DNA from: Paracoccaceae bacterium
Lineage (GTDB): Bacteria; Pseudomonadota; Alphaproteobacteria; Rhodobacterales; Rhodobacteraceae
Length of the DNA stretch: 64,000 nt
Assembly: GCA_009773375.1 (NCBI GenBank)
Contig: WRPH01000023.1
Location: forward strand, 1-64,000
Direction: 5' to 3'
A model generated the notes under the pieces. That model saw nothing but the letters and a program-made list of their open reading frames with translations. It was not told where the DNA came from and did not search any database. Position 1 is the stretch's first letter. Every line of letters begins with the position of its first letter. The translations under genes and the position numbers were made by a program. Below, piece by piece: positions 1 to 64,000 of this stretch.

Positions 1-15
1 GATCGAGAAAACCGA

Positions 16-222
16 TTACTGGTTTTCGTAGCCCGAAGCGCGGCCCTGCAGGTCGGACACGATCGAGTCGCCCAGACCTTCGATGCCACCACCAACGGTC
101 TTCATCACGACCATGCCCAGGCCGACGATAGCGGCGGTCAGCACCACCCAGTCAACGGTCACAGCGCCGGATTCGTCGGACTTGAAGTTCTTGAACAGCT
201 TGCGGAGTTTCAGCGTCATCAT
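16..222 (-). CDS. Flp/Fap-type pilin component, 68 aa
   Basis: This is a short type IVb (Flp) pilin-like protein, the structural subunit of tight-adherence (Tad) pili. The basic N-terminal stretch ends in a SDESGAVTVDWVVLTAAIVG segment at about residues 15-34. That is the typical Flp prepilin pattern of a short leader, Gly, then a hydrophobic helix with an acidic residue near its start. The prepilin peptidase would cleave after the Gly of ESGA. No tad/cpa assembly genes are visible nearby, so it may be a detached pilin copy. Two adjacent ATG codons (222 and 219) are both possible starts, with a purine-rich stretch just upstream. The family assignment is firm; its use in a functional pilus is inferred. 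Confidence 0.85.
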   Translation of the reverse strand: MMTLKLRKLFKNFKSDESGAVTVDWVVLTAAIVGLGMVVMKTVGGGIEGLGDSIVSDLQGRASGYENQ

Positions 223-553
223 AATTCGGTTCCCTTTCCCAGGAGTGCTCAGTTGTGTTTACCGCCCCGGTCCATTGCTGATGTGGCCTCTGTTCCGCAT
301 CCGGTTCCGTTCGGTGTGAGCCCATATGGCCCCCAGAACGTGGCCACAGTTGGGTGAAGGCGGGGCGTTTTTGGCGCTGGAAGATTTGTGGGGAAATACT
401 TTTCAATATATTGAAATTGATGGATAAAATATCAAAGTGACCGTGATGCCCCCACGGCGAAACCGTTGCTCTTGCGCCGATTCTGGCGAAAATGCCATGA
501 TTGGGCGCGATCTTGCGTAGAAAACCGTCGGTGATTCTGCGACAGTTTCTGCA
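223..553. other. Intergenic region between divergent pilin and transglycosylase genes
   Basis: No credible gene is seen. The half nearest the transglycosylase is AT-rich and carries a perfect 16-bp palindrome at 401-416. It should hold both divergent promoters, but no clear -35/-10 pair could be assigned. Confidence 0.5.
401..416. promoter_or_regulatory. Perfect 16-bp AT-rich palindrome, candidate operator
   Basis: TTTCAATATATTGAAA reads identically on both strands. It sits about 138 bases upstream of the transglycosylase start and 180 bases upstream of the pilin start, in an AT-rich patch of otherwise GC-rich DNA. This suits a dimeric regulator, but the binding protein is unknown. Confidence 0.4.
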
Positions 554-1450
554 ATGAAAACAAGGCAGGCGGCATCCAACGTGATGCGACGGGCAGCAAC
601 ACAGGTTTTGGCGGCAGTGATCTGTCTCGCGCCACTGATGGCAGCGGGCGAAATTGCATCGGGTCAGGACTTCAGTTTCAAGCGGGTGAAAGTTGGCGGT
701 GGCTTGCCGGGCAAACGCATCACGGTGCAGATCGACCCGGCGGAACAGGCGCGGTTGCTGGCGGCCTTGCCCAAGGTAGAGCCGCGCCAGCCCGCTGACG
801 CCGCCCAACCGCCAGTTGCGCCGGGGGCCACGCCTGCGCCCACGCCGCCTTCGGCCAAATACGGCTGGTTCTGGGAAAGTGTGCCGGTGCAGCAGGATCA
901 GGCGTCGGGGCGGTTCACGCTGGCGCTGGCGATGCTGAGCCAAGGGCCGGGCGGGGCACAGGTCGCGGCACCGCGCATGCAACAAATGCAGGAAATTGCC
1001 AGCGCCTACGGCACCGAAATCCTGAAGGCGACGATTGGCACCGAGGTGTCGCCCGCGCTGGTGCTGGCGGTGATCGGTATTGAAAGTGCCGGGCGGAAGA
1101 ACGCGGTCAGTTCGGCGGGCGCGCAGGGGCTGATGCAGTTGATCCCCGCCACGGCAGCACGGTTTGGCGTCAGCGATTCGACTGACCCGGCGCAGAATAT
1201 CAAGGGCGGTGTGGCCTATCTGGATTGGCTGATGAAAGAATTCAACCGCGACCCGCTGATGGTGATTGCCGCCTATAACGCGGGCGAGGGCGCGGTGGCG
1301 GCCAATTCTGGCGTGCCGCCCTATGCCGAGACGCGCGATTATGTGCCTAAAGTGCTGGCGGCCTGGCAGGTGGCGCAGGGGCTGTGTCTAAGCCCGCCCG
1401 AGTTGGTCACTGACCCGTGCGTGTTCAAGGTGATATCGTCGGGCGGTTAA
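554..1450 (+). CDS. Lytic murein transglycosylase, SLT domain, 298 aa
   Basis: A periplasmic lytic transglycosylase that cleaves the MurNAc-GlcNAc bond of peptidoglycan to give 1,6-anhydro products. A hydrophobic N-terminal segment (about residues 13-31) is a likely signal peptide. A Pro/Ala-rich linker follows at 76-100 and the SLT/goose-lysozyme-like domain covers about 145-275. The catalytic Glu is E177 in GIESAG, followed by the SSAGAQGLMQL motif (186-196) and AYNAGEGAV (240-248). The C-terminus carries two Cys that could form a disulfide. ATG codons at 554 and 584 are both possible starts and neither has a clear ribosome binding site. It is a single gene ending at a terminator shared with the convergent CoA-transferase operon. 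Confidence 0.88.
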   Translation: MKTRQAASNVMRRAATQVLAAVICLAPLMAAGEIASGQDFSFKRVKVGGGLPGKRITVQIDPAEQARLLAALPKVEPRQPADAAQPPVAPGATPAPTPPSAKYGWFWESVPVQQDQASGRFTLALAMLSQGPGGAQVAAPRMQQMQEIASAYGTEILKATIGTEVSPALVLAVIGIESAGRKNAVSSAGAQGLMQLIPATAARFGVSDSTDPAQNIKGGVAYLDWLMKEFNRDPLMVIAAYNAGEGAVAANSGVPPYAETRDYVPKVLAAWQVAQGLCLSPPELVTDPCVFKVISSGG

Positions 1451-1463
1451 AGGCCGACGCATG

Positions 1464-1488
1464 AAAAAGGGGGCAAGATGCCCCCTTT
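1464..1488. terminator. Bidirectional rho-independent terminator
   Basis: A 9-bp GC-rich stem (AAAGGGGGC / GCCCCCTTT) with loop AAGAT is flanked by A and T runs. It lies between the convergent transglycosylase and CoA-transferase genes and could serve both. Confidence 0.85.
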
Positions 1489-1504
1489 GCCGAAGGTGCA
1501 AAGC

Positions 1505-2131
1505 TCAGCCGACGATGGTGGCCTCGGTCGCGGCGCGCAGTTCGGCCTCGGTCACGCCATCGGCCAGCTCGACAATGTGCAGCCCCTTGTGACCAACATC
1601 GAGCACGCCCAGGTTGGTGATGATGCGGTCCACCACGCCCTTGCCGGTCAGCGGCAAGGTGCACGCTTGCAGCACTTTCGATTCGCCGTGCTTGGAGGTG
1701 TGGTCCATCACCACCACGACGCGGCCGACGCCTGCGACCAGATCCATCGCGCCGCCCATGCCCTTGACCAGCTTGCCCGGAATCATCCAGTTCGCCAGAT
1801 CGCCGGTTTCGGAAACCTCCATCGCGCCAAGGATCGCCATGGCGATCTTGCCGCCACGGATCATTGCGAAGGACTGTGCGCTATCAAAATAGGCTGTCTG
1901 CGGCAGTTCGGTGATGGTTTGCTTGCCGGCATTGATCAGATCGGCGTCTTCCTCGCCTTCAAACGGAAAGGGGCCCATGCCCAGCATGCCGTTTTCCGAC
2001 TGCAACGTCACGTTAACCCCTGCCGGGATATAGTTGGCCACCAAAGTGGGGATGCCAATGCCAAGGTTGACATACATGCCGTCGCGAAGTTCCTGCGCCG
2101 CCCGTGCGGCCATCTGGTTGCGATCCCACAT
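1505..2131 (-). CDS. scoB: 3-oxoacid CoA-transferase subunit B, 208 aa
   Basis: Beta subunit of a succinyl-CoA:3-ketoacid (or acetoacetate) CoA-transferase, which activates acetoacetate and related 3-oxoacids. The family active-site motif is present as [10 protein letters not shown], with the catalytic Glu at residue 46. GIGIPTLV (24-31) and the GGAMDLV segment are also typical. The ATG at 2131 begins one base after the stop of subunit A, so the pair is translationally coupled; in-frame sequence further upstream overlaps subunit A and was excluded. Length is normal for the B subunit. The exact acyl acceptor cannot be told from sequence. Confidence 0.93.
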
Positions 2132-2132
2132 A

Positions 2133-2834
2133 TCAGGCTTCCTTCTTACGGGTCGTGCGGTTTTCGATGCGCTTCTCATGCTCGCCCTGAACAATGCGAT
2201 GCACATAGATGCCGGGCAGGTGAATGCTGTCGGGGTCAAGCGATCCAAGCGGCACGATTTCTTCGACTTCCACCACGCAAACCTTGCCAGCGGTGGCAGC
2301 AGGCGGGTTGAAGTTGCGCGCCGTTTTACGGAACACAAGGTTGCCCGACGGATCCGCCTTCCACGCCTTTACGATGGCTAGGTCGGCGACGATGCCCGTT
2401 TCAAGGATATAGGTCTTGCCGTTGAAGTCGTGGTGCTCTTTGCCATCGGCAATCACCGTGCCAACGCCGGTTGCGGTGTAAAAGCCAGGAATGCCCGCGC
2501 CGCCTGCGCGCAGACGTTCCGCCAGCGTGCCTTGCGGGTTGAATTCGAGTTCAAGCTCGCCCGAAAGATACTGGCGCATGAATTCGGCGTTCTCGCCAAC
2601 ATAAGAGGAGATCATCTTCTTGACCTGCCGCGTCGTCAGCAACTGGCCCAGGCCAAAGCCGTCAACACCGGCATTGTTCGACGCAATCGTCAGATCCTTG
2701 GTGCCCGCATCGCGGATCGCCGCGATCAGCAATTCCGGAATACCGCAAAGGCCAAAACCGCCCGAGGCAATCAGCATGCCGTCAAACAGCAGACCCTCTA
2801 GCGCCGCAGTGGCGCTGGGATAGATTTTCTTCAT
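2133..2834 (-). CDS. scoA: 3-oxoacid CoA-transferase subunit A, 233 aa
   Basis: Alpha subunit of the same two-subunit CoA-transferase. The N-terminal [10 protein letters not shown] motif and the following [12 protein letters not shown] block are family hallmarks of AtoD/ScoA/PcaI proteins. The start chosen is the ATG at 2834 (MKKIYPSA), preceded by GGGGGAT; a longer in-frame opening upstream does not look like the family. It is the first gene of a two-gene operon that runs toward the terminator at 1464-1488. The likely role is acetoacetate or ketone-body activation, or poly-hydroxybutyrate turnover. Confidence 0.93.
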
Positions 2835-2982
2835 AGGGATCCCCCGCAAACTCTCGCCAAGTATATGAGACAGGCCGTTCCGCGAAGTCAATCGCCGCGC
2901 TGCGGCAAACGCAGTCTTGTTGCAGATGAAATGATTGGGTCGCCTTTACGCTGCCAGCAACCTTGCTATGCTGCCAGCGCCC

Positions 2983-3068
2983 GCCCGCGTGGTGAAATGG
3001 TAGACACAGGAGACTTAAAATCTCTCGGCTGAAAGGCTGTGCCGGTTCAAGTCCGGCCGCGGGCACCA
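2983..3068 (+). tRNA. tRNA-Leu (anticodon UAA)
   Basis: The acceptor stem GCCCGCG pairs with CGCGGGC, and the discriminator A and encoded CCA end at 3068. The anticodon stem GGAGA/TCTCT encloses loop CTTAAAA with anticodon TAA at 3016-3018. A long variable arm, as in class II tRNAs, precedes the T-arm GGTTCAAGTCC. Decayed insertion-sequence material starts about 270 bases downstream. Confidence 0.97.
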
Positions 3069-3336
3069 TTTTTTGTTTTTTATCAACGGGTTGTATCTAG
3101 GGGTGTTTTTGCGTCGCCTGACGCCGATACGCCGCTTCTGCTTTGTGGAAGGGGGATTTGGTTGCGTGCAACCCCACGCTTTTGGCTGGGGCCGATAGTA
3201 CGTTCCCCGGATCCGGCGGAAAGTGGTTCGATCTGCGCGTGATTGACGAGGCGATGCCCCACAGTGCAACCAAGCGAAGGCACGCCGGATGTGGCGCACA
3301 GCCCGGCTTCGCGGGGGCGCGGGATCAGAGAGCCGT

Positions 3337-4045
3337 TCACAGGGTGCAGGTTGCGACGCATCGCCAGTCTTTCAGCCGCGCGAACATGATCTCGATCCTG
3401 TTGCGGCGTTTGCAGCCGCGCTTTTCGTATTTGCCGGGCTCGCCTCGCGACTTCCGGCCCGGGAAGCAGGAGTTTATCCCCTTGTCTTTCAACGTATCTT
3501 TGAACCAGCATGCGTCATAGCCGCGGTCGGGCAGGAGCCTGTCTGCCGATGGTCGGCCGCGCAGAAAAACTGCCGCGCCGGTGTGGTCGCTGACCCGTTA
3601 CCCTGCACGCGATCCCCTGCATCGCCGAGAGGGGCGGCTGCGGCCATGAAAACCGGATCGACCGCCCCTCAGCATCAGTCACCGCATGCAGCCCGGTGTT
3701 CGTGCCGCCTGTGCTTCGACTGTTCAATCGATCTGGCTGGGCGGTTGGCCCCGCTTTTCGACCGCAGGTAGATGGCCGCGCGGTGCGCCTTCAAACAGGC
3801 GCCTCCATCATCGCCGTCTTCGGAACGGCTGCCTCGGATGCCAGACCTTGCATGATCCGGCCAAGATGCCCTTCTCGGCCCATCGTGGCCTTTGGCGCAT
3901 CACGCCAGCACAAGCCATTGCGATTGATTAATATTATGCCGATCAGGCCGCGTTTGCCATCAACGCGCCGCGCACCACGGCACTTCGGAAAGCACGGCCG
4001 CAGTTGCTGCATCTGCACTGCTGTCAGCCTGAAAGGATTGCTCAT
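3337..4045 (-). pseudogene. Decayed IS5-family transposase remnant
   Basis: Transposase fragments appear in order in different minus-strand frames. The N-terminal part starts MSNPFRLT at 4045 and runs to about 3791. A middle part has GGTNTGLHAVTDAEGRSIRF at about 3720-3660. A C-terminal part has LLPDRGYDACWF and RNRIEIMFARLKDWR at about 3540-3350. These match the DDE transposases of IS5-family elements. Several frameshifts break the frame, the first catalytic Asp region reads MMEAPV rather than MIDAT, and the C-terminus is lost after the DWR motif. No intact terminal inverted repeats were found. It is a dead element; its position just after a tRNA-Leu gene suggests an old insertion hot spot. 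Confidence 0.85.
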
Positions 4046-4352
4046 CGCCGCCGTCAGCGCGGGAACGTGACTCATGCAGGTACGAAAGCCGCAAGTCGAT
4101 TGATGGGGCCTGATGCTGGAAAGACTGCATCATCAGGGCACGTCACCCGAATGCTGCGGAGTAAGGAATTGTTCGGCATGAATATTCTGCCCCAGTTCTG
4201 GCCTTGATCATCTTCTTGCAACATTCGATCTGTCATGCGAACAGAGGCAGCGAAAAAAGCGGGTGGCTCAGGCTAGAGCAGGCTTGCAGTAGCCTGAACG
4301 GGCGACGTGACTTAGGGTCGGGCTTTTCAGGTGGTTAACGTAGGAATTTGAA
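4046..4352. other. Gene-free stretch between IS5 remnant and manC
   Basis: No gene is seen. It probably contains leftover insertion-sequence flank and the manC promoter. Short imperfect repeats of CAGGCT/AGCCTG occur at about 4269-4302, but no convincing element was defined. Confidence 0.5.
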
Positions 4353-5789
4353 ATGATTCATCCTGTCATCCTGTGCGGTGGTTCGGGGACCCGGCTCTGG
4401 CCGCTGTCTCGCAAGAGCTTTCCGAAACAGTTTACGCCGATCCTGGGTGCCGAGAGCCTGTTTCAGGCGTCTGCGCAGCGGTTTCGGGGCGCTGAATTTG
4501 CGGCACCTCTGGTGGTGACGGGGTCAGATTTCCGCTTTATCGTGACCGAGCAGCTGTCTGCGGCCGGTATCGATCCGGGGGCGATCCTGATCGAGCCTGA
4601 TGGCCGCAACACGGCTCCGGCTGTGCTGGCTGCGGCGATTCACCTGGCCGCGCAAGATGACGAGGCGCTGATGGTTGTGGCACCTTCCGACCACGTTGTG
4701 CCGGATGCCGCTGCCTTTCGCGCGGCCGTTCTGGCGGGGGTGCCAGCCGCGCGGGCGGGTCAGATCGTGACCTTTGGCATCCGCCCAACCCATGCGGAAA
4801 CCGGCTATGGCTGGCTGGACCTTGCGGACGATCCGGGTGATTTCTCACCACGCCCGATCCGGTTGCGCAGCTTTGTTGAAAAGCCGGATGCTGCCACGGC
4901 GGCAAAAATGCTGGCAGCAGGGCATTACCTTTGGAATGCCGGGCTTTTCCTGTTCTCGGCGCGAACAATTCTTGCTGCATTTGAACAGCATGCCCCGGAA
5001 TTGCTGGAAGCCGGGCGGGCTGCAATGACACAGGCGCGGTCTGATCTGGGGTTCCTGCGGCTTGATCCGGTTGCATGGTCGCAATTGCCAAATATTTCCA
5101 TCGACTATGCTGTCATGGAGCGGGCGGCGAATTTGACCGTCGTGCCATTTGCGGCGGGCTGGTCAGACCTTGGTGGCTGGGATGCGGTCTGGCGCGAGAT
5201 GGGGCCGGATGCGCGCGGCGTTGCCGCTTCCGGTCCGACAACCGTGATCGACTGTGAAGACAGCTTGCTCCGGTCCGAGTCGGAGGGGGTTGAGGTCGTC
5301 GGGATCGGGCTGAAGGATATTCTGGTCGTTGCGACCGGCGACGCGGTGCTGGTGGCTGACCGCAGCCGCGCGCAAGATGTGAAGAAAGCCGTTGAAACGC
5401 TTAAGGCACGCGGAGCCAAGCAGGCGGAAACCTTCCCTGTCGATCATCGGCCTTGGGGGTGGTTTGAAACGCTGGTGCTGAGCGAACGCTTTCAGGTCAA
5501 GCGTATTGTTGTGCATCCGGGGGCGGCGCTTAGCCTGCAAAGTCATGTGCACCGGTCCGAACACTGGATCGTGGTCGCGGGCACTGCGCGTGTGACGATT
5601 GACGACACCCAGCGGCTGGTTACCGAAAATCAGTCTGTCTACATTCCACTGGGCGCGGTGCACCGGATGGAAAACCCCGGCAAGGTTCCCATGGTACTGA
5701 TCGAAGTGCAGACGGGTATCTATCTGGGCGAAGACGACATCGTTCGATATGAAGATGTTTACGCACGCGGGCAGGGCGCCAAGGGCTGA
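4353..5789 (+). CDS. manC: Mannose-1-phosphate guanylyltransferase / mannose-6-phosphate isomerase, 478 aa
   Basis: A cytoplasmic bifunctional enzyme of GDP-mannose synthesis. The N-terminal nucleotidyltransferase domain begins with the signature CGGSGTRLWPLSRKSFPKQF (residues 8-27), which binds GTP and mannose-1-phosphate. The C-terminal cupin domain (about 355-470) is the type II phosphomannose isomerase, with RPWGWFE and the AALSLQSHVHRSEHW metal-binding segment. Length is normal for the family. AGGA lies 8 bases before the ATG. No other polysaccharide genes are adjacent, so it probably supplies GDP-mannose to an exopolysaccharide or lipopolysaccharide pathway encoded elsewhere. Confidence 0.95.
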   Translation: MIHPVILCGGSGTRLWPLSRKSFPKQFTPILGAESLFQASAQRFRGAEFAAPLVVTGSDFRFIVTEQLSAAGIDPGAILIEPDGRNTAPAVLAAAIHLAAQDDEALMVVAPSDHVVPDAAAFRAAVLAGVPAARAGQIVTFGIRPTHAETGYGWLDLADDPGDFSPRPIRLRSFVEKPDAATAAKMLAAGHYLWNAGLFLFSARTILAAFEQHAPELLEAGRAAMTQARSDLGFLRLDPVAWSQLPNISIDYAVMERAANLTVVPFAAGWSDLGGWDAVWREMGPDARGVAASGPTTVIDCEDSLLRSESEGVEVVGIGLKDILVVATGDAVLVADRSRAQDVKKAVETLKARGAKQAETFPVDHRPWGWFETLVLSERFQVKRIVVHPGAALSLQSHVHRSEHWIVVAGTARVTIDDTQRLVTENQSVYIPLGAVHRMENPGKVPMVLIEVQTGIYLGEDDIVRYEDVYARGQGAKG

Positions 5790-5967
5790 GCCCGCGGGCT
5801 TGGAGCGGTGCGCGCTATTCTGCCAGTGATTCTGGATTTCGCGGCTTTCCGGATCGCGGACAGATGCCGGGACTGGTTGCCGCCGTCGCGATCCCCATCT
5901 GCCGCCAGACCCGGTTTGCAGGTGTTGGCGACAGATGGGTGTTCCCGACGGCTCTGGTACGATGTGC

Positions 5968-6687
5968 TCAGGCAGAGATGAAGTCGCGCACGAAGGCACT
6001 GGCGGGGCGGGCGCGGATGTCGGCAGGTTTGCCGATCTGCTCGATGCGGCCCATCGACATCACCACCACCAGATCGGCGAGTTCCATCGCTTCGTCCTGA
6101 TCATGGGTGACGAAAATCGTGGTCAGCCCGGTTTCGTCATGGATGTCGCGCAGACCTTGCCGCAGTTCCTTGCGCACCTTGGCATCCAGCGCGCCGAAGG
6201 GTTCGTCCAAAAGCAGCATGCGCGGCTCGATCGCCAAGGCGCGGGCCAAGGCGACACGTTGGCGCTGGCCGCCCGACAACTGGCTGGGAAAGCGCGTGCC
6301 GACGGCGGGCAGCTGGATCAGGTCCAGCAGCTTGGTAACGCGGCGGGCGATTTCAGCGCGGGGCGGGCGGTTTGCGCGTGGTCGGGCGGTCAGCCCGTAG
6401 GCGATGTTGTCAAACACTGTCATGTGCCGGAACAGCGCGTAAGATTGGAATACAAAGCCCGCGCGACGTTCCTGCACCGTCAGCGCGGTGGCGTCTTGGC
6501 CGTCAAACAGCACCCGGCCCGAGGTTGGAAACTCCAGCCCGCCCAAGATGCGCAACAGCGTGGTCTTACCCGAGCCGGACGGCCCCAACAGCGCCACCAG
6601 CGCCGCCGAGGGGATCGCCAGTGACACCGGGTGCAGCGCCGCAGTTATGCCGAACTGCTTGGAGATTTCGTCGATTTCGATGTGCAT
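5968..6687 (-). CDS. cysA: Sulfate/thiosulfate ABC transporter ATPase, short form, 239 aa
   Basis: The ATP-hydrolysing subunit of the sulfate/thiosulfate importer. Walker A is GPSGSGKT (35-42), the Q-loop is FQSYALF (80-86), the signature is LSGGQRQRV (137-145), and Walker B is MLLLDEP (157-163) followed by the H-loop THDQDEA. The start is the ATG at 6687, which follows AAGGAGAC. The protein stops soon after the ABC domain. CysA proteins commonly run to about 330-365 residues with a C-terminal TOBE-type regulatory domain, and that domain is absent here. It is the last gene of the operon, 10 bases after cysW. Substrate choice between sulfate and thiosulfate is not resolved. Confidence 0.92.
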
Positions 6688-6697
6688 GGCGGTCTCC

Positions 6698-7561
6698 TTA
6701 AGGGCGGCGCGCTGCGGCAAGCTGGTCGGCGTGGCGCAGTTCGAGGGCGGTTTTCAGCAGCAGGGTCAGCAGCGCGAGCAGGGTCAGCACGGCGGCAAGG
6801 CTGAACGCGGCGACCGAGAGGTATTCGTTATACAGCATCTCGATGGTGATCGGCATGGTCGCGGTCTGGCCCCGGATCTTGCCCGACACCACCGCCACCG
6901 CGCCAAATTCGCCCATGGCGCGGGCGTTGGACAACAGCACGCCATAGAGCAGCGCCCAGCGGATATTGGGCAGGGTGACGGTGGCAAACACCCGCCAGCC
7001 GCTGGCGCCCAGGGTTAGTGCTGCTTCTTCCTCGGCGCGGCCCTGTTCGATCATCACCGGGATCAGCTCGCGCGCGACGAAGGGGAAGGTGACGAACATG
7101 GTCGCAAGGATGATGCCGGGCAGGGCAAACACAATCGGATAGCCCGAGGCAACCAGCCAGCCGCCCAGCAGCGAGTTGCTGCCAAACATCAGAATGATGC
7201 AAAGGCCCGCGACGACCGGCGATACCGAAAACGGCAGGTCGATCAAGGTGATCAGAAAGGCTTTGCCGCGAAAGTCGAACTTGGTGATGAACCATGCGGC
7301 GGCAATGCCGAAGGCGGCATTCAGCGGCACGGCGATGGCCGCGATGATCAGCGTCAGCCGCATCGCCGAGGCGGCATCGGGGTTTGACAGCGCAGCAATG
7401 GCCGCCCCCCAGCCTTGCGCCAAGGCTTCGGCAAACACGATCAGCAGCGGGCCGAACACCAACAGGCCCAGCCCGCCGATGGCCAGGCCGATCAGGACAA
7501 GGCGGGTCGTCGGGGTTTCCTCGGTTGCGGGGCGAAACGGGATGAGGCGGGCGTCAGACAT
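6698..7561 (-). CDS. cysW: Sulfate ABC transporter permease CysW, 287 aa
   Basis: An inner-membrane permease subunit of the sulfate importer with about six predicted membrane helices. The cytoplasmic EAA-type loop [19 protein letters not shown] is the contact for CysA. The ATG at 7561 overlaps the end of cysT by 8 bases and has AGAAGGA just upstream. A TTG two codons earlier is possible but less likely. It pairs with CysT as a heterodimeric channel. Confidence 0.93.
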
Positions 7562-8390
7562 AGCCAATCCTTCTGCGGCTAAAGACTTGGATCAGGTTGA
7601 TCACCAGCAGCATGGCGAAAGAAATCAACAGCATGGCGATGCCGATGGCGGCGGCGGCGTCGTAGTTGAATTCCTCCAACTGGATCACGATCAGCAGAGG
7701 TGCGATTTCGGTCTTCAAGGGAATGTTGCCTGCGATGAAAATGACGCTGCCGTATTCACCAACGGCGCGGGCCAGCGACAAGGCAAAGCCGGTCAGCGCA
7801 GCAGGGGCCAGCATCGGCAGGATCACCCAGCGGATGGTGTGGCCACGGCTGGCGCCAAGGGTGGCGGATGCTTCTTCGACTTCGCGTTCGATTTCCTCGA
7901 CCACCGGCTGCACGGTGCGGGTGACGAAGGGCAGGCCGACGAAAATCAGCGCGATGAAGATGCCCCATTGCGTGTAGGCGATCTTGGCGCCCAGTTCCTT
8001 GGCGATGGAGCCAAAGGCGCCATTGGGTGCATAAAGCGCGGTCAGCGCAATGCCTGCAACGGCCGTGGGCAGCGCAAAGGGCAGATCAACGGCGGCATCC
8101 AGAATGCGGCGACCGGGGAAGCGGTAGCGCACCAGCACCCAAGCCAGCATCACGCCGAACACCAGGTTGAACAGCGCGGCAAACAGCGACAGCCGGAACG
8201 ACAGGAACAGCGCCGCCCAGACCCGTTCGCGATTGATGGTATCCCAGATATTGCCAACGCCAAAACTGGCGCCCTTCCAAAGAAGGGCACCGATGGGCAG
8301 CAACACGACCAGCGACAGCATCGTCAGGGTGACCCCCATGCTGAGGCCAAGGCCGGGCATGGGGGAGCGGTGGATCAAGGGTTTGCCCAT
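7554..8390 (-). CDS. cysT: Sulfate ABC transporter permease CysT, 278 aa
   Basis: The second membrane-spanning subunit of the sulfate importer (CysT/CysU). It is hydrophobic throughout with about six helices and carries the loop SATLGASRGHTIRWVILPML that docks onto the ATPase. It starts 9 bases after the binding-protein gene and its stop overlaps cysW, so the operon is translationally coupled. Length matches the family. Confidence 0.93.
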   Translation of the reverse strand: MGKPLIHRSPMPGLGLSMGVTLTMLSLVVLLPIGALLWKGASFGVGNIWDTINRERVWAALFLSFRLSLFAALFNLVFGVMLAWVLVRYRFPGRRILDAAVDLPFALPTAVAGIALTALYAPNGAFGSIAKELGAKIAYTQWGIFIALIFVGLPFVTRTVQPVVEEIEREVEEASATLGASRGHTIRWVILPMLAPAALTGFALSLARAVGEYGSVIFIAGNIPLKTEIAPLLIVIQLEEFNYDAAAAIGIAMLLISFAMLLVINLIQVFSRRRIGYV

Positions 8391-8399
8391 CAGATCACC

Positions 8400-9521
8400 T
8401 TATTTCGGGACGTAGATCTGATCGAAGATGCCGCCGTCGCCAAAGTGTGCGGGCTGCACTTTGGCCCAGCCGCCGAACGAGGCGATGTCCACCAGGTCAA
8501 GCTGCGGAAAGCGGGCAACATCCTCGGGCGCGGCTTTTGAGGCATCCCAGGCGCGGTAGAAGTTCTTGTAGGCGATGGCCTGACCCTCGGGGGTGTAGAG
8601 GAAGTTCAGATAGGCCTCGGCCAGTTTGCGCTGATCGCCGGTCTTGATATTGGCATCGACCAAGGCGACCGGCGGTTCGGCCAGCACCGAAACCGACGGC
8701 ACCACGATATCAAACTGATCCTCGCCCAGTTCCTTCAGCGCCAGATAGGCCTCGTTTTCCCAAGCCAGCAGCACATCGCCAATGCCGCGCTGGGCGAAGG
8801 TGGTGGTCGATCCGCGCGCGCCTGAATCCAGCACCGGGACGTGCTTGAACAGATCGCCGACAAAGGCTTTCGGGTCTTTGCCGTTCTTTTCGGCCCAGGC
8901 CCAGGCCGCCAGATAGTTCCAGCGTGCGCCGCCCGAGGTTTTCGGGTTCGGCGTGATCACCTCGATCCCGTCGGCGGTCAGATCGCCCCAGTCCTTGATT
9001 GCCTTGGGGTTGCCCTCGCGCACCAGAAACACGATGGTCGAGGTGTAGGGTGAGGAATTGTGCGGCAGTTTGGCTTGCCAGTCGGCAGGCAGCTTGCCTT
9101 CCTTGGCGATCTTGTCGATATCGCTGGCCAAGGCCAGTGTCACCACCTGCGCCTGCAGCCCGTCAATCACCGCGCGGGCCTGCGCGCCCGAACCGCCGTG
9201 GCTGGTCTCTAGGGCGGGGGCCTCGTTGCCTTGCGCCACCCAATACGCGCTGAAGGCGGCGTTGATGTCGCGATAAAGCTCGCGGGTGGGGTCGTAGCTG
9301 ACGTTCAGCACGGTTTCGGCGCGGGCGTCCTGCACCGCCCCGAAGGTCAGGAAAAGCGCCGAAAATGCGGCCAGCGCGGCCTTGCCGAACCAGCGGTCGC
9401 GCACCGGAAAGCCGGTGAATTCGCGGCTGCCGGTGGTGATGGTGACGCGGCCATCGGCATGGCGTTGCAGCAGGGTGCCTTGGGCAGTGATGTGGCCTGC
9501 GATGGTGATGGTGGTCAGCAT
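8400..9521 (-). CDS. Periplasmic sulfate-binding protein with odd N-terminal extension, 373 aa
   Basis: Periplasmic sulfate-binding protein (Sbp/CysP family) that delivers sulfate or thiosulfate to CysTW. The mature part begins near [15 protein letters not shown] and contains [13 protein letters not shown], the conserved anion-binding region, and [16 protein letters not shown]. The ATG at 9521 follows AGGAGACACCC. This start adds about 40 polar residues before the real signal peptide (RDRWFGK, hydrophobic core, DARA cleavage site). A GTG at 9404 would start exactly at the signal peptide but has no ribosome binding site. An even longer in-frame start at 9608 overlaps the previous gene. So function is clear, but which start is used is not. 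Confidence 0.85.
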
Positions 9522-9604
9522 GGGTGTCTCCTGGACGCTACGGCGTTGGGGTAGGGGCAGATAGGGGGCAAGCCCCACAATGGTGAGCGGAAGCTGCGGC
9601 GCGG

Positions 9605-9862
9605 TCATGGGCGGCGGCCTTCAAGTGGCGCGATGCGGGCCTCCCAGATCGCCGGGTCACGGCCCGCCAGCAGCTGGGCGGCGGTCTCGGCGGGGCTGTG
9701 GCTATAGGCGATCAGCGCCGCGCCATTGCGGCGGGCAATCGCGCCGGTCCGCCGGTCGATCAGGCTGACCGAACAGGCCCCGCGCATCGCCATCGCATCA
9801 CGCAGGGTCATACCCATCTGGCGCGGCGTCGGGGTGTTAAGGGCGGTTGCAGCGGTCATCAT
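9605..9862 (-). CDS. Small hypothetical protein heading the sulfate operon, 85 aa
   Basis: I do not recognise a family. The protein is soluble, has no signal peptide, and carries one Cys in a stretch [27 protein letters not shown]. It has a good AGGAGATC ribosome binding site a few bases before twin ATG codons (9862, 9859). It is the first gene of the sulfate transport operon and its TGA overlaps an in-frame ATG for the longest form of the binding protein. Position suggests a role in sulfur assimilation or its control, but this is inference only. Confidence 0.65.
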
Positions 9863-10258
9863 CTGATCTCCTGTTTTCATCGGTCTGGCCTGCTGCCGTC
9901 TCGATGGCTTAATAACGACATGATCGGTCGAGTATTTCAAGAAAATAATCTCGTCTATTTTTGTCGTGAATTTAGAAGAAAATTCTCTGGGGTGGGTGGT
10001 AGGTCTGGATGGCTCGAAGTTTTGTAAATAATTGATAGATATATATTTTAATGAGTTTTTCCGCTGCACGCCGGTCAGGTTGCATCTGTGGGGAAGGGAA
10101 AGACACGCAACCGTTGTGCTGAGTCGAGCGGGGTCAGCGTAGAAAATCGCACTTGAAGTCTTGGCAACTATTATACGATAAAAACGGTAGACATTAAGTA
10201 TTTTTGACCTATCAAAGAGACCAAAACCTCTGGTCGATGCCTCAGATGGAGCAATGCG
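9863..10258. promoter_or_regulatory. Divergent promoter region of sulfate operon and Lrp-type regulator
   Basis: About 400 bases of clearly AT-rich sequence with no gene. A weak inverted repeat GACCA-N7-TGGTC lies at about 10219-10235, just before the regulator start. TTGAAG near 10153 followed by an AT-rich TATTATACGATAA segment is a possible promoter. The region very likely holds the operator of the adjacent Lrp/AsnC protein, but no single site could be defined with confidence. Confidence 0.5.
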
Positions 10259-10732
10259 ATGGAAGACCTGGACCTCATTGACCGCAAGATCGTGACCGAA
10301 CTGATGCGCGATGCGACGCTGCCGGTGGCGCAGATTGCCGACAAGGTCGGGCTGTCGCAAACCCCGTGCTGGAAGCGTATCCAGAAGCTGGAGGCGATGG
10401 GCGTGCTGACCGGGCGGGTGGCTTTGGCCGATCCGGCCAAGCTGGGCTTTGGCCTGACAGTGTTTGTCGGCATCGAGGCCCCGGATCATTCCGCCGAATG
10501 GCGGGCGCAATTTGTGCAGGCCGTCGTCACGCTGCCGCAGATCATGGAAGTGCATCGGATGGCGGGCGAGATGGACTATCTGCTGCGGGTGGCGGTGTCT
10601 GACATGGCGGCCTTTGACGTCCTGTACAAGAGGCTGACCGATGCGGTGCCGATCAAGAATGTCACCTCGCATTTCGCCATGGAGCGGATGAAGTTTACCA
10701 CCGCCTATCCTGTCGATACGGCGCATCGATAA
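10259..10732 (+). CDS. Lrp/AsnC-family transcriptional regulator, 157 aa
   Basis: A DNA-binding regulator with the usual N-terminal helix-turn-helix (about residues 5-60, LDLIDRKIVTELMRDATLPV, then IADKVGLSQTPCWKRIQKLE) and a C-terminal RAM/AsnC ligand domain (about 65-150). Length is normal. It is transcribed divergently from the sulfate transport operon, which makes that operon its likely target, along with its own gene. Such regulators usually sense an amino acid or a small effector; a sulfur-related one is a reasonable guess here. The ATG at 10259 follows GGAG at 8-9 bases. Confidence 0.92.
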   Translation: MEDLDLIDRKIVTELMRDATLPVAQIADKVGLSQTPCWKRIQKLEAMGVLTGRVALADPAKLGFGLTVFVGIEAPDHSAEWRAQFVQAVVTLPQIMEVHRMAGEMDYLLRVAVSDMAAFDVLYKRLTDAVPIKNVTSHFAMERMKFTTAYPVDTAHR

Positions 10733-10794
10733 GCCTGCGCTTGGCGTAGGCCGCTGGCCTCGCTAAGGTCGGGCATTCCTGTATCGGAGATAGC

Positions 10795-12177
10795 ATGCCC
10801 GCCCCTTGGACCCTGACCGCCACCGAGCTTGCCGCCCGGATTGCCCGCCGCCAGATTTCCGCGCGCGAGGCGACAGCCTCGGTGCTGGCGCGGATGGAGC
10901 AAGTGAACCCGGCGCTGAATGCGGTGGTGCAGCGGATGGATGCGCAGGCGTTGGCGGCGGCAGATGCGGTTGATATGGCACTGGCTCAGGGCCGGGCGGT
11001 GGGGCCGCTGGCGGGGGTGCCGGTGACGATCAAGGTCAATGTCGATCAGGTGGGCGAGGTGACAAGCAACGGCTTGCGCACGCAGGCGGGTCTGATTGCG
11101 GCCGAAGATAGCCCGGTTGTGGCCAATCTGCGCAGAGCGGGGGCGGTGATTGTCGGGCGCACCAACACGCCGGCTTTCAGCTTGCGCTGGTTCACCCGCA
11201 ACGGCCTGCATGGGGCTACGAAAAACCCGCATGATCCGGGGCTTACACCGGGCGGCTCGTCGGGCGGCGCCGGGGCTGCGGTGGCGGCGGGGATCGGGCC
11301 GATTGGCCATGGCACCGATATTGCCGGATCGATTCGCTATCCCGCCTATGCCTGCGGCGTGCATGGCTTGCGCCCGTCGCTGGGCCGGGTGCCGAGCTTC
11401 AATCCGACCGGCGGCGACCGGCTGATCGGCGGGCAGCTGATGGCGGTGGGCGGGCCCTTGGCGCGGTCGATCCCCGATCTGCGGCTGGCACTGGCGGCGA
11501 TGGCAGCACCCGATCTGCGCGATCCGTGGTGGCAGGCGATGCCGTTGCAGGGCGCTGCGGTGCCCGCCCGCGTTGCCTATGTCGAGGCCCCAGACGGGAT
11601 GGCGGTGGCCGCCCCGGTGCGGGATGCGCTGCGGGCGGCGGCGGCGCGGCTGGCTGATGCGGGCTATCAGGTGGAGGCGGTAAATCCGCCGCCGCTGCGC
11701 GAGGCGATGGCGCTGCAACTGCGGCTGTGGTTGGCCGAATTCCGCCACGCGGGTCTGGCTGGCTTGCGGGCCGAGGCCGACCCGGATGCGGATTTCGTCT
11801 ATGCCCAGATGGCGCGGCATTGCCCCGAGATGGACCTGCACGGCCTGATGGACACCTTGCAGCAAAGGGCGCGGCTGACCCGGTTGTGGCGGAGTTTTCT
11901 AGCCGACTGGCCGCTGGTGCTGTGCCCGGTGTCGGGTGAATTGCCGTTTGCCGATCACCGCGATGTGGCGTCAGAGGCGGATTTTGACGCCGTGCTGGAG
12001 GCGCAGTTGCCGCTGATCGCCACGCCGTTTATGGGCCTGCCGGGGCTGACGGTGACCACCGGCAAGGTAGGCCGCAGCCCGGTGGGGGTGCAGCTGATCG
12101 CCGATCAGTTCCGCGAAGACCTGCTCTTGGCGGCGGGCGAGGTGCTGGCCCGCGCCCCGATTGCCGCGCTGGCTTAA
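10795..12177 (+). CDS. Amidase signature family hydrolase, 460 aa
   Basis: A cytoplasmic amidase of the amidase signature family, which hydrolyses amides to carboxylate and ammonia. The Ser-cisSer-Lys triad is complete: K80 in VTIKVN, cis-S155 in GGSSGG, and nucleophile S179 in GTDIAGSIRYPA, with the same spacing as in the family. The substrate cannot be read from sequence. The gene converges on, and overlaps by four bases, the last gene of the catabolic island. It may therefore supply or process an amide for that pathway, but it could equally be unrelated. Confidence 0.88.
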   Translation: MPAPWTLTATELAARIARRQISAREATASVLARMEQVNPALNAVVQRMDAQALAAADAVDMALAQGRAVGPLAGVPVTIKVNVDQVGEVTSNGLRTQAGLIAAEDSPVVANLRRAGAVIVGRTNTPAFSLRWFTRNGLHGATKNPHDPGLTPGGSSGGAGAAVAAGIGPIGHGTDIAGSIRYPAYACGVHGLRPSLGRVPSFNPTGGDRLIGGQLMAVGGPLARSIPDLRLALAAMAAPDLRDPWWQAMPLQGAAVPARVAYVEAPDGMAVAAPVRDALRAAAARLADAGYQVEAVNPPPLREAMALQLRLWLAEFRHAGLAGLRAEADPDADFVYAQMARHCPEMDLHGLMDTLQQRARLTRLWRSFLADWPLVLCPVSGELPFADHRDVASEADFDAVLEAQLPLIATPFMGLPGLTVTTGKVGRSPVGVQLIADQFREDLLLAAGEVLARAPIAALA

Positions 12178-12692
12178 TCTTCCGTCAGATGCACCGCCTT
12201 GCGATAGGCGCGCTGGCCATAAAGCAGCGCCGCCGGTTCATCAGACAGCCATGCGGCGGTGACCTGACCGACGATGATATAGTGCGTTTCCCACAGCAGG
12301 GCGGTGGCGAGTTTGCATTCGAAATTCGCGGTTGCCCCGGCCAGAATCGGCTGGCCACCGGGGCCTGCGAACCACTCCACCGCCTCAAACCGCGACGGCG
12401 CGTCGGGTTTGGCGCGGCCTGCAAACAGGTCAGACAGCGCTTGCTGGTTCTGCCCCAGCAGATTGGCGCAGAAGGCGCGGTTCTTCAGGATCGCGGTGGC
12501 GGCAGGGCTGAGGTGATGCACGCAGGCCAATAGCGACGGGTGATCGCCATCGGCGGAAACCGAGGTCAGCGAGCTGATGGTGACGCCAAAGCGCCCGGCC
12601 TCGCCATCAGTGGTGGCCACCGCGACAAAGGTCGCGGCGCGGCTCATGCCTTCCAGAAAACGATTGCGCAGATCGGTTTGCATGGCGGTCAT
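12174..12692 (-). CDS. Flavin reductase (HpaC-like), 172 aa
   Basis: A flavin reductase-like FMN-binding protein. Proteins of this family reduce FMN or FAD with NAD(P)H and pass it to a partner monooxygenase. The GVTISSLTSVSADGDHPSLLACV block and the C-terminal HYIIVGQV segment are typical. Its ATG overlaps the stop of the glutamine-synthetase-like gene (ATGA), so the two are translationally coupled. It is the last gene of the minus-strand catabolic island. The natural partner could be the acyl-CoA-dehydrogenase-fold protein at 16003-17313. Confidence 0.88.
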   Translation of the reverse strand: MTAMQTDLRNRFLEGMSRAATFVAVATTDGEAGRFGVTISSLTSVSADGDHPSLLACVHHLSPAATAILKNRAFCANLLGQNQQALSDLFAGRAKPDAPSRFEAVEWFAGPGGQPILAGATANFECKLATALLWETHYIIVGQVTAAWLSDEPAALLYGQRAYRKAVHLTED

Positions 12693-14035
12693 CCCAGATC
12701 AAAGAAGCGCATCAGTTCCACATCCGGCACCTTCTTGGCAAACTGGTCGTGCTGGCTTTGCCGGGTGGCGCTGAAGGTTTCGACAAACCGCTCACCGAGC
12801 CAGTCGCGGGCGAAATCCGACGCGCGCAGGCGGGCAATCGCCTCGGGCATTGACCGTGCATAGTCCGGGCCGCCTTCGGTCTTGTTGGCATGGCCGTTGC
12901 CCAGCACCTCGGGCTGCGGTTCAATCTTTTCGATGATCCCGGCGACTCCGGCGGCAAGCGTGGCCGCAACCGTCAGATAGGGGTTGGTATCGGCCCCCGG
13001 CAGGCGGTTTTCCACCCGCAGGCTGCCTTCGTCATGCCCGACGACGCGGAAACAGGTGGTGCGGTTTTCGTAACCCCAAGTCAGACCGGGTGGCGCGAAA
13101 GTGCCGGGCGCAAAGCGGCGATAGCTGTTGACGGTGGGCAGAAACACAAGGCTCACATCACCGATATATTTCTGCAAGCCGCCGAGGAAATACTTGAAGG
13201 TCTGGCTGATGCCGTTGCGCGCGCCGTCTTCGTGGAACAGCGTCTTGCCGGTGGCATCCTTCATCGAGATATGCAGGTGGATCGACTGGCTGTCTGCGGT
13301 TTCAATCCAGCGTGGCATGAAGGTGACAGACCGCCCCTGCCGCAATGCCAGCGCGCGGATGAAGTTTTTCAGCAAGATCAATTGGTCGGCAGGCTCCAGC
13401 CCTTCGCCCGCGCCGATGCAGGCCTCCAGGAAACCGCCGCCGATTTCCTCGTGCATCTTGGCAAGGTCGATCTTCAGCGGGCCGCACATGTCGGACAGCG
13501 CCTCGTACCAGTCCGATTGCACGGTCTGATACAGCACCAGATCGTGGCTGGCGTGCATGGTGGCGGTTTTCAGGTTGCGATAGCCCTTGTCGCGCGCTGA
13601 TTCCGGGGTCTCGTCGAACAGGGTATATTCCAGCTCCATGCCGTATTTCGGATGCAGCCCGTGTGCGGCAGCCCGTTCCAACACCTTTTTCAGGATCGAG
13701 CGCGGGCAGATCTGCGCGGTGTCGCCGGAATAATTGGTCAGCACCAGCATGTCGTGCCCCGGCTTGGCCCAGGGAATGCTGCGCGCGGTGGCGGGATCGA
13801 CGATCAGCGGATCATCGTGGAAATCGCCGGTGCCATCGGTGACGCCGGGCATTTCCAGCATTTCATCAGTCGGGTCCAGCGCCAGTTGCGCCGGGGCCAT
13901 GCCCATGCCGTTTTTCAAAATGCCTTTCAGGCTTTTGACCGACACCATCTGCCCACGCAGAAGGCCATTGGTGTCAACAAGCGCGACAGTCGCAAAGCGG
14001 TTGGCAGGGTCGGCGATATAGGCATCAAGGGTCAT
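12689..14035 (-). CDS. Glutamine synthetase-like ligase (gamma-glutamylamide synthetase type), 448 aa
   Basis: A member of the glutamine synthetase superfamily, catalytic domain with KYGMELEYTLFD and the HLHISM and NSYRRFAPGTFAPPGLTWGYENRT segments that build the ATP and glutamate sites. It resembles PuuA/IpuC/aniline-pathway ligases that join glutamate to an amine more than housekeeping GlnA. The gene is translationally coupled to a TetR regulator upstream and a flavin reductase downstream, which also argues for a specialised catabolic role. The amine substrate is unknown. Confidence 0.88.
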   Translation of the reverse strand: MTLDAYIADPANRFATVALVDTNGLLRGQMVSVKSLKGILKNGMGMAPAQLALDPTDEMLEMPGVTDGTGDFHDDPLIVDPATARSIPWAKPGHDMLVLTNYSGDTAQICPRSILKKVLERAAAHGLHPKYGMELEYTLFDETPESARDKGYRNLKTATMHASHDLVLYQTVQSDWYEALSDMCGPLKIDLAKMHEEIGGGFLEACIGAGEGLEPADQLILLKNFIRALALRQGRSVTFMPRWIETADSQSIHLHISMKDATGKTLFHEDGARNGISQTFKYFLGGLQKYIGDVSLVFLPTVNSYRRFAPGTFAPPGLTWGYENRTTCFRVVGHDEGSLRVENRLPGADTNPYLTVAATLAAGVAGIIEKIEPQPEVLGNGHANKTEGGPDYARSMPEAIARLRASDFARDWLGERFVETFSATRQSQHDQFAKKVPDVELMRFFDLG

Positions 14036-14712
14036 GGTTCACCTGTTGGGGGGACGGGGCTTTGCAAGCCCTCTAGGGTGGCAAGATCGTTGGCGATATG
14101 GGTGGAATAGGCACGCAGGAACACCCGCAGGCCGTTGGTCAGATAGCGGGCAATCTGGGCGCGATCAGGCGGGGCGTCGGGCAGATACAGCGCTTGCGTC
14201 CGGGGGGCCGACAGGATCAGGCCCCACAGGTCTTGCGCCGCCAGTTCGGCATCGTCGAACGCCAGCAGCCCCTCGGCGCGGCGGCCTTCCAGATAGGCCA
14301 TCACCCCGGCCAGCAGCCGATCGGGCCCGGAAGCCTGATAGGCGCGGCCAATTTCGGGAAAGCGCTGCACCTCGCCGATGATCAGCCGGGCCAGCGCCAG
14401 CAGGTCGGGCCGCATCACCGTATCGGCATAGTGCCAGGCAAAGCTGTGCAACTGTTCAACCATGCTGCCGGGGGCGCCGTCGGCAAAAGACTGCAGCATG
14501 TCATCGCGCTTTTGCAGCATCATCGCGGTGAACAATTGCTCTTTGCTGTCGAAATACTGATACAGCGTCGGTTTCGACAGCCCGGCTTCGGCGGCCACTA
14601 CATCCATCGAGGCCCCGGAATAGCCGCTGTTCGAGAACACTTTCAGCGCCGCCGCAAGGATGGCCTTTTCCTTGGCGATGCGATTTTGTTGGCGGCGCGG
14701 AAGCGCGTTCAC
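14032..14712 (-). CDS. TetR/AcrR-family regulator, 226 aa
   Basis: A transcriptional repressor with an N-terminal helix-turn-helix (about residues 12-60: ILAAALKVFSNSGYSGASMDVVAAEAGLSKPTLYQYFDSKEQLF) and a variable C-terminal ligand domain. It is embedded in the catabolic operon, with four-base overlaps on both sides. It therefore likely senses a pathway intermediate and autoregulates, in addition to the GntR protein at the other end of the island. Confidence 0.93.
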   Translation of the reverse strand: MNALPRRQQNRIAKEKAILAAALKVFSNSGYSGASMDVVAAEAGLSKPTLYQYFDSKEQLFTAMMLQKRDDMLQSFADGAPGSMVEQLHSFAWHYADTVMRPDLLALARLIIGEVQRFPEIGRAYQASGPDRLLAGVMAYLEGRRAEGLLAFDDAELAAQDLWGLILSAPRTQALYLPDAPPDRAQIARYLTNGLRVFLRAYSTHIANDLATLEGLQSPVPPTGEP

Positions 14713-16001
14713 GCGACCACCTTTGCCAGAAACTCCAGCAGATGCCGGCTGTAGGTTTCCGGCGATTCGACGTTGCAGACGTGGCCTGCGCCCGCGATCA
14801 CCTCAAAGCGCACGTCCGGCTGTGGGGCCAGATCGAAAATCCGGCCAGCAACGGCGCGAATCTCGGCGGGAGGGGCAAGCCGGTCATGTGCGCCGGTCAT
14901 CAGCAGAACCGGCATGGTCAGTCGGGCAAAATCGAACCGCTCCAACGGGTTGGTAAAGCAGACCAGCGCATCGCGGTAGGTGGCGGCGGGAATGGCGGCC
15001 ATCGATTGCAGCAACGCGGCGCGCACCGGGTCCGCGGCATCGGGGCCAGCCAGCACCTTGACCACCGCAGGCGCGAAATCGGCGGGCACCTGGCCTGCGT
15101 TCAACGGCACCTCGCGTGACACACGAAAGGCTTCGCGTTCTTCCGGGCCAGCCTCTGACATGCCAGTGCAGCCGCCCGACAGCACCAGACCGGCCAACAT
15201 CTCGGGGTGGCGCATCGCGAAGGAGGTGGCGATCCACGATCCGTAAGACAGCCCGACCAGCACCAGCTTGTCGGCCCCCAGCACCTGACGCAGCCGCAGG
15301 ATGTCGGCGCAATAGTCATCGACGGTGGATTGCTGCGGGCCAAGCGTGCTGTCGCCATAGCCGCGCAAATCCAGCGCAGCCGCCTGTACGGTGTGGCCGA
15401 CCACGCCAAGCTGATCCCGCCAATTGCGCCGCCCGCCGCCGATGCCGTGCAGGAAGATCACCAAAGGGCCGGGTTTCGCCGGAGTGACCGAAACCGCCAA
15501 GCGCGGCAGATCATCGATCATCCGGGTTTCCACCGCAACCGGGGCGGGCAGGGCGGCAGGGGGTGTTTCCACAACCCCCGCCTCGGCCTGCGCGGCCAGC
15601 GCCTTGATCCCAGCCTCGAAAATCGCCTTGGTGCCTTCCGCAATCTCGGCGGCGCGCTGCGGCGAGGCGGTCAGGCTGGCGGTCATGCTGATCACCGAGC
15701 CACCCCGTTCGGCGGCCGTCACCGATAGCCGGGCATTGTAGCTTTCCACTCCCCGGATGCCTTCCAGATGGCGGTAAGCATAGCTGCGATCGCTGTCGCT
15801 GAACCACGTCAGTTGTTCGCGGTACAGCGTGTCTTCGCCGCTGGCGGTAAAGGCGCGGATCAGCGCGCCCCGAGGCCCGCGCTCGGCCCGCATCGTTGCC
15901 AAAGCCGGGTGCCACAGCCCGCAGAAATCGCGGGCAATGGCCCAGACAGCCGCGGGGTCCGCCGCCGAAAAGCCAAGCGCATGCACCTGCTCGCGGGCCA
16001 T
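14709..16001 (-). CDS. SRPBCC domain fused to alpha/beta hydrolase, 430 aa
   Basis: A two-domain protein. Residues 1 to about 140 form a polyketide-cyclase/SRPBCC-type domain (FSAADPAAVWAIARDFCGLWHP and the SVTAAERGGSVISMTASL strands). After an Ala/Pro linker, residues 165-430 are an alpha/beta hydrolase with oxyanion motif HGIGGG (185-190), nucleophile S252 in GLSYG, Asp373 in AHDRLAP and His407 in GAGH. The hydrolase half is of the kind that includes N-formylmaleamate deformylase of the nicotinate pathway, which is suggestive beside a NicX-like gene. I do not know this fusion as a named enzyme. The ATG at 16001 starts two bases after the upstream stop. Confidence 0.82.
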   Translation of the reverse strand: MAREQVHALGFSAADPAAVWAIARDFCGLWHPALATMRAERGPRGALIRAFTASGEDTLYREQLTWFSDSDRSYAYRHLEGIRGVESYNARLSVTAAERGGSVISMTASLTASPQRAAEIAEGTKAIFEAGIKALAAQAEAGVVETPPAALPAPVAVETRMIDDLPRLAVSVTPAKPGPLVIFLHGIGGGRRNWRDQLGVVGHTVQAAALDLRGYGDSTLGPQQSTVDDYCADILRLRQVLGADKLVLVGLSYGSWIATSFAMRHPEMLAGLVLSGGCTGMSEAGPEEREAFRVSREVPLNAGQVPADFAPAVVKVLAGPDAADPVRAALLQSMAAIPAATYRDALVCFTNPLERFDFARLTMPVLLMTGAHDRLAPPAEIRAVAGRIFDLAPQPDVRFEVIAGAGHVCNVESPETYSRHLLEFLAKVVA

Positions 16002-16002
16002 T

Positions 16003-17313
16003 TTAGCGCAACATCCGCAAGGTGCCGCTGTCGCCGCGCCACAGCGAGTTGCGCGCCGCACCTTCATCACCGGGGGCGCTGTCGATTTCGTCCATCTCAT
16101 ACAGGGCCAGCACGCCCATGTAATCTTCCATGATTTCAGAGGTATAGGGTAGCATCAGCGCGCCACAGCGGCTGTCGCGATACATCCGCTCCAGCGGCAT
16201 GGATTTCAGCATAGACTGCCCGCCCGCAGTGCGGATCGCCAGCGCCGCAATTTCCTGCACGCCTTCCATGACGTTATACTGGGCTGCATACATCCGCATC
16301 ACCTCGCCCTTGCTGGGGAAGCCCTTGCATTCGGAAAACGCCTGCCACCACAGCGCCCGCATATTCGCCAGACGCGCATACATCTTGCCGACGGTGATGC
16401 GCTTGGTGGCATACATCCGCCGGTCAATCGGCGGCTGGCCGGGGGTCTTGCCTTTCAGGTAATCCACCATGAAATCATAAGCCCCCTGCGCCAGACCCAT
16501 ATAGGTGGGCGACAGCGTCGCCATCATATGCGGCCAGTTCGGCAGGGTTTTGCCAAAGATGCCGGGCGGCATCAGCATGTCATCGGCGGTGACGAACACA
16601 TCCTTCAGGATCAGATCGCGGCTGTTGGTGCCGCGCATGCCCAGCGGGTCCCATTCGCCCTTGACCGACAGGCCGGGCGCGTCCTTGTGGACGACGAACA
16701 GCACGGTGTCTTCATGGCGCGGCTCGATGCCTTCAAAGACCTCGGTGCAGACGATGGTGTAATAATCGCAATACCCGGCAAGTGACGCGAACTTCTTGAA
16801 GCCGCTGATCTTCCAGCCACCATCGACCTTGCGGCACTGGGTCTGGTTCGGCTTCGACGTCCAGTTCTGCCCGCCTTCGGAAATCGGCTGCGAGAAGATC
16901 GCTTTTTCCGCAATCGCGCGGCGGAACTGGCGTTCGCGCAGCGGCGCAAAGGCGGCTTTTTCCTCGGGCGTCAGGTTCGGCATGTCATACATGAAGCGCG
17001 ACCATGCCATCGACGAGTTGTGCATGTTGAAGGTCAGCGCGGTGGCACCGCAGAATTTGGCAATCTCGGCCCCGACCATGGCGTATTCGAACATCGAAAA
17101 GCCCATGCCGCCGAATTCTTCCGGGATGCACAGGCCAAGAAAGCCCTCGTCCGCCAGATCCTTGTAGTTTTCCACCGGGAAGCTCGCGTCGATGTCCACC
17201 TGCGCCGAACGCGGGGCAAACTTTTCGCGCCCCAACTCGTTCACACGGCGCAGCACGGCCTGCACTTCGGGGCGGATGCGGGACAGGTCATAATAGTCGG
17301 CGATATCGCTCAT
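16003..17313 (-). CDS. Acyl-CoA dehydrogenase-fold flavoprotein, possibly a monooxygenase, 436 aa
   Basis: This protein has the acyl-CoA dehydrogenase fold: N-terminal helical domain with GLCIPEEFGGMGFS, central beta domain, and C-terminal four-helix domain ending in MYRDSRCGALMLPYTSEI. In medium-chain dehydrogenases the catalytic Glu lies in YEGT at the corresponding place. Here the segment reads LPYT (388-392), so that Glu is missing. The same fold is used by flavin-dependent monooxygenases such as DszC and HsaA that work with a separate flavin reductase, and two flavin reductase-like genes lie in this island. Hydroxylation of an aromatic or heterocyclic substrate is therefore a plausible role, not a proven one. 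Some dehydrogenases place the Glu elsewhere, so a dehydrogenase is not excluded. Confidence 0.8.
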   Translation of the reverse strand: MSDIADYYDLSRIRPEVQAVLRRVNELGREKFAPRSAQVDIDASFPVENYKDLADEGFLGLCIPEEFGGMGFSMFEYAMVGAEIAKFCGATALTFNMHNSSMAWSRFMYDMPNLTPEEKAAFAPLRERQFRRAIAEKAIFSQPISEGGQNWTSKPNQTQCRKVDGGWKISGFKKFASLAGYCDYYTIVCTEVFEGIEPRHEDTVLFVVHKDAPGLSVKGEWDPLGMRGTNSRDLILKDVFVTADDMLMPPGIFGKTLPNWPHMMATLSPTYMGLAQGAYDFMVDYLKGKTPGQPPIDRRMYATKRITVGKMYARLANMRALWWQAFSECKGFPSKGEVMRMYAAQYNVMEGVQEIAALAIRTAGGQSMLKSMPLERMYRDSRCGALMLPYTSEIMEDYMGVLALYEMDEIDSAPGDEGAARNSLWRGDSGTLRMLR

Positions 17314-17372
17314 GGTCGTCTCCCTCGTGGCGTCTTGATGCGCCAGAATTTACTGAAATGCTTTGACCCGCG

Positions 17373-18425
17373 TTACAGCGCCAGATCGCCCTGCAGCACG
17401 CCTGCCTTCACCACAACCTTGCCATCCAAGGCGATGGTGCAGTTGCGCATTGGCAGATCGAAATGGCCCAGCGTGTAGCGGCCTGCGTATTGGTTGGCGC
17501 CGGTGGACCACAGGAAAGACCCCGGCAAAGCGCGGAATTCCACCGCCTGCATGTCGCGCTTGTCATACATCGCAGCCGAGACCCATTTGGCCCCCGGATT
17601 GACGCCCCAGCCGACATGGGAAATGCCATAGGCGTTGCGGTCGTCCCAGGCTTCCATGTATTCGCGCAGGTGCAACGCGTCGATGCCATCGCCCTTGATC
17701 GCGGTGACGAAATCGTTCTCGACGGTGAAGTCGATGCGGCTGGTCAGGTAGGTTTTGAACGTCAGGTTCATATCGCCCACGTCCATCACCACCCGGCCGT
17801 TGACCGCGTCCTTGCCCGGAAAGGCAAGGCAAAGCCCGCCCGGCCAATGCGCCACTGCACCCGGATGGGTGGCAAAGCCGGGGGTGCCGCCGCAAGGCGC
17901 ATCACGCAGATTGATCGTCAGATCGGTGCCAGCGGCAGAGGTGACGCGCATCTCGTTGGCCTCGCGCAGCATCTGGATGCCCAGTTGCACGCGGGCGGCA
18001 TGTTCGGCCTTGGGTTCGGTGCGCTCCAGAATTTCCGGGTGCTCGTTGGTGATCACCAGCAGCCGGGCGCGACCGGCATCTTCAATTTCCGGCCATTCCG
18101 GTGCGTGGATCAGGCCTTCCACCGTGCAATCCACCACGATATCTTGCAACTTCAGCGCCTCGATGACCGAGCGGTTTTGCTGGATCGCCCAGCTTGTGCC
18201 GGTGGATTTCACCGGAACCGGAGCAGATTGCGGCGGGGTGGGCATCTGGATCATGCAGAATTCGGCACCCAGATCATAGGCGGCTAGCTCGCACAGATGC
18301 ACCAGAACCGGGCGCGACTGGGTTTCCGAGATGATCGCAACCTTGGTGCCCTTGCCGATGCCGTTCAGCGCGAAAACCCGCCGGAAGGCCGCCAGCCATT
18401 TTCCTTCGATCCGTTCCTGCAGCAT
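17373..18425 (-). CDS. NicX-like 2,5-dihydroxypyridine 5,6-dioxygenase, 350 aa
   Basis: Full-length match by eye to the NicX / M29-aminopeptidase-like family. The conserved C-terminal blocks YGISHVGWGVNPGAKW, FLWSTGANQY and GHFDLPMRNC line up with NicX of the nicotinate pathway. The iron ligands expected from that enzyme are all present as H270, H321 and D323, with similar spacing. NicX opens 2,5-dihydroxypyridine to N-formylmaleamate using Fe(II) and O2. The start follows AAGGGGGA. Here it sits upstream of the ACAD-fold and hydrolase genes and has its own upstream region. The precise substrate is uncertain; an aminopeptidase role is the main alternative. Confidence 0.82.
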   Translation of the reverse strand: MLQERIEGKWLAAFRRVFALNGIGKGTKVAIISETQSRPVLVHLCELAAYDLGAEFCMIQMPTPPQSAPVPVKSTGTSWAIQQNRSVIEALKLQDIVVDCTVEGLIHAPEWPEIEDAGRARLLVITNEHPEILERTEPKAEHAARVQLGIQMLREANEMRVTSAAGTDLTINLRDAPCGGTPGFATHPGAVAHWPGGLCLAFPGKDAVNGRVVMDVGDMNLTFKTYLTSRIDFTVENDFVTAIKGDGIDALHLREYMEAWDDRNAYGISHVGWGVNPGAKWVSAAMYDKRDMQAVEFRALPGSFLWSTGANQYAGRYTLGHFDLPMRNCTIALDGKVVVKAGVLQGDLAL

Positions 18426-18462
18426 CCGGCTTTCCCCCTTGACGATTCGGTCTTGGATATTT

Positions 18463-18480
18463 CTTAACTCTATAGTTAAG
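18463..18480. promoter_or_regulatory. Inverted repeat CTTAAC-N6-GTTAAG upstream of NicX-like gene
   Basis: A 6+6 bp inverted repeat ends 38 bases before the ATG of the NicX-like gene. Its placement and AT-rich centre suggest a promoter/operator for the downstream half of the island. The binding protein is not known; the TetR protein of the operon is one candidate. Confidence 0.45.
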
Positions 18481-18511
18481 CTTTTCCTGCCTGCGACAAT
18501 CTGTCAACAAC

Positions 18512-18523
18512 ATTTTCGAAAAT
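18512..18523. promoter_or_regulatory. Palindrome ATTTTCGAAAAT, candidate GntR operator copy
   Basis: A perfect 12-bp palindrome, identical to the one at 22321-22332 in the GntR/dioxygenase intergenic region. It lies 87 bases upstream of the NicX-like start. A related half, TTGCGAAAAT, follows at 18533. The identity of the two copies suggests that one regulator controls both transcription units. Confidence 0.6.
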
Positions 18524-18555
18524 ATCGCAGCTTGCGAAAATGCTTGCGGCGAAGG

Positions 18556-18603
18556 CGATTTCCGAATGGAAATCGAAGCCGGAATTCGTGCGAATTCCGG
18601 CTT
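18556..18603. terminator. Tandem hairpins splitting the catabolic operon
   Basis: Two perfect hairpins lie side by side: CGATTTCC-GAAT-GGAAATCG at 18556-18575, and a 13-bp stem beginning AAGCCGGAATTCG with a 2-base loop at 18576-18603. They fall between the flavin reductase-like gene and the NicX-like gene. There is no strong U-run, so they may act as an mRNA stabiliser or partial terminator rather than a full stop. Confidence 0.55.
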
Positions 18604-18630
18604 GATTGGGCAAAAGAAAATTTGAAGCGC

Positions 18631-19266
18631 TTAGCGCCCGTTGGCCTTCGACCACTCTGCCCACTTCGGGCGATCTAGCTCAAAGCTGTCTTGCGTGCGA
18701 ATATAGGTGGACCCGAAGCTGCGGCTGACAAGATCCAGGTCGGGGCTGGCAATATGTGCCCGCTCCGGGTTTTTCACATATTTATCATCAATATAGACCG
18801 ACAGAACCCGCCCGATCACCACTGTCTGATGTGGCCCCGTCACCACCGACGACAGCGCGGTGCATTCAAATGCCACCGGGCTTGCCGCGATGCGCGGCGG
18901 ACGGATCATCAGGCTTGGCTCGGTCGCCAACCCGGCCAGATCAAGCTCATTCACCCCGGCTGGTGCGTCAACCGAGGTGATGTTCATCGCCCCCACCAGC
19001 GCCTCTGGCACCAGATTAACCACGAATTCGCCGGTTTCCAGAATGTTGCGGGCAGTGTCCTTGAAGCCGCGCACCGGGTCGGCCATCAGCCCCAGCACCA
19101 CCGTCGGCGGGGCAGACCCCATCACGTTGAAAAAGCTGTAGGGCGCTGCATTGACCCGGCCCGCGCCGTCTTGCGTCACCACCCAGGCAATCGGGCGCGG
19201 GATCACCGTTGCCGCCAGCAGTTTGTAGGCAATCGCCTCGGGCACCTGATCCAACTGCCAGCGCAT
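18631..19266 (-). CDS. Flavin reductase-like domain protein, 211 aa
   Basis: A flavin-reductase-like FMN-binding split-barrel protein, larger than the one at 12174. The segments LLAATVIPRPIAWVVTQDG and NAAPYSFFNVMGSAPPTVVLGL are family hallmarks. It may reduce flavin for an oxygenase or act directly as an oxidoreductase. The start overlaps the nitrilase stop by one base (TGATG), so it is co-translated with the dioxygenase-FAH-nitrilase genes. It is the last gene before the tandem hairpins. Confidence 0.85.
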   Translation of the reverse strand: MRWQLDQVPEAIAYKLLAATVIPRPIAWVVTQDGAGRVNAAPYSFFNVMGSAPPTVVLGLMADPVRGFKDTARNILETGEFVVNLVPEALVGAMNITSVDAPAGVNELDLAGLATEPSLMIRPPRIAASPVAFECTALSSVVTGPHQTVVIGRVLSVYIDDKYVKNPERAHIASPDLDLVSRSFGSTYIRTQDSFELDRPKWAEWSKANGR

Positions 19267-20192
19267 CAGACTTCCTTTACCGCCAGTTTTGCCCGTGTAT
19301 CCACCGTCAGGCTGAACACATCCGGGCGGGCGTAATGCCCGGTCACGTCGAAATCATACTTGGCCCGCATGATTTCCGCAGGATCCAGCGTAGCATAAAG
19401 AATCACCTCGCCGCTGAAATCCGGGCCAGCCAACACCCGCCCCAACGGGCCGACAATCGCCGAGCCGCCACGCATCATCACCGTCGCCGGGTCATCGCCC
19501 AAGGCGCTTTCGTGATCCGGCCCAAAGGCCGCGCGGGTGATATATTGGCAGGCGGTCAGCACAAACGTCCGCCCCTCCTGCGCGATGTGCTGCATCGTTG
19601 GCAGCCAGGTGTCGCGATCATCGGCGGTGGGGGCGCAATACAGGCTAACGCCTTGATGATACATGTGCATCCGCAGCGCCGGCATGTAGTTTTCCCAGCA
19701 GATCACCGCCCCGATGGTGCCGAAATCGGTCTTGAACACCGGCAGGGTTGACCCATCGCCAAAGCCCCAGATCAACCGTTCGGCCGCTGTTGGCATCAGC
19801 TTGCGGTGCTTGCCGACCAGCCCGTTTGCACCATCAAAATACAGCGCGGTGCAGTAAAGCGTCGCGCCGTCGCGTTCAATCACCCCCACCACCGCGAAAG
19901 CGCCGGTCTCTGCCGTAGCCTCGGCCAAAGCCGCCACTTCCGGCCCATCCAGATCAATCGCGGCGGCATGATAGCGGGCAAACGCTTCACGGCCCTCGGG
20001 CTTGCGCATGCCGATCGGCGCACCAAAGCTGGCCCCTTTCGGATAGCCGCCGATCAGCGCCTCGGGGAAGACCACCAGCCGAGCGCCTTGACCGGCCGCT
20101 TCGCGTAGTCGCGCAGCCGCCAGCCCGGCCGTCGCCATAGCGTGATTCGGGTTCGACGCCATCTGCACGACGGCAACTTTGAACGCGGTCAT
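19266..20192 (-). CDS. Nitrilase / carbon-nitrogen hydrolase, 308 aa
   Basis: A nitrilase superfamily enzyme, which converts nitriles to acids plus ammonia, or hydrolyses related C-N bonds. The Glu-Lys-Cys triad is visible: E44 in FPEALIGGYPKG, K131 in GKHRKLMPTAAE, and C165 in GAVICWENYMP. The residues around the Cys (CWENYMP) are those of true nitrilases rather than of amidase branches. It is encoded three bases after the FAH-family gene. The substrate is probably aromatic or heterocyclic given the context. Confidence 0.9.
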   Translation of the reverse strand: MTAFKVAVVQMASNPNHAMATAGLAAARLREAAGQGARLVVFPEALIGGYPKGASFGAPIGMRKPEGREAFARYHAAAIDLDGPEVAALAEATAETGAFAVVGVIERDGATLYCTALYFDGANGLVGKHRKLMPTAAERLIWGFGDGSTLPVFKTDFGTIGAVICWENYMPALRMHMYHQGVSLYCAPTADDRDTWLPTMQHIAQEGRTFVLTACQYITRAAFGPDHESALGDDPATVMMRGGSAIVGPLGRVLAGPDFSGEVILYATLDPAEIMRAKYDFDVTGHYARPDVFSLTVDTRAKLAVKEV

Positions 20193-20195
20193 GGT

Positions 20196-21116
20196 TTACT
20201 CCGGGGTGGCGTTGACGATGGGATGGCGCAGGGTGCCGATGCCCTCCACGCTAGCCACAACCACATCGCCCGGCCACATGAATTCTTGCGGCGTGCGCCC
20301 CGCGCCCACCCCTTCCGGCGTGCCCGATGCGATGATGTCGCCGGGTTCCAGCGTGATGCCCGACGAGATGTCGGAAATCAGCTCATTGACCTTGAACAGC
20401 ATCTTCGAGGTGTTTGATCGCTGCTTTTCCACCCCGTTCAGCGTCAGCCACAGTTCCAGCACCTGTGGGTCAGGGATTTCATCCGCCGTCACGATGCAGG
20501 GGCCAAATGGCGCGTAAGTGTCTTGCCCCTTTGAGAAAATCCACTGTCCGGCGCGGCGGTTGTCGCGGGCGGAAACGTCGATCATCACCGAATAGCCGAA
20601 CACATGTTTCAATGCATCGGCGCGGGTCACACGGCGGGCGCGGGTGCCGATGATCACCGCCAGTTCCACCTCCCAATCCAGTTGCTGGGTGATCTTGGCA
20701 TTGTGTTCAATCGGGTCGCCCGGCCCGATCACAGAGGTCGGCGGTTTGGAAAAGATCACCGGCTGCTTTGGCAAATCCTTGTTGGTATCCAAAGCCTTGG
20801 CGCTTTCGGCGACATGTTCGAGATAGTTCAGGCCGATGCCGAAGATGTTCTTGCGCGGGCGCGGAATCGGGGCAAGCAGCGTCACATTCGCCACATCAGT
20901 CGCCACCCCTGCCGCGTAGTCGCCTTCTGCGCCGTCAAGGCAGGCCTTCAAACTTGCCAGCCCCGCCCGCCCCGCGTCGATCAGCCCCAGCATCGACTCC
21001 GGCAAATCCTCGCCCATCAGCGCGCCCAGACGCGCGACATCGACCACCAGATCGCCATCCATCACGCCCAGCCGCGCCGCCGCCTCGACCGAGGCCCGAT
21101 AAGTCACCAGTTTCAT
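20196..21116 (-). CDS. Fumarylacetoacetate hydrolase-family protein, 306 aa
   Basis: A FAH-family hydrolase that cleaves a C-C bond in a dioxo acid. FGIGLNYLEHV, SKPPTSVIGPGDPI, the acidic metal-binding DWEVELAVIIG and SGTPEGVGAG are all present. It lies 9 bases downstream of the gentisate-type dioxygenase gene, so the likely substrate is the ring-cleavage product (maleylpyruvate or fumarylpyruvate type). No maleylpyruvate isomerase is visible in the island, which would fit direct hydrolysis of the cis product. Confidence 0.9.
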   Translation of the reverse strand: MKLVTYRASVEAAARLGVMDGDLVVDVARLGALMGEDLPESMLGLIDAGRAGLASLKACLDGAEGDYAAGVATDVANVTLLAPIPRPRKNIFGIGLNYLEHVAESAKALDTNKDLPKQPVIFSKPPTSVIGPGDPIEHNAKITQQLDWEVELAVIIGTRARRVTRADALKHVFGYSVMIDVSARDNRRAGQWIFSKGQDTYAPFGPCIVTADEIPDPQVLELWLTLNGVEKQRSNTSKMLFKVNELISDISSGITLEPGDIIASGTPEGVGAGRTPQEFMWPGDVVVASVEGIGTLRHPIVNATPE

Positions 21117-21125
21117 ATTCAGTCC

Positions 21126-22247
21126 TTACAGAAGCGGCTGATAGCCGTTGTTGTCGCCAAAGCTTTCCTCGCGATACAGCCCAAGCGCACGCATCACCGG
21201 GATATCCGACAGGCAGAACAGGCAGGCATCCTCGCCAGGCTGATCGTTGACATGTTCATGCCAAGCCCAGGATGGCACGCAGAAGATGTCGCGCTCCTGC
21301 CAGTCAAACCGCTTGCCGTTGATGATCGAATGCCCTTTGCCCTTGGCCACATGGTAAAGATAGCTGCCGGTATGGCGGTGCGCGCGGGTGTGTTCGCCCG
21401 GACGCAACATCTGCATGCTGGCCCCCAGCGTGCGCATCACCGGTCCGTTGGTGGTCGGGTTCACATATTCCATCAGCACCCCATCGAAGGGAGAGCCATC
21501 GGTGCAGCTGGCATATTTCGTCAGCGCCTCGTAGGTCGGCGCCCATTCATATTTGAACATCGGACTATAGCCCTTCGACCACGCCCCGCCGCCCGGCGTC
21601 AGCCCGGCATTGCCCCAGGTTTTCGTCATGTCATCAACGGCATAGCCTACGGCTTGGCGCAGATCGGGGTGAACCTCGTAGAAATTCGCCTCCATCGCGT
21701 TGACGAAGGGAATGTCCAACCCGTCCTGCCAGATGCAGGGCGAACCCTCGGCGGCAACGCCATGTTCGTGCCAGGTGCCGTTCGGCGTCAGCACGAAATC
21801 ATTGGCGCCCAGCGTCATCTTGTGGCCATCGACCACCGTGTAAGCGCCAGAGCCTTCCATGATGAACCGGATGGCGCTGGCGGAATGGCGATGTGCGCTT
21901 GCCACCTCGCCGGGGTTCATCACCTGCAAGCCGGCGTAGATCCAGCCCACGGCGGCGGCCACATCCGTCCGCCCCGGATTGTTCAGGTAAATCACCCGCC
22001 GCCCGGCCTTTTCCGGCGTAACCAACTGCACCGAGCGCAGCACATGTTCCCGCAGATCCTTGAAGCGCCAGACCACCGGCACAGACTGGCTTTGTGGCTG
22101 CCAGGGTTCGATCTTGTTGGCTACCGTCCACAACGCGCCGGTATGATAGGTCTGAAGATCGTCATAATAGGCCAGCAACTCCGGCGTATCTTCGACATTG
22201 GCGCGACCAATGACATCCTCGCGGTGGTTCTCGTGCGGTTTGGACAA
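21126..22247 (-). CDS. Gentisate/salicylate 1,2-dioxygenase-like bicupin, 373 aa
   Basis: A ring-cleaving Fe(II) dioxygenase with two cupin domains. The N-terminal cupin carries H119 and H121 (AHRHSASAIRF) and H160 (GTWHEHG). These fall at the same positions as the iron ligands of salicylate 1,2-dioxygenase of Pseudaminobacter. The C-terminal cupin also keeps a HxH (HTRAHRHTGSYLYHV). A TTG at 22247 is the best start: it follows AGGGGG, and the protein then begins LSKPHENHRE as usual for the family. The gene heads the island, divergent from the GntR regulator. Gentisate, salicylate or an amino/hydroxy analogue are all possible substrates. Confidence 0.87.
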   Translation of the reverse strand: MSKPHENHREDVIGRANVEDTPELLAYYDDLQTYHTGALWTVANKIEPWQPQSQSVPVVWRFKDLREHVLRSVQLVTPEKAGRRVIYLNNPGRTDVAAAVGWIYAGLQVMNPGEVASAHRHSASAIRFIMEGSGAYTVVDGHKMTLGANDFVLTPNGTWHEHGVAAEGSPCIWQDGLDIPFVNAMEANFYEVHPDLRQAVGYAVDDMTKTWGNAGLTPGGGAWSKGYSPMFKYEWAPTYEALTKYASCTDGSPFDGVLMEYVNPTTNGPVMRTLGASMQMLRPGEHTRAHRHTGSYLYHVAKGKGHSIINGKRFDWQERDIFCVPSWAWHEHVNDQPGEDACLFCLSDIPVMRALGLYREESFGDNNGYQPLL

Positions 22248-22300
22248 GGCAGCCCCCTGTGATCTGGAATGACCCGTGATAAGCGGAAAGTGCGTCGACG

Positions 22301-22360
22301 TTTTTTCGAAAGCAAGCACAATTTTCGAAAATAATCGAATTGCGATGAAATTTCGAAAAG
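22301..22360. promoter_or_regulatory. Three TTTCGAAA-type palindromes between dioxygenase and GntR genes
   Basis: The intergenic region contains TTTTTTCGAAAG (22301-22312), the perfect palindrome ATTTTCGAAAAT (22321-22332) and AATTTCGAAAAG (22349-22360). Their centres are 19 and 28 bases apart. The middle copy is repeated exactly at 18512-18523. They are the most likely operators for the divergently encoded GntR regulator. Confidence 0.6.
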
Positions 22361-22392
22361 GGCATAGTCAGCGGGAACAAGGTAGACCCAAC

Positions 22393-23055
22393 ATGACACT
22401 TTCGGAAAAAGCCTATAACGCGCTGCGGCAGGATATCATCAGGGGGGCGCTGGGGCAGGGCAAGCCGCTGCGGATGGCGGAGCTGAGCGCGCGCTATGAT
22501 ATGGGCTTTTCGCCGCTGCGCGAGGCGCTGAACCGGCTGCAATCGGAACGGCTGGTGGTGGCCGAGGCGTTGCGGGGGTTCAAGGTGGCCTCGCTGTCGA
22601 TGGCTGAAATGCGCGATGCGATTGAAACCCGGATTCTGGTCGAAACCGCGGCGCTGCGGGCGGCGATCTTGCGGGGCGACGATGACTGGGCTGCCGGGAT
22701 CGTGGCGGCGCTTTACGCGCTGAAATTGCAGGTCGAGCGCCGCGACACCGAGGCGGATATCTGGGAGTTGGAGGCCCGCCACTACGCTTTTCATCGCGCC
22801 TTGCTGGCGGCTTGCGGGTCGGCGTGGCAGTTGGAGTTCTTTGACCGGCTTTACGCCGCAACCGAACGCTACCGCATCCCGATCCTGCTGAATCGGGCGG
22901 GCGGGCAGGGGCGGGATATTCAGGGCGAGCATGCCGCGCTGGCCGAGGCGACGCTTGCGCGGGATGCTGATCTTGCGACCGATCTGCTGCGGCAGCATTA
23001 TCAGCGCTCTGCCGAGATTATCGGGCGCAGCATGCAGGCTGAATTTGCGATGTAA
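22393..23055 (+). CDS. GntR-family (FCD/FadR subgroup) transcriptional regulator, 220 aa
   Basis: A regulator with an N-terminal winged helix (about residues 2-65: EKAYNALRQDIIRGALGQGKPLRMAELSARY, then SPLREALNRLQSERLVV) and a helical C-terminal FCD ligand domain (about 75-210). FCD-type regulators usually sense an organic acid and repress catabolic genes. It is divergent from the ten-gene island and the shared palindromes lie between them, so it is the likely main regulator. The start at ATG 22393 follows AAGG; in-frame sequence upstream would run into the operators. Confidence 0.92.
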   Translation: MTLSEKAYNALRQDIIRGALGQGKPLRMAELSARYDMGFSPLREALNRLQSERLVVAEALRGFKVASLSMAEMRDAIETRILVETAALRAAILRGDDDWAAGIVAALYALKLQVERRDTEADIWELEARHYAFHRALLAACGSAWQLEFFDRLYAATERYRIPILLNRAGGQGRDIQGEHAALAEATLARDADLATDLLRQHYQRSAEIIGRSMQAEFAM

Positions 23056-23098
23056 GGGGTGTTGAGCCTGCCGGGCGGGGATGCTATCTAGGGGCAGC

Positions 23099-23172
23099 GC
23101 GGGCATTGTGTAATGGTAAGACCTTAGCCTTCCAAGCTAAAGACGCGGGTTCGATTCCCGCTGCCCGCTCCA
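23099..23172 (+). tRNA. tRNA-Gly (anticodon UCC)
   Basis: The acceptor stem GCGGGCA pairs with TGCCCGC, with discriminator T and encoded CCA ending at 23172. The anticodon stem TTAGC/GCTAA encloses CTTCCAA with anticodon TCC. The T-arm GCGGGTTCGATTCCCGC is complete. Confidence 0.97.
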
Positions 23173-23196
23173 AACTCCGACAGCTTGAATCTGATA

Positions 23197-23212
23197 TGTC
23201 CGCGTGTGGACA
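23197..23212. repeat. Short palindromic repeat TGTCCGCGTGTGGACA
   Basis: A 16-base near-palindrome located 25 bases after tRNA-Gly. A copy with one substitution is found immediately after ruvB at 54659-54674. Both are followed within 130 bases by the CATCTTGGCAAAAATACTCC repeat. Confidence 0.55.
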
Positions 23213-23282
23213 CCTGCTGTAATTACAGAAAATCAAAGACTTGCAAGCGCGTCTTCACGCGGCGTTAACCATGCGCCGCCCG

Positions 23283-23305
23283 TTCATCTTGGCAAAAATA
23301 CTCCC
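23283..23305 (+). repeat. Dispersed intergenic repeat, CATCTTGGCAAAAATACTCC type
   Basis: One of at least three copies in this window. The others are at about 45024-45046 (one or two changes) and, inverted, at about 54795-54818. All are outside genes. Confidence 0.6.
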
Positions 23306-23349
23306 CGCGGAGCGTCCGGCCATCGTGCCATGCGCAGGCGGCGGTTAAG

Positions 23350-23444
23350 GCGTGCCAGATTGAGATTGAATCGAAAATCGCTGCCTCTCGCTTACGCTCG
23401 AACGCGTTTTTCGATGAAGCTGTCTTTCTCAAAATCTGACACGC
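23350..23444. repeat. 95-base imperfect inverted repeat downstream of M50 protease gene
   Basis: The outer arms GCGTGCCAGATT (23350-23361) and AATCTGACACGC (23433-23444) pair over 11 of 12 bases. The inner arms ATCGAAAATCG (23370-23380) and CGTTTTTCGAT (23405-23415) also pair. The structure ends two bases before the protease stop codon. It looks like a palindromic intergenic repeat rather than a simple terminator. Confidence 0.55.
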
Positions 23445-23445
23445 T

Positions 23446-24240
23446 CTAAAAGAAGCCCATCAGCATCGGCGCACCGGCCAGAAAGAAGCAGGCGGTGGTC
23501 GCCAGATAAGCGGCAAGCGCCAGCCACGCGGTGCGCTTGGTCATGCCGCGCTGGGCGCGCAGCAGCTGTTCCGATTGCACCAGACCGGGCCAGGACATCA
23601 GCACGAAAAACAGCAGGAAAAACGACCGCGACAGCACGCACAGCGCCACCGCCAGCACCATCATGCCCATCGAGACGGTGCGGGTCATATCCGGCGCGAA
23701 GGTGAACACCAGCCGCTGGGCGATCTTGCCGCCATCGAGCGGCCAAAGCGGCAGCAGGTTGAAAAAGTTCAACGCGCCCAGAACCAGCCCTTGAACATAA
23801 AGGAAATTTGCCAGCTCCAGCCCGACAATACTTTCGGTTTGGGAAAGCACATTGAACAGCGCAAAGCACAGAACCATCGGCGCAAGGCAGATCGCTGGCC
23901 CCATCAGGGTGATGAACAGCGCATGATTTGCGCTGGCGGGCTGCTGGCTGGAAATCGCTACCCCGCCCATCAGCGGCACCAGCCGGAAGCGCGCGTCGGC
24001 ATGGCCGCAGACCCGGAAGGCGGCAACATGGCCAAATTCGTGGATCACCACCGCGACCATCAGCGCCAGCCCGAACAGCACGCCCCAGAAATACATCGCG
24101 GCGGCAACCGCCACCACGGCGAGACCAAGCGCGTTGAGGTCAAACCCGGCCAGCTGAAAGCCGCGCAGCCCGCGAAAGCCACCGCGCAGCGCAGCCCAAG
24201 TGCCGACCATCAGCGCAACTGCGACGGCAAGTTCCAGCAC
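23446..24240 (-). CDS. Site-2 protease family (M50) membrane metalloprotease, 264 aa
   Basis: An integral membrane zinc protease. The zinc motif HEFGH is at 67-71 inside a membrane helix, and the third ligand motif NLLPLWPLDGG is at 161-171. About six hydrophobic segments are present and no PDZ domain, so it belongs to the short M50 group rather than the RseP type. It lies 6 bases downstream of fabI and is probably the last gene of the fab operon. Its substrate is unknown. Confidence 0.88.
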   Translation of the reverse strand: MLELAVAVALMVGTWAALRGGFRGLRGFQLAGFDLNALGLAVVAVAAAMYFWGVLFGLALMVAVVIHEFGHVAAFRVCGHADARFRLVPLMGGVAISSQQPASANHALFITLMGPAICLAPMVLCFALFNVLSQTESIVGLELANFLYVQGLVLGALNFFNLLPLWPLDGGKIAQRLVFTFAPDMTRTVSMGMMVLAVALCVLSRSFFLLFFVLMSWPGLVQSEQLLRAQRGMTKRTAWLALAAYLATTACFFLAGAPMLMGFF

Positions 24241-24246
24241 GTCGGT

Positions 24247-25035
24247 TTACAGATTGTCCTGCTGCGGCATGCCCAGAACGTGATAGCCGCAATCGACATG
24301 CACCACCTCGCCCGAGGTGCAGTTGCCATAATCGGAACACAGCCAGACGGCGGTGCCGCCGATGGCGTCCAGAGTGGCGTTTGAGCGCATCGGCGCATTC
24401 GCCTCGGTGTGGCGGAAGGTGGCGCGCGCGCCGCCAATCGCAGCACCGGCCAAGGTTTTCATCGGGCCGGGGCTGATCGCATTGACACGAATCTGCTGCG
24501 GGCCAAGGTCGTTGGCCAGATAGCGGGTGGCGCTTTCCAGCGCGGCCTTGGCGACGCCCATGACGTTGTAGTTCGGCGTCACCCGGTTTGATCCGCCATA
24601 GGTCAGGGTGATCAGGCTGCCACCGTCCGGCATCAGTTCAGCGGCGCGGCGCGACACGTCAATGAAGGAAAAGCAGGAAATTGCCATGGTGTTGCTGAAA
24701 TTGCCGCGCGAGGTGTTGGTGAAGCGCCCGGTCAATTCGTTCTTGTCGGAAAAGGCGATGGCGTGGATCAGGAAATCAATCGTGCCCCAGCGATCCTTGA
24801 TCTTGCCAAAGCAGGCATCCAGCGAGTCGTCGTTCATCACATCGACATCAACCAGAAAGTCGCTGCCGACCGAAGCCGCCAGCGGCTCGACCCGCTTGCC
24901 GAACGCATCACCCTGATAGGAAAACGCCAGTTCCGCACCTTCGGCAGCAAGGGCGGATGCAATGCCCCAAGCGATGGACCGTTCATTGGCCACGCCCATG
25001 ACAAGCCCGCGCTTGCCCTTCATCAGTTCGGCCAT
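24247..25035 (-). CDS. fabI: Enoyl-[acyl-carrier-protein] reductase (NADH), 262 aa
   Basis: Last step of the fatty acid elongation cycle, reducing enoyl-ACP with NADH. It is an atypical short-chain dehydrogenase with GVANERSIAWGIA (14-26) as cofactor loop and active-site Tyr146, Tyr156 and Lys163 at the same numbers as in E. coli FabI. Length matches the family. It lies 42 bases downstream of fabB in the fabA-fabB-fabI order common in alphaproteobacteria. Confidence 0.95.
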   Translation of the reverse strand: MAELMKGKRGLVMGVANERSIAWGIASALAAEGAELAFSYQGDAFGKRVEPLAASVGSDFLVDVDVMNDDSLDACFGKIKDRWGTIDFLIHAIAFSDKNELTGRFTNTSRGNFSNTMAISCFSFIDVSRRAAELMPDGGSLITLTYGGSNRVTPNYNVMGVAKAALESATRYLANDLGPQQIRVNAISPGPMKTLAGAAIGGARATFRHTEANAPMRSNATLDAIGGTAVWLCSDYGNCTSGEVVHVDCGYHVLGMPQQDNL

Positions 25036-25077
25036 TCTGGCGCTCCTAAATTACAGGTCTTGATCTGCTTGCGCGGG

Positions 25078-26307
25078 TCAGGACAGATACTTGCTCATCA
25101 CCAAGGTTGCATTGGTGCCACCGAAACCAAAGGAATTCGACAAAACTGTGTCCAGTTCGACGTTTTCGCGCAGCGACATGACGATTTCGCTGGGGTCAAG
25201 TGCGGGGTCCAGCGTGGTGATATTGGCGGAAGCGGCGATGAAGTTGCCCTGCATCATCAGCAGCGAATAGATCGCCTCGTGGACGCCGGTGGCGCCCAGC
25301 GAGTGGCCGGTCAGCGATTTGGTCGAGGCGGTGGGCGGGGTGCTGCCCTTGCCGAAGACGCGGCGGATCGCCTCCATTTCCGTGACATCGCCCACCATGG
25401 TCGAGGTGCCGTGGCTGTTGATGTAATCGACGTGGCGGCCTTCGGGCAGGGTGGACAGTGCCAGCCGCATCGAGCGTTCGCCACCCTCGCCCGAGGGCGC
25501 AACCATGTCGTAGCCATCCGAGGTGGCGCCGTAGCCGGTGACTTCGCCGTAGATTTTCGCGCCGCGGGCAAGGGCGTGGTTGAGTTCTTCCAGCACGACA
25601 ACACCGCCGCCGCCGGCGATGACAAAGCCGTCGCGGGTGGCATCATAGCTGCGCGAGGCGGTGGCGGGGGTGTCGTTGTATTTCGACGACATCGCGCCCA
25701 TGGCATCGAACAGGCACGACAGCGTCCAGTGCAGTTCCTCACCGCCACCGGCAAACACGATGTCCTGCTTGCCCATCTGGATCAGCTCGGTGCCGTTGCC
25801 GATGCAATGCGCCGAGGTAGAGCAGGCCGAGGTGATCGAATAGTTGACGCCCTTGATCTTGAACGGCGTGGCAAGGCAGGCCGAGTTGGTGGACGACATG
25901 CAGCGGGTGACCATGAACGGCCCCATCTTTTTCGGCGCGCCCTTTTCGATGACAAGGCGGTGGGCCTCGAAGAAGTTCGAAGTGGACGGCCCGCCCGAGC
26001 CCATGATCAGGCCAGAGCGTTCGTTCGACACTTCGGCGTCGGTCAGGCCGGAATCGGCGATGGCTTGCTTCATCGCCAGGAAGTTGTAGGCGGCACCCGG
26101 CCCCATGAAGCGCAGGTCGCGCTTGTCGATATGGTCTTCCAGCGTGATCTGCGGCATGCCGTGGACTTGGCTGCGGAAGCCGTGTTCGGCGTATTCGGGG
26201 GCAAAGACGATGCCGGATTTCCCGGCGCGCAGCGAGGCTTCAACCTCGGCCGCGCTGTTGCCGATCGAGGAAATGATGCCGATACCGGTGATGACGACGC
26301 GACGCAT
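25078..26307 (-). CDS. fabB: 3-oxoacyl-ACP synthase I, 409 aa
   Basis: A beta-ketoacyl-ACP synthase that elongates acyl chains and, with FabA, makes unsaturated fatty acids. The nucleophile is C162 in SACSTSAHC, and the two catalytic His segments [11 protein letters not shown] and [15 protein letters not shown] are intact. The fabA neighbour identifies it as FabB rather than FabF. Confidence 0.95.
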
Positions 26308-26339
26308 GGGCGGGCTCCTTTCAGATGGTGCGGGGCGGA

Positions 26340-26849
26340 TCAGCTTTCCGACAGCGCAACTTTCATGTCTTTGACGATGTAGATCACCTCGCCGTCAGCC
26401 TCGACGATGCCGTCGGCGACGCCCATGGTCAGGCGGCGGGTTTGCAGGGCTTTGGTGAAATTGACGCGGTAGGTCAGCAGCTTGCGGTCGGGGCGGACCA
26501 TGCCGGTCAACTTGACCTCGCCCACCCCAAGCGCATAGCCGCGCCCCTGCCAGCCGCGCCAGCCAAGGTTGAAGCCGGTCAGCTGCCACAAGCCGTCAAG
26601 GCCGAGGCAGCCGGGCATGATCGGGTTGCCGGGGAAGTGGCAGTCGAAGAACCACAGATCGGGCGTGATGTCGAATTCGGCGATCACATGGCCCTTGCCG
26701 TGTTCACCGCCATCGCCCGAGATTTCGGTGATGCGGTCCATCATCAGCATCGGCGGGGCGGGAAGCTGAGCGTTGCCGGGGCCGAACAATTCGCCACGCG
26801 AACATTTCAGAAGGTCGTCTTTGCTGAATGAAGTCGGAAAACCGCTCAT
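26340..26849 (-). CDS. fabA: 3-hydroxydecanoyl-ACP dehydratase/isomerase, 169 aa
   Basis: Dehydrates 3-hydroxydecanoyl-ACP and isomerises the double bond, the branch point for unsaturated fatty acids. The catalytic His71 is in [15 protein letters not shown] and Asp85 in [10 protein letters not shown], one residue off the E. coli numbering. The ATG at 26849 (MSGFPTSF) gives the normal length. It heads the fabA-fabB-fabI operon and is divergent from irr. Confidence 0.95.
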
Positions 26850-27009
26850 GCCCCTGTGATCCCCGATGGCTGGCCTTTTTTCCCGTGTAACACCCGAGGC
26901 CATGGGGAACAAGTGGAGCCCAGCGTGGCAGCGGCAAAGCGTTTGGGGTTTTCGTTTGAAATACCCCGGTTTCACACTCTATATAGACTCAGAAGAACGG
27001 GAACGGACG

Positions 27010-27426
27010 ATGAGCCTGACAGAACACCATCGCGGCACCACATGGCTGGAGCGGGGCGGATTGCGCCCGACGCGGCAACGGCTGGCTTTGGCGGGCTTGC
27101 TGGTGGGCGATGGGCTGAATCGGCATGTCACGGCGGAAAGCCTGTTCGCCGCTGCGGCGCAGGCGGGCGAAAAGGTCAGCCTTGCCACCGTCTACAACAC
27201 CCTGCGGGCGTTTTGCGAGGCAGGGCTGCTGAACGAGGTCGTGGTCGATGGCGCACGCAGCTATTTCGACACAAGGCTGGATGACCACCCGCATTTCTAT
27301 TGGGAAGACAGTAACGCGCTGACCGATGCGCCGGTCGAGGATCTGGTGATCTCCAACCTGCCTGCCGCACCCGAGGGTATGGCGGTTTCGCGCGTTGATG
27401 TGGTGATCCGGCTGAAAAAGGCCTGA
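27010..27426 (+). CDS. irr: Iron response regulator Irr (Fur family), 138 aa
   Basis: A Fur-superfamily regulator with the N-terminal winged helix RPTRQRLALAGLLV (19-32), then SLATVYNTLRAFCEAGLLNEV (57-77), and a short dimer domain. The gene position next to fabA is typical of Irr in Rhodobacteraceae. The HxH segment DDHPHFYWED (91-100) is kept, but no GCPW-type haem regulatory motif is present near the N-terminus, as in other members of this family group. The start ATG 27010 gives the expected length. The promoter probably lies in the TATATAGAC stretch about 26980-26990. Confidence 0.9.
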   Translation: MSLTEHHRGTTWLERGGLRPTRQRLALAGLLVGDGLNRHVTAESLFAAAAQAGEKVSLATVYNTLRAFCEAGLLNEVVVDGARSYFDTRLDDHPHFYWEDSNALTDAPVEDLVISNLPAAPEGMAVSRVDVVIRLKKA

Positions 27427-27447
27427 TCCCGAAAAGGCCTGATCCCG
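27416..27447 (+). repeat. 16-bp tandem duplication at the irr stop codon
   Basis: AAAAGGCCTGATCCCG occurs twice in direct succession. The first copy holds the last codons and stop of irr; the second is non-coding. It is probably a local slippage duplication. Confidence 0.8.
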
Positions 27448-27601
27448 CGACCAACGGTTGCCAAATCGCGCGGCCAAGGCGGGGTGCAGAGTGAATGTTC
27501 GGCTCCAATCGAACGCAACCCGCACTCAGGCCGCATGCCTTTCGGGTCGCCTGTGCTGCTTGTCTCCGCTGTATCTGGCGCGATGGGCTGTTTTTCATGG
27601 C

Positions 27602-27634
27602 AAAAGGCGCGATCTGCCTGAAGCAGACCGCGCC
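27602..27634 (-). terminator. Rho-independent terminator after fasciclin gene
   Basis: Read on the minus strand, a stem of GGCGCG/CGCGCC plus GCAGA/TCTGC, with one mismatch and a 5-base loop, is followed by TTTTG. It begins about 45 bases after the fasciclin stop codon. Confidence 0.75.
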
Positions 27635-27679
27635 GGATTGCCAGCCGCGCAGGGCACGCGCGGCCTGGCGGGGGTGGGC

Positions 27680-28234
27680 TTACTTCGGCAGCAAGACCTT
27701 GTTGACCACCTGAATAACGCCGTTCGATTGCGCCACATCCGAGATCGTCACTTTGCCCGCCTTGCCGGATTCGTCGTAAATATACAGGCTGTTGCCCTTC
27801 ATCTTCGCCGACAGGAAGTCACCCGACAGCGTGGTCATGTTGAAGTAACCGTCCTTGGAGGCTTTGGCCTTCTTGGCCATCTCGGCGGTGGTGAAATTGC
27901 CTGCGACAACGTGGGCGGTGAGGATTTTCACCAGCATATCCTTGTTTTCCGGCTTCAGCAGCGTCTCGACGGTGCCTGCGGGCAGCGCGGCAAAGGCGTC
28001 ATTGACCGGGGCGAAAACGGTGAAGGGGCCAGCACCTTGCAGCGCATCGACCAGACCCGCGGCTTTCACCGCCGCCACCAGCGTGGTGTGATCTTTCGAG
28101 TTCACCGCGTTTTCGACGATGTTTTTCGTTTCAAACATCGCGGCACCGCCGACCATCGGGTTTTCGGCCAAAGCGGGGCCTGCGAGCAGAGCAAGGGTGA
28201 GGACAAAAGCAGAGGTTTTCCGGGTGATCGTCAT
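27680..28234 (-). CDS. Secreted fasciclin-domain protein, 184 aa
   Basis: A small exported protein with a signal peptide (ALLAGPALA|EN) and one fasciclin (FAS1) domain. The hallmarks are HTTLVAAVKAAGLVDAL, GPFTVFAPVNDAFAAL and the C-terminal NGVIQVVNKVLLP. FAS1 domains mediate adhesion or ligand binding; the partner here is unknown. It is a single gene with its own terminator. The ATG at 28234 is taken as the start since it begins the signal peptide. Confidence 0.9.
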   Translation of the reverse strand: MTITRKTSAFVLTLALLAGPALAENPMVGGAAMFETKNIVENAVNSKDHTTLVAAVKAAGLVDALQGAGPFTVFAPVNDAFAALPAGTVETLLKPENKDMLVKILTAHVVAGNFTTAEMAKKAKASKDGYFNMTTLSGDFLSAKMKGNSLYIYDESGKAGKVTISDVAQSNGVIQVVNKVLLPK

Positions 28235-28342
28235 GGCAGCTTCCCTATCTGTCGGCAGGACCATTCCTTGCCGTCTGATAGAGAAACGCGGCGGGGCGGG
28301 CCAAAGTTTCAGCCACCCCGCCGGATAACGCCTTCGTGACCG

Positions 28343-29854
28343 TTATTGGCCAAGCCGCCGGATGCGGCCTTCGACGGCAGGCTTCACCTTGCGATGCTTT
28401 TCGACATAGCCCATCACGTCATTGGCCACCAGATTGCCGCCGCCGATGTTGGTCAGCACCCGACCACCGCCAAGCGCGCCATAGCCATCACCTCCGCCAA
28501 GGATGTAATCGTTCACCGCGACCTTATACAGCGCGTCGGGGTTCAAGGCGGTATCGCCCACCATCACCTCGGACACGCGGGCACCGGCCTCGGCGCTGGG
28601 ATCATAGCTGAAGGTCAGGCCGGAGACCTGCGCAAAGCGGCCCGCGCCCTTTTCCACCTGACTGACGGCGTTTTCCAAGGCCAGCAGCAACTGGCTGCCC
28701 GGCAGTTCTGTGACAACGGTGACGTTGCCAAACGGCAGTTCGGTCAGAATATCGCGGCGGGTCAGTTTCGCGCCCGCATCATAGGTGCGGTCGGCGCGAA
28801 TGCCGCCGCCGTTCATCAGCGCCACATCGGCCCCGGTGGCGGCGCGCATCGCATCGGCGATCAGGTTGCCCATGCTGGATTCCTCGGCCCGCACCACATT
28901 GCGGCGGCTGTCGAGCGCGGTTTCGGTACTGCCGATTTCGACGTTCAGCGTTTCATCGAGGCCCGCGGCGAGCTTATCGGCCAAGGCCTTGCTTTCCGGG
29001 TCGGGTTCAACGGTCCCGGTGTCGATGAAGCGGAAATTCGGCACCCAAGCGATGGTGCGCTTGCCATCGTTTTCGCCGACCTCGACCATCAGATCGATCG
29101 GGGTCAGGAACTGGCCGTCGATCGAGGTTTCGACGTAGGCGGTGACGCCATCATAGGCGGTGGCATAGGAATGGTCGTCGCCCGACAGGATCACATCAAA
29201 TGCGTGCGACTTGATCAGGGCGCGGTCGTTTTCCATATTGGTCTGCACCACACCGACGACAATATCGGCACCGTCGTCGCGGGCTTTCTTGGCGGCTTCG
29301 ACCGCCATATCGACGGTCGGGCCGAATTTCAGCGAGCCGGTGGAGGAAACCTCCGGCGAGGTATCCTGCGCCACCGGGATCAGCGCGACCTTGAGGCCGC
29401 CGACCTCTTTCACCATCACCCCGCCCAAGCCTTCGATGGCAGACCCATCGGCGTTGGTGATGTTGATCGCAGCCCAAGGGTATTTCGACGCCTTCAGCTT
29501 TTCGGCGAAGTTTTCCGGGCCGAAGTCGAATTCATGGTTGCCGGGCACCGCCAGATCGAATGGTACAAGGTTGGTCAGATCAATGGTGTTCTGGCCTTTG
29601 TCGAACCCCGACAGCAGCGAGGGCGACAGCATGTCGCCGTCAAACAGGTAAAGCGTGTGCGGGTTGGCGGCGCGCTCGGCCTTTGCCACCGCGTTCAGGC
29701 GGGCAAAGCCGCCGCGACCGTCTTCCTCGGCGAAGTTGTAGACATCGCCGACGCCCAGCAGGGTCAGCTTCACCGTTTCGGCCATGGCGGGGGCGGCAAG
29801 GCACAGCAGGGCCGTCGCCGACAGCAGGGCGGGGCGCAGGGATTTGACGGGCAT
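28343..29854 (-). CDS. Periplasmic 5'-nucleotidase / metallophosphoesterase, 503 aa
   Basis: A secreted calcineurin-like phosphoesterase of the 5'-nucleotidase family (UshA/CpdB/SoxB-like group). A signal peptide (LLCLAAPAMA|ET) precedes the metallophosphatase domain with the DGDM, GNHEFDFG and SGDDHSY metal-ligand blocks. The C-terminal 5'-nucleotidase domain contains NGGGIRAD and VAVNDYILGGGDGY. GGAG lies 6 bases before the ATG at 29854. It likely scavenges phosphate from nucleotides; the exact substrate is unknown. Confidence 0.9.
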   Translation of the reverse strand: MPVKSLRPALLSATALLCLAAPAMAETVKLTLLGVGDVYNFAEEDGRGGFARLNAVAKAERAANPHTLYLFDGDMLSPSLLSGFDKGQNTIDLTNLVPFDLAVPGNHEFDFGPENFAEKLKASKYPWAAINITNADGSAIEGLGGVMVKEVGGLKVALIPVAQDTSPEVSSTGSLKFGPTVDMAVEAAKKARDDGADIVVGVVQTNMENDRALIKSHAFDVILSGDDHSYATAYDGVTAYVETSIDGQFLTPIDLMVEVGENDGKRTIAWVPNFRFIDTGTVEPDPESKALADKLAAGLDETLNVEIGSTETALDSRRNVVRAEESSMGNLIADAMRAATGADVALMNGGGIRADRTYDAGAKLTRRDILTELPFGNVTVVTELPGSQLLLALENAVSQVEKGAGRFAQVSGLTFSYDPSAEAGARVSEVMVGDTALNPDALYKVAVNDYILGGGDGYGALGGGRVLTNIGGGNLVANDVMGYVEKHRKVKPAVEGRIRRLGQ

Positions 29855-30012
29855 GGGAAACTCCACTGATGGTTGTTATTGTTACATGATCGTTACAGTG
29901 CGGCGCGGCGCTGAGTCTGTCAAAGCCAGCTTGGCGGCAGCGGTAGGGCTTGGCGGTTACAGGCTTATGACAGATGCTTGACCAGGGCTGCGGCGCAGGG
30001 CATGAGACGGAT

Positions 30013-30351
30013 ATGCTGATATACAAGATATTCCTGCGCGCCGAATGGGACGCGTTCCGCAGCGCTGGCGAAACTGCCGGCGCGCCGATTGATCTGGCCG
30101 ATGGTTATATCCACTTCTCGGCAGCCCCGCAGTTGGCGGAAACGGCGGCGAAATACTTTGGCGCGGTCAGCGATCTGGTGCTGGTCGCCTGCGATGCCGG
30201 GCGGCTGGGCGAGGCGCTGAAGTGGGAGCCGTCGCGCGGCGGGGCGCTGTTTCCGCATCTGTATCGGCGGCTGACGCTGGCCGATGTGATCTGGGACAAA
30301 TCGCTGCCCTTGGGCGCTACGGGGCATATTTTCCCGGAGGGTGTGTTTTGA
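30013..30351 (+). CDS. DUF952 family protein, 112 aa
   Basis: A small cytoplasmic protein of the DUF952 family, with the typical [10 protein letters not shown] start, [12 protein letters not shown] and [17 protein letters not shown]. The fold resembles ADP-ribosyltransferase-like domains but no function is established. The stop codon overlaps the TTG start of pyrD, so the two are coupled. Confidence 0.88.
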
Positions 30352-31409
30352 GCATTCTGGAAGGTCTGGGCCTGGCGCTGCTGCATCGGGTTGATCCCGA
30401 ACGCGCACATGGGCTGTCGTTGCGGGCGCTGTCTGCGGGGCTGGTGCCGTTGCCGGGTGTGATCACCTCGCCGCGCTTGGCCACCACGGTTGCAGGGATG
30501 GCGCTGCCCAATCCGGTTGGCCTCGCGGCGGGCTATGACAAGAACGCCACCGCCATCGCCGCGCTGAGCCGGGCGGGGTTTGGTTTTGTCGAGGTGGGGG
30601 CTGCGACGCCACGGCCACAGCCGGGCAATCCGCAGCCGCGACTGTTCCGGCTGACCGAGGATCGCGCCGCCATCAACCGCTTTGGCTTCAACAACGAAGG
30701 TGCCGAGGCGATTGCGGCGCGGTTGGCGGCGCGGGTGCGCGGGCCGGTGCCGGTGGGGCTGAACCTTGGGGCTAACAAGGACAGCGCCGACCGGGCGCAG
30801 GATTTCGCGCGGGTGCTGGCGGTCTGCGGGCCGCATGTCGATTTTGCCACCGTCAATGTCAGCTCGCCCAACACGGAAAAACTGCGCGATTTGCAGGGCC
30901 GCGCGGCGCTGTCGGCCTTGCTGGCCGGGGTGATGGAGACGCGGGCGGCGCTGGCAAACCCGATCCCGGTGTTCCTGAAGATCGCCCCCGATCTGACCGC
31001 CGATGAACTGGCGGAAATCGCCGAAGTTGCGCTGGCCTCGGGGCTGGCGGGGATCATTGCCACCAACACAACCTTGTCACGAGAAGGTTTGCTAAGTGCA
31101 AACAAATCGCAAACCGGCGGGCTTTCCGGTGCGCCATTGTTCGAAAAATCTACCCGCGTCTTGGCGCAACTGTCGCAACTGACTGCCGGAAAGCTGCCGC
31201 TGATCGGCGTCGGCGGCATTTCCAGCGCCGAAGAGGCCTATGTGAAAATCCTCGTCGGTGCCAGCGCGGTGCAGTTCTATACCGCGATGGTCTATCAGGG
31301 CATTTCGCTGGCGGCGAAAATCGCGCGCGGGCTGGATGCGCTGCTGCAACGCGATGGCTATGCCAATGTCGCCGAGGCTGTCGGCAAGGGCCGCGATCAG
31401 TGGCTGTAA
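30348..31409 (+). CDS. pyrD: Dihydroorotate dehydrogenase (quinone), 353 aa
   Basis: Class 2 dihydroorotate dehydrogenase of pyrimidine synthesis, attached to the inner membrane and using quinone. [32 protein letters not shown], the catalytic-Ser strand VNVSSPNT and the [15 protein letters not shown] loop are all seen. The start is a TTG at 30348 that overlaps the DUF952 stop and has GGAGG 7 bases upstream. Confidence 0.94.
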
Positions 31410-31441
31410 ACCAGCACCAGCGCTGCCAAAAAAACTGGCTC

Positions 31442-31474
31442 TGGTCATCCTCTCTGCCCAAATATCCTCGGGGG
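31442..31474 (+). repeat. Dispersed intergenic repeat, GGTCATCCTCTCTGC-NN-AAATATCC type
   Basis: A sequence of this type follows pyrD and occurs again at about 54819-54845 after ruvB, with only a few changes. It lies in the pyrD-trpB gap. Confidence 0.55.
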
Positions 31475-31564
31475 TGAGCGCGGAACGCGCGAGGGGGTCC
31501 GAGGACCCCCTTTTCCCCAGCCGCCAAGGGCGCTACATCGGGGTAACGCAAGGGGAGATCAGCG

Positions 31565-32789
31565 ATGGAAGACGGTGTGAACAGCTTTATGACCGGGCCG
31601 GATGAACAGGGCCGCTTTGGCAAGTTCGGTGGCCGTTTCGTGTCGGAAACCCTGATGCCACTGATCCTCGATCTGGAGGAGCGCTACGAATTCGCCAAGA
31701 CCGACCCGACGTTCTGGGCGGAAATGGACGATCTGTGGAAGCATTACGTCGGCCGCCCCTCGCCGCTGTATTATGCGCCTCGGCTGACCGAGCATCTCGG
31801 TGGTGCCAAGGTCTACATGAAGCGCGACGAACTGAACCACACCGGCGCCCACAAGATCAACAACGTGCTGGGCCAGATCATTCTGGCGCGGCGGATGGGC
31901 AAGACCCGGATCATCGCTGAAACCGGCGCGGGGCAGCATGGCGTGGCGACGGCCACGGTCTGCGCCAAGTTCGGGCTGAAATGCGTGGTCTACATGGGCG
32001 CGCATGATGTGGAACGGCAAGCGCCGAACGTGTTCCGCATGCGTCTGCTCGGAAGTGGTGCCGGTGACTTCGGGCCGCGGCACGCTGAAAGACGCGATGA
32101 ACGATGCGCTGCGCGATTGGGTGACCAACGTGCGCGACACCTTCTATTGCATCGGAACCGTGGCCGGGCCGCATCCCTATCCGGCGATGGTGCGCGATTT
32201 CCAAAGCATCATCGGCAAGGAAGTCCGCTGGCAATTGGCCGAACAGGAAGGCGAGGGCCGTTTGCCCGATACGGTGATTGCGGCGATCGGCGGTGGCTCG
32301 AACGCGATGGGGCTGTTCTACCCGTTCCTCGATGATCCGTCGGTGAACATCATCGGCGTCGAGGCGGGCGGCAAGGGGGTTGATGCGCGGATGCAGCATT
32401 GCGCCTCGCTGACCGGCGGCCGCCCCGGCGTGCTGCACGGCAACCGCACGTATCTTTTGCAGGATGACGACGGCCAGATTCTGGAAGGCTTCTCGATCTC
32501 GGCGGGTCTGGATTATCCGGGCATCGGGCCGGAACACAGCTGGCTGCACGATATGGGCCGGGCGCAATATGTCAGCATCACCGATGCCGAGGCGCTGGAG
32601 GCGTTCCAGCTGTCGTGCCGTCTGGAAGGCATCATCCCGGCGCTGGAACCCAGCCACGCCCTGGCGCATGTGATGAAGATCGCGCCGACCCTGCCGCGCG
32701 ACCATATCATCGTGATGAACATGTGCGGTCGTGGCGACAAGGATATCTTTACCGTCGCCAAGCACCTTGGCTTCGATATGAAGATTTGA
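31565..32789 (+). pseudogene. trpB: Tryptophan synthase beta chain, frameshifted
   Basis: The two halves of TrpB lie in different frames. The first runs from ATG 31565 through [19 protein letters not shown] (with the pyridoxal-phosphate Lys) and [12 protein letters not shown] to FRMRLLG at about 32051. The second resumes at [18 protein letters not shown] and continues to the normal C-terminus at 32789, including GGGSNAMG and [10 protein letters not shown]. Normal TrpB reads RLLGAEVVPV here, so five bases (two codons less one base) are missing at about 32052-32053. Everything else is intact, so this is either a very recent mutation or a sequencing/assembly error. Confidence 0.9.
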
Positions 32790-32808
32790 ACCACACGGCA
32801 AGGATTGC

Positions 32809-32843
32809 AAAAGGCGTGCGCCCCACGGGGCGCACGCCTTTTT
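32809..32843 (+). terminator. Strong rho-independent terminator after trpB
   Basis: A 14-bp near-perfect stem (AAGGCGTGCGCCCC / GGGGCGCACGCCTT) with a tiny loop is followed by a T run. It starts about 20 bases after the trpB stop codon. Confidence 0.93.
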
Positions 32844-33198
32844 CATGCGAATCCGCGGCTGGCGGTGGCGGATCGAATCGTCCGATTTGCGATCAATCTG
32901 ACGCGTCGGGGGCATAAACTTTTGGGCTAAAGCGGCCATATCTGCGCCCGTACGGGGAGGCAGAGTAGGTAGCGCGGCTTCAGACCAAGGTCGGGACGTC
33001 TTTGGCCCATCGTCTGAATTTGGCTGCCAAACCCATAAACTCTGGTTTAGGCGCGCAAACCGGCGGCGGACTTGGCCGCTGCTAAACCTTGGGACAATGG
33101 CCGCGCCGCGTCCTTCGAGTGTTGATGAACCGGTCGCCACAATCGGCAACCCCCATTCATCCCGGCCAGACCGGCCCCCACTCCGAAGGACCATGACC
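32844..33198. other. Gene-free region upstream of PepSY-like pair
   Basis: About 350 bases without a convincing gene. It contains a perfect short inverted repeat TAAAC-TCTG-GTTTA at 33036-33049. A related CATAAACT motif lies at 32913. It probably holds the promoter of the PepSY-like genes. Confidence 0.5.
33036..33049. promoter_or_regulatory. Inverted repeat TAAAC-TCTG-GTTTA
   Basis: A 5+5 bp repeat with a 4-base centre, 150 bases upstream of the first PepSY-like gene. CATAAACT occurs just before it and again at 32913. It could be a site for the nearby LuxR-type regulator, but this is a guess. Confidence 0.35.
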
Positions 33199-33675
33199 AT
33201 GACGCTCAAAGCAAGACTGATGATGTTCACTGCCGCTGTCACCTTCTCGGCCACGATGGCAAGCGCTGCGATCACCGCCAACGACGTGGTGGCGACCTAC
33301 CAGAGCCAGGGTTACACCTATGTGCAGGTGAAGGATGGCATTTCGCAGATCAAGGTCGAGGCGATCAAGGACGGTGTGAAGCTGGAAGTGATTTACGACA
33401 AGGCCAGCGGCAACGTGATCAGCCAGGAAACGCGGGCGGTGCAAGGCTCGGAGGCCGGGCTGAGCGGCGTGGAAGTGCAGCATTCGAACGGCGATTTCGA
33501 CGACACCGGTGACGACGACAATGACGGCGACGACAACGGGTCGGATGATAACGGCGACGACGACAACGGGTCGGATGGGTCGGGCCATGATGCCGATGAT
33601 GATCACGGGTCGGATGATGACAGCGGTTCGGACGACAATGGCGGTTCGGACGATGGCGGCGATGACAGCAACTGA
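33199..33675 (+). CDS. Secreted PepSY-like protein with Asp/Gly-rich tail, 158 aa
   Basis: An exported protein. A signal peptide (LMMFTAAVTFSATMASA|AI) is followed by a single PepSY-like domain of about 70 residues (VVATYQSQGYTYVQVKDGISQIKVEA, EVIYDKASGNVIS). The last 60 residues are a low-complexity Asp/Gly/Ser/Asn tail that may bind Ca2+ or other cations. AAGGA is placed correctly for the ATG at 33199, better than for the ATG at 33193. PepSY domains often inhibit proteases or take part in envelope sensing. The true role here is unknown. Confidence 0.82.
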   Translation: MTLKARLMMFTAAVTFSATMASAAITANDVVATYQSQGYTYVQVKDGISQIKVEAIKDGVKLEVIYDKASGNVISQETRAVQGSEAGLSGVEVQHSNGDFDDTGDDDNDGDDNGSDDNGDDDNGSDGSGHDADDDHGSDDDSGSDDNGGSDDGGDDSN

Positions 33676-33777
33676 TCGCAGCCTGTTCTGATCATGGACC
33701 GCGCCTCGGGCTTGCCGGGGCGCGGCTCGTGTTTGATACTGCGGCAAAACGGGGCTGTTGCCTCGAAGGGATAAGCG

Positions 33778-34218
33778 ATGGATCGACGGATTTTCCTGTC
33801 AGCGCTCTGTGCCAGCCTTGCCTGTGCAAGCGCGGGCCATGCGGCGTCTTTTGAGGACTCGGTGGTGTCGCAGTTGCGCGCGCAGAGCTATGGCGTGATC
33901 AGCCTTGAGCGCACCCTGCTGGGCCGGGTGCGCATCCTTGCGCAGATGGGCGCGCGCAAGCGCGAAATCATCCTGAACCCGCGCACCGGCGAGATTTTGC
34001 GCGATATCATGCTGGATGCGCAGGGAAACATCGCGCCGCAGATTGCTGGAAGTTCGAGCAGTTCCACAATCACCAATTCTGGCGCGACCAGATCGAACGA
34101 TGATCCACCCGAGGATCCTGACGAAGACCATGAAACTGAGGGTAATTCGGGCGGCAGCGGATCGCGGCCCAGCGAGCCGCATGAGAACCGCAGCGGCGAA
34201 GATCCCGACGAAGATTGA
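33778..34218 (+). CDS. Secreted PepSY-like protein with acidic tail, 146 aa
   Basis: A second exported protein of the same plan as its neighbour: signal peptide (ALCASLACASAGHA|AS), a PepSY-like domain (VSQLRAQSYGVISLERTLLGRVRILAQMG, REIILNPRTGEILRD), and a disordered Ser/Glu/Asp/Pro tail. The two likely arose by duplication and diverged. It starts 103 bases after the first and both run toward the LuxR-type gene. Confidence 0.8.
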   Translation: MDRRIFLSALCASLACASAGHAASFEDSVVSQLRAQSYGVISLERTLLGRVRILAQMGARKREIILNPRTGEILRDIMLDAQGNIAPQIAGSSSSSTITNSGATRSNDDPPEDPDEDHETEGNSGGSGSRPSEPHENRSGEDPDED

Positions 34219-34275
34219 CGCGCGCTGATCTGTGCCTATCCCCGCCTTCCGTGCCCCAATGGCTGTGGTGAAAAT

Positions 34276-34797
34276 GTGAGACGACCTGTCCTTATCTTGG
34301 CGATCTTTGTGCTTCAGGCGATCTGCGCGATCTTTTTCGTGTCCGATATCCTGTCGTCTTTTGTCGGCATCACCACCACGCCGCTGCCGTGGGAGCTGCG
34401 GGAGATCATGGAAATCTGTGCGGCGCTGGGGTTGATCATCGGGCTGGTTCTGGGCGGCATCTTGCTGCGCCGCGCCTTTCGCGATCGCAACGAGGCCGAG
34501 GCGCGGCTGCGGCGGGCGTCGGGGGCGTTCATGGTGTTGTTGGCGGAACGGTTTGAGGAATGGGGGCTGACCCCGGCGGAAAAAGACGTGGCGCTGTTTG
34601 CGATCAAGGGTCTGTCCACCAGCGAAATCGGCGCGTTGCGCAACACGTCAGAGGGCACGGTCAAGGCGCAGACCAACGCGATCTACCGCAAGGCCGGGGT
34701 GTCGGGGCGGTCACAATTGCTCAGCCTGTTCATCGACGATCTGATGCGCGACGAAGACGGGTCGTTGCGGCTGCCAAGTTCTCAATCCGCCGCATAG
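34276..34797 (+). CDS. Membrane-anchored LuxR-type HTH regulator, 173 aa
   Basis: Two hydrophobic segments (about residues 4-25 and 45-66) are followed by a cytoplasmic LuxR/GerE-type helix-turn-helix, with GLTPAEKDVALFAIKGLSTSEIGALRNTSEGTVKAQTNAIYRKAGVSGR at about 97-145. The start is a GTG at 34276. A membrane anchor on a LuxR-type DNA-binding domain is uncommon and suggests direct envelope-to-DNA signalling. It lies 58 bases after the two secreted PepSY-like proteins, which may be its sensor partners or targets. The 3' end overlaps the convergent DUF2237 gene by 16 bases. Confidence 0.8.
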   Translation: MRRPVLILAIFVLQAICAIFFVSDILSSFVGITTTPLPWELREIMEICAALGLIIGLVLGGILLRRAFRDRNEAEARLRRASGAFMVLLAERFEEWGLTPAEKDVALFAIKGLSTSEIGALRNTSEGTVKAQTNAIYRKAGVSGRSQLLSLFIDDLMRDEDGSLRLPSSQSAA

Positions 34798-35150
34798 GCT
34801 TGCAGCACGGTCAGCGGCACCAGATCCAGCGTGCGCTGATGGGTGGCGGCAAGGAAAAGCTGCGGCGCTACACCTTCTTCATGCGCTTGCACAAAGCGGG
34901 CGGCACACAGGCACCAGCGGTCCCCCGGTTTCAGGCCGGCAAAGCCGTATTCCGGGCGCGGGGTGGACAGATCGTTGCCCAGGTATTTGGAGTAGGCCAG
35001 AAATTCGGCTGTCATCAAGGCGCAGACGGTGTGCAGGCCCTGATCCATTGGCCCGGTGTTGCAGCAGCCATCGCGGAAAAACCCGGTCATCGGCGCAGTA
35101 GAGCAGGGCGCAAGCGTGCCGCCCAGAACGTTGAGAGATGGCGCGCGCAT
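34782..35150 (-). CDS. DUF2237 family protein, 122 aa
   Basis: A short Cys-containing protein of the DUF2237 family, with NVLGGTLAPCS, GFFRDGCCNTG and PGDRWCLCAARF conserved. The family is widespread in proteobacteria but has no firm function. It is a single gene, convergent with the LuxR-type gene. Confidence 0.88.
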   Translation of the reverse strand: MRAPSLNVLGGTLAPCSTAPMTGFFRDGCCNTGPMDQGLHTVCALMTAEFLAYSKYLGNDLSTPRPEYGFAGLKPGDRWCLCAARFVQAHEEGVAPQLFLAATHQRTLDLVPLTVLQAYAAD

Positions 35151-35281
35151 TTTGCCTCCTTGTCAGGCGGGAAGCGTAGCGCGTCGGGCGGGGCTGTCCA
35201 GCCCTTTACGTCAGGAATTTCTGACTGTGCAAGCGGGGTTGGCGGGGCTAGGCTGCCGAAAATGATTGAAGGAAGACCCCG

Positions 35282-38101
35282 ATGGACGGCATTGTGGTTT
35301 TGCTGATGCTGGCAGCGCTGGCGATCCCGGTCGCGGTGGTGGCGCTGGTGATCGGGCAGGGCCGGTTGCGGCGGCGGGTGATGCAGCTGGAAGACCAGTT
35401 GAGCGGGCAGCGGGCGCTGTTGGATCGCCTGATGCGGGCCGGAGTGGTGTTGCCACAGGCGGCGGAGCCTGCGCCGGTTTCGATGCCTGCCGCTCTGCCC
35501 GCCGTTGCGCCTGAAGCAAAGCTTGCGGCTGAGGTCAGTCCGCACATACCGACAGAACAGGCCGCAGAGGATGCACCCCGCGCGGCTGCGGTCGAAGCGG
35601 TAAGCCCGGCCACCCCTTGGGATCGCGCCCGCGCGCAGCCGGTTGAGCGGGTGTCTGCGCAGGCCGCCCCGCCTGCCCCGCCCAGTGGGCCAGACCCGCT
35701 GACCCGGCTTGCGGGATGGTTGCGGCTGAATTGGGTCTATGCGGTTTCCGCCGCCTCGCTGGCCTTGGCGGGGATTTTTCTGGTGCAATATGGCATCGAG
35801 AACGGGCTGCTGCCGCCGTGGCTGCGGGTGATGGCGGCGATTGGCTTTGGCGGCTGTCTGATCGCGGGCGGCGAGTGGCTGCGGCGGCTGCATGGCGACA
35901 GCGAGGCGGTCAGCACCGCTTATCTGCCGTCGGTCTTTGCCGGGGCGGGGCTGGTGTCGATCTTTGCCGCCGTGCTGTCGGCGCGGCTGATGTATGGGCT
36001 GATCGGGCCGCAGACGGCCTTTGCGGGCCATGTGCTGACGGCGACGCTGGCGATTGGGTTGGGTTGGTTTTACGGGCCGTTGCTGGCGGCGGTGGGGCTG
36101 CTGGGTGCGGCGGTGGCCCCGTTCATCGTCGATGCCGGAACCGAGGCTGCGGCTTGGCTTTACGGCTATTATGCGGTGGTGGCGATTGTCGGGCTGGCGG
36201 TGGATACGCTGCGGCGCTGGGCCTGGCTTTCGGTGCTGGGGCTGGTTTTGGGCTATGGTGGCGGGCTGTTGTCGCTGTGGGCGGGCGCGGGTGAAACTGG
36301 CTGGATCGCGCTGCTGGTCGCGCTGCCGCTGCTGGCGGTGATGATCCCCGACCGGGCGCTGATCCCGCGGCAGGACGGGCCGTGTTTGCTGGTGGCGGGC
36401 TGGACGCGGGCGGCGGTGTCGTTCCCGGTGATGCTGGCGGCGGTGACGTTGCTGGTGTCCAGCGCTGGGCTGGCGATGCAGGCGGGGGCCGCGCCTGCGG
36501 TGGCGGTGCTGGCGTTTGGTGCGCTGGTGGCTTTGGCGCTGGCTTATCTGTTGTGGGCTGACCGGGCCGCAGGGCTGGCCGATCTGGGCTTTATCCCGGC
36601 GGTGGGGCTGTGGCTGGTGCTGACGATGCAGGGTTTGGGCGCGATGCCCTTGGTGCGCGAGTTTGCGGCAGGCGCTTTGCGCGGGCCAGAGGTGGCGGCG
36701 CCGAGGACGGTGACGCTGCTGCTCGGGCTGATGGCGCTGGTCAGTCTGGCCTTTGCGCTGCGGTCATTCCGCAGAGGGGCGTTGGCGGTGGCCTATGCGC
36801 TGGCGGCGGTGCTGGTGGCACCCGTGGCAGCGGTTATTCTGGAGCTGTTCTGGCAACCGGGGCTGGTGATCGGTCCATACCCCTGGGCGCTGCATGTCAT
36901 CGCTCTGGCCTGTGCGATGGTGGCGCTGGCGCTGCGCTATGGCACGCTGGATCTGGACAAACGCCGGGTTGCCTATGCCACGCTGTCGGCGCTGTCGCTG
37001 ATCGGTCTGGCGCTGTTCCTGATCACCACGAAAACCGCGCTGACTTTGGCGTTGGCGGTGCTGGCGGTGGTGGCGGCGGCGCTGGACCGCCGCTTCAAGC
37101 TGCCCGAGATGGGTTGGTTCATCCAGTTGGCGGTGGCGGTGCTGGTCTATCGGCTGCTGGTCGATCCGGGGCTGGATTGGGCGTTGCAGGCCGATCTGGG
37201 GTCGGTGGTGCTGGTGTTCACCGGGGTGATCGCGGCGCTGCTGGCGGCGCTGTGGCTGGTGCAGCCGCTGGATCGGCTGCTGCCGAAGGGTGTGCTGGAA
37301 TCGGCGGCGGCGGGTTTGGCGGCGGTGTTTGCCAATGTGCTGATCTCGCGCTGGTTATTGCCGGACATGCCCGCTTCACCGGACGACTATTACGATTACG
37401 GCGGCTTTTTCTACAGCCACTGGGGCTATGCGCTGAACGCGATACCGTGGCTGGCGCTGATGCTGATGCAGATCTACCGGGCACGGCTGGGTGGCGCGCT
37501 GCGGCGGTTGCGGCAGGCGATTGCGCTGCTGGCAGGGGTATTTGCGGGCTTTTGGCTGGGCAATGCCGTGACCTGGCAGAATCCGCTGTTTGCCTATTCG
37601 CCGGTTGATATCTCGGGGCTGGGGCGTGGGCCAATGCTGCTGGATACGCTGCTGCTGGCCTACGGCGTGCCGGGGCTGATCCTGCTGGCGGCGGCGTGGA
37701 AGCTGCCGGGGCTGTCGCGGCGGCTGCGGATCGGCTTTACCGCCGTGGGGGCTGCGCTGCTGGCGCTGTATACCGGGCTGGAGATCCGGCGGTTCTGGCA
37801 GGGCGACTGGCTGGGCAAGCCGGGGGTCGAGCAGGGCGAGCTTTACAGCTATACGCTGGCGCTGATGCTGCTGGGGGCGGCGCTGCTGTATCAGGCGATT
37901 GCGCGGCGGTCGGGGCAGTTGCGGCGGCTGGCGATGATCGTGATCGGGCTGACCATTGCCAAGGTGTTCTTGCTGGATGCCGCCGGGCTGACCGGCCTGA
38001 CGCGGGTGTTCAGCTTCCTTGGGCTGGGGCTGTCGCTGGCGGGGCTAGCCTGGCTGAACCGCTGGGCGGGGCAGGTTTCAGCGCAGGATCGGAACCCCTG
38101 A
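35282..38101 (+). CDS. DUF2339 large membrane protein, 939 aa
   Basis: A very hydrophobic integral membrane protein with some 25 or more predicted helices after a short N-terminal helix, a coiled-coil-like region and an Ala/Pro-rich linker (about residues 60-140). It matches the DUF2339 family in plan and in LNWVYAVSAASLALAGIFLVQY at the start of the membrane part. Function is unknown; roles in cell envelope or transport have been suggested for the family only by its topology. The end overlaps the convergent truncated haemoglobin gene by 24 bases. Confidence 0.85.
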   Translation: MDGIVVLLMLAALAIPVAVVALVIGQGRLRRRVMQLEDQLSGQRALLDRLMRAGVVLPQAAEPAPVSMPAALPAVAPEAKLAAEVSPHIPTEQAAEDAPRAAAVEAVSPATPWDRARAQPVERVSAQAAPPAPPSGPDPLTRLAGWLRLNWVYAVSAASLALAGIFLVQYGIENGLLPPWLRVMAAIGFGGCLIAGGEWLRRLHGDSEAVSTAYLPSVFAGAGLVSIFAAVLSARLMYGLIGPQTAFAGHVLTATLAIGLGWFYGPLLAAVGLLGAAVAPFIVDAGTEAAAWLYGYYAVVAIVGLAVDTLRRWAWLSVLGLVLGYGGGLLSLWAGAGETGWIALLVALPLLAVMIPDRALIPRQDGPCLLVAGWTRAAVSFPVMLAAVTLLVSSAGLAMQAGAAPAVAVLAFGALVALALAYLLWADRAAGLADLGFIPAVGLWLVLTMQGLGAMPLVREFAAGALRGPEVAAPRTVTLLLGLMALVSLAFALRSFRRGALAVAYALAAVLVAPVAAVILELFWQPGLVIGPYPWALHVIALACAMVALALRYGTLDLDKRRVAYATLSALSLIGLALFLITTKTALTLALAVLAVVAAALDRRFKLPEMGWFIQLAVAVLVYRLLVDPGLDWALQADLGSVVLVFTGVIAALLAALWLVQPLDRLLPKGVLESAAAGLAAVFANVLISRWLLPDMPASPDDYYDYGGFFYSHWGYALNAIPWLALMLMQIYRARLGGALRRLRQAIALLAGVFAGFWLGNAVTWQNPLFAYSPVDISGLGRGPMLLDTLLLAYGVPGLILLAAAWKLPGLSRRLRIGFTAVGAALLALYTGLEIRRFWQGDWLGKPGVEQGELYSYTLALMLLGAALLYQAIARRSGQLRRLAMIVIGLTIAKVFLLDAAGLTGLTRVFSFLGLGLSLAGLAWLNRWAGQVSAQDRNP

Positions 38102-38488
38102 GCCGGTGTGCGCGGTATCAACCAGCCCATAGCGCAGGCCGCGGCCGATGCGATGCGCCAGCGCCGACCAGGCGGCGGCGGTTTCGGGTGCCAGCTCGCG
38201 CTGCAGCACCGAATCAAACAGGCCGAGCCAGACATCGAACATGCCGGGGCGCACATCGCCTGCCGCCTTGTGTACCGCCATCGGATTGCCGTCATAGCCG
38301 CGCTCCAGCAAGATCGCGTTGCGCCAGAACGCGGCGATCTTGGCCTCATGCGCGGGCCAGTCGGTGACATGGGCCGCGAAAACCGGCCCCAGACCGGGAT
38401 GCGTGCGCACCACGGCGTAGAATTCCGTCACCACCGCCTCGATTTCTGCGGGCGTTATCGGAAAACGGGCAAGCGGGTGGGTTTGCAT
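38078..38488 (-). CDS. Group III truncated haemoglobin, 136 aa
   Basis: A small haem protein of the truncated globin superfamily, group III. The pattern FYAVVRTHPGLGPVFAAHV, HEAKIAAFWRNAILLERGYDGNPM and a proximal-His region around AVHKAAGDVRPGMFDVWLGLF is typical. Such proteins bind O2 or NO. The ATG at 38488 gives the usual length. It is a single gene. Confidence 0.88.
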   Translation of the reverse strand: MQTHPLARFPITPAEIEAVVTEFYAVVRTHPGLGPVFAAHVTDWPAHEAKIAAFWRNAILLERGYDGNPMAVHKAAGDVRPGMFDVWLGLFDSVLQRELAPETAAAWSALAHRIGRGLRYGLVDTAHTGSGVPILR

Positions 38489-38589
38489 CGACGCGTCCTG
38501 TGCGGGGTAAAACGGCAGCGGCAGGGTCGGACGAATAGCGCCGGGCTGCAAGCGGCCATGCTGACGCAGGCGGGAATGTGTGCGGGGCT

Positions 38590-38618
38590 TTGACCTTTCC
38601 GCCGCCCTTTCCTATAAG
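38590..38618 (+). promoter_or_regulatory. Strong sigma-70-type promoter of ileS leader
   Basis: TTGACC (38590-38595) and TATAAG (38613-38618) are separated by 17 bases, each one base off consensus. The predicted transcription start, about 7 bases after the -10 box, falls on the ATG of the leader peptide (38625), so the leader would be leaderless. Confidence 0.8.
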
Positions 38619-38624
38619 GCCCGC

Positions 38625-38675
38625 ATGGACCGCCTATTCGTGAGCATATTCCGAATTATCGGCCCGGCGCTCTGA
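38625..38675 (+). CDS. ileS leader peptide, 16 aa
   Basis: A short reading frame MDRLFVSIFRIIGPAL between promoter and ileS. Three of 16 residues are Ile and they use all three Ile codons (ATA, ATT, ATC), the last two in tandem. The stop codon lies inside the 5' half of the following hairpin. The arrangement is that of a ribosome-mediated attenuator sensing Ile-tRNA charging. It is not translated as a functional protein in the usual sense. I base this on sequence arrangement only. Confidence 0.78.
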   Translation: MDRLFVSIFRIIGPAL

Positions 38676-38696
38676 GCTTTCAGACGCCGGGATTTT
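38663..38696 (+). terminator. Attenuator terminator hairpin of ileS
   Basis: CCCGGCG-C-TCTGA / TCAGA-CGCCGGG forms a 12-bp stem with one bulged C and loop GCTT, followed by ATTTTGG. Its left arm overlaps the end of the leader peptide. A ribosome stalled at the tandem Ile codons (38655-38660) would cover it and prevent termination. Confidence 0.8.
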
Positions 38697-38771
38697 GGTG
38701 CTTGGCACCCCGACCGATACCCCCCTTTCAAGGGCCATCCCTACAAGGCCCCCGCTCCAAGGACTGCCGCG

Positions 38772-41672
38772 ATGTGCGCTGAGACGACCAATTCCGACTA
38801 TTCCGCCACTGTCTTCCTGCCCGAAACCGAATTCCCGATGCGGGCGGGCCTGCCTGCGCGCGAACCGGCGTGGCTGGCGCGCTGGGAAAACATCGGCGTG
38901 TATGACCGCCTGCGCGAGAAGGCCACCGCACAGGCGCGCCCTGCCTTTACCCTGCATGACGGCCCGCCCTACGCCAACGGCCACCTGCATATCGGCCACG
39001 CGCTGAACAAGATCCTCAAGGATATGGTGGTGCGCAGCCAGCAGATGATGGGCAAGGACGCCCGCTATGTGCCGGGCTGGGATTGCCACGGCCTGCCGAT
39101 CGAATGGAAGATCGAGGAACAATACCGCGCCAAGGGTCTGAACAAGGACGACGTGGATATCGTCGATTTCCGGCAGGAATGCCGCAAGTTCGCTGAAGGC
39201 TGGATCGACGTGCAGCGCGAGGAATTCAAGCGCCTGGGCGTCACCGGCAACTGGCCGAAGCCTTACCTGACGATGGATTTCCACGCCGAAGCGGTGATCG
39301 CCGATGAATTCATGAAATTCGTCAGCAACGGCAGCCTGTATCAGGGCAGCAAGCCGGTGATGTGGTCGCCGGTCGAGAAAACCGCGCTGGCCGAGGCGGA
39401 GATCGAATATCACGACCACACCAGCCACACGATCTGGGTGCGGTTCAAGCCGCTGAACGGGCTGGACGGCGCGACGGTGGTGATCTGGACGACGACGCCT
39501 TGGACCATCCCGCAGAACCGCGCGGTGGCTTTCGGGCCGGGCATCGCCTATGGCGCGTATCGCGCTGATGTTTTGGGGGAAAACTCGACGGCGCAGGTCG
39601 GCGAAGTGCTGGTGCTGGCCGATGTGCTGGCCGAAGCCGTGCTGAAATCGGCACGGGTGGAGGCGTTTACCCGGCTGCGTGATGTTGCTACGGCTGAGTT
39701 TGACGGCGTTGTGCTTGCCCACCCGTATCGCGGCATCGAAGGCGGCAATGGCGAATGGGATTTCGACGTGCCGATGATCGCGGGTGATCACGTCACCGAT
39801 GATGCGGGCACCGGCTTTGTGCATACCGCGCCGTCGCACGGCGATGATGATTATCAGGTCGGCCTGAAATACGGCCTGCCGATGACTTATAACGTCGAGG
39901 CGGATGGCAGCTATCGCGCCGATCTGCCGCTGTTTGGCGGCCAGTTCATCATCACCGCCGAAGGCAAGGAAGGTGCGGCGAATGTCAGCAACATCAAGGC
40001 CTTGCATGCATCGGGCGCTTTGCTGGCCAAGGGCAAGCTGAAGCACAGCTACCCGCATTCGTGGCGATCGAAGGCTCCGGTGATCTACCGCAACACGCCG
40101 CAATGGTTTGTCGCCATCGACAAGCCGCTGGATGATGGCATGGGCACCTATGGCGACACCATCCGCCAACGGGCGCTGAACTCGATCAACCAGCTGGTGA
40201 CATGGACGCCGATTGCGGGCCGGAACCGCCTGCACTCGATGATCGAGGCGCGCCCCGATTGGGTGCTGTCGCGCCAGCGCGCCTGGGGTGTGCCGCTGAC
40301 CTGCTTTACACGCGTCGGCGCTAAACCGACCGATGCCGATTTCATCCTGCGCAACGATCAGGTCAACGCCCGCATCAGGGCCGCCTTCGAGGCCGAAGGC
40401 GCGGATGTTTGGTATGTGCAAGGATTCAAGGAAAAGATGCTGGCGGGCCTCGTCGAACCATCGGAATATAATCAGGTGTTCGATGTGCTGGACGTGTGGT
40501 TCGATAGTGGCTCGACCCATGCCTTCGTGCTGCGCGACCGCGAAGATGGCAGCAGCGATGGCATTGCCGATCTCTATCTGGAAGGCACCGACCAGCACCG
40601 CGGCTGGTTCCATTCCAGCATGCTGCAAGCCTGCGGCACCAAGGGCCGCGCGCCCTATCGCGGCGTGCTGACGCATGGCTTCACGCTGGATGAGAAGGGC
40701 ATGAAAATGTCCAAGTCCATCGGCAACACCGTGGCACCACAGCAGGTGATCGACGAATACGGCGCGGATATTCTGCGGCTGTGGGTGGCGCAAAGCGACT
40801 ACACCGTCGATCTGCGCATCGGCAAGGAAATCCTGAAAGGCGTCGCCGACAGCTATCGTCGCCTGCGCAACACCCTGCGTTTTCTGCTGGGCAACCTTGC
40901 CGGCTTTACCGAGGCCGAGAAGGTTGACGCCAAGGACATGCCGGAACTGGAACAGTGGGTGCTGCACCGACTGGCGGAACTCGATGCGGAAGTAAAAACG
41001 GGCTATGCGCGCTATGATTTCCAGGGCGTGTTCCAAAAGCTGTTCACCTTTGCCACCACCGACCTTTCGGCGATCTATTTCGATATCCGCAAGGACACGC
41101 TGTATTGCGACCCGGCTGACAGCCTGCGCCGCCGCGCCGCGCGCACGGTGATGGACCATGCCTTCCATCGCCTGACCACCTGGCTGGCCCCGGTGCTGGT
41201 GTTCACCATGGAAGAGGTCTGGCTCTGCCGCTTCCCCGGCGACGACAGCTCGGTGCATCTGGTCGATATGCCGGAAACCCCGGCCGCGTGGCTGAACCCG
41301 GAGCTTGCGGCAAAGTGGGAAGGCATCCGTGCCGCCCGTCGCGTCGTGACCGGCGCTTTGGAGGTGCAGCGCACTGCCAAGGTGATCGGCGCTTCGCTGG
41401 AGGCGGCGCCGGTGGTGCATGTTGCCGATACCGCGATCCTGCGGGCGCTGAAATCGGTGGATTTTGCGGAAATCTGCATCACTTCAGCGATTTCGCTGTC
41501 GGGCGATCCTGAACCGCCCGAGGCGTTCCGGCTGCCGGAAGTGCAGGGCATCGGCGTGGTGTTCGAACTGGCCGAGGGCGAAAAGTGCCAGCGCTGCTGG
41601 CAGATCAAGCCAGATGTCGGCAGCCACAAGCACCCGCACACCTGCAAGCGCTGCAACGACGCGCTGGGTTGA
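38772..41672 (+). CDS. ileS: Isoleucyl-tRNA synthetase, 966 aa
   Basis: A cytoplasmic class I aminoacyl-tRNA synthetase that charges tRNA-Ile. The HIGH-type motif HLHIGH is at 71-76 in PPYANGHLHIGHALNK, KMSKS at 645-649, and a long editing domain (CP1) lies between. The C-terminal zinc-finger CQRCWQIKP...CKRCND is intact. AAGGA is 8 bases before the ATG. The 147-base leader carries a leader peptide and terminator, so expression probably rises when Ile-tRNA is poorly charged. Confidence 0.97.
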   Translation: MCAETTNSDYSATVFLPETEFPMRAGLPAREPAWLARWENIGVYDRLREKATAQARPAFTLHDGPPYANGHLHIGHALNKILKDMVVRSQQMMGKDARYVPGWDCHGLPIEWKIEEQYRAKGLNKDDVDIVDFRQECRKFAEGWIDVQREEFKRLGVTGNWPKPYLTMDFHAEAVIADEFMKFVSNGSLYQGSKPVMWSPVEKTALAEAEIEYHDHTSHTIWVRFKPLNGLDGATVVIWTTTPWTIPQNRAVAFGPGIAYGAYRADVLGENSTAQVGEVLVLADVLAEAVLKSARVEAFTRLRDVATAEFDGVVLAHPYRGIEGGNGEWDFDVPMIAGDHVTDDAGTGFVHTAPSHGDDDYQVGLKYGLPMTYNVEADGSYRADLPLFGGQFIITAEGKEGAANVSNIKALHASGALLAKGKLKHSYPHSWRSKAPVIYRNTPQWFVAIDKPLDDGMGTYGDTIRQRALNSINQLVTWTPIAGRNRLHSMIEARPDWVLSRQRAWGVPLTCFTRVGAKPTDADFILRNDQVNARIRAAFEAEGADVWYVQGFKEKMLAGLVEPSEYNQVFDVLDVWFDSGSTHAFVLRDREDGSSDGIADLYLEGTDQHRGWFHSSMLQACGTKGRAPYRGVLTHGFTLDEKGMKMSKSIGNTVAPQQVIDEYGADILRLWVAQSDYTVDLRIGKEILKGVADSYRRLRNTLRFLLGNLAGFTEAEKVDAKDMPELEQWVLHRLAELDAEVKTGYARYDFQGVFQKLFTFATTDLSAIYFDIRKDTLYCDPADSLRRRAARTVMDHAFHRLTTWLAPVLVFTMEEVWLCRFPGDDSSVHLVDMPETPAAWLNPELAAKWEGIRAARRVVTGALEVQRTAKVIGASLEAAPVVHVADTAILRALKSVDFAEICITSAISLSGDPEPPEAFRLPEVQGIGVVFELAEGEKCQRCWQIKPDVGSHKHPHTCKRCNDALG

Positions 41673-41732
41673 AAGCCTGCGGCAGCCTTCACCGGCTGCC
41701 GCGCCTGACCGCTGCCAGACAGGAAAATCGCC

Positions 41733-42701
41733 ATGCCGCGCCTGCGTGATCTTGGCTATGCCATCGGCCTTTACCCGTCCGGACCGCGCAACGCGATCAG
41801 TGATGTGGCGGGCGTTCGGGTGGGGCATATCACGCTGATCGACGGCGATCGCACCCGCACCGGCGCAACCGCGATCCTGCCGCATGCGGGTAATCTGTTT
41901 CAACACAAGCTCCGCGCCGGGTTTGCCGTGCTGAACGGCTTTGGCAAATTCGCCGGGTCAACGCAGCTTGAAGAACTCGGCGTGCTGGAAACGCCGATCC
42001 TGCTGACCAACACGCTGGCAGTGGGGCGCGGCATCGAGGCGCTGATCGCCCATACACTGGCGCAGCCCGGCAACGGCTTGCTGACCTCGATCAACGCGGT
42101 GGTGGGCGAAACCAATGACAGCCGCCTAAATGATATTCGCGCCGCCCGCCCGACCGTAGCAGAGATGCGGCAAGCCCTTGAAAACGCATCTGAAACCGTT
42201 CTTGAAGGGGCAGTCGGTGCTGGCACGGGAACGGTGGCCTTCGGGTTGAAAGGCGGCATCGGCACCGCCTCGCGGCTGGTTGGCGGGCATAGCCTTGGCG
42301 TGCTGGTGCAAGCCAATTTCGGTGGGCATTTGCGCATGGATGGTGCCGCCGTGGCCAACCTTGCCCGCCACGATGCTGACGGTTCCATCGTGATCATTCT
42401 TGCCACGGATGCGCCGCTCTGCGCGCGCAACCTCAAGCGGCTGGCGACCCGAAGCTTTGGCGGTCTGGCGCGGACGGGGGCGGCGCTGTCGCATGGTTCG
42501 GGTGATTATGCGCTGGCGTTTTCCACGGCCACCTGCGGCGAGATGGCGGATGCCGCCTGCTCGCCGCTGTTTGAAGCTGTGATCGAGGCAACCGAAGAAG
42601 CGATTTTGAACGCGCTGTGCATGGCGGTGCCGATGGCGGGCTATGACGCGGGCGAGGATCGGCCCAGCCACTACGACGCGCTGCGATTGCCGCGCCGATG
42701 A
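41733..42701 (+). CDS. P1 family peptidase (DmpA-like), 322 aa
   Basis: Resembles L-aminopeptidase/D-esterase DmpA, an Ntn-type self-cleaving hydrolase. The early ISDVAGVRVGHITL block and the catalytic region around HLRMDGAAVANLARHDADGSIVIILATDAPL fit the family. AGGA lies 8 bases before the ATG. It is translationally coupled to the ogt-type gene by an ATGA overlap. The substrate (N-terminal residues of peptides or D-amino acid amides) cannot be told. Confidence 0.87.
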   Translation: MPRLRDLGYAIGLYPSGPRNAISDVAGVRVGHITLIDGDRTRTGATAILPHAGNLFQHKLRAGFAVLNGFGKFAGSTQLEELGVLETPILLTNTLAVGRGIEALIAHTLAQPGNGLLTSINAVVGETNDSRLNDIRAARPTVAEMRQALENASETVLEGAVGAGTGTVAFGLKGGIGTASRLVGGHSLGVLVQANFGGHLRMDGAAVANLARHDADGSIVIILATDAPLCARNLKRLATRSFGGLARTGAALSHGSGDYALAFSTATCGEMADAACSPLFEAVIEATEEAILNALCMAVPMAGYDAGEDRPSHYDALRLPRR

Positions 42702-43147
42702 ACCGCGCCAGCCTGATCACGCCGCTTGGCCCGGTGACGTTGACCGAAACGGCGGGCATGATCACCGCGCTGGACTGGCACGCCAGCCCCGGCGCAGGCT
42801 CGCCCCTGCTGACCGAGGCGCTGCGGCAGTTGCAAGCCTATTTTGACCGCCGCCTGACCCGGTTCGATCTGCCGCTGGATTTCGGCAGCGGCTTTCAGGC
42901 GCAGGTGCGCCACGCGATGACCGCGATCCCCTATGGCGAGACCCGCCGCTACGGCGATCTGGCGCGCGAGATCGGCGTTCCGGCGCAAGCCATCGGGCAG
43001 GCCTGCGGGGCCAATCCGCTGCCGATCCTGATCCCCTGCCACCGCGTTCTGGCGGCCAACGGCTTGGGCGGATTTTCCGCCAAGGGCGGGGTGGAAAGCA
43101 AGGTCTTCCTGCTGAAGCTGGAAGGTGCGGTCAGCCTATTGATCTGA
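42698..43147 (+). CDS. ogt: Methylated-DNA-[protein]-cysteine S-methyltransferase, 149 aa
   Basis: A suicide DNA repair protein that removes alkyl groups from O6-alkylguanine. The acceptor C114 lies in the conserved PIPCHRV-type motif (LIPCHRVL), preceded by the helix-turn-helix MTAIPYGETRRYGDLAREIG and followed by GLGGFSAKGG. It overlaps the upstream P1 peptidase by four bases. Confidence 0.94.
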   Translation: MNRASLITPLGPVTLTETAGMITALDWHASPGAGSPLLTEALRQLQAYFDRRLTRFDLPLDFGSGFQAQVRHAMTAIPYGETRRYGDLAREIGVPAQAIGQACGANPLPILIPCHRVLAANGLGGFSAKGGVESKVFLLKLEGAVSLLI

Positions 43148-43231
43148 AAATAGAAACAATAATGCCGGTATGCGTTGCCAGCAGCCGAGCGCAACGGTTA
43201 GGCTCGGGCAGCACAAGTGGTGAGGTATCAG

Positions 43232-44101
43232 GTGAAAGACAAGAAAAAGGGCGGCAAGCTCTATATCGAGCCGGGGCATTTCTACAGCCCGATCTGCAAT
43301 GTCGAAGAGGTGACGCAGTATTGGGAGTCTGACCACCGCGCCGCGCAATATGCCCGCGTCGATACCATGCTGGATTATGACGCGATGGCGCAACTTTGGG
43401 CGGAAATCCAGCCGCTGACGCTGCATTTCCCGATGACCCCGACCGAGGGTTTCCGCTATTACGGCTATAACACCGAGTTCATGTATTACGACGCGACGAT
43501 CCTGTCGGGGATGCTGGCCAGGTTCAATCCGCGCCAGATCATCGAAATCGGCGCGGGCTATTCCAGTGCCGCGATGTTCGACACCGTGGACCGGATGGCC
43601 AAGCCTAGGCTGGAGCGCTTCACCACCATCGACCCAGACATGACCCGGCTGAACGCGCTGAACCCGCCGGAAACCTCGCAGCGGTTGCAAGCGATGGTGC
43701 AGACGATTCCGGTGGATACCTTCCGCGAGTTGGAGGCGGGCGATCTGTTTTTCATCGATAGTTCGCACGTTCTGAAAACCGGATCGGATGTCCATTACGA
43801 ATATTTGCACCTGCTGCCGCAGATCAAACCGGGGGTAATTATTCACATTCACGACATTAATTACCCGTTCGAATATCCGGGCCGCTGGGTGATGCAACAC
43901 AATAGGTCGTGGAACGAGGTCTATCTGGTTGATATGATGCTGACCTACAGCCGCGATTACGAGGTGCTGTTTTTCAACGATGCCATGCTGCAAAAGCGCC
44001 CCGAGCTGATGCAGCAAGGCGGCATGGTCAAACGCTTTGGCGCGGTGAAAACCGAATGGCGGCAGCGCAACAACGGCTCGATCTGGCTGCGCAAGCGCTG
44101 A
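43232..44101 (+). CDS. Class I SAM-dependent methyltransferase-like protein, 289 aa
   Basis: A probable methyltransferase with the Rossmann-type motif IIEIGAGYSSAAMFD and the acidic FTTIDPD strand, then DLFFIDSSHVLKTGSDVHYEYLHLLPQIKPGVIIHIHDINYPFEYP. These features resemble the Methyltransf_24 group found with glycan or sugar-modifying genes. The GTG at 43232 is preferred since GAGG lies 6 bases upstream; a GTG at 43217 is possible. The natural substrate is unknown. Confidence 0.82.
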   Translation: MKDKKKGGKLYIEPGHFYSPICNVEEVTQYWESDHRAAQYARVDTMLDYDAMAQLWAEIQPLTLHFPMTPTEGFRYYGYNTEFMYYDATILSGMLARFNPRQIIEIGAGYSSAAMFDTVDRMAKPRLERFTTIDPDMTRLNALNPPETSQRLQAMVQTIPVDTFRELEAGDLFFIDSSHVLKTGSDVHYEYLHLLPQIKPGVIIHIHDINYPFEYPGRWVMQHNRSWNEVYLVDMMLTYSRDYEVLFFNDAMLQKRPELMQQGGMVKRFGAVKTEWRQRNNGSIWLRKR

Positions 44102-44160
44102 CTTGCGCAGCGTGTCCCGCTCTGTAACAGTCCTGTAAAACAGGCAGGGCGGGATGGATC

Positions 44161-44997
44161 GTGAGTTTTGGTATTCTGCTGGCCGTGCTGGGGTCGGCCT
44201 TCCTGCACGCCCTGTGGAATGCGTTGATCAAGACCGGCACCTCGCGACTGGGGGCGATGATCATCCTGTCGATTGGCGAGGTGCCGATTGGCCTTGCCGT
44301 TGCCGCCTTCTGCCCGCTGCCCGCGCCCGAGGTGTGGAAATGGGTGCTGATGGCGGGCTGCGCGCATTTCTTTTACAAGTCGTTCCTGACCTACGCCTAT
44401 GATCATGGCGACCTCAGCCGGGTCTATCCGATTGCCCGTGGCGCCGCGCCGCTGATTGTTGCCATTTTCGGCACAGTGCTGCTGGCCGACCGTCTGACCC
44501 TGCACGAGTTCGCCGGCATCGCGATCCTTGGCCTTGGCATCCTGCTGATGGCGCAAGGGATCTTCTCCAATGGCGAAAACCGCAAGATGCTGCCCTATGC
44601 GCTGGGCTCGGCCTGCGCGACAGCGACTTATACCATGCTCGACGGCACCGGCGCGCGGGTGGCGGGCGATGCGATTGCTTATGTCGCCTGGGTGTTTGTG
44701 GCCGACGGGCTGTTGTTTTCGCTGGGCATGCTGACGTGGAAAGGCTTGGACGTGCTGCCGCGCGACCGCAAGGCCTGGGGCAGCGGCCTGCTGGCGGCGG
44801 CGGCGTCTTACGGCGCTTACGGCGTGTCGGTCTGGGCGATGACGAAAGCGCCGATTGCGGTGGTGGCGGCGGTGCGCGAAACCTCGATCCTGTTCGCGGT
44901 GCTGATCGGCTGGCTGGTGTTCGGCGAAAAGATGACCCGCGGCAAGGCGCTGGCCGCCTGCGTCATCGTCAGCGGTGTGATCCTGACGCGGCTCTGA
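44161..44997 (+). CDS. EamA/DMT family transporter, 278 aa
   Basis: An inner-membrane transporter of the drug/metabolite type, with ten predicted helices in two EamA halves. GSAFLHALWNALIKTG and the FAGIAILGLGILLMAQG and PIAVVAAVRETSILFAVLIGWLVFGEK segments are typical. Substrate unknown. The start is a GTG at 44161. Confidence 0.88.
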   Translation: MSFGILLAVLGSAFLHALWNALIKTGTSRLGAMIILSIGEVPIGLAVAAFCPLPAPEVWKWVLMAGCAHFFYKSFLTYAYDHGDLSRVYPIARGAAPLIVAIFGTVLLADRLTLHEFAGIAILGLGILLMAQGIFSNGENRKMLPYALGSACATATYTMLDGTGARVAGDAIAYVAWVFVADGLLFSLGMLTWKGLDVLPRDRKAWGSGLLAAAASYGAYGVSVWAMTKAPIAVVAAVRETSILFAVLIGWLVFGEKMTRGKALAACVIVSGVILTRL

Positions 44998-45023
44998 CCC
45001 AGATAATTTGAATAAAATTTGCC

Positions 45024-45046
45024 TTCATCTTGGCGAAAATACTCCA
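45024..45046 (+). repeat. Dispersed intergenic repeat, CATCTTGGCGAAAATACTCC
   Basis: The second copy of the repeat also found at 23283 and (inverted) at about 54795. It lies between the EamA transporter and pcs genes, before a GGGGG/CCCCC hairpin at about 45077-45093. Confidence 0.6.
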
Positions 45047-45107
45047 CGGGGGCAGGATTTGCGCAGCAAATCCGGCGGGGGTGTGAAACCCCCGTCGGTC
45101 TCTGCCA

Positions 45108-45806
45108 TCAGGGTGCCGACCGATCCGGGATGATCTGCTGCGCGATGCCCGCGAAAGACAGATACAGCGAGGTGATCACCAGCCCCCAATGCGCCAGCGA
45201 GCCTTCGGCAAAGTTCATCCACGCCGCCCAGCCGGCAAAGATCACCCAAGCCAGCGACATCGGCAATGTCACGCTGCGCCAGCGCTTGGTGCGGGTGGGG
45301 TGGACGAATTTCAGCCGCAAGAACATCGACACCGTCAGCAGGATCACCGACAGCAGGATCACCCAGGGCGCAGGGGCCACGGCGAACAGCACCAGCACCA
45401 CCATGTTCCAGCAGGCCGGAAAGCCGGAAAAGGATTTATCCTTTGTTTTCATCCGGGTATCGGCAAAATAGATCACCGATCCGTAGCAGATCGCGATGAT
45501 CGCCAGCCACCCTGTCCAGCCCGACAACATGCCGGATTTGAACAGCGCATAGGCCGGGATGAACACATAGGTCAGGTAATCGACGATCAGATCCATCAAC
45601 ACCCCGTCATAGATCGGGAAGTTGTGCGGCGTGTCGTAGCGCCGCGCCAGCGGGCCGTCGATGCCATCCACGATCAGCGCCAGCACCAGCCAGAGGAACA
45701 TTACCCGCCAATTGCCCTCGACCGCCGCCAGCATGGCAAACATCGACAGCACCGCGCCCGAAGCGGTCAACAGGTGAACAGACAGGGCTTTCAGACGAAT
45801 ATCCAT
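45108..45806 (-). CDS. pcs: Phosphatidylcholine synthase, 232 aa
   Basis: An inner-membrane CDP-alcohol phosphatidyltransferase that condenses choline with CDP-diacylglycerol. The signature DGxxAR-x-G-x3-D-x3-D is present as D50-G51, A54-R55, G68, D72 and D76. About seven hydrophobic segments follow. The length and residues around the signature fit Pcs of Rhodobacter and rhizobia. The ATG at 45806 is preferred over a TTG 18 bases upstream. Confidence 0.9.
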   Translation of the reverse strand: MDIRLKALSVHLLTASGAVLSMFAMLAAVEGNWRVMFLWLVLALIVDGIDGPLARRYDTPHNFPIYDGVLMDLIVDYLTYVFIPAYALFKSGMLSGWTGWLAIIAICYGSVIYFADTRMKTKDKSFSGFPACWNMVVLVLFAVAPAPWVILLSVILLTVSMFLRLKFVHPTRTKRWRSVTLPMSLAWVIFAGWAAWMNFAEGSLAHWGLVITSLYLSFAGIAQQIIPDRSAP

Positions 45807-45845
45807 GGCGGGGTGATGGCTCAAATCGGGATTCGGGGCAAGGTT

Positions 45846-46772
45846 TCAGGCGCGCGGGTGGGCTTTTTCGTAGACTTCCATCAGGCGGGTGGCATCAACA
45901 GCGGTATAGGCTTGCGTCGTGGACAACGAGGCGTGGCCCAGCAGTTCCTGTATCGCGCGCAGATCGCCCCCGGCAGACAGCAGGTGGGTGGCAAAGCTGT
46001 GGCGCATCGCGTGCGGCGTGGCGGATGACGGCAGGCCCAGTTGCAGCCGCGCCTTTTCCATCACCAGCGCGATCAGCCGCGGGTTCAAGGCTCCGCCACG
46101 CTGGCCGCGAAACAGCGGCGCATCGCGGGTCAGGTCATGCGGGCAAAGCCGGACATAGTTGGCCACGGCATCACGGGCGGCGGGTAGGGTCGGCACCAGC
46201 CGTTCCTTGCCGCCCTTCCCGATGATGCGCAGGGTTTCGGGCAGCGGATGCGCCGCGCCCGTCAGCCCCAAAGCCTCGGAAATCCGCAAGCCACAGCCGT
46301 AAAGCAACGTCACCACGGCAATATCGCGGGCGGCGATCCAGTCTTCGCGGGCTTGTGCGCCCACGGTGTCGATCATGTCGCGCGCGCCATCGACCGTCAG
46401 CGGGCGCGGCAGTTTGCGGCGGTATTTCGGGCCGCGCGCCGACAGGACGCTGGTGGCATCGACGCCTTCGCGGTCGGCGACCCAGGCCACGAAATTCTTC
46501 ACCGCAGACAATTCCCGTGCCAGCGACCGTGCTGCCACGCCGCGGCCGCGTTCATGTGCCATCCACGACCGCAGATCGGATTGATCGACTTGCGCGACCG
46601 CAGCCAGCCCTTCACCGCCGCCGTGATGGCTGGCAAGGAAGGCCAGAAAACCTGTCACATCATGGGCATAGGCGGTCAGCGTGTTGGGGGCCGCGCCGTT
46701 TAACGCGCGCAGATGATCCAGCCAGCGCGCCAGGGCATCGCGCTGTGCGGGCGATATTGCCAGCGTGGTCAC
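45846..46772 (-). CDS. xerC: Tyrosine recombinase XerC, 308 aa
   Basis: A site-specific recombinase that, with XerD, resolves chromosome dimers at dif. It has the N-terminal SAM-like core-binding domain and the catalytic domain with the Arg motif YGCGLRISEALGL, HAMRHSFATHLLSAGGDLRAIQELLGH and the nucleophile Tyr in STTQAYTAVD. The GTG at 46772 overlaps the DUF484 stop (GTGA). The pairing with DUF484 upstream is the classic xerC operon. Confidence 0.93.
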   Translation of the reverse strand: MTTLAISPAQRDALARWLDHLRALNGAAPNTLTAYAHDVTGFLAFLASHHGGGEGLAAVAQVDQSDLRSWMAHERGRGVAARSLARELSAVKNFVAWVADREGVDATSVLSARGPKYRRKLPRPLTVDGARDMIDTVGAQAREDWIAARDIAVVTLLYGCGLRISEALGLTGAAHPLPETLRIIGKGGKERLVPTLPAARDAVANYVRLCPHDLTRDAPLFRGQRGGALNPRLIALVMEKARLQLGLPSSATPHAMRHSFATHLLSAGGDLRAIQELLGHASLSTTQAYTAVDATRLMEVYEKAHPRA

Positions 46773-47461
46773 GCCAGCCAGCGGCGCATCGTCCGCTCGA
46801 ACACGCCGGCGAAAAAGCCCAGCAGATCGGTGCCATGTGTCGGTTTGAACTGATGCGGGTCTTCCGCCCCCATTACCAACATGCCGGGCAGGCGGCCTTT
46901 GCCGAAATCCAGCTTCATCAGCGCTTCGGAGCGGACCCAACCGGCACGCTCGCCATAAAGCGCGTCCGATTGCGGCAGCACCTGCCGCAGCACCACCGGG
47001 CGCAGCGGCACATTGCGCCCGCCCGAGATATATTCGGCAACAAAACCCGGTTCTGCAACATACAGCACATCGCCCAGTTTGCGTAAGCTCGGGTCTTCGG
47101 CGTCTTGCACCGATTCCAGCACCAGCCGCACGCAATCAATCCGCAGCGTCGCCGCCACGTCGCTTGCCATGGTTTTCAGAAAATCTTCAAAGCTCAGCGG
47201 GTCCATCATCTGCAAAATCGCGCGGTGGACCTGATTGGTGCCCGCAAGATTTTCATAGGCCGCCGCAATCACGGTGCGATGGGTGTCTTCCAGCCGGTCG
47301 AGCCGGCCTTCCAGACGCTCCATCGCAATGCCGCGCAGATCGACAATATTGCTGCCCATCAACCGTTCATTGGCGCCGATCAGGGCGTTCATGACATCGC
47401 GGTCTTCAAGGATCACCTCGGGTTCCGCCAGAATCCGGTCGCGCAGGTCTTGGTCGATCAT
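46769..47461 (-). CDS. DUF484 family protein, 230 aa
   Basis: A GAF-like cytoplasmic protein of the DUF484 family. The N-terminus has ILAEPEVILEDRDVMNALIGANE, and a later segment MLVMGAEDPHQFKPTHGTDLLGFFAGVFER is typical. It commonly lies next to xerC, but its role is not known. Confidence 0.88.
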   Translation of the reverse strand: MIDQDLRDRILAEPEVILEDRDVMNALIGANERLMGSNIVDLRGIAMERLEGRLDRLEDTHRTVIAAAYENLAGTNQVHRAILQMMDPLSFEDFLKTMASDVAATLRIDCVRLVLESVQDAEDPSLRKLGDVLYVAEPGFVAEYISGGRNVPLRPVVLRQVLPQSDALYGERAGWVRSEALMKLDFGKGRLPGMLVMGAEDPHQFKPTHGTDLLGFFAGVFERTMRRWLA

Positions 47462-47497
47462 GCTGGGCTAACCCCGTGTTTGCTGAACAGTCGCAGA

Positions 47498-48151
47498 TTA
47501 CAGAATCTTCTGCCCGGTTTTCGCCCAGTCTTTCATGAACTGTGCGATGCCGCTGTCGGTCAGCGGGTGGTTGACCATCGCCTTAATCACCGACGGCGGT
47601 GCGGTCATCACATCGGCACCGACCAGCGCGCATTGCGTGACGTGGTTGACGGTGCGGATCGAAGCCGCAAGGATCTGGGTGTCAAAGCCGTAGTTGTCAT
47701 AGACTTGGCGGATGTCGGAAATCAGCTCCACGCCGTCCAGGTTGATATCGTCAAGCCGGCCGATGAAGGGGCTGATAAACGTAGCCCCGGCCTTGGCTGC
47801 CAGAATGGCTTGATTGACGCTGAAGCACAGGGTGACGTTGACCATTTTGCCTTCGCCCGACAACACCTTGCAAGCTTGCAGCCCGTCCCAGGTCAGCGGC
47901 ACTTTGACGGTGATATTCGGCGCAATCTCGGCCAGTTTGCGGCCTTCGGAAATCATCGTGGCGGCGTCCAGCGCCACCACTTCTGCCGACACCGGGCCAG
48001 AGACGATGCCGCAAATCTCGCGGGTGACTTCCAGAATATCGCGGCCCGATTTCAGGATGATCGACGGGTTGGTGGTGACACCATCCACCATGCCCAGATC
48101 GTTCAGTTCCTTGATGGCGGCGACATCGGCGGTATCGACGAAGAATTTCAT
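47498..48151 (-). CDS. Transaldolase / fructose-6-phosphate aldolase-type, 217 aa
   Basis: A short transaldolase of the TalC/FSA family. It forms a Schiff base through K83 in [11 protein letters not shown], and [15 protein letters not shown] (24-38) is the conserved N-terminal strand. Proteins of this size act as transaldolase or as fructose-6-phosphate aldolase; sequence alone does not settle which. It is divergent from priA. Confidence 0.9.
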
Positions 48152-48241
48152 GGGAGTGTCCTCACGGTGGGTTGCAAGAGCAGGGGTTGCGACTGCTTGG
48201 GCGGGGGTTTACCCCAAAACGACGCAAAAAGGAAAGAGCGG

Positions 48242-50434
48242 ATGGCGGCGGAACGGGTCTATGAGGCAGGAGAGTTGGTCGGCGTGCTGACCACCGAGCC
48301 TTTGGGCCGCATGTTGGATTACAAGGCCCCCGAGGGCGGCTGCGGTGATGGCGATTTCGTCGAGGTGCCGCTGGGGCCGCGCAAGGTGATCGGCGTGGTC
48401 TGGGGGCGCGGCGAGGGCAAGTTTGATCCGGCGCGGATACGGTCGGTCTACCGCGTGCTGGATGCGGCCCCGATGCGGGCGGAATTGCGCAGCTTTCTGA
48501 CCCGCGCTGCCGAATATACCCTGACGCCGATGGCTGCGATGTTGCGGCTGGCCACCCGCGCGCCGGGTCTGGGTGATCCGCCGTCAATGAAGAAGGTCTA
48601 TGTGCTGGGGGCGACGATCCCGAACCAGCTGACCGAAGCGCGGTTTCGCGTGGTGGAGGCGCTGCGGCGCTTTGGCGGCGCTGCGGTGACGTTGGGCGAA
48701 TTGGCCGAGGAAGCCGGTTGCGGGCCGTCTGTGGTCAAGGGGCTGGTCAAGCTGGGCGTGGTGCTGGAGCAGGACGCGCCGCGCGATCTGCCCTATCCGG
48801 CGCTGAACCCGGTGTCGAATGCGCGGCTGGCCGGTGATCAGATCGCGGCGGCGGATGCGCTGGTCGCCAGCGTGGCGCAGGGCGGCTATTCCTGCACGCT
48901 GCTGAAGGGCGTCACCGGCTCGGGCAAAACCGAAGTGTATCTGGAGGCGGTGGCGGAATGTCTGCGGATGGGGCGGCAAGCCTTGGTGCTGCTGCCGGAA
49001 ATCTCGCTGACGGCGGATTTCCTGACGCGGGTGCAGGCCCGGTTTGGCGCGCGTCCCGCCGAATGGCATTCCGGCGTCACGATGACAGAACGCCGTAGGC
49101 TGTGGCGGATGGTAGGGCAGGGCGAGGCCAGCTTTGTGGTCGGCGCACGCTCGGCGCTGTTTCTGCCGTTCCGCGATCTGGGGCTGGTCGTGGTCGATGA
49201 GGAACACGACACCTCGTATAAACAGGAAGAGGGTGTGTTCTATAACGCCCGCGATATGGCGGTGCTGCGGGCGGCAATCGTTGGCGCGCCGGTGGTGCTG
49301 GCCTCGGCGACGCCGTGCCTGGAAACCTGGGCCAATGTCGAGGCGGGGAAATACGGCCGCCTTGATCTGGGCTCGCGGTTTGGGCCAGCAGAGCTGCCCG
49401 ATATGCAAGCCATTGATATGCGGTCGCAAAAGCTGGCGGCGAATGCGTGGATTTCGCCTAAACTGGCGGCAGAGGTGAAGGTTCGGATCGAACGCCGCGA
49501 GCAATCCTTGCTGTTCCTGAACCGTCGCGGCTTTGCGCCGATCACGCTGTGTCGCGCCTGTGGCCATCAGGTTGGCTGCGACGATTGCGATGCGCGGATG
49601 GTGGAGCATCGGTTCCTCAAGCGGCTGGTCTGCCATCAGTGCGGTGCGACCAAACCGATCCCCACCGAATGCCCGGCCTGCAAGGTTGAAGGCAAGATGG
49701 CGCCGGTCGGGCCGGGGGTGGAACGGCTGGCCGAAGAAGTGGTGGCACTGTTTCCCGATGCCCGCGTGGCGGTGCTGTCCTCGGATCTGTTCGGATCGGC
49801 CCGCGCGCTGAAAGAACAGATCGTGGCGATTGCCGAAGGGGCTGCCGATATCATCATCGGCACCCAGATCGTTGCCAAGGGCCACAACTTTCCGCTGCTG
49901 ACCTTGGTGGGGGTGATTGATGCCGATCTGGGCCTGCAAGGGTCGGATTTGCGCGCGGCGGAACGCACGTTTCAGCTGATGCGGCAGGTGGCGGGCCGGG
50001 CCGGGCGGGCCGACAAGCCGGGGCTGGCGCTGTTGCAGACGTTTCAGCCCGAACATCCGGTGATCCGGGCAATCTTGGGCGGCGATGAAGAGGCGTTCTG
50101 GCGTGCCGAAGCCGCCGAGCGCCGCGCCGCTGGCGTGCCGCCCTATGGCCGGATGGCGGGGATCATCCTGTCGTCGCCCGATGTGGCGCAGGTGTTTGAT
50201 TTCGGCGCCGAACTCGCCCGCCGCGATGGGCCGTTGCGCAAGATCGGTGCGCAGGTTTACGGGCCAGCACCTGCCCCGGTGGCACGGGTGCGCGGGCGGC
50301 ATCGGGTGCGGCTGCTGGTCAAGGCTGACAAGACTGCGCCCTTGCAGGCGGCCTTGGCGGAATGGGTGGCGCAGCTGCGGCTGCCCAACAATCTGCGGCT
50401 TTCCATCGACATCGACCCGCAAAGCTTCTACTAA
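48242..50434 (+). CDS. priA: Primosomal replication factor Y (PriA helicase), 730 aa
   Basis: A superfamily 2 helicase that restarts stalled replication forks. Walker A GVTGSGKTEVYLEA is at about 222, DEEH at about 318, and the zinc-binding Cys pairs (CRACGHQVGCDDCD, CHQCGATKPIPTECPAC) lie at about 438-480. AAGGA is 8 bases before the ATG at 48242. In-frame codons further upstream overlap the divergent transaldolase and were excluded. Length is normal for PriA. Confidence 0.95.
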   Translation: MAAERVYEAGELVGVLTTEPLGRMLDYKAPEGGCGDGDFVEVPLGPRKVIGVVWGRGEGKFDPARIRSVYRVLDAAPMRAELRSFLTRAAEYTLTPMAAMLRLATRAPGLGDPPSMKKVYVLGATIPNQLTEARFRVVEALRRFGGAAVTLGELAEEAGCGPSVVKGLVKLGVVLEQDAPRDLPYPALNPVSNARLAGDQIAAADALVASVAQGGYSCTLLKGVTGSGKTEVYLEAVAECLRMGRQALVLLPEISLTADFLTRVQARFGARPAEWHSGVTMTERRRLWRMVGQGEASFVVGARSALFLPFRDLGLVVVDEEHDTSYKQEEGVFYNARDMAVLRAAIVGAPVVLASATPCLETWANVEAGKYGRLDLGSRFGPAELPDMQAIDMRSQKLAANAWISPKLAAEVKVRIERREQSLLFLNRRGFAPITLCRACGHQVGCDDCDARMVEHRFLKRLVCHQCGATKPIPTECPACKVEGKMAPVGPGVERLAEEVVALFPDARVAVLSSDLFGSARALKEQIVAIAEGAADIIIGTQIVAKGHNFPLLTLVGVIDADLGLQGSDLRAAERTFQLMRQVAGRAGRADKPGLALLQTFQPEHPVIRAILGGDEEAFWRAEAAERRAAGVPPYGRMAGIILSSPDVAQVFDFGAELARRDGPLRKIGAQVYGPAPAPVARVRGRHRVRLLVKADKTAPLQAALAEWVAQLRLPNNLRLSIDIDPQSFY

Positions 50435-50461
50435 CGCCGCGACCCTAGCACGGATAGCGCC

Positions 50462-51334
50462 ATGCCCACCTTTACCGCCCTGACCACCCTGATGGGTGAA
50501 GACGCCGCCAACGGCCTTGCCGAAGCCATTGAAAAGATGGAGCCGGAACCCACCGGCGTTGGCGTTTTTGAAATCGAGGATGACTCCGGCCTGTGGGAGG
50601 TTGGCGCGTATTTTCTGGAGCAGCCGAATGTGGCGGTGCTGGAATTGCTGGCGCTGGCCTTCAATGCCAAGCCCTTCGCGCTGTCGGAACTGCCCGAGAT
50701 TGACTGGGTGGCCAAGGTGCGGCGCGAGTTGTCGCCAGTCGAGGCGGGGCGCTTCTTTGTCTATGGCAGCCACGATGCCGACAAGGTGCCCGCCGACAAG
50801 ATTGCGCTGCAAATCGAGGCGACGGTGGCGTTTGGCACCGGCCACCACGGCACGACGCTGGGCTGTCTGCGCGCGTTTGATCGGCTGTTCGAGGCAGGCT
50901 TCCGCCCGGCCAAAGTCGCTGACATCGGCTGCGGTACCGCCGTTCTGGCAATGGCCGCCGCTGCCGTGCTGCCTGACGCCCTTGTGATCGCCTCCGATAT
51001 TGACGAGGTCGCGGTGGACGTGGCCGAGGCGAACGTGGCGACCAACCACATGGAAGGCCGCATCGAATGTCTGGAGGCGGCAGGCTTTCAGCACCCGCGT
51101 CTGGCCGAAGCTGCCCCCTTTGATCTGGTTTTTGCCAATATTCTCAAAGGCCCGCTGGTGGAACTGGCTCCGGCGATGGCGGCACATGTTGCGCCCGCTG
51201 GGTTGATTATCCTGTCGGGTTTGCTGGTGGTGCAGGCTGACTCGATTACGGACGCCTATGTGGCGGCGGGCTTCACCCCGCAATCGCGCGAAGATCTGGG
51301 CGAATGGTCGGCGCTGGTATTGCGGCGAAATTGA
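50462..51334 (+). CDS. prmA: Ribosomal protein L11 methyltransferase, 290 aa
   Basis: A cytoplasmic methyltransferase that methylates L11. The SAM-binding part has TVAFGTGHHGTTLGCLRAFD, VADIGCGTAVLAMAAA and FDLVFANILKGPLVELAP, all typical of PrmA. It lies 27 bases downstream of priA and may share its transcript. Confidence 0.93.
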   Translation: MPTFTALTTLMGEDAANGLAEAIEKMEPEPTGVGVFEIEDDSGLWEVGAYFLEQPNVAVLELLALAFNAKPFALSELPEIDWVAKVRRELSPVEAGRFFVYGSHDADKVPADKIALQIEATVAFGTGHHGTTLGCLRAFDRLFEAGFRPAKVADIGCGTAVLAMAAAAVLPDALVIASDIDEVAVDVAEANVATNHMEGRIECLEAAGFQHPRLAEAAPFDLVFANILKGPLVELAPAMAAHVAPAGLIILSGLLVVQADSITDAYVAAGFTPQSREDLGEWSALVLRRN

Positions 51335-51338
51335 ACCC

Positions 51339-51354
51339 TTAATGCATGGTTAAC
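51339..51354. promoter_or_regulatory. CtrA-type box TTAA-N7-TTAAC
   Basis: TTAA TGCATGG TTAAC matches the CtrA consensus TTAA-N7-TTAA(C) fully. It lies about 100 bases upstream of the small membrane protein gene at 51453. Confidence 0.6.
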
Positions 51355-51452
51355 GGCGAAATGAGGGCAATTTGTCTGCTATGCCCAAATTTCGCCATAA
51401 TCCTGATTTACCCAAAAAGCAGGCGGGGGCCAGATCGTGTGGAGTTATTCGG

Positions 51453-51803
51453 ATGGCCGACCCGAATCTTGTCGATTTTTATAGCAATGTTGCGCGCTTC
51501 GAGAAGCGGCGCGCCAAGGGCTATGGCTTTGATGCCGCCGGAACGCTCGGTCGTTCCCATTTTGAAAAATCCCGCCGCAAACGCCGCTCGCTCATCGCGC
51601 CGCTGCTGTTGGTCGCCGTCTGCGGCATTGGCCTGAAGGCTGCAATTTATCAGTCAGTCGGTGCGGCTTCGTACAACGACCGGGTTGCGCGGCTGGCGCA
51701 GGGCGAGGGATTTGATCGCCTGGGCGGCTGGCTGATGCAGGCTGACCCGGCGACGCTGTTTGTTGCCGAAAAGATTCGCGTCGGTTTGCTCGGCCTGAAA
51801 TAG
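51453..51803 (+). CDS. Small single-pass membrane protein, 116 aa
   Basis: I do not recognise a named family, although the sequence looks like a conserved hypothetical of Rhodobacteraceae. A basic N-terminal half (about residues 1-48, rich in Lys/Arg) is followed by one membrane helix (LIAPLLLVAVCGIGLKAAI, 49-67) and a short periplasmic tail. GGAG lies 8 bases before the ATG at 51453. A perfect CtrA box upstream suggests cell-cycle or CtrA-dependent control. Confidence 0.78.
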   Translation: MADPNLVDFYSNVARFEKRRAKGYGFDAAGTLGRSHFEKSRRKRRSLIAPLLLVAVCGIGLKAAIYQSVGAASYNDRVARLAQGEGFDRLGGWLMQADPATLFVAEKIRVGLLGLK

Positions 51804-51858
51804 GCGGCACAGATTGCCGGGAACAGCGTCGGCTGCGGTCCCTGGCACGCTGAAACGC

Positions 51859-51896
51859 AAAAAGGCCGAAGTCCTGCTGGACTTCGGCCTTTTTTT
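51859..51896. terminator. Bidirectional rho-independent terminator
   Basis: AAGGCCGAAGTCC / GGACTTCGGCCTT with loop TGCT forms a 13-bp stem with A and T runs on either side. It separates the convergent small membrane protein gene and DUF1127 gene. Confidence 0.93.
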
Positions 51897-51914
51897 CATC
51901 TGATTCAGATCAGC

Positions 51915-52118
51915 TTAGCGGCCGATCATTTCCACATCCCCACGGCACAGGCCGATATCGTCCAACTCGCGGTCCGACAGTTTGCCCAAGGCATTGCGGG
52001 TCACCCGGGAGTCATTCCAAGTGGCAAAGCTGGCAACAAAATCGTTCACGAACTGAACCGAGCGGAAAATCGAGATGGCGCCAAACGGCGCCGCACGGGA
52101 CGTCTCATAGGCGGCCAT
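51915..52118 (-). CDS. DUF1127 small basic protein, 67 aa
   Basis: A short Arg-containing protein of the DUF1127 family, with the C-terminal NALGKLSDRELDDIGLCRGDVEMIG. In Rhodobacter such proteins include the RNA-binding CcaF1; another member need not share that role. The ATG at 52118 is preceded by AAGGA at 8 bases. Here the gene ends directly at a terminator, so no array of co-transcribed CcsR-like small RNAs follows it. Confidence 0.85.
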   Translation of the reverse strand: MAAYETSRAAPFGAISIFRSVQFVNDFVASFATWNDSRVTRNALGKLSDRELDDIGLCRGDVEMIGR

Positions 52119-52437
52119 AGCGGTTATCCTTTTCAAAACTTTCATCCGGCAAGCACCCTTGCTTGCGGTGAGGCCTATCTAGCTATGCTGCAGTTGCGAA
52201 GCAATGGGGCGGCAAGCATGTCTGCCTTGCGCCCAATGCATAGCCATTCGCCACAGATTAGCCGTTATTTTCTAGGCGTTTTGTGAACAATGGCCGATTT
52301 TGTCGCTTTCCGCCGCTGGAAAGTCGGTTTGCTGCGTCTGCATAATGCGCAGCGATCTGTTTGCCAAGATTGAATTAAACTTGGCGGATGTTCTCTTTTC
52401 GTGCTATTTCGGAAAAAAGCAGAAAAAGAGGGCAGGG
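52119..52437. other. Divergent promoter region of DUF1127 and ruvC genes
   Basis: About 320 bases without a gene. It holds an imperfect hairpin at about 52201-52240 (GCAATGGGGCGGCAAG / CTTGCGCCCAATGC with bulges). GTTC-N7-GTGC at 52390-52404 is one base off an alphaproteobacterial LexA box. Confidence 0.5.
52390..52404. promoter_or_regulatory. Near-consensus LexA box upstream of ruvC
   Basis: GTTC TCTTTTC GTGC differs by one base from the GTTC-N7-GTTC operator of alphaproteobacterial LexA. It ends 33 bases before the ruvC start. A single near-match can arise by chance. Confidence 0.35.
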
Positions 52438-52956
52438 ATGCGGGTTTTGGGCATTGACCCTGGGTTGCGAAACCTTGGTTGGGGCATCATCGATGTGGCG
52501 GGGTCAAAGCTGAGCCACGTTGCAAATGGCATCTGCCATTCCTTCGCCGGTGAAGCCGAGGGCGATCTGGCGCTGCGGCTGGTGTCGCTGCACAGCCAAC
52601 TGACCGAAGTCTTGCGCCAATACGCCCCCGATGCGGCTGCGGTGGAGCATACATTTGTCAACAAAGACGCTGTTGCGACGCTGAAGCTGGGGCAGGCGCG
52701 CGGCATTGCGCTGCTGGTTCCGGCGCAGTTTGGCCTGACGGTGGGCGAATACGCGCCGAATGCGGTGAAGAAAACCGTGGTCGGCGTGGGCCATGCCGAT
52801 AAAGGTCAGGTCGATCATATGGTCAAGGTGCAACTGCCGGGGGTAAAGATTGCCGGGCCGGATGCGGCGGATGCGCTGGCGATTGCGATCTGCCATGCGC
52901 ATCATCTGCAAAGTGCGGGGCGGTTGCAGGCAGCGATGAAAAGGGCGGTGGGATGA
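52438..52956 (+). CDS. ruvC: Holliday junction endonuclease RuvC, 172 aa
   Basis: A dimeric nuclease that resolves Holliday junctions. The first catalytic Asp is D7 in [13 protein letters not shown], and [11 protein letters not shown] and [14 protein letters not shown] carry further acidic ligands. The ATG at 52438 gives the normal length. Its stop overlaps the ruvA start (ATGA). Confidence 0.95.
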
Positions 52957-53636
52957 TCGGCAAGCTTTCCGGGCGGCTGGATTGGCGCGGGCAGGATCAG
53001 GTGCTGATCGACGTGCGCGGTGTCGGCTATATCGTGCATGTCAACGACCGCACGCTGGCGGCGATGCCCGGTATCGGCGAGGCGGTGTCTTTGTATACCG
53101 ATCTGCTGGTGCGCGAGGATCTGCTGCAACTGTTTGGTTTTGCGACCATGCTGGATAAGGAATGGCACAAGCTGCTGACCACGGTGCAGGGCGTTGGGGC
53201 AAAGGCCGCGATGGCGATCATGGGCACTTTGGGTGCGGAAGGTGTGGCGCGGGCGCTGACCTTGGGCGATCAACGCGCGATACAGGCCGCGCCGGGGGTG
53301 GGGCCAAAGCTGGCGCAGCGGATCATTCTGGAACTGAAATCGAAAGCGCCACAGGTCATGGCGATGGGGGCTAATCTGGCCGTCGCGGCCGTGGCGGATG
53401 ACAGCGTGCTGGAGCCGATCACCCCGATGGCCCCGCGCAAAGCCGCACCGCCTTCGCTGGCGCAGAACCGCGCGGCCTATACCGCCGATGCGCTGTCGGC
53501 GCTGCTCAATCTCGGTTACGGGCAGGGCGAGGCGGCGCAGGCGGTGTCCACCATTGCCGCCGAACAGCCCGAGGCTGACACCGCGACGCTGATCCGGGCG
53601 GCGCTGAAACTGCTGGCTCCAAAGGCGCGCGGATGA
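52953..53636 (+). CDS. ruvA: Holliday junction branch migration protein RuvA, 227 aa
   Basis: A DNA-binding partner of RuvB. The OB-fold N-terminal domain ([27 protein letters not shown]), two helix-hairpin-helix motifs ([27 protein letters not shown]) and the C-terminal UBA-like domain ([23 protein letters not shown]) are present. It is coupled to both ruvC and ruvB by four-base overlaps. Confidence 0.95.
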
Positions 53637-54658
53637 GCTCTGATCCCACCCTGCGCCCGGAAGCTTTGCCCGAAGACCTCGACCGCGCCCTGCGGCCGCA
53701 GGTGCTGGAGGATTTTGTTGGCCAGCAAGAGGCCCGCGCCAACCTGCGGGTGTTCATCGAATCCGCCAAGATCCGTGGCGAGGCGATGGATCACACGCTG
53801 TTTCATGGGCCGCCCGGTCTGGGCAAGACCACGCTGGCGCAGATCATGGCGCGCGAATTGGGCGTGGGGTTTCGGATGACCTCGGGGCCGGTGCTGGCCA
53901 AACCCGGTGATCTGGCGGCGATCCTGACCAATCTGGAACCGAACGACGTGCTGTTCATCGACGAGATTCACCGCCTGTCGCCGGTGGTGGAAGAGGTGTT
54001 GTATCCGGCGATGGAGGATTTCGCGCTGGATCTGGTGATCGGTGAGGGCCCGGCGGCGCGGACGGTGCGGATTGATCTGCAACCCTTCACGCTGGTGGGC
54101 GCCACGACCCGGCTGGGCCTGCTGACCACGCCGCTGCGGGATCGGTTTGGCATTCCGACGCGGCTGCAATTCTATACCGAGGATGAACTGGATCTGATCG
54201 TCACCCGTGGTGCGCGGCTGCTGGGGATTGCGTCCGATCCGGCGGGCACGCGGGAGATTGCGCGGCGAGCGCGGGGCACGCCGCGGATTGCAGGGCGGCT
54301 GTTGCGGCGGGTGGTGGATTTCGTGACCGTCGAGGGCGACGGCCGCCTGACCCGCGAGATTGCCGACAGCTCGCTGACCCGGCTGGGGGTGGACAGTATC
54401 GGGCTGGATGGGGCCGACCGGCGCTATCTGTCGCTGCTGGCCGAACATTACGGCGGTGGCCCGGTGGGGGTAGAGACGATTGCTGCGGCGCTATCGGAGG
54501 CCCGCGATGCGATTGAAGAGGTGATTGAACCCTATCTGTTGCAGCAAGGGCTGATCCAGCGCACCCCGCGCGGGCGGATGCTGGCGGCGCGGGCATGGCG
54601 GCATCTGGGGCTGGAGGCACCCCGGCCTGCGGGGCAACAGGATTTGTTTGAAGGCTAG
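53633..54658 (+). CDS. ruvB: Holliday junction branch migration helicase RuvB, 341 aa
   Basis: The AAA+ motor of the RuvABC resolvasome. Walker [11 protein letters not shown] is at 58-67, Walker [11 protein letters not shown] follows, then the arginine finger region (TPLRDRFG) and the C-terminal winged helix ending [12 protein letters not shown]. The gene is complete and of normal length. Confidence 0.96.
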
Positions 54659-54674
54659 TGTCCGCATGTGGACA
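54659..54674. repeat. Short palindromic repeat TGTCCGCATGTGGACA
   Basis: A copy of the element at 23197-23212 with one change, located directly after the ruvB stop codon. Confidence 0.55.
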
Positions 54675-54794
54675 GTGGGGCGGTTGATATGAAATCAATG
54701 TGTTGCGCGTCGGCGTTTACACATTCTTCATCTTTGCCGCAGCACTCCGCTGGTTTTCAAACGCTTGCGCCGCGGCGATGCCGGACCCTCCGGG

Positions 54795-54845
54795 GGGAGT
54801 ATTTTTGCCAAGATGAAGGGTCATCCTCTCTGCTTAAATATCCCC
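54795..54845 (-). repeat. Two dispersed intergenic repeats side by side
   Basis: An inverted copy of CATCTTGGCAAAAATACTCC (about 54795-54818) is followed at once by the GGTCATCCTCTCTGC-NN-AAATATCC type (about 54819-54845) that is also seen after pyrD. The 295-base gap after ruvB contains no gene but is full of such elements. Confidence 0.55.
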
Positions 54846-54953
54846 GCCGGAGGCTCCGGGCTTTCAACCTCCCCGACGCCAGACGGTTGAGCCTGCCGCT
54901 TTGTCGCGCTATCCGGGGGGGGAAATCATCGAGGCCAATCATGGAGGCCAATC

Positions 54954-55577
54954 ATGGAGGCACTTATGACGCCGGAACAGGTGCAGCGCTATTTCACCCG
55001 CTCGGATGGGCAGTATCTGTTTGCGCGCTGGGGGCGGCCGATTGTGCCGGTGGTGTTTGGCGTTGATGACGCGACGCTGTCGGTGGTCAAGGGCGCGATT
55101 GAGGCGGTGGTGACGCTGGCCGGTCACAAGATGGCGGAAACCGACCCGGAGTTGGGGGCCAATCTGATGGTGTTTTTCTGCCGCGATTGGGCGGAACTGC
55201 CTCAGGTGCCGAACCTTGATCGGCTGGTGCCTGATCTGGGGCCGCTGTGCGCGCGGCTGTCGGCGGCGCAGGCCAATCAGTATCGGTTTTTCCGTTTTGA
55301 TGCGGATGGCGCGATCAAGGCGGCGTTTGTGTTCTTGCGGATGGATGCGCATTTGCAGGCGATGGCGGCGGAAGATCTGGCGCTGGCGCAGGCGGCGCAG
55401 GTGATTTGTTTGTGGTCGGACCGCGCCTTTGCCGAAAGCTCGCCTTTGGCAACGGTGGGCGGGCAGGTGATCTTGCGCCCTGATATTGGCGATCTGATCC
55501 GGGCCGCCTATGCGCCGGTGATGCCGGTGGTGGCGCGCGATGCTGCCCACGCGCTCCGACTGGCGGCGCGGCTGTGA
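54954..55577 (+). CDS. Hypothetical protein between ruvB and tol operons, 207 aa
   Basis: I do not recognise the family. It is a soluble, slightly acidic protein without signal peptide or membrane segment, with VVFGVDDATLSVVKGAIEAV and RFFRFDADGAIKAAFVFLRMD as its most regular stretches. The start region has a 13-base direct repeat ATGGAGGCCAATC, so GGAGG stands before both ATG 54954 and ATG 54966; either can be used. The stop overlaps the GTG start of the DUF2161 gene, so the pair is coupled. A role linked to the DUF2161 protein is likely but unknown. Confidence 0.75.
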   Translation: MEALMTPEQVQRYFTRSDGQYLFARWGRPIVPVVFGVDDATLSVVKGAIEAVVTLAGHKMAETDPELGANLMVFFCRDWAELPQVPNLDRLVPDLGPLCARLSAAQANQYRFFRFDADGAIKAAFVFLRMDAHLQAMAAEDLALAQAAQVICLWSDRAFAESSPLATVGGQVILRPDIGDLIRAAYAPVMPVVARDAAHALRLAARL

Positions 55578-56251
55578 AGGAGGCCGATCTTTACCCCGAC
55601 CTGAAAGCCTATCTGGAGGCGCAAGGCTATGAGGTGAAGGCGGAAATCGGGGCTTGCGATCTGATGGCGCGGCGCGGCGATGAACCGGTGCTGGTGGTCG
55701 AGATGAAGCTGTCGTTCAGTCTTGCGCTGGTGATGCAGGGCGTGGCGCGGCAGGGGCTGTTTGACGACGTTTATCTGGCAGTGCCGGTGGCGGAAAAGGG
55801 CTGGAAGCTGCGCTACAAGGATATTGTCGCCTTGTGCCGGCGGCTGGGGCTTGGGCTGTTGGCGGTGAAACCGGGGCAGGGGGTGGAGGCGCATCTGGAC
55901 CCTGTGCCCTATAGCCCACGCAAGAATGCCGCGCGGGCCGGGCGGTTGTTGCGCGAATTTGAACGCCGGGTCGGTGATCCGAACAAGGGCGGCACCACCG
56001 GCATCAAACGGGTGACGGCTTACCGGCAAGATGCGCTGCGCTGTCTGCTGGCGTTGCAGGGCGGGGCGCTGAAAGCCTCGGCGGTGGCGCAGGCTGCCGG
56101 GGTGGCGCGGGCGGCGGTGCTGCTGCGCGACGATCACTATGGCTGGTTTGCGCGGGTGGAGCGCGGGATTTACGCTTTGACGCCGCAGGGGCGGGCGGCG
56201 ATTGTGGCGGAGGCTGCGGAAATCGCCCGGCTGGGGGGACAGAATGCATAG
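55574..56251 (+). CDS. DUF2161 family protein, predicted PD-(D/E)XK-like, 225 aa
   Basis: A cytoplasmic protein of the DUF2161 family, which has been related to PD-(D/E)XK phosphodiesterases. The stretch GACDLMARRGDEPVLVVEMKLSF (residues 27-49) has the D...ExK layout of that nuclease core. A second part (about 145-215) resembles a winged helix. Whether it cuts nucleic acid is unproven. It is coupled to the gene before it, and its stop overlaps ybgC by 8 bases. Confidence 0.8.
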   Translation: MKEADLYPDLKAYLEAQGYEVKAEIGACDLMARRGDEPVLVVEMKLSFSLALVMQGVARQGLFDDVYLAVPVAEKGWKLRYKDIVALCRRLGLGLLAVKPGQGVEAHLDPVPYSPRKNAARAGRLLREFERRVGDPNKGGTTGIKRVTAYRQDALRCLLALQGGALKASAVAQAAGVARAAVLLRDDHYGWFARVERGIYALTPQGRAAIVAEAAEIARLGGQNA

Positions 56252-56645
56252 CTTTGCGCTGCGGGTTTATTACGAGGATACCGATCTGGCCGGGATCGTC
56301 TATTACGCCAATTATCTGAAGTTCATCGAGCGAGGGCGGACCGAATGGGTGCGCGGGCTGGGGGTGGATCAGACACGTGTGAAGGCAGACCAGGGCATCG
56401 TGTTTGCGGTGCGGAGGGTGGCGGCGGATTATCTGCGCCCGGCGAAGTTTGACGATGAGCTGGTGGTGACCACCGAGGTTTTGGCGATCGGCGGCGCGCG
56501 GATCGTGCTGCGGCAAGAGGTGCTGCGCGGGGTGGAACGGCTGTTCACCGCCGAGGTGACGCTGGTGTGTCTGACCGACAGCGGCGCGCCTGCGCGGCTT
56601 CCGCCGCTGCTGCGGGCGGTGTTGCAGCCAGCGCCGGATTGTTGA
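56244..56645 (+). CDS. ybgC: Tol-Pal-associated acyl-CoA thioesterase, 133 aa
   Basis: A hot-dog fold thioesterase (YbgC), usual first gene of the tol-pal operon. The catalytic Asp lies in RVYYEDTDLAGIVYYANYLKFIERGRTEW. The ATG at 56244 overlaps the DUF2161 stop. It probably hydrolyses short-chain acyl-CoA or acyl-ACP linked to phospholipid synthesis. Confidence 0.93.
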   Translation: MHSFALRVYYEDTDLAGIVYYANYLKFIERGRTEWVRGLGVDQTRVKADQGIVFAVRRVAADYLRPAKFDDELVVTTEVLAIGGARIVLRQEVLRGVERLFTAEVTLVCLTDSGAPARLPPLLRAVLQPAPDC

Positions 56646-56760
56646 CGATTTTTGCGCAAGCCCCCGCCTGCCCACGGCATTGTGTTGGCTTTCCCCTTCA
56701 AACCTTGGTAGAATCAGGGCAATAGGTGGCCAAAGAGCCCCGATAACAAGAGCAGGCGTA

Positions 56761-57456
56761 ATGGAAACGGAAGCCATCGGTATGGCGCAAGAGATTGATT
56801 TCTCTGTGTTTGCGCTATTCATTCGTGCCACGTTCACGGTGAAACTCGTGATGATCAGTTTGATGGTCATGTCATTCTGGTCGTGGTCGATCATCATCCG
56901 CAAACACATCCTGTTTCGCGCAGCGCGCGGCGAGGCGTCGATTTTCGACCGCGAATTCTGGTCGGGCGAGCCTTTGGATGCGTTGTTCGAAAAGATCGGC
57001 GCTGATCCGCAGGGGGCATCTGAAAAGATTTTCGCCTCGGGGATGCTGGAATGGCGGCGGTCACACCGGCAGGATGGCGGGTTGATCGCAGGCGCGCAGG
57101 CGCGGATTGATCGGGCGATGGACGTGGCGATTGCGCGCGAATCCGAGGTGCTGAACAAGGGGTTGTCGTTCCTCGCCACGGTGGGGGCGACTGCGCCGTT
57201 TATCGGGCTGTTTGGCACGGTGTATGGTATCATGCATTCGTTCACCCAGATTGCGGCGACGAAGAACACTGACCTTGCGACGGTGGCTCCGGGGATTGCC
57301 GAGGCGCTGATGGCGACCGGGATCGGGCTGGTGGCAGCTATTCCGGCGGTGGTGTTCTACAACAAGCTGAACGCCGATTCCGAACATATTCTGGGCGGAT
57401 ACGAGGCGTTTGCCGACGAATTCGCCACCATCCTGTCGCGCCAGCTGGACGCCTGA
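56761..57456 (+). CDS. tolQ: Tol-Pal system protein TolQ, 231 aa
   Basis: Proton channel subunit of the Tol-Pal envelope complex (ExbB/TolQ family) with three membrane helices. The second and third helices (LNKGLSFLATVGATAPFIGLFGTVYGIMHSF and PGIAEALMATGIGLVAAIPAVVFYN) hold the conserved channel residues. The start is ATG 56761. It is followed by tolR after one base. Confidence 0.95.
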   Translation: METEAIGMAQEIDFSVFALFIRATFTVKLVMISLMVMSFWSWSIIIRKHILFRAARGEASIFDREFWSGEPLDALFEKIGADPQGASEKIFASGMLEWRRSHRQDGGLIAGAQARIDRAMDVAIARESEVLNKGLSFLATVGATAPFIGLFGTVYGIMHSFTQIAATKNTDLATVAPGIAEALMATGIGLVAAIPAVVFYNKLNADSEHILGGYEAFADEFATILSRQLDA

Positions 57457-57457
57457 G

Positions 57458-57928
57458 ATGGGCGCGGGGGTGGCGAAGAAATCCGGTGGTGGCGGGCGGC
57501 GCAGGCGGCATCGCGGATCGTCGGCGGCGATGGCCGATATCAACATCACGCCGTTTGTCGATGTGATGCTGGTGCTGCTGATCATCTTCATGGTGACGGC
57601 GCCGATGCTGACGGTGGGGGTGCCGCTGGAACTGCCGAAAACTGCGGCGGCCAGCTTGCCGACCGAACAGGAAGAGCCGCTGACGGTGTCGATCACCGCC
57701 GATGGTGTGCTGATGATTCAGACCACCGAGGTGGCCGATACCGATCTGATCACCAAGCTGCGGGCGATTGCCGAGACCCGCACCTCGGACAAGATTTTCC
57801 TGCGGGCCGATGGCGCGCTGCCCTATACCCGCGTGGCGGAAGTGATGGGGGCGCTATCGGCGGGCGGGTTTGCGAATATCGGGCTGGTCACCGACGCCGG
57901 TGGCCCGACGATGGACGGTGGTAACTAG
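57458..57928 (+). CDS. tolR: Tol-Pal system protein TolR, 156 aa
   Basis: An ExbD/TolR family protein with one membrane helix and a periplasmic domain. The proton-path Asp lies in MADINITPFVDVMLVLLIIFMVTAPM. The C-terminal KIFLRADGALPYTRVAEVMGAL is typical. A basic Gly/Arg-rich N-terminus faces the cytoplasm. Confidence 0.94.
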   Translation: MGAGVAKKSGGGGRRRRHRGSSAAMADINITPFVDVMLVLLIIFMVTAPMLTVGVPLELPKTAAASLPTEQEEPLTVSITADGVLMIQTTEVADTDLITKLRAIAETRTSDKIFLRADGALPYTRVAEVMGALSAGGFANIGLVTDAGGPTMDGGN

Positions 57929-57936
57929 GGCTGCGG

Positions 57937-59178
57937 ATGGACAAGAGCCAAATCCTTTCGGGTATCGGCCACACGGTCGCGATCCTCTGGGTTGTCCTGG
58001 GGGACTGGTTGTTTGCGCCGCGCGAACTGCCGCCGCCGGATTCGGTGCAGGTTTCGATGGTGTCCGAAGCTGATCTGGCCGCGATGCAGGATGCTGCTGC
58101 GAAATCGGAAAAACCGCCTGCCGAGGTGCCAGAGGTCAAGCCGGCCAAGCGCCCGGAAGTGAAAGCGCCCGAGCCGGTGCAGACCGATCTGCCGCCCGCC
58201 GAACCGGCAGCGGCCCCGGCCGAACCTGCCGCGCCGCTGCCGCCCCTGCCCGAAGATGTGCCGGTGGCTGCGCAGCCGCAGCCCGATGAGGCGCCGCCGG
58301 TGGAAGCGCAGATTGCCGAGGAAGAGCAACCGATTCCGGTGCCGACTTCGTCCACCAAACCCAAGCCGCGCCCGGCGACGCGGATCACCGAAGTGCCGGT
58401 GGAAGATACCAACGACACCCCGGAAGTGGCCGATCAGGCGACGCCGGAAACCACGGACCAGCCGACGGATCAACCGCCGGTGGAAGAAGACAAACCTGCC
58501 GCCTCGCCCGAGGAATCGGCGGCGATGGTGGCACCCGAGGCCGAATTGACCGACGCGCCGGAGCTGGCTCCGACCACCAGCCGCCGCCCGCAGACCCGGC
58601 CCGCCAAACAGGCCGAGGCACCCGTGGAAGACCCGCAGGTTGCCGCCGACGCGCAGGCTGCCAAAGACGCGCAGGCGAAGGCTGATGCGCAGGCCAAGGC
58701 AGACGCGCAGGCCGCTGAAGATGCGCAAGCCGAGGCCGCTGCCCAGGCGGCGCAGGATGCGATTGACGCGGCGCTGGCCGATGCTGCTGCCAGCGATGCC
58801 CCGGCGCAGGATGGTGGCCAGACCGATATTCCGCAAGGCCCGCCGATGACGGCAGGCGAGCGCGAAGGCGTGCGGGTGGCGATCAACCAGTGCTGGAACA
58901 TCGGCAGCTTGTCGACGGCGGCGCAGCGCATCAAGCTGGTGATGCGGGTCGAGATGACCGAAGAAGGCACGCCGATTTCCGACAGTATCACCATGACCGG
59001 CTTTGAAGGCGGCGATGAGGCGGCGGCTCAGCAGGCGTTTGAAGCCGCACGCCGTGCCGTGGTGCGCGGCGTCAAAGGCTGTGGCGGCAAGCCCGGCTAT
59101 GATCTGGACCCGGCGAAATACGGCGAATGGAACGTGATGAACCTGACATTTGACGCCTCGGGCATGAGGCTGCGATGA
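57937..59178 (+). CDS. tolA: TolA-type protein, 413 aa
   Basis: An inner-membrane anchored TolA-like protein linking TolQR to the outer membrane. One N-terminal membrane helix (about 10-28) is followed by a long Pro/Glu/Ala-rich stretch, then an Ala/Gln/Asp repeat helix ([19 protein letters not shown], about 245-275). The C-terminal TolA/TonB domain is at 300-413 ([13 protein letters not shown]...[20 protein letters not shown]). Identity rests on the operon and the domain plan; the middle is low complexity. Confidence 0.88.
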
Positions 59179-59273
59179 TTTTTGAAAGATTCCCCTGTAA
59201 AACCGGGGCAAACCGCGCAAAACCAAAGGGCCAGAGCAGGCCAGATAAAACGCCCGTGCAAAACGAGGACAGG

Positions 59274-60593
59274 ATGACACCGATAAAATCCCTAACCACG
59301 GCCCTTCTGCTTGGGCTTGCCAGTCTGGTGGCGCTGCCTGCCCAGGCCGAATTGAACATCACCATCGACAGCCCGGTGATCGAGCCGATGCCCTTCGCTG
59401 TGCCGGATTTCATCGACGAAGGCGGGGCGGGCGATTATGCCACCAATATCGCCCGCGTTGTCGCGGCCGATCTGGCCGGGACCGGGCTGTTCATCGAAAC
59501 GCCGAAGGATGCCTATATCAGCCGCGTCACCTCGTTTGATGCGCCGATTGCCTATGCGGATTGGCAGGCGATCAACACCCAAGCCTTGATCACCGGCGCG
59601 GTGCAGGCGGGCGGCGACCGCATTGTGGTGAAGTTCCGGCTGTATGATGTGGCCTCGGGGCAGCCGCTGGGCGATGGCTTGCAGTTTGCCGGCACGCCGC
59701 AAAGCTGGCGGCGGATGGCGCACAAGGTGGCGGATGCGGTGTATAGCCGGATCACCGGCGAAGGCCGGTATTTTGACAGCCGCGTCGTCTATGTCGCGGA
59801 AAGCGGCCCGAAAAATCAGCGCCAGAAGCGTCTGGGCGTGATGGATTACGATGGCGCGAATGTGCAGTATCTGACCGACAGCAGCAGCATCGTGCTGGCG
59901 CCGCGGTTCTCGCCGAATGGCGACCGGATCTTGTTCACCTCTTATGCCTCGGGCTTTCCGGCGATCTATCTGATGGATGTGGGAAGCCTGAAAACCCGCA
60001 ATCTGGGCGAGGTGCCCGGCACGATGACCTTCGCGCCGCGCTTTAGCCCGGATGGCAATACGGTGGTGTTTTCGCTGGAAAAGGGCGGCAACTCTGACAT
60101 TTACGCGATGGATATCGGCTCGGGTCAGATGAACCAGCTGACCAACGCGCCGTCGATTGAAACCTCGCCCAGCTTCAGCCCGGATGGCAGCAAGATCGTG
60201 TTCGAATCGGATCGGTCCGGCACGCAGCAGATCTACATCATGAGCGCGCGTGGCGGTGAAGCGGTGCGGGTTTCGGGTGGCAAAGGCCGCTATTCGACCC
60301 CGGTCTGGAGCCCGCGCGGCGACATGATCGCGTTTACCAAACAGAATGAAGGCCGCTTCCATATCGGCGTGATGCTGACGGATGGTGGCGAAGAGCGTTT
60401 GCTGACCGCGTCTTTCCTCGATGAAGGCCCGACTTGGGCGCCGAATGGCCGGGTGATCATGTTCACCCGCGAAAGTGCGGGCGCTTCGGGGCAGGCGGGG
60501 ATGATGTCGGTGGATATTTCGGGCCGCAACCTGCGCCAGATCCCGACGGAAGGCCCGGCGTCGGACCCGTCGTGGTCGCCGCTGCTGCCGTAA
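59274..60593 (+). CDS. tolB: Tol-Pal system beta-propeller TolB, 439 aa
   Basis: A periplasmic beta-propeller that interacts with Pal. A signal peptide ([13 protein letters not shown]) precedes the N-terminal domain (INIT-type [16 protein letters not shown]) and then six propeller repeats with SPDG motifs such as [14 protein letters not shown] and [19 protein letters not shown]. The ATG at 59274 is the start of the signal peptide. Confidence 0.95.
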
Positions 60594-60601
60594 AAGTTAA
60601 C

Positions 60602-60626
60602 GCGCCGCTGATTCCATCGGCGGCGC
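60602..60626 (+). terminator. Hairpin between tolB and pal
   Basis: GCGCCGC and GCGGCGC pair across an 11-base loop, six bases after the tolB stop. There is no U-run, so it may attenuate or stabilise the transcript. TATAAC just downstream (60634-60639) could be a -10 box for an internal pal promoter. Confidence 0.45.
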
Positions 60627-60677
60627 AACTCTGCTATAACCGGGCCGAACGAGCCCGCCAGGATAAGGATAAGGCGT

Positions 60678-61205
60678 ATGACCATGCTTCCGAAAATCGT
60701 GCTGTTGGTGGCGGCCCTTGGCCTGACCGCGTGCAAGAACCCCGACCGTTACGGCGCGAATGGCCCAAGCGGGGCGAATGGCGGCGCAGGCGCGGGCTAT
60801 GTCAACACCAACGGGCTGGGCGACCCGTCCGACCCGCGCTCGATCGCGTATTTCAACCAGTCGGTTGGCGACCGCGTGCTGTTCCCGGTGGACCAGTCGA
60901 CGCTGACCGCCGAAGCGCGCGGTGTGCTGGCCGGGCAGGCGGGCTGGCTTGCGACCAATGCCGATTACGCCATCATCATCGAAGGCCACGCCGACGAACA
61001 GGGCACCCGCGAATATAACCTTGCCTTGGGCGCGCGCCGGGCTGCCGCCGTGCAGGATTTCCTGATTGCCCAAGGCGTTTCGCCCAGCCGGATGCGGACG
61101 ATCTCTTATGGCAAGGAACGCCCGATCGAGGTCTGCTCGGACGAGGGTTGCTACGCCAAGAACCGCCGCGCCGTGACGGTGCTGTCGATGGGCGCGGGGG
61201 CCTGA
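60678..61205 (+). CDS. pal: Peptidoglycan-associated lipoprotein Pal, 175 aa
   Basis: An outer-membrane lipoprotein that binds peptidoglycan. The lipobox LGLTACK (residues 14-20) ends the signal peptide, with acylation at the Cys. The OmpA-like domain (about 60-175) contains the peptidoglycan-binding motif IIEGHADEQGTREYNLALGARRA. The C-terminal GCYAKNRRAV is typical. Confidence 0.96.
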   Translation: MTMLPKIVLLVAALGLTACKNPDRYGANGPSGANGGAGAGYVNTNGLGDPSDPRSIAYFNQSVGDRVLFPVDQSTLTAEARGVLAGQAGWLATNADYAIIIEGHADEQGTREYNLALGARRAAAVQDFLIAQGVSPSRMRTISYGKERPIEVCSDEGCYAKNRRAVTVLSMGAGA

Positions 61206-61209
61206 TCTG

Positions 61210-62034
61210 ATGCGTTGGCTGGTGCTGTGTCTTTCTCTGTTGGCTTTGCCTGCCTTGGCGCAGGACAAGGCGCAGACGCTGGCCGACCTGAAGGCCGAGC
61301 TTGGCCTCTTGATGGCCGATTTCAACACGTTGAAGGCCGAGCTGGTGCAAACCGGCGCGGCCTCCAGCGGGGCTGCGGGTGGTGACGCCTTGCAGCGGAT
61401 GGATGCGCTGGAAGCGGCGCTGGTCCGTATCACCGCCAAGGCGGAAGAGATTGAACTAAAGCTGAACCGGGTGGTCAGCGATGGCACCAACCGCATCGGT
61501 GATCTGGAATACCGGCTGTGCGAGCAGACCGAGGGCTGCGATCCGGCGAATATCCCGGAAACCCCGATGCTGGGCGGTGATGCCGCTGCGGTGCCTGTGG
61601 CGGATGCCGCCCCGGCTGCCGATGCGGCAACCGACACTGGCCCCGAGCTGGCGATGGGCGAAAAGAACGATTTTGACCGGGCCAAGGGGGTGCTCGGTCA
61701 GGGTGACTTTCGCGCCGCCGCGGACCTCTTTGCGGCCTTTACCCAATCCTATCCGGGTAGCCCGCTGACGCAGGAAGCCCATTTCAACCGGGGCGAGGCT
61801 TTGACCCAGTTGGGTGAAACCGCCAACGCCGCCCGCGCCTATCTGGAGGCGTTTTCCGGTAAACCGGACGGCAGCTTTGCCGGGGAATCGCTGCTGAAGC
61901 TGGGGCAGGCCTTGGGCGCTTTGGGCCAGACCCCGGATGCCTGCGTGACGCTGGCCGAAGTCGGCAACCGCTTTCCGGGCAGCATCCATGCCACCAGTGC
62001 GCAGGTGTCCATGCAGGGGCTGGGGTGCCAGTAA
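61210..62034 (+). CDS. cpoB: Tol-Pal system protein YbgF (CpoB), 274 aa
   Basis: A periplasmic coordinator of Tol-Pal with peptidoglycan synthesis. A signal peptide (LLALPALA|QD) is followed by a coiled coil (about 20-90), an Ala/Pro linker and three TPR-like repeats (DRAKGVLGQGDFRAAADLFAAFTQSYPGS and on). It is four bases downstream of pal. Confidence 0.92.
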   Translation: MRWLVLCLSLLALPALAQDKAQTLADLKAELGLLMADFNTLKAELVQTGAASSGAAGGDALQRMDALEAALVRITAKAEEIELKLNRVVSDGTNRIGDLEYRLCEQTEGCDPANIPETPMLGGDAAAVPVADAAPAADAATDTGPELAMGEKNDFDRAKGVLGQGDFRAAADLFAAFTQSYPGSPLTQEAHFNRGEALTQLGETANAARAYLEAFSGKPDGSFAGESLLKLGQALGALGQTPDACVTLAEVGNRFPGSIHATSAQVSMQGLGCQ

Positions 62035-63293
62035 CCGGGCCGGATGGGCAGCAAGATCAAGGGCTTGATGCCGGTCTGCTGCTGTCTGCGGGTGCTGTTT
62101 TCGATCTGGAAGGCCCTGTCGCCGTTGCCGTATCCGGCGGCGGCGATTCTGTTGCGCTGCTGCATCTTTTGCATCGCGCCGCCGTGGCGCAAGGGCGCGG
62201 GCTATGTGCGGTGACGGTCGATCACGCGCTGCGCCCCGCCTCTGCTGCCGAGGCCGCAGGCGTTGCGCGGCTTTGCGCCGATCTGGATATTCCCCATCAA
62301 ACCCTGCGCTGGGATCATGGCGCGATCAGCGGCAATCTGATGGATCAGGCCCGGCAAGCCCGCCGCAGGCTGATCGCCGACTGGGCCAAGGCGCGCGGCA
62401 TTGGCTGCGTGGCGCTTGGCCACACCGCCGATGACGAGGCGGAAACCGTGTTGATGGCACTGGCGCGCGCCTCTGGGCTGGATGGGCTGGCGGGGATGCG
62501 GCGGGTTTGGCAGCAAGACGGCCTGCGCTGGATGCGGCCTTTGCTGCGCCACTCCCGCGCCGAATTGCGCAATTATCTGCGCCGTCATGGCATCGCGTGG
62601 GTGGATGATCCGTCGAATGAAAACCCGCAGTTCACCCGCGTTCGGGCTCGGGCCGCGCTGGCGGCTCTGGCCCCGTTGGGGATCACCGCGCAAGCCATTG
62701 CCGCCTCTGCCAACCATTTGAAATCGGCGCAAGATGCGCTGCAAGACATGCTGCTCCGTTTTGTCAGCCATGAGGTGGTCGAGGCGGGGGGCGCGTTGCA
62801 GATCCCGCAGGCCGCCTTCGCGACGCTGCCGCAAGACCTGCAACGGCGGCTGTTGAATGCCGCAATCGGCTGGCTTTCGGCGGCGGCTTATCCGGCGCGC
62901 GGGGCCAAGCAACTGGCGCTTCTGGCGGCGGTAAATGCGGGCAAGGCGGCGACGCTGGGCGGCTGCCGGTTTCGCTGTGCGGGTGGTTTCCTGCATATTT
63001 GCCGCGAAGCGCGTGCGGTGGCGGACGTGGCCTGCGCCAGTGATCAGCTGTGGGATCAGCGCTGGGAAATGACCGGTCCGCATGCGCCGGGCCTGACCAT
63101 CCGGGCGTTGGGCGCAGAGGCTTTGCAGCAGATCAACGACTGGCGCAGCGTGGGTTTGCCGCGCGATGTGCTGCTGGTGTCGCCTGCGATCTGGCGAAAT
63201 GACGCGCTAATTGCCGCACCGGTCGCCGGATTTTCCTTCGAATGGCAGGCAAAACCAAGCCAAGGCTTCGCTTCCTTCATCTTATCGCATTGA
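62025..63293 (+). CDS. tilS: tRNA(Ile)-lysidine synthetase, 422 aa
   Basis: Modifies C34 of tRNA-Ile(CAU) to lysidine, changing codon reading from AUG to AUA. The PP-loop VAVSGGGDSVALL is at 33-45 and LGHTADDEAETVLMALARASG lies near 130-150. A GTG at 62025, which overlaps the end of cpoB by ten bases, is the best start. In alphaproteobacteria tilS is usually next to ftsH, as here. Confidence 0.92.
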   Translation: MPVTGPDGQQDQGLDAGLLLSAGAVFDLEGPVAVAVSGGGDSVALLHLLHRAAVAQGRGLCAVTVDHALRPASAAEAAGVARLCADLDIPHQTLRWDHGAISGNLMDQARQARRRLIADWAKARGIGCVALGHTADDEAETVLMALARASGLDGLAGMRRVWQQDGLRWMRPLLRHSRAELRNYLRRHGIAWVDDPSNENPQFTRVRARAALAALAPLGITAQAIAASANHLKSAQDALQDMLLRFVSHEVVEAGGALQIPQAAFATLPQDLQRRLLNAAIGWLSAAAYPARGAKQLALLAAVNAGKAATLGGCRFRCAGGFLHICREARAVADVACASDQLWDQRWEMTGPHAPGLTIRALGAEALQQINDWRSVGLPRDVLLVSPAIWRNDALIAAPVAGFSFEWQAKPSQGFASFILSH

Positions 63294-63333
63294 ACCCGGC
63301 AGACTTATCTCTATCTTAAGGACAACCGCCGAT

Positions 63334-63362
63334 ATTGGCCCCGAACGGGCCACAGGGCCAAT
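63334..63362. promoter_or_regulatory. Inverted repeat ATTGGCCC / GGGCCAAT upstream of ftsH
   Basis: An 8-bp inverted repeat with a 13-base spacer lies just before the ftsH start. It could be an operator or a 5' UTR hairpin that includes GGCCC-CGAAC-GGGCC. Function unknown. Confidence 0.35.
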
Positions 63363-63377
63363 CTAACGGAGAAGTTC

Positions 63378-64000
63378 GTGGGTAACGCACGAAACATCGC
63401 ATTCTGGGTCGTTCTGTTTCTACTGATCCTTGCGCTATTCAACCTGTTCAGCGGTAATCAGACCGCTTCTGCCTCGCGCAATGTGCCCTATTCTGAATTT
63501 ATTCAGCGGGTCGAAGCCGGGGATGTCACCTCTGTCACGCTGGATGGCGAAAATGTTGTGGTCAAGGCCAAGGACGGCACCAGCTATGGCACCATCGCCC
63601 CGGCTGACCCGACGCTGACCGAGCGTTTGATCAACAAGGGCGTTGAGGTGCGGGCGCAAAGCCAGGAACAGTCGGGGATTTTCTCGCTGTTGTCGCTTTG
63701 GTTGCCCTTCATCGTGCTGATCGGCATCTGGATTTTCTTCATGAACCGGATGCAGGGCGGCGGCAAAGGTGGCGCGATGGGCTTTGGCAAATCGCGGGCC
63801 AAGTTGCTGACCGAAAAGCAGGGCCGGGTGACGTTTGACGACGTGGCCGGCATTGATGAAGCCAAGGACGAGCTGGAAGAAATCGTCGAATTCCTGCGTA
63901 ACCCGCAGAAATTCTCGCGCTTGGGTGGCAAGATTCCGAAAGGCGCGCTGCTGGTCGGCCCGCCCGGCACCGGTAAAACCCTGCTGGCGCGTGCAATCGC
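63378..64000 (+). CDS. ftsH: ATP-dependent zinc metalloprotease FtsH, 5' part cut by window end
   Basis: The membrane-bound AAA+ protease FtsH. The first helix (about residues 7-23) and second helix (about 105-122) flank a periplasmic domain. The AAA part starts with VTFDDVAGIDEAKDELEEIVEFLRNP and has Walker A GPPGTGKT at 194-201. The window ends a few codons later, so the zinc motif and C-terminus are not seen. The start is a GTG at 63378 with GGAG 7 bases upstream. The reading frame is open to the end. Confidence 0.95.
   Translation, partial: MGNARNIAFWVVLFLLILALFNLFSGNQTASASRNVPYSEFIQRVEAGDVTSVTLDGENVVVKAKDGTSYGTIAPADPTLTERLINKGVEVRAQSQEQSGIFSLLSLWLPFIVLIGIWIFFMNRMQGGGKGGAMGFGKSRAKLLTEKQGRVTFDDVAGIDEAKDELEEIVEFLRNPQKFSRLGGKIPKGALLVGPPGTGKTLLARAI

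Follow-up and report, generated by a model that had tools for sequence, protein, structure and literature searches.

The described systems closest to the locus reported here are the nic cluster with its ring-cleaving dioxygenase NicX, gentisate 1,2-dioxygenase (solved structure 3bu7, presumably from Silicibacter pomeroyi), 5-aminosalicylate 1,2-dioxygenase MabB, the kpi 4-hydroxypyridine cluster of Arthrobacter sp. IN13, the AtdA1 and NpaA1 systems that glutamylate aniline and 1-naphthylamine, and the iif/ind indole clusters. The locus lies in a 64,000-nucleotide stretch of a Paracoccaceae bacterium contig (the window). With NicX and the nic cluster it shares the homologous dioxygenase with its four iron ligands, His105 and His189 (two of the three nic-cluster NicX proteins compared have Phe for His105), a neighboring alpha/beta hydrolase and, in two related loci, a maleate isomerase. 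Unlike the nic system, it has Thr for Glu177 and Tyr for Glu308, an acyl-CoA dehydrogenase (ACAD)-fold flavoprotein and flavin reductase (FR2) in the place of NicC, a glutamine synthetase (GS)-like ligase and an SRPBCC-hydrolase fusion. Among the ten proteins scanned and the nearby ORFs up to position 27000, no NicC-type FAD monooxygenase, NicF or NicE accompanies the NicX-like gene, and the isomerase joins it in L073 and L078 only. The absence of a NicF-type gene had been noted in the preliminary description, as had that of a Rieske oxygenase, and none was detected among the ten proteins.

The bicupin dioxygenase resembles gentisate 1,2-dioxygenase (3bu7) in its substrate-binding residues, first-domain histidines, HRH/HEH motifs and FAH-family partner, but its operon also encodes a nitrilase and a second flavin-reductase-like protein (FR1), and it is linked at genome level to an aryl-CoA 5-hydroxylase gene; no maleylpyruvate isomerase was recognized in the cluster. 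It also matches the MabB model (NF049978) at 280 bits, under the 650-bit cut-off and under its score with the gentisate model (TIGR02272, 306 bits, itself under a 442-bit cut-off). According to the excerpted report on kpi (PMC7356986), that cluster likewise combines a flavin monooxygenase, an unusual ring-opening dioxygenase, an alpha/beta hydrolase, an FAH-family protein and a FadR-type regulator in a single locus; KpiC is, however, an amidohydrolase-family dioxygenase rather than a NicX, and the excerpt mentions no GS-like ligase, bicupin or nitrilase. The AtdA1 and NpaA1 systems, as excerpted in PMC11335346, likewise include, within a catabolic operon, a GS-like ligase that lacks the flap Glu, whereas the cluster proteins scanned here include no Rieske dioxygenase or amidotransferase, with a flavoprotein and a NicX-type enzyme instead. 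A putative two-component oxygenase with flavin reductase is shared with the iif/ind clusters (PMC6221969, in excerpt), but those pair it with an SDR and a cofactor-independent oxygenase rather than a NicX-type dioxygenase and hydrolase; for the Providencia indole cluster, the excerpt of PMC9871250 names no NicX-type or hydrolase gene. As first proposed, no described pathway with this gene set was found among the listed open-licence PMC papers examined, and the two unrelated ring-cleavage dioxygenases, together with nitrogen-handling enzymes, bear out the description as a catabolic locus.

The ORF list of the window confirmed ten minus-strand genes at the positions given earlier (Table 1). Both regulators named in the preliminary description are present, but the GntR gene is divergent, on the plus strand, and brings the total to eleven. 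The minus-strand run is also not continuous, being broken between FR1 and the NicX-like gene by a 205-base gap with operator-like palindromes. We corrected the hydrolase start to ATG 16001 and placed the GntR start at ATG 22393; the bicupin ORF is open to 22319, and TTG 22247 is its most likely start because it fits orthologue length. Scans for sigma-70 promoters and terminators gave signal no higher than in shuffled sequence.

Table 1. Genes and operator-like elements of the locus (window coordinates)
Feature	Position	Strand	Basis or remark
FR2, flavin reductase (RutF/HpaC-like)	12174–12692	-	Family profile matches
GS-like ligase	12689–14035	-	Profile match and aligned relatives
TetR-family regulator, module A	14032–14712	-	Profile matches
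SRPBCC domain + alpha/beta hydrolase fusion	14709–16001	-	Profile match and conserved Ser, Asp, His
ACAD-fold flavoprotein	16003–17313	-	Profile match, alignment, structure comparison
NicX-family Fe(II) ring-cleaving dioxygenase	17373–18425	-	Match to solved NicX 7cn3
Palindrome TTAACT-N4-AGTTAA	18464–18479		Probable TetR operator, 39–54 bases ahead of NicX-like start codon
ATTTTCGAAAAT, GntR-type motif	18512–18523		Upstream of module A
Perfect 13-base inverted repeat AAGCCGGAATTCG / CGAATTCCGGCTT	18576–18603		Between FR1 and NicX-like gene
FR1, flavin-reductase-like protein	18631–19266	-	Profile match and nearest solved relatives
Nitrilase	19266–20192	-	Profile match, triad residues
FAH-family hydrolase	20196–21116	-	Profile matches
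Bicupin ring-cleaving dioxygenase, gentisate type	21126–about 22247	-	Profile match, nearest solved relative 3bu7
Three TTTTCGAAA-type sites	22303–22359		Divergent bicupin/GntR promoter region
GntR/FCD-family regulator, module B	about 22393–23055	+	Profile match; divergent from bicupin

Of 84 related loci, 74 extend at least 8 kb downstream, 69 reach 8 kb upstream and 65 do both; their comparison showed that the locus is not one operon but two, conserved and separable. Module A comprises the NicX-like dioxygenase, ACAD-fold flavoprotein, SRPBCC-hydrolase, TetR regulator, GS-like ligase and FR2; module B comprises the divergent GntR gene, bicupin, FAH-family hydrolase, nitrilase and FR1. The NicX-like gene is accompanied by the ACAD and hydrolase genes in 74/74 loci, TetR in 71/74, GS in 69/74, FR2 in 64/74 and an APC permease in 53/74. 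The lack of a transporter, as originally remarked, is true of the cluster itself, but the permease is usual behind module A elsewhere. The bicupin and FAH genes occur in the same 30 of 69 loci, 16 of which also have the nitrilase. Where both flanks are complete, A and B lie together in 29/65 loci and A stands alone in 36/65; two genomes (G034 and G234) carry the modules at separate sites, and B occurs without A at L151 and L153, the former with a CoA ligase gene (X2), bicupin, FAH, nitrilase and FR1 in one run. Because the same gene order recurs in dozens of genomes, the association is above chance. Both gene sets recur in many bacteria of water and soil, frequently next to each other. Strains with names that carry the locus belong, among others, to Tabrizicola, Fertoeibacter, Mesorhizobium and Shinella, the Shinella loci having only module A; Fertoeibacter niger (L056) and Mesorhizobium amorphae CCNWGS0123 (L088, which has no nitrilase gene) are cultured and have both modules. 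A close NicX relative was present in 10 of 196 genomes of an order-level sample.

The suggestion that the cluster is an island is fair in the sense that G247, a genome of the same genus, carries it at a different site. Integration at a tRNA was rejected: the cluster sits 5' of tRNA-Gly, its GC resembles the surroundings, and no integrase was seen among the ORFs read by eye (window 1–27000).

The promoter motifs form two sets. Module A has the TetR-type palindrome, and the TTTTCGAAA motif is a mark of module B that appears on the A promoter mainly where B is present (23/38 loci with bicupin versus 10/57 without, the latter including contigs that end before it, such as L043). Binding of the regulators to these motifs is proposed from sequence. 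The single gene set of the preliminary description is half refuted on its own terms: neighbors elsewhere show two conserved operons, but A and B share an operator-like motif when adjacent and tend to occur in the same genomes.

Among 295 genomes of the family, module A (10 genomes, at least 75% identity) was found with bicupin in 7/10, compared with 17/285 of the others. NicX matches were present in 37 genomes, of which eight at 67–70% identity form a wider NicX-ACAD-hydrolase group (C; one, G271, also has a D copy), and the remaining 19 were treated as lacking both A and C; bicupin was counted at 55% identity or more in 24 of the 35 genomes with matches, the other 11, at 41% or less, being classed as bicupin-negative. 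The bicupin gene occurs with NF006101 (named salicylyl-CoA 5-hydroxylase/oxidoreductase and read here as an anthraniloyl/salicylyl-CoA 5-hydroxylase gene) in 24/24 genomes versus 82/271, one match (G142) being partial and under the curated cut-off, with X2 in 23/24 versus 79/271, and with tryptophan dioxygenase in 22/24 versus 114/271. The threshold for NF006101 was E 1e-200 (106 genomes, 101 over the curated cut-off) and that for tryptophan dioxygenase was E 1e-50 (136 genomes, 84 over cut-off). The control, PaaA, was present in 16/24 bicupin genomes versus 124/271. In the 17 bicupin genomes without module A, NF006101 was found in 17/17 versus 89/278 and PaaA in 14/17 versus 126/278 (p 0.0045; the Fisher values of this analysis take no account of shared ancestry); because PaaA is enriched there too, part of the genome link of B may reflect a general aromatic lifestyle. 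X2 and NF006101 are both present in 10/10 module-A genomes, but the link of A itself is weak because only three genomes have module A without bicupin. Group C showed no link to anthraniloyl-CoA genes across its eight genomes (X2 in 3/8). X2 lies in the module A run behind the permease at L053, L058 and L171. Elsewhere in the source genome, outside the window, are the two genes looked for as signs of a 2-aminobenzoyl-CoA pathway, a CoA ligase and an NF006101-type monooxygenase (G000:C39:5116-6723 and 10747-13017), which would act on 2-aminobenzoate.

The NicX-like protein had no Pfam match at E 0.01 and no NCBIfam match at E 1e-4, but aligned with solved NicX (7cn3) at 204 bits. Functional residues were taken from the excerpted NicX study (PMC7910607). 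The iron ligands His265, Ser302, His318 and Asp320 are kept in the window protein and in 84 A, 8 C and 8 D sequences, except that Val replaces Asp320 in a single A sequence. The position of Glu177, which binds 2,5-dihydroxypyridine and leaves 2.7% activity when mutated to Ala (PMC7910607, in excerpt), is Thr in the window, in 84/84 A and in 8/8 C sequences, Val or Ile in 8/8 D sequences, and Glu in 3/3 nic-cluster references. The enzyme had been described as a dihydroxypyridine-type dioxygenase; because Glu177 is gone, its residues do not fit a plain one.

The ACAD-fold flavoprotein is probably a two-component monooxygenase. The dehydrogenase catalytic Glu, which we take to lie in a YEGT motif, is replaced by Pro (LPYT) in 104 of 105 sequences, with one gap. 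Structure comparison of a model of the protein ended in a tie among many ACAD folds: a 'Flavin-containing monooxygenase' (5z8t) and a putative ACAD had the same Z scores as true dehydrogenases, so no particular reaction follows from the fold. FR2, which is fused to a LysR-type substrate-binding domain in a Mesorhizobium locus (L073), is proposed as the reductase partner of the flavoprotein. The SRPBCC-hydrolase is a candidate deformylase or amide hydrolase, weakly NicD-like (27% identity over 90 residues and 24% over 258, with no match to a third NicD). The GS-like ligase is probably of the gamma-glutamyl-amine type. Where glutamine synthetase has its flap Glu (PGYEAP), it has Phe (PGTFAP) in 85/85 aligned sequences, a kind of loss reported in amine-glutamylating relatives (PMC11335346, in excerpt). 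A 56% relative in Sagittula stellata is the first gene of a GS-amidotransferase-P450 run, with an NF006101-named gene nearby. Tryptamine or serotonin as the amine was dropped, its basis being a single Aminobacter neighbor (tyramine oxidase subunit B).

In module B, the nearest solved relative of the bicupin is 3bu7 (559 bits). By our reading of the alignment, mapped onto 2phd, it keeps the residues at Arg83, Gln108, Arg127, His162 and Asp174 (salicylate dioxygenase numbering), with Tyr for Trp104, as well as the iron histidines and the second-domain HRH and HEH of 3bu7. Gentisate is a candidate substrate. Maleylpyruvate or its amide is the proposed target of the FAH-family hydrolase. The Glu-Lys-Cys triad of branch 1 nitrilases (PEAL, RKLMPT, CWENYMP) is invariant in 29/29 sequences; because the Cys motif is of nitrilase type and the nearest solved relative is NIT4, maleamate hydrolysis is a guess. 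L073 and L078 carry a different nitrilase (35–36% identity). FR1 is nearest to nitrilotriacetate monooxygenase B and 2-nitrobenzoate nitroreductase among solved structures; a nitroreductase role, with similarity alone behind it, was not kept. Maleate isomerase, previously listed as absent, had no match in the assembly from which the window comes (completeness 92.7%, searched without a positive control), but L073 and L078 have it within the cluster and L159 next to the bicupin.

We infer all substrates, reaction steps and regulator contacts from the observed gene content, synteny, conserved residues, operator-like motifs and co-occurrence. A nic-like hydroxypyridine route is unlikely. The ACAD/FR2 pair would make a dihydroxypyridine, the NicX-like enzyme would open it to N-formylmaleamate, the hydrolase would deformylate this, and the nitrilase would replace NicF ahead of maleate isomerase, with module B an unrelated gentisate operon nearby. 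NicX homology with all four iron ligands, the hydrolase adjoining NicX as in three nic-type clusters, the L073 isomerase (65–70% identical to those of two nic-type clusters) and the separability of the modules are consistent with such a route, but Thr in place of Glu177 throughout group A, the weak NicD match and the lack of recognized NicC- and NicF-type genes in the cluster are not, and the shared motif and co-occurrence argue against a chance neighbor. The last two points also weigh on the quite improbable proposal that A and B are independent pathways for different substrates, together merely as accessory genes of aromatic-degrading strains, which would explain the loci with one module alone, the separate regulators and motifs, and the PaaA enrichment in bicupin-only genomes.

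It is also possible, if doubtful, that the modules form an indole gentisate route. ACAD/FR2 would convert indole to indoxyl, the NicX-like enzyme would cut its HO-C=CH-N unit to give N-formylanthranilate, the hydrolase would release anthranilate, and X2 with the 5-hydroxylase would lead through 5-hydroxyanthranilate to module B. By our chemical argument, indoxyl contains the enol-CH-N unit cleaved by NicX in 2,5-dihydroxypyridine; ACAD-like indole oxygenases are known (PMC6221969, in excerpt), and the X2 genes behind the permease and the presence of X2 and NF006101 in every module-A genome point the same way. In our preferred reading, tentative at a probability of about 0.45, two catabolic modules, each under its own regulator, were brought together for the breakdown of nitrogen-bearing aromatics from the tryptophan/indole/anthranilate branch.

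Under the preferred reading, module B would open a benzoate hydroxylated at position 5 and bearing a hydroxyl or amino group at position 2, best read as gentisate or 5-hydroxyanthranilate, and lead toward maleate and pyruvate. Ring cleavage by the bicupin would give maleylpyruvate or the corresponding amide (maleamoylpyruvate), the FAH-family hydrolase would release pyruvate and maleate or maleamate, the nitrilase-family enzyme would strip off the nitrogen, and maleate isomerase, cluster-encoded in few genomes only, would give fumarate. Module A, usually with the APC permease, would take up an amine and attach a gamma-glutamyl group to it; the ACAD flavoprotein and FR2 would hydroxylate a nitrogen-bearing aromatic ring with reduced flavin, the NicX-type iron site would open the ring beside the nitrogen, and the hydrolase would split the N-formyl or N-acyl product. 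A bolder and improbable version makes the locus the missing gentisate branch of indole/anthranilate catabolism, in which a repurposed NicX opens a bicyclic or glutamylated ring, the bicupin converts 5-hydroxyanthranilate to maleamoylpyruvate, and a nitrilase-family amidase frees the nitrogen.

Judged from sequence, the locus looks like a route for opening aromatic rings that carry nitrogen and are akin to those of anthranilate or indole. A route from anthranilate through 5-hydroxyanthranilate to gentisate is described for Nocardia opaca in an excerpted review (PMC4539516), and another, also in excerpt, states that the functional gene of the gentisate pathway in indole degradation was unrevealed as of 2018 (PMC6221969). 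The locus is a concrete candidate for these gentisate-route genes, and with a NicX subfamily whose substrate pocket is altered, what else this unusual iron site cleaves becomes testable.

The ten minus-strand genes proposed in the preliminary description were borne out by the ORF list and family scans, and a GntR gene is divergent from them. Module A consists of a NicX-like dioxygenase, an ACAD-fold flavoprotein, an SRPBCC-hydrolase, a TetR regulator, a GS-like ligase and a flavin-reductase-like protein (FR2), elsewhere usually with an APC permease. Module B consists of the divergent GntR gene, a bicupin, a FAH-family hydrolase, a nitrilase and a second flavin-reductase-like protein (FR1).

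Features of the cluster and adjoining DNA, with window positions and nearest solved relatives
Feature	Position	Nearest solved relative or observation
Amidase-signature gene (NF005687)	10795-12177	Convergent with the cluster
ACAD-fold flavoprotein	16003-17313	ACAD-fold proteins
NicX-like dioxygenase	17373-18425	NicX 7cn3, 204 bits
Perfect 13-base inverted repeat	18576-18603	In the FR1/NicX-like gap, adjoining two operator-like sites
tRNA-Gly	23099-23172	Adjoins the cluster
Bicupin		Gentisate dioxygenase 3bu7, 559 bits
Nitrilase		NIT4, 342 bits
Ligase		GS-like entries
FR1		Nitrilotriacetate monooxygenase B, 2-nitrobenzoate nitroreductase

The NicX-like protein was compared with genome contigs, giving 139 confirmed stretches; the best 80 of these (77-95% identity), drawn mainly from Rhodobacteraceae and Rhizobiales and in a few cases from elsewhere, SAR116 for example, were combined with four plasmid loci (n = 84). 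Where enough downstream sequence was available (74 loci), the counts for module A genes were ACAD 74, hydrolase 74, TetR 71, GS 69, FR2 64 and APC permease 53. Among the 69 loci with enough upstream sequence, module B genes were present in fewer than half (bicupin 30, FAH 30, GntR 29, FR1 28, nitrilase 16) and maleate isomerase in 2; FAH accompanied the bicupin in 30/30. Both flanks were sufficient at 65 loci, of which 29 carried A and B and 36 carried A only. The modules lie far apart in two genomes (G034 and G234), module B stands alone at L151 and L153, with no NicX match in their genomes, and L163 holds only the NicX-ACAD-hydrolase core. Close NicX relatives were found in 18/295 sampled genomes of the family (group A, at least 75% identity; group C, 67-70%) and in 10/196 of the order. 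At L040, L047 and L054, FR1 sits directly upstream of module A, with no bicupin found and no FAH labelled beside it, so FR1 is perhaps the trace of a lost module B there. In the same-genus genome G247 (C24, C27), the cluster is on a different contig from tRNA-Gly, an M50 peptidase and FabI.

The modules have two operator-like motifs, a GntR-type motif and a palindrome. In the 64-kb window, TTTTCGAAA has six occurrences (four sites) against 0.29 expected, all of them either upstream of the NicX-like gene or within the bicupin/GntR promoter region. Within approximately 300 bases upstream, TTTCGAAA was found at the bicupin in 35/49 loci and at the NicX-like gene in 33/95 (approximately 2 sites expected in each set); at the NicX promoter it was present in 23/38 loci with a bicupin versus 10/57 without (p = 2.4e-5). 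The start codon of the NicX-like gene is preceded, at 39-54 bases, by the palindrome TTAACT-N4-AGTTAA, of which 0.09 sites would be expected in the window. With up to three changes, it was found in 75/81 loci with a TetR gene (2.6 expected) and in 9/14 without one, some at other positions. In G034 each module has a single kind of motif, the palindrome at module A and the GntR motif at module B; in G234 the GntR motif is at module B, and module A has neither at the strictness used. From these sequence patterns, the GntR and TetR regulators would bind the GntR motif and the palindrome, respectively.

Among 295 family genomes, NF006101, a family named salicylyl-CoA 5-hydroxylase/oxidoreductase, was present in 24/24 genomes with the bicupin (in G142 the match is partial and falls under the cut-off) versus 82/271 without. 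The corresponding values were 23/24 versus 79/271 for X2, a benzoate-CoA-ligase-family gene, and 22/24 versus 114/271 for tryptophan 2,3-dioxygenase; all three were present in 10/10 module A genomes. Group C genomes showed no association (X2 3/8). The control gene PaaA was present in 16/24 bicupin genomes versus 124/271 (p = 0.057) and 2/10 module A genomes versus 138/285 (p = 0.11), and was enriched in genomes with a bicupin and no module A (14/17 versus 126/278, p = 0.0045); a general aromatic lifestyle may therefore account for part of the bicupin link. X2 scores 353-361 bits against the benzoate-CoA ligase family, whose cut-off is 375 bits. It is followed by tryptophan dioxygenase at L110, L114 and L034, and lies in the module A run, behind the permease, at L053, L058 and L171. 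Family names and neighbours suggest that X2 and NF006101 may form an aerobic 2-aminobenzoyl-CoA system; in the window's genome both, and tryptophan dioxygenase, are on other contigs.

Gentisate dioxygenases convert gentisate to maleylpyruvate. If 5-hydroxyanthranilate were cleaved in the same way, the product would be an amide, from which FAH would release maleamate and pyruvate. Maleate isomerase directly follows a different nitrilase (35-36% identical to that of the window) at L073 and L078, and follows bicupin and FAH at L159, which fits a route via maleate. For module A, the types of enzyme would point to ligation of an amine, flavin-dependent monooxygenation, opening of a ring by the NicX-type enzyme, and hydrolysis. 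A passage in PMC4539516 takes anthranilate in Nocardia opaca through 5-hydroxyanthranilate and gentisate to maleylpyruvate, and one in PMC6221969 describes the gentisate-route gene of indole degradation as still unrevealed by 2018.

A second, more distant NicX system was seen at L177-L184 (G271:C24, G142, G143, G040, G133, G227, G136 and G033), where a NicX relative (41-53%) occurs with an alpha/beta hydrolase (25-38%) and an AMP-dependent CoA ligase (24-32% to X2); 6/8 also have an ACAD-like protein (47-52%). By eye, TRAP transporter genes adjoin this system at L182; a 50% relative of the NF005687 amidase-signature gene lies near it at L184. In L073 (15710-16885), L031 and the other Rhizobiales loci whose FR2 is 388-391 aa long, this protein carries a fused LysR-type substrate-binding domain, which suggests an effector-controlled reductase. 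Plasmids of Sagittula stellata (L191) and Novosphingobium (L192) each have a gene run that begins with a relative (56%) of the GS-like ligase and includes a cytochrome P450; in the Sagittula run these two are separated by an annotated glutamine amidotransferase, and 2-aminobenzoyl-CoA-type genes are nearby. At L040, L047, L063, L102, L109, L164 and L174, module A or its core has a cytochrome P450 and another GS-like gene next to it; three of these loci have HpaH-type hydratase genes.

Open-licence PMC literature, searched by parts of the set, yielded no described pathway with these genes, and 'peptidase M29' was absent among the matches listed. The parts of the locus are of known kinds; to our knowledge, neither their combination nor the altered pocket of the NicX relative has been described before.
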